Shown: positions 1 to 7,017 of the stretch, piece by piece
How the letters are laid out: the number at the start of each line of letters is the position of its first letter
Position numbering within the stretch: the first letter of the stretch is position 1
Assembly (NCBI GenBank): GCA_002702235.1
Contig: NZYO01000030.1
Span: 1 to 7,017, forward strand
Direction: 5' to 3'
DNA: 7,017 nucleotides
DNA from: Gammaproteobacteria bacterium
Lineage (GTDB): Bacteria; Pseudomonadota; Gammaproteobacteria; Poriferisulfidales; GCA-002705445
Notes under the pieces: generated by a model
What the model was told of the DNA's origin: nothing
Databases searched by the model: none
What the model saw: only the letters and a program-made list of their open reading frames with translations
Position numbers and translations under genes: made by a program

Positions 1-69
1 TATGCTTTGCAACATTTTATCGCAATGCGAAATCCAGTTTTTGTCAACTGAAGAACTGTGTGTATACAT
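1..69 (-). CDS. Partial minus-strand gene, start only, unknown function
   Basis: Reading the minus strand from 69, an ATG opens a frame that stays open for 23 codons to the window edge (MYTHSSSVDKNWISHCDKML, then QSI). A good ribosome binding site, AAGGGAG at about 77-83 on the minus strand, sits 7 bases before the ATG, and this is the main support for a real start. It lies downstream, on the same strand, of the 168-residue gene but is separated from it by two hairpins, so it is probably transcribed separately or by read-through. Too little protein is visible to assign a family. It could be spurious, because 23 open codons alone prove little. Confidence 0.5.
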   Translation of the reverse strand, partial: MYTHSSSVDKNWISHCDKMLQSI

Positions 70-119
70 TATGTATCTCCCTTGTATATTTATTACGTCT
101 TGGTTCGTAGTAACTATCA

Positions 120-162
120 AACGACCTGCCACCACCACGAAGTGGTGATTAGGCAGGTCGTT
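120..162. terminator. Strong two-part hairpin, possible terminator
   Basis: An 11-bp outer stem (120-130 with 152-162, AACGACCTGCC against its complement) encloses a 6-bp inner stem (133-138 with 142-147) with a GAA loop on the plus strand, TTC on the minus. The base of the stem is followed by TTCTTGT on the plus strand and by only TTTGAT on the minus strand, so the U-tract is poor either way. It lies between the terminator of the 168-residue gene and the start of the partial gene at 69. It may be a second, backup terminator or an RNA-processing hairpin. Confidence 0.6.
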
Positions 163-193
163 CTTGTCATATCCGATCAAGCTGATTAGCAAG

Positions 194-224
194 AAAATAC
201 CCCTCACTCGAAGAGTGAGGGGTA
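194..224 (-). terminator. Rho-independent terminator of the 168-aa minus-strand gene
   Basis: A perfect 12-bp stem (198-209 with 213-224, TACCCCTCACTC and its complement) closes on a 3-base loop. Read on the minus strand it is followed immediately by TTTTCTTG. It begins 9 bases after the stop codon of the gene at 740-234. GC-rich stem, tight loop and U-tract are the classic features of intrinsic termination. Confidence 0.88.
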
Positions 225-233
225 ATCTTGGTG

Positions 234-740
234 CTATGCACCAAGATACTTTTTCTTGAGTTCAGCTTTCTCTTTAGATGAAAGAGGCTGAGATGACTTT
301 GGTTTGGCATTCTCTTTGCCAATCCAATTAGGCTTGAATGCATAACCAAACATCTGCTCAAAGTCATCATTGTTAGCATTGAAGAACTGCTCGATAACGT
401 CACGGACAGCAACAAGATCATCAATCATAGCCTGAACGTCACGGACTCCACCTTGAAATCCATACTGCTCGATCAATTCCTGAGAGCCTGCTCCGTAGCT
501 ACCCTTAGCATCAGCAATAAAATCTGCCTCAACTGCTGCCTGCATATACTTATTACAAGCAGACAACTCAGCATCTACTTTGTTATATGCTCTATCAATG
601 TTACCCATATTAGATATAAAGATATATTTCTTCATACCATCTAATCTCTTCTGAGAGTATTGGGTAAGACTTTTAGCTGAAGTACCTGAAATGTGATTTG
701 TTAGAACTTCTGCGTAATTTATTGTGTTTTTACTTGTCAT
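234..740 (-). CDS. Hypothetical protein, 168 aa, divergent from the late operon
   Basis: I do not recognise the family. The frame is open further upstream to 812, but I chose the ATG at 740 because AAAGGAG lies just before it and the extra 24 residues look non-coding. The 168-residue product is probably soluble, with no signal peptide or membrane segment. Likely helices lie around residues 40-75 (MGNIDRAYNKVDAELSACNK and on) and 90-120 (GGVRDVQAMIDDLVAVRDVI), with a short flexible tail ending LSSKEKAELKKKYLGA. One cysteine is present. The gene is followed by a strong terminator and preceded by a stem-rich leader. It runs opposite to the packaging genes, and its GC content (about 48% counted at 421-540) is above that of the late genes. 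It could be an early or host-interaction gene; that is a guess from orientation only. Confidence 0.88.
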   Translation of the reverse strand: MTSKNTINYAEVLTNHISGTSAKSLTQYSQKRLDGMKKYIFISNMGNIDRAYNKVDAELSACNKYMQAAVEADFIADAKGSYGAGSQELIEQYGFQGGVRDVQAMIDDLVAVRDVIEQFFNANNDDFEQMFGYAFKPNWIGKENAKPKSSQPLSSKEKAELKKKYLGA

Positions 741-799
741 TTTCTTCTCCTTTTGGTTGTTAATTGACACTCTTGCTAAGCCATAAAAAGGACTAATAA

Positions 800-832
800 C
801 TAAGAGCGTCACGCCCTAGCGTGACTCATTAG
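800..832. other. Stem-loop in the leader of the minus-strand gene
   Basis: GTCACGC (808-814) pairs perfectly with GCGTGAC (819-825) around a 4-base loop. An outer CTAA/TTAG helix (800-803 with 829-832) and a two-pair middle helix extend it. No T-run follows on either strand, so it is not a simple terminator. On the minus strand it would lie in the 5' leader about 60 bases before the ATG at 740, where it could affect RNA stability or translation, or it could be an operator. Confidence 0.55.
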
Positions 833-834
833 AA

Positions 835-889
835 GCGTCAAAAAAATTAACGAGGGTTCCCTTTGGGATACGTTCATTTTTCTTGACGC
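835..889 (-). terminator. Long nested hairpin with A- and T-tracts, possible terminator
   Basis: Nested pairings run 835-841 with 883-889 (GCGTCAA/TTGACGC), 842-847 with 876-881, 849-852 with 871-874, and 858-861 with 865-868 (TCCC/GGGA, loop TTT). Read on the minus strand, the core stem is followed by AATTTTTTT (848 down to 840), which resembles an intrinsic terminator for anything transcribed leftwards from around 1077-1180. An A-tract on the other side makes it roughly symmetric. If minus-strand transcription starts farther right, this would be an attenuator ahead of the gene at 740. Confidence 0.55.
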
Positions 890-1077
890 AGTCCGTTATG
901 GCATAGCTTTAGAGTGGCATTAACAAGCGAAAGGAAAGAAATGCAAAAACACAGTAAATTCCAGAAGTGCCAAATAACATGAAGGACTACGGAAGCAAAA
1001 GTCTTGCCCAATACTCGGTACGGACACAACAACTCCACCAACTCCACCACCTCGCCTTTGTGATCCAAGCGTATCAT
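874..1077 (-). CDS. Doubtful small minus-strand ORF, 67 aa, one hydrophobic segment
   Basis: The frame would start with ATG at 1077 and stop at 874, right at the foot of the terminator-like hairpin. The product would have a repetitive start (GEVVELVELL, encoded by a 9-base tandem repeat) and one strongly hydrophobic stretch at about residues 28-52 (ASVVLHVIWHFWNLLCFCIS) that could span a membrane. The upstream GGAAGAA is about 11 bases from the ATG, a weak ribosome binding site. The same DNA folds into stems, so a structured RNA or chance frame is at least as likely. The ATG lies beside an outer arm of the inverted repeat, and the sequence crossing it resembles the opening of terS on the other strand. 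Confidence 0.25.
   Translation of the reverse strand: MIRLDHKGEVVELVELLCPYRVLGKTFASVVLHVIWHFWNLLCFCISFLSLVNATLKLCHNGLRQEK
1031..1048. repeat. 9-base tandem repeat, two copies
   Basis: AACTCCACC occurs twice back to back (1031-1039 and 1040-1048), followed by a further partial ACCACC. It forms most of the purine-poor loop of a stem made by GGACACAA (1022-1029) and TTGTGATCC (1058-1066, one bulged A). Confidence 0.7.
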
Positions 1078-1129
1078 CTAAGTGTTTCTTCCACTAACTA
1101 TCTGTTTTAACAAGAGAAAATAAATACCC

Positions 1130-1158
1130 TTGACAAGTTATTCTAGCACGTTCATAAA
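1130..1158 (+). promoter_or_regulatory. Sigma70-like promoter for the late operon
   Basis: A perfect -35 box TTGACA (1130-1135) is followed after exactly 17 bases by CATAAA (1153-1158), 4 of 6 to TATAAT. The start would fall at about 1165, within the G-rich stretch just before terS and inside the loop of the inverted repeat. A transcript from here would lack the left arms and so could not form the large hairpin. A phage-polymerase promoter ending in the run of Gs is the alternative. Confidence 0.55.
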
Positions 1159-1159
1159 A

Positions 1160-1174
1160 GGGGGGTAAGGGGGG
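1160..1174 (+). promoter_or_regulatory. G6-TAA-G6 run with the terS ribosome binding site
   Basis: GGGGGGTAAGGGGGG is very unusual in this AT-rich sequence. The second run, AGGGGGG, ends 5 bases before the TTG start codon of terS and can pair with the anti-Shine-Dalgarno only partly. The first run would lie at the expected transcription start. It supports the choice of the TTG at 1180. Confidence 0.5.
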
Positions 1175-1179
1175 TTCTC

Positions 1180-1551
1180 TTGTTAAAACAGATTAGACTA
1201 ACAAAGAAACAGAAACACTTAGTTGATACTATCGTAGCATCAGGGTGTAGTATAAAAGAGGCTGCTGCAAAGTCTGGTTATGCAGATGGTGAAAGTGGCA
1301 GAGTGACTGCTAGTAAGACTTTGCGACTGCCTCATGTTCAAGAGTATATGCAACAAATGGTAAGACAGAGTATTGGACTAAATGCTACGATTGCGTCTAG
1401 AAGAGTACTTGACTTAGCGCAAAGTGCTAAGTCTGAGTACGTACAGCTTGAGGCGTCTAAGGATATACTGGATCGTGCAGGGTACAAACCAGTAGAGAAA
1501 AGTATGACAATGTTGCAAGGCAACATCTCTGTCAACATAGACCTGACTTGA
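1180..1551 (+). CDS. terS: Terminase small subunit
   Basis: TerS binds the packaging site on concatemeric phage DNA and presents it to the large subunit. The 123-residue product has the expected N-terminal helix-turn-helix region: LTKKQKHLVDTIVASGCSIK (residues 7-26), then EAAAKSGYADGESGRVTASK and LRLPHVQEYM, the common pattern of small terminases. A second helical part carries LEASKDILDRAGYKPVEK, which I recall from marine phage terminases. The start is TTG at 1180: no ATG precedes residue 57, an in-frame TAG lies at 1144-1146, and a G-rich ribosome binding site sits just before it. It opens the plus-strand operon, with terL eight genes later. The start codon lies in an arm of the inverted repeat. 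Confidence 0.87.
   Translation: MLKQIRLTKKQKHLVDTIVASGCSIKEAAAKSGYADGESGRVTASKTLRLPHVQEYMQQMVRQSIGLNATIASRRVLDLAQSAKSEYVQLEASKDILDRAGYKPVEKSMTMLQGNISVNIDLT
1510..1526. other. Small perfect hairpin inside the end of terS
   Basis: ATGTTGC (1510-1516) and GCAACAT (1520-1526) form a 7-bp stem with an AAG loop inside the coding sequence, followed by no T-run. It is probably incidental, but could be a protein-binding site near the 3' end of the terminase gene. Confidence 0.35.
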
Positions 1552-1626
1552 CATGGGGGTCAAAAAAGTTACTCTACATACTATGACATGGTCTTACACA
1601 GACAATAATATTCAAAAAGGCTCGTA

Positions 1627-1938
1627 ATGGCTAAGACACCTGCATGGACACGAAAAGAAGGCAAAAATCCTAAAGGTGGTCTAAATGCTAAGGGTCGTGC
1701 CTCATATAAAGGTGGCACTTTAAAACCTCCAGTAAAATCAGGTGATAATCCTAGACGTGCAAGTTTTCTTGCTCGAATGGGCAACATGAAAGGACCAGAA
1801 TATGATTCAAAAGGAAACCCTACTCGTTTACTATTATCGCTTCGTCAATGGGGTGCTAAGAGTAAAGCAGATGCTAGAGCAAAAGCTAGAGCTATTAGTA
1901 AACGAAATAAAGCAAAGAAGTCTAAGAAAAAAAATTAA
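1627..1938 (+). CDS. Small basic phage protein, 103 aa (WTRKEGKNPKGGLNAKGRAS family)
   Basis: The function is unknown. The 103-residue protein starts with a well-defined block, AWTRKEGKNPKGGLNAKGRA (residues 6-25), then LKPPVKSGDNPRRASFLARM, GPEYDSKGNPTRLLLSLRQW and a Lys/Arg/Ala-rich tail (SKADARAKARAISKRNKAKK). I recall this pattern as a conserved protein of unknown function in many marine phages (possibly annotated DUF6321; not checked). It has no membrane segment or signal. The ATG at 1627 follows AAAAAGG at a spacing of 7. It lies 75 bases after terS and begins the row of small basic genes. The many basic residues and Gly-rich start suggest nucleic-acid binding or a capsid-internal role, which is inference. 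Confidence 0.9.
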   Translation: MAKTPAWTRKEGKNPKGGLNAKGRASYKGGTLKPPVKSGDNPRRASFLARMGNMKGPEYDSKGNPTRLLLSLRQWGAKSKADARAKARAISKRNKAKKSKKKN

Positions 1939-1960
1939 TACATTAGAAAAGGAGAAAGCT

Positions 1961-2092
1961 ATGTATCATTCAATGAAGAAAAAGACTGCTACTAAGAAAA
2001 AGGCAAACGGAGGTCTTACCAAGAAACAGAAGACACTTCCTGCAAGTTTGCAGAAAAAAATTATGGCTTCTAAAAAGAAAAAAATGAAGTAA
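1961..2092 (+). CDS. Lysine-rich peptide, 43 aa
   Basis: Start at ATG 1961 with AAAAGGAG just upstream, the clearest ribosome binding site of the cluster; an open frame extends back to 1802 but overlaps the previous gene. The product MYHSMKKKTATKKKANGGLT, then KKQKTLPASLQKKIMASKKK and KMK, has 16 lysines in 43 residues and no acidic residue. The core LTKKQKTLPASLQKKI resembles a short conserved motif I remember from marine phage small proteins. Its charge would let it bind DNA or RNA, or an acidic partner. Its stop overlaps the next start by one base. Confidence 0.82.
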   Translation: MYHSMKKKTATKKKANGGLTKKQKTLPASLQKKIMASKKKKMK

Positions 2093-2265
2093 TGGCAAAG
2101 TCACGAGTCAATGAGGCAGGTAACTATACCAAGCCAACAATGAGAAAGGCTTTATTCCAAAGGATAAAAGCAGGAACTAAAGGTGGAAAAGCAGGTCAAT
2201 GGTCTGCAAGAAAAGCACAGATGTTGGCAAAACAATACAAAGCAAAAGGTGGAGGGTATAGATGA
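2092..2265 (+). CDS. Small basic protein, 57 aa (GQWSARKAQMLAKQYK family)
   Basis: The ATG at 2092 overlaps the previous stop (TAATG) and has no clear ribosome binding site of its own, so translation is probably coupled. The 57 residues begin MAKSRVNEAGNYTKPTMRKA and end with AGQWSARKAQMLAKQYKAKG and GGYR. There are 15 Lys/Arg and one Glu. The K-G-G-K-x-G-Q-W-S-A-R-K-A-Q motif followed by GGGY is one I recall from conserved phage proteins and from large algal virus proteins, with no known function. The coherent motif and the tight overlaps on both sides make it a convincing gene despite its size. Confidence 0.88.
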   Translation: MAKSRVNEAGNYTKPTMRKALFQRIKAGTKGGKAGQWSARKAQMLAKQYKAKGGGYR

Positions 2266-2417
2266 AGAAGGCACTTACTACTAGACAAAAGACTGCACTT
2301 AAACGTCATGCCAAACATCATACTGCAAAGCATATGTCTAGTATGAAAAAAGATATGATGGCAGGAATGTCGTTCACAGCCAGTCATAAGAAAGCTATGA
2401 AAAAAGTTGGAAAGTAA
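2262..2417 (+). CDS. Small His/Lys-rich protein, 51 aa
   Basis: The ATG at 2262 overlaps the preceding stop by four bases (ATGA) and follows GGAGGG at a spacing of about 7. The product begins MKKALTTRQKTALKRHAKHH, continues TAKHMSSMKKDMMAGMSFTA and ends SHKKAMKKVGK. It carries 13 Lys, 2 Arg and 5 His and a single acidic residue (Asp31). The pattern H-A-K-H-H-T-x-K-H-M followed by G-x-S-F-T-A-x-H-K-x-A-M is one I remember from small phage proteins. The function is unknown; the His-rich segment (residues 16-24) could bind a metal or nucleic acid. Its stop overlaps the next start by one base. Confidence 0.87.
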   Translation: MKKALTTRQKTALKRHAKHHTAKHMSSMKKDMMAGMSFTASHKKAMKKVGK

Positions 2418-2698
2418 TGGCTGATCCTAAAGTAGGTACTGGTAAGAAACCAAAGGGAACTGGTCGCAGACTTTACACAGATGAGAACCCTAAAGATACT
2501 GTATCTATAAAATTTGCTACACCTGCTGATGCTCGTGCAACTGTTCGTAAGGTTATGAAGATTAAAAAACCTTATGCTCGTAAGATACAGATACTAACTG
2601 TTGGAGAACAAAGAGCAAAGGTTATGAAAAAAAGAGCAGTTGTAAATATTTTTAAAAAAGGTAAAGATACTTTAAGGAAACAAAAGAATGTCACTTAG
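2417..2698 (+). CDS. Small basic protein, 93 aa (GRRLYTDENPKDTV family)
   Basis: The ATG at 2417 shares a base with the previous stop (TAATG) behind a weak GGAAAG. The 93-residue protein opens DPKVGTGKKPKGTGRRLYTD, then ENPKDTVSIKFATPADARAT and VRKVMKIKKPYARKIQILTV, with a basic tail (KKGKDTLRKQKN). I recall the GTGKKPKGSGRRLYTDENPKDTV block as conserved in marine phages and in some giant viruses, function unknown. The middle (residues 36-70) could fold as a small alpha/beta or helical unit; the termini look disordered. It overlaps the next gene by 11 bases. Confidence 0.9.
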   Translation: MADPKVGTGKKPKGTGRRLYTDENPKDTVSIKFATPADARATVRKVMKIKKPYARKIQILTVGEQRAKVMKKRAVVNIFKKGKDTLRKQKNVT

Positions 2699-2948
2699 TA
2701 AATCACAAAGGTCGCTTCGTGCTTGGACAAGACAGAAATGGAGAACCAAATCAGGTAAACCTAGTACACAAGGGAGTAAAGCAACTGGCGAACGTTATTT
2801 ACCTGAAGCGGCAATTAAGGCTCTTTCTTCCTCTGAATACGCCAAGACTTCGGCTGAAAAGCGTAAAGCAACTCGAAGAGGAAAACAAGTTTCTAAACAG
2901 CCAAAAGCGATTGCTCGAAAAACGAAGAAGTTTAGAAGTTTTAGCTAG
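2688..2948 (+). CDS. Small basic protein, 86 aa (KWRTKSGKPS family)
   Basis: Start at ATG 2688, inside the end of the previous gene, with AAGGAAA about 8 bases before. The 86 residues run SLSKSQRSLRAWTRQKWRTK, SGKPSTQGSKATGERYLPEA, AIKALSSSEYAKTSAEKRKA, then a very basic tail (TRRGKQVSKQPKAIARKTKK). The W-T-x-Q-K-W-R-T-x-S-G-K-P-S pattern and YLPEAAIKALSSSEYA are blocks I recall from marine phages, with similar sequence in large algal viruses. The function is unknown; the tryptophan/basic N-terminus and Lys/Arg tail suggest nucleic-acid contact. An overlapping frame at 2719-2958 lacks such features and is a shadow. Confidence 0.9.
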   Translation: MSLSKSQRSLRAWTRQKWRTKSGKPSTQGSKATGERYLPEAAIKALSSSEYAKTSAEKRKATRRGKQVSKQPKAIARKTKKFRSFS

Positions 2949-2957
2949 GTTTAAGTA

Positions 2958-3152
2958 ATGACATTCCTTCACACATTAAAACCTGAAGAACGAAGAATAC
3001 TACGTTTAGTTGTAAAGAGAGTACATCTCAAACATCACCCTGAACAATTTTGTACAGACTTAGAAGCTGATAAAGTTATTGCTGCTGTTGGTCCTGAAAC
3101 AGTTGATAAGTTGTTAAGGGTAGGAAAGAACACAAAGATTGATACAGTTTAA
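2958..3152 (+). CDS. Conserved small protein just upstream of terL, 64 aa
   Basis: The product is 64 residues: MTFLHTLKPEERRILRLVVK, RVHLKHHPEQFCTDLEADKV, IAAVGPETVDKLLRVGKNTK, IDTV. It is less basic than its upstream neighbours and predicted helical. I remember very similar proteins (F-L-H-T-L-K-P-E-E-R-R-I-L-R and K-H-x-P-x-x-F-C-T-D) directly before the large terminase gene in marine phage contigs; no function is known. The ATG at 2958 lies 9 bases after the previous stop with only a weak AGGT upstream. It overlaps terL by 14 bases, so translation of the two is probably coupled, which would fit a small partner of the terminase (inference). Confidence 0.88.
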   Translation: MTFLHTLKPEERRILRLVVKRVHLKHHPEQFCTDLEADKVIAAVGPETVDKLLRVGKNTKIDTV

Positions 3153-4659
3153 ATACAAGCCTGATGGAGATGTCCTTAAAAGTTTTATGAAAGATAATAC
3201 TTTTTTTCGTGGCATAAGAGGTCCAGTTGGTAGTGGCAAGTCAGTTGCTTGTAGCATAGAAATATTTAGAAGAGCCTTGATGCAAGAACCTGATAAGTCA
3301 GGTAAACGAAAAAGTAGATGGGCAATCATAAGAAATACAAATCCACAACTTAGAACAACAACAATAAAGACTTGGCTTGATTGGTTTCCTGAAAATGATT
3401 GGGGTAAGTTTGCTTGGTCAGTTCCTTATACACATATGATTACAGCAGGTGATCTTGAGATGGAAGTTATCTTTCTTGCACTTGATAGACCTGAAGATGT
3501 TAAGAAACTATTATCTCTTGAACTTACTGGGGTTTGGGTTAACGAAGCAAGAGAAATACCTAAGTCAATTATAGATGCTTGTACTATGAGAGTTGGTAGA
3601 TATCCTTCTGTTAAAGATGGTGGTGCAACTTGGTCAGGTGTTATCTGTGATACCAACAGTCCTGAAGAAGATCATTGGTGGTCAATAATGAGTGGCGCTG
3701 TTCCAGTTCCTGATCACATTTCTGTTGAAGAAAGTCGTATGTTAATTAAGCCTGATAACTGGCAATTTTTTACACAACCAAGTGGAATGATTGAAGTTAA
3801 AGATGATGATGGTACTGTTATTGATTACAAGCCAAATGATAAAGCAGAAAATTCTAAAAATATTTTAGATTCATATTATTCTAATCTTGTTCAAGGTAAA
3901 ACAAAGTCTTGGATAGATGTATATGTTATGAATAGGCTTGGTTCTATACAAGATGGTAAGCCAGTTTATAATATGTTTGTAGCAGATACTCATGTATCAA
4001 AAGAAGAAATACCAGTAGCAGATGGTGTGCCACTTTATATTGGACTGGACTTTGGTCTTACACCTGCTGCTGTTTTTGGTCAAAAGGTTCGTGGTCGTTG
4101 GCTTATCTTACAAGAACTTGTAGCCTTTGATATGGGTATTGTAAGATTTGCAGAACTATTAAGATCAGAAATAGCAACACGTTATGGTAATCTTGAGATA
4201 AATATTTATGGCGATCCTTCAGGTGACTTTAGATCACAGACAGATGAAAGCACACCTTTTCAAGTTTTGAGAGGTGCAGGATTGATGGCTAGACCTACAA
4301 CGAGTAATGATGTGTCGTTAAGAATTGAATCTGTTTCTACAGTTTTAAATAGAATGGTAGATGGTCAATCAGGGATTTTAATTGACTTTAGGTGTAAAGA
4401 ATTGGTAAAAGGATTTGAGGGGGGTTATCAATATCGAAGACTCCAAGTGTCAGGAGAACGATATGAAGATAAACCTCTAAAGGATAGATACTCACATATC
4501 CATGATGCTATGCAGTATCTTATGTTGGGTGCAGGTGAGGGAAGGCAAGTGTTAGGTATGAACAAACCATTAGAAACATTTAATGCAAGAGTTGACTATG
4601 ATGTATTTCAAAGAAAAGCAAAACCTGCAAGAAGACAAGGTTTATGGGCAAGAATGTAA
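3139..4659 (+). CDS. terL: Terminase large subunit (packaging ATPase and nuclease)
   Basis: TerL cuts concatemeric DNA and drives it into the prohead through the portal by ATP hydrolysis. The 506-residue product has an N-terminal ATPase: Walker A GPVGSGKS at residues 28-35, a Walker B-like strand GVWVNEARE (131-139, catalytic Glu136) and a coupling motif CDTNSP (170-175). A C-terminal RNase H-like nuclease follows, with Asp304 (YIGLDFG), Asp359 (IYGDPSG) and Asp456 (HIHDAMQY). This fits the T7 gp19-like/Terminase_6 group. The start must be TTG at 3139: an in-frame TAG lies at 3121-3123, and the next ATG (residue 17) would drop the conserved lead-in to Walker A. GGAAAG lies about 12 bases upstream. 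It overlaps the preceding gene by 14 bases. No key catalytic residue appears to be missing. Confidence 0.97.
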   Translation: MIQFKYKPDGDVLKSFMKDNTFFRGIRGPVGSGKSVACSIEIFRRALMQEPDKSGKRKSRWAIIRNTNPQLRTTTIKTWLDWFPENDWGKFAWSVPYTHMITAGDLEMEVIFLALDRPEDVKKLLSLELTGVWVNEAREIPKSIIDACTMRVGRYPSVKDGGATWSGVICDTNSPEEDHWWSIMSGAVPVPDHISVEESRMLIKPDNWQFFTQPSGMIEVKDDDGTVIDYKPNDKAENSKNILDSYYSNLVQGKTKSWIDVYVMNRLGSIQDGKPVYNMFVADTHVSKEEIPVADGVPLYIGLDFGLTPAAVFGQKVRGRWLILQELVAFDMGIVRFAELLRSEIATRYGNLEINIYGDPSGDFRSQTDESTPFQVLRGAGLMARPTTSNDVSLRIESVSTVLNRMVDGQSGILIDFRCKELVKGFEGGYQYRRLQVSGERYEDKPLKDRYSHIHDAMQYLMLGAGEGRQVLGMNKPLETFNARVDYDVFQRKAKPARRQGLWARM

Positions 4660-4670
4660 AGGAGTAAATT

Positions 4671-4898
4671 ATGTGTCTACCAAGTAGAAGTCCAAGTCCT
4701 CCTCCTCCAACTAAAGAGGAAAAGGAAGCTGAAATGGAAAGAGAGGCAGAAAGAGAAGTAGCAACTGCTGAAAGAAAAGATGCTAGACAAGATGTACTTG
4801 AACAAAATATTACAAGACAAAGAAGAGGTACTGGCAGAAGATCACTCTTAAGAGGTTCAGGTGGTGGCATAGGTTTTTATAACGAGTATCAAGACTAA
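4671..4898 (+). CDS. Small Pro/Glu/Arg-rich protein between terminase and portal, 75 aa
   Basis: The ATG at 4671 follows AAAGGAG at ideal spacing, 11 bases after terL. The 75 residues begin with a proline-rich segment (MCLPSRSPSPPPPTKEEKEA), continue with a charged helix likely to form a coiled coil (about residues 15-48), and end RRGTGRRSLLRGSGGGIGFY, then NEYQD. I remember proteins with a Cys-Leu start, a proline run and a C-terminal RRGTGRRSLL..GGG.GFY block in this position in marine T7-like phages. The function is unknown; gene position suggests a minor head or connector component (inference). Its stop overlaps the portal start (TAATG). Confidence 0.88.
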   Translation: MCLPSRSPSPPPPTKEEKEAEMEREAEREVATAERKDARQDVLEQNITRQRRGTGRRSLLRGSGGGIGFYNEYQD

Positions 4899-6442
4899 TG
4901 CACGAAAAAACTGCTGAAATGATGATGCAAAAATATGAGAAGGCTCTTGCTGTTAGGCGAGAGTTTGAAGAACTCTATGATGAAATATTTGAATATTGTT
5001 TGCCACAACGACAAGGATTTAAAAACTATTCAGCAGGTCAAAGAAGAGATGATAAAATATTTGATGAAACTGCTGTAGTTGGAATACAAGAGTTTGCATC
5101 AAGACTCCAATCAGGATTGACTCCTAACTTTGCTAGATGGGCAGACTTTGTTACTGGTCAAGAAGTTCCTGAAGAAGAAAAAGATGATATTAATAATGCA
5201 CTAGATGAGGTGACAGATTATGTATTTGAAGTATTGCAAACATCAAATTTTGCCCAAGAAATACACGAGTGCTTTATCGACTTGGCTTTGGGTACTGCTG
5301 TACTTTGTATCATGGAAGGTGATGCTGTTAATCCTATTCGTTTTCAATCTATACCTTTGCCTCATGTTGTTTTAGATACTGGACCTGATGGCATGGTTGA
5401 TCATGTCTATAGAGAACGTATGATGAAGAATGAAGATATTATTATTGCTTATCCAAATGCAATCTTAAGTCCTAATATTGCTAATAGAATACAAAACAAT
5501 CCTGAAGCACAAACTAAAATACTAGAAGTATCTTGCAAGTTATATGATAAACCTAATGAAGAAAGATATTCTTATATGGTTATAGATGTGGCTGATAAAG
5601 TAATGATTATGCAAGAAACATATGAAGGTGTAGGTTCTAATCCGTTTATAGCTTTTAGATGGAGTAAAGCATCAGGCGAAGTTTATGGCAGAGGTCCTGC
5701 AGTCAATGCTTTGAGTGCAATCAAAACTACAAACTTAACTATAGAACTTGTATTAGAAAATGCACAGATGGCTATATCAGGTATCTATCAGATAGATGAT
5801 GATGGTGTTATTAACGTAGATACAATAAATCTTTTGCCAGGGACAGTCATTCCTAAAGCACCTAATACACAAGGACTACAGCCAATTAGAACAGCAGGTT
5901 CATTTGATGTAGCAAATTTAGTTTTGAATGATATGAGAAATAATATTAAACGAGCATTGTATAATGATATGTTAGGTGATCCAAATAGAACACCTGCCTC
6001 TGCAACAGAGGTAGCAGAAAGAATGGCTGACTTATCAAGAAAGATTGGCTCTGCTTTTGGTAGGCTACAAGCAGAAATGGTACAACCAGTTTTACAAAGA
6101 GTAGTTTATATTCTGAAGAAACAAGGTCGTATTGAAATGCCAACAGTTAATGGTAGAGAAGTAAAGATACGAAGTGTATCACCATTAGCACAAGCACAAA
6201 GCAATCAAGATATAGTTTCTGTAAATAGATTTTTACAAACAGTATCAGGAACATTTGGTCCTGAAATATTGAATGTATTAATCTCTTCAGAAGAAACAGC
6301 ATTGTATCTTGCTAAGAAGTTTGGTGTACCTGATAAACTAATTCGTGATGCTGATGAAAGACAACAGTTAGTTGAGATGGCACAACAAATGCAACAACAA
6401 GGAGGATTACCACAAAATGCAACCGAAGCACTTGGGGGTTGA
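4898..6442 (+). CDS. Portal protein (head-tail connector)
   Basis: The portal forms the dodecameric ring at one head vertex through which TerL pumps DNA and to which the short tail attaches. The 514-residue product matches the podovirus head-to-tail connecting protein family (T7 gp8-like, Pfam Head-tail_con): helical start (EKALAVRREFEELYDEIFEY, then CLPQRQGF), FDETAVVGIQEFASRLQSGL at about residues 55-75, a central region with YGRGPAVNALSAIKTTN (from residue 263), and ATEVAERMADLSRKIGSAFG followed by RLQAEMVQPVLQRV in the C-terminal third. Length is near the roughly 500-540 residues usual for the family. The tail is Gln-rich. The ATG overlaps the previous stop by one base. The final 26 bases also encode the start of the next gene. 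Confidence 0.96.
   Translation: MHEKTAEMMMQKYEKALAVRREFEELYDEIFEYCLPQRQGFKNYSAGQRRDDKIFDETAVVGIQEFASRLQSGLTPNFARWADFVTGQEVPEEEKDDINNALDEVTDYVFEVLQTSNFAQEIHECFIDLALGTAVLCIMEGDAVNPIRFQSIPLPHVVLDTGPDGMVDHVYRERMMKNEDIIIAYPNAILSPNIANRIQNNPEAQTKILEVSCKLYDKPNEERYSYMVIDVADKVMIMQETYEGVGSNPFIAFRWSKASGEVYGRGPAVNALSAIKTTNLTIELVLENAQMAISGIYQIDDDGVINVDTINLLPGTVIPKAPNTQGLQPIRTAGSFDVANLVLNDMRNNIKRALYNDMLGDPNRTPASATEVAERMADLSRKIGSAFGRLQAEMVQPVLQRVVYILKKQGRIEMPTVNGREVKIRSVSPLAQAQSNQDIVSVNRFLQTVSGTFGPEILNVLISSEETALYLAKKFGVPDKLIRDADERQQLVEMAQQMQQQGGLPQNATEALGG
6399..6405 (+). promoter_or_regulatory. Strong ribosome binding site inside the portal gene
   Basis: AAGGAGG lies 11 bases before the ATG at 6417 and is close to a perfect Shine-Dalgarno sequence, within the last codons of the portal gene. 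It decides the start of the following 85-residue gene over the longer frame from 6372 and the TTG at 6432. Confidence 0.7.
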
Positions 6443-6674
6443 TGGATTCCCACGAAGCAAAGATCAAGATAAAATAATATCTCAAAACGTACAATCTTTG
6501 TTTAAGACACCTACTGGTCAAGAAGTTTTAAAATATTTAAAGTCTGTAACTATAGAAGCAGTATCAGGCAGTAATATTTCAGATGCCGAACTAAGGCACT
6601 TGGAAGGGCAACGATATCTCGTTGCTTTAATAGTCAAAAGAATCAATCATGCAATGAGGTTAAAAAATGAATGA
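6417..6674 (+). CDS. Small protein between portal and scaffold, 85 aa
   Basis: The product from ATG 6417 has 85 residues: MQPKHLGVDGFPRSKDQDKI, ISQNVQSLFKTPTGQEVLKY, LKSVTIEAVSGSNISDAELR, HLEGQRYLVALIVKRINHAM, RLKNE. Blocks such as VQSLFKTPTGQEVLKYL and LRHLEGQRYLVALIVKRIN recall conserved small proteins in this position of marine podoviruses, with no known function. The likely fold is two or three helices, and no membrane segment is seen. The start rests on the strong AAGGAGG upstream. A later start such as TTG 6432 is possible, since the first 15 residues are the least family-like part. It overlaps the portal gene by 26 bases and the scaffold gene by 8. Confidence 0.88.
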   Translation: MQPKHLGVDGFPRSKDQDKIISQNVQSLFKTPTGQEVLKYLKSVTIEAVSGSNISDAELRHLEGQRYLVALIVKRINHAMRLKNE

Positions 6675-7017
6675 AGAACAACAAGTAACACAAGAATCTG
6701 CTACTGAGCCTACATCAGATGTGCAAAGTAATCCTCCCACAACTGAATCAGTAGCAGACCCAGTAGCTAATCCAAGACCATCTTGGTTAAATGAAAAGTT
6801 TGAAAGTGGAGAAGATTTGCAAAAATCATATGATGAACTTTCAGCTAAATTAGGAAAAAAGGAAGACGATCTTCGTAATACATTATTACAAGAACTAGAA
6901 ACTGAGGCTTATGCTAACAGACCTGCAAGTGCAGGTGATTATCAAATACCTGAAATATTAGATGAAGCAGAAGCAGCAACTAATCCTCTTCTTAAATGGT
7001 GGGCAGATTATTCTTGG
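6667..7017 (+). CDS. Scaffolding (capsid assembly) protein, N-terminal part
   Basis: The gene runs off the right edge; 117 codons are visible. The scaffold guides coat-protein assembly around the portal and leaves before or during packaging. The first 36 residues are acidic and Pro/Thr-rich (disordered). PSWLNEKFESGEDLQKSYDE (38-57) with LSAKLGKK is a signature I associate with marine T7-like scaffolds, followed by a helical stretch and ANRPASAGDYQIPEILDEAE near the cut, where the next visible part is NPLLKWWADYSW. The start is the ATG at 6667, 8 bases inside the previous gene with GAGG 7 bases upstream; the second ATG at 6671 is out of frame and stops quickly. Position after the portal agrees with T7 gp9. 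Confidence 0.87.
   Translation, partial: MNEEQQVTQESATEPTSDVQSNPPTTESVADPVANPRPSWLNEKFESGEDLQKSYDELSAKLGKKEDDLRNTLLQELETEAYANRPASAGDYQIPEILDEAEAATNPLLKWWADYSW

What the first reader, a model, noticed from the sequence alone, without database searches (positions are those of the whole stretch)
1071..1229. Composite inverted repeat whose loop carries the promoter and whose right arm holds the terS start codon
The inner arms (1100-1118 and 1175-1193) match 19 of 19 and the outer arms (1071-1089 and 1211-1229) match 18 of 19. The right arms are coding, the left arms are not. A transcript reading in from the left could fold with the TTG start codon locked in a stem. A transcript starting at the promoter in the loop (TTGACA at 1130) lacks the left arms and would be translatable. 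The same logic is known in T4, where early read-through RNAs of late genes such as e (lysozyme) hide their start in a hairpin while late transcripts do not. That this applies here is inference. A terminase recognition site is the main rival explanation.
Basis: partly seen in the sequence, partly recalled or inferred. Interest (0 to 1): 0.75.

Follow-up and report, generated by a model that had tools for sequence, protein, structure and literature searches.

The report
Giant shape-conserved hairpins beside terS
Between an early gene and the packaging gene terS, this phage and many of its relatives carry long imperfect hairpin-forming repeats whose two arms change together while their letters turn over, and these likely fold read-through RNA so that start sites would be hidden or shielded until the right promoter is used.

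Summary
The repeat is real: inner arms 19/19, outer arms 18/19, RNA folding z -6.2. In six relatives the arms covary (7 cells changed on both sides; score reached by 0/500 shuffles). The loop's TTGACA is kept in 16 of 16 aligned loci. Locking of the terS start in read-through RNA is predicted in 5 of 6 clusters with TerS at least 82% identical, but in only 1 of 37 others: the T4-like reading is partly supported, and lineage-specific. Letters turn over to background, yet each genome's arms match each other; in 8 of 14 Hodr-type genomes the terS and X coding sequences themselves match. RNA read toward terS is the favoured carrier, on modest evidence. DNA-level function and a self-copying palindrome remain open.

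The parts
234..740 (-). gene X, divergent early-side gene, 168 aa, function unknown (DUF7209 only below cut-off); SD AGGAG, ATG at 740
   Evidence: ORF; 11 database proteins at E 5e-42 or better, the first apparently its own; Pfam 16.4 bits against cut-off 27
655..839 (.). hairpin A, left arm: leader, ribosome-binding site, start codon and first 28 codons of X
841..1016 (.). hairpin A, right arm: mirror copy of the X 5' region without the X frame (ribosome-binding site and ATG visible)
808..825 (+). small perfect hairpin GTCACGC-CCTA-GCGTGAC inside hairpin A, replaced by other perfect hairpins in L005-L007 and L012
1071..1089 (.). hairpin B, outer left arm (noncoding)
1100..1118 (.). hairpin B, inner left arm (noncoding)
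1130..1158 (+). promoter-like TTGACA-17-CATAAA in the loop of hairpin B
   Evidence: no mapped 5' end
1160..1174 (+). double G run GGGGGGTAAGGGGGG, next to the predicted transcript start
   Evidence: kept in 77 of 78 set-1 loci
1175..1193 (.). hairpin B, inner right arm, holds the TTG start of terS (1180-1182)
1211..1229 (.). hairpin B, outer right arm, coding (terS codons 11-17)
1180..1551 (+). terS, terminase small subunit, 123 aa

Best explanation
Upstream of terS lie two neighbouring imperfect inverted repeats whose arms change in step across related phages and which would, in RNA read rightward through them, likely fold so that the terS start codon is hidden and the stretch antisense to the start of gene X is masked, while RNA from the conserved promoter motif in the second repeat's loop is predicted to be free to make TerS. 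Shown: both repeats, covariation, genome-specific matching of arms, position over the start sites. Inferred: that rightward read-through RNA exists, that it folds as predicted, and that the effect is to stop stray RNA in the terS direction from making TerS or silencing X. The letter-turnover of hairpin A fits selection on the shape; why it is so long in many relatives is not explained by this model.
For: Hairpin B covaries and raises the predicted opening cost of the terS start region (beyond all shuffles in 5 of 6 clusters with TerS at least 82% identical). Hairpin A type: X start codon inside the left arm in 45 of 49 clusters, axis 75-174 nt upstream of it (L009 aside, where the caller took an internal ATG); in 22 of the 45 the arm ends 9-28 codons into X. 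Arms track each other: own matches beat every cross in 13 of 14 Hodr-type and 9 of 14 window-type genomes; 173 two-sided compensated changes against about 42 expected under independence in 9 of 19 comparisons; 27 of 123 consensus pairs with compensatory changes in six L030-type loci. Strand: + strand RNA is the more stable in 42 of 49 clusters, against 33 of 49 downstream controls; in 20 GC-richer clusters G.T exceeds A.C mismatches 2.3-fold beyond strand skew (95% 1.55-3.50; 2.18 without L062; the GC split was chosen).
Against: In 29 AT-richer clusters there is no G.T excess (0.86-fold, 0.69-1.06), so a strand-specific RNA is not seen there; the window's own hairpin A has 4 G.T and 4 A.C. Locking of terS is confined to the close clade. 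No + strand promoter motif stands out left of hairpin A (3 sites in 18.9 kb), and a terminator-like site facing right lies at 225-247. Hairpins of 1 kb or more that cover all of X are longer than masking a start site needs. Four distant comparisons show little excess of compensated changes (10 v 7.7, 17 v 12.2, 13 v 10.2, 46 v 35). 31 of 77 set-1 entries have no repeat at z above 5 within 900 nt upstream.
Confidence: 0.36

Rival explanations
1. The hairpins act as DNA: the palindrome extrudes as a cruciform or folds in single-stranded DNA during replication, recombination or packaging, and the shape is what the machinery recognises.
For: No RNA-type wobble bias in 29 AT-richer clusters, transition-type mismatches only 31% of all mismatches there, as expected if both strands pair; letters turn over freely; the site adjoins terS and the early/late divergence point; Hodr encodes RecE-like exonuclease, SSB and a RusA-like junction resolvase.
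Against: Hairpin A of the window has a predicted Y-shaped apex, not a small central palindrome, which disfavours extrusion; the arms are placed on X's start site (45 of 49); GC-richer clusters show a one-strand bias.
Confidence: 0.25
2. No function: a palindrome that maintains itself, because copying of short patches from one arm to the other (template switching, conversion) keeps restoring complementarity.
For: Compensated changes are clustered in the two longest comparisons (32 v 18.4 and 40 v 20.4 neighbouring); many small indels between matching blocks; arm length varies widely between relatives.
Against: Two conserved coding sequences match in 8 of 14 Hodr-type genomes; same place relative to X in 45 of 49 clusters; clustering not significant in the other 6 comparisons; in the long L009, L018, L053 and L062 hairpins matching runs are more even than random, where patch copying should leave long tracts, but this holds in only 4 of 19.
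Confidence: 0.2
3. Only the T4-type lock: hairpin B hides the terS start, and hairpin A hides the X start in leftward read-through RNA; nothing else is going on.
For: for terS; X start inside the arm in 45 of 49 clusters; T4 precedent.
Against: Hairpin A on X would need leftward RNA, but the strand signals that exist point to rightward RNA; hairpins are far longer than a start-site lock needs; terS lock in only 1 of 37 clusters outside the close clade.
Confidence: 0.1
4. Terminase recognition (pac or cos) site.
For: Next to terS, where such sites often lie (general knowledge); a double G run just upstream of terS is kept in 77 of 78 set-1 loci.
Against: A TerS-specific site should keep its letters while TerS is kept; here arms fall to background between loci with 83% identical TerS (window v L014). 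The G run, not the hairpin, would fit a site.
Confidence: 0.06

Closest known systems
T4 late-promoter translational locks (I-TevI, I-TevII, I-TevIII, segB; Aeh1 mobE; lysozyme e recalled and seen only as a cited title)
   Same: start region paired in longer transcripts, own promoter placed so that its RNA lacks the other arm (passages of PMC2988022)
   Different: those hairpins lie on one gene and are short (recalled); here there are two adjacent repeats, up to about 1.5 kb in relatives, one antisense to a divergent gene, with letter turnover
Plasmid-type antisense RNAs with bulged stems (CopA, RNAI; recalled, the search listed no direct paper)
   Same: interrupted stem-loop, antisense to a start region
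   Different: those are about 100 nt (recalled); here one arm is antisense and the other a mirror copy; no antisense transcript known
cabRNA of staphylococcal phages (PMC10686824, passages)
   Same: structured phage RNA from the terminase gene region, sequence not shared between phages
   Different: cabRNA comes from within terS or the terS-terL boundary; not an inverted repeat upstream of terS
Integron attC sites and poxvirus concatemer junctions (recalled)
   Same: imperfect palindromes conserved as shape with extrahelical bases
   Different: no integron or poxvirus-type machinery was sought; size and placement differ

Membership tests
T4-type promoter-between-arms translational lock | start codon or RBS paired with upstream sequence in longer RNA | tested here: met
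   predicted only: 23.8 v 4.4 kcal/mol in the window; beats all 20 shuffles in 5 of 6 close clusters, z 3.4-6.3
T4-type promoter-between-arms translational lock | own promoter between the arms | tested here: met
   TTGACA-17-CATAAA at 1130-1158; TTGACA kept in 16 of 16 loci; motif only
T4-type promoter-between-arms translational lock | longer transcript exists and is poorly translated | not testable with these tools
   no RNA data
T4-type promoter-between-arms translational lock | kept in relatives with the same gene | tested here: inconclusive
   5 of 6 close clusters, 1 of 37 others
Plasmid-type antisense RNA | discrete antisense transcript with its own promoter | tested here: inconclusive
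   motif scan found 3 + strand sites in 18.9 kb left of 49 hairpins
Plasmid-type antisense RNA | interrupted stem | tested here: met
   longest Watson-Crick run 8-20 bp in 28 hairpins; more even than random in only 4 of 19
pac/cos site | sequence conserved with its TerS | tested here: not met
   arms of window and L014 cross-match at 15-16 against own 59 and 66 although TerS is 83% identical
Known RNA family | match to an Rfam model | tested here: not met
   0 matches at gathering score in the window
Hairpin telomere / cruciform resolution site | near-perfect palindrome centre and a resolving enzyme | tested here: inconclusive
   predicted Y-shaped apex in the window; RusA-like gene in Hodr; protelomerase not sought

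The most novel reading that the evidence does not exclude
Phages kin to this one and to pelagiphage Hodr carry a selected giant hairpin, about 0.25-1.5 kb, at the early/late divergence point, preserved as a shape while its letters turn over completely, so that even the unrelated coding sequences of early gene X and terS are co-adapted to pair: a new class of nucleic-acid element that acts in RNA read toward terS.
Probability: 0.4. Interest if true: 0.9.

Novelty: categorically new. Interest (0 to 1): 0.76.

Why it matters
If the shape is selected, it is a long-range constraint linking the codons of two divergent genes, which Rfam does not cover, in phages related to one that grows on Pelagibacter. 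It would be a natural test bed for how cells treat kilobase imperfect hairpins, and it makes the choice between RNA-level and DNA-level function directly testable in the cultured phage Hodr.

Tried and rejected
Assembly artefact: rejected, because arms are imperfect and the same layout recurs in many metagenome contigs and in a cultured phage. Plain inverted duplication of X left to decay: rejected as the whole story, since own arms match better than cross arms and X and terS are different genes. A cap on perfect runs: a first simulation found runs too even in 16 of 19 hairpins, but it compared partial alignments with whole arms; repeated properly, only 4 of 19 are significant (L009, L018, L053, L062), and a simpler test gave 4 of 28. 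The cap is therefore dropped as general evidence, and the odds of the best reading, of the novel case and of the self-copying rival were moved a little for that reason. The strand test first looked strongly positive (57 G.T v 2 A.C in L062), but much of that was strand skew; corrected, with no effect left in AT-rich clusters. X's function: AlphaFold model of low confidence (pLDDT 62), no PDB match at E 0.001. Promoter of X near the axis: none found by motif (0 sites within 100 nt of 49 axes). Papers: none held with pelagiphage + inverted repeat, with EXVC031P or EXVC032P, or with phage + imperfect palindrome + terminase small subunit; the listings held nothing relevant. My first X-start caller picked the wrong gene in many loci (30 of 49) and was replaced (45 of 49); in L009 it still picks an internal ATG. 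In one search the start of own RNA was guessed from the motif and is too far upstream for L003, L004, L008 and L010.

Full report
Where it is. The window is a whole 7017-base contig of an unnamed 1.1 Mb assembly, and a 98% identical TerS lies on a second contig of it. terS at 1180 is followed by small basic ORFs, terL, and a head-to-tail connector (portal) gene. The nearest isolate by TerL is Pelagibacter phage EXVC031P Hodr, 64% identical. In Hodr, X starts the gene series that carries anti-restriction, replication-initiation, RecE-like, SSB and RusA-like genes; terS starts the opposite series with the structural genes. That these are early and late operons is inference.

The reported repeat. 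It is there as described and is not chance: RNA z -6.18, score 40 against at most 30 in 100 shuffles. In six loci with the same outline (window, L002, L005, L006, L007, L012), 96.5% of cells pair, 4 pairs have two-sided changes, 7 cells in all, and the covariation score 0.105 is reached by 0 of 500 shuffles (mean 0.036); sliding the partner destroys it. Left out of that count: L001 and L083 (nearly identical to the window), L003, L004, L008-L011 and L013, whose outer left arms carry insertions or other sequence and whose inner arms show one to three mismatches or, in L009, a changed register (read). TTGACA in the loop is kept in 16 of 16 aligned loci. One compensation (L005 type) changes the third codon of terS.

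Does it lock terS? Predicted opening cost of the start region is 23.8 kcal/mol in read-through RNA and 4.4 in RNA from the loop promoter. With the upstream 200 nt shuffled, the real value beats all 20 shuffles in 6 of 43 clusters: L001, L003, L009, L014, L018 and L099. Six clusters have TerS at least 82% identical to the window's; five of them are in that list and L015 beats 19 of 20. L014 has lost the inner left arm (score 9, below its shuffles); its upstream holds a C-rich stretch complementary to the G-run ribosome-binding region. So in this clade the lock is kept by two different pairings; in the other 37 clusters only L099 shows it. Passages of PMC2988022 describe the T4 precedent.

The second, larger repeat. 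655-839 pairs with 841-1016 (133 of 165 aligned pairs Watson-Crick; z -14). The left arm is the leader, start and first 28 codons of X; the right arm lacks the X frame. Of 77 set-1 entries with at least 600 nt upstream (6 others too short; near-duplicates included), 64 exceed all 20 dinucleotide shuffles and 46 have z above 5; 31 do not; 1 of 59 downstream control stretches does. In the Hodr set I gave 76 of 80 loci; 9 were too short, and the best repeat scores 55 or more in 44 of the other 67 (my count). Over both sets and three MAG loci, 87 hairpins (score 55 or more, span over 240 nt) fall into 49 sequence clusters. Spans checked run from 246 to 1468 nt. In Hodr the repeat is unique: score 244, next best 52.

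Shape without letters. Between window and L014 left and right arms cross-match at 15-16, while each matches itself at 59 and 66; in the Hodr type own arms beat every cross in 13 of 14 genomes (mean 110 against 35), in the window type in 9 of 14, where close relatives interfere. In 9 of 19 comparisons, named in the script before the run, 173 pairs changed on both sides and stayed Watson-Crick against about 42 expected under independence; four distant comparisons show little excess. Six L030-type loci give 27 of 123 consensus pairs with compensatory changes.

Two genes co-adapted. In Hodr-type genomes the palindrome runs into terS. terS nt 1-264 matches its own genome's X coding sequence at 38-48 in 8 of 14 genomes (codon-shuffled X: at most 19-24); own is the best or within 3 of the best X. 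In the other 6 the coding parts alone do not exceed the null (13-19). Relatives of both proteins exist, so simple copying of one into the other does not explain it.

Placement and interruptions. X's start codon lies inside the left arm in 45 of 49 clusters (not in L028, L047, L068, L107); in 22 of the 45 the arm ends 9-28 codons into X, in others it runs further, up to the whole gene. The stems are interrupted: longest Watson-Crick run 8-20 bp in 28 hairpins. Runs are significantly more even than simulated decay in only 4 of 19 hairpins, the long L009, L018, L053 and L062 (which replaces the biased). Indels between arms are frequent.

RNA or DNA? After correcting for strand skew, G.T exceeds A.C 2.3-fold (1.55-3.50) on the + strand in 20 GC-richer clusters and not at all (0.86, 0.69-1.06) in 29 AT-richer ones; the split was made. 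+ strand RNA is the more stable in 42 of 49 clusters, against 33 of 49 downstream controls. This modestly favours RNA read toward terS. The AT-rich result leaves a DNA role open. Compensated changes are clustered in the two longest comparisons and not significantly in six others, which leaves patch copying open.

Verdict. The reported hairpin is ordinary in logic, T4-like, and probably a lineage-specific lock. The neighbouring element, of which it is a small companion, is not ordinary: a giant, imperfect, shape-conserved hairpin over the start of X. I found no description of it in the held papers, and no Rfam family matches the window. The proposed mechanism, disarming of rightward read-through RNA, is the best single account but is mostly inference.

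Noticed in passing
window 1160-1174: Double run of five or more G's (GGGGGGTAAGGGGGG) just upstream of terS, kept in 77 of 78 set-1 loci with varied spacing, also where another ribosome-binding site is nearer the start; present in only 7 of 73 Hodr-set loci. Could be a transcript-start, packaging or quadruplex element.
   Followed up: partly
window 808-825: Perfect 7-bp hairpin GTCACGC-CCTA-GCGTGAC in hairpin A; L005-L007 and L012 have different perfect hairpins at the same place. Could be an operator.
   Followed up: no
window 939-1110: The right arm of hairpin A keeps a ribosome-binding site and ATG in the X position but a broken frame; a + strand ORF (ATG 979 to 1110) reads KSLAQYS like X's KSLTQYS.
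   Followed up: no
window 1627-2948: String of small, very basic ORFs between terS and terL; the first is DUF6321 (E 2e-21).
   Followed up: no
window 198-247: Two terminator-like hairpins back to back at the 3' end of X, one facing each way.
   Followed up: no
L083 (G000:C24) and window (G000:C29): Two nearly identical copies of this phage region in one 1.1 Mb assembly, perhaps two strains of a phage binned with a host.
   Followed up: no
L167, L168: Hairpins of 608 and 665 pairs (539 and 560 Watson-Crick) on contigs binned as a Euryarchaeota and a Rhodobiaceae MAG; the bin names may not be the host.
   Followed up: no
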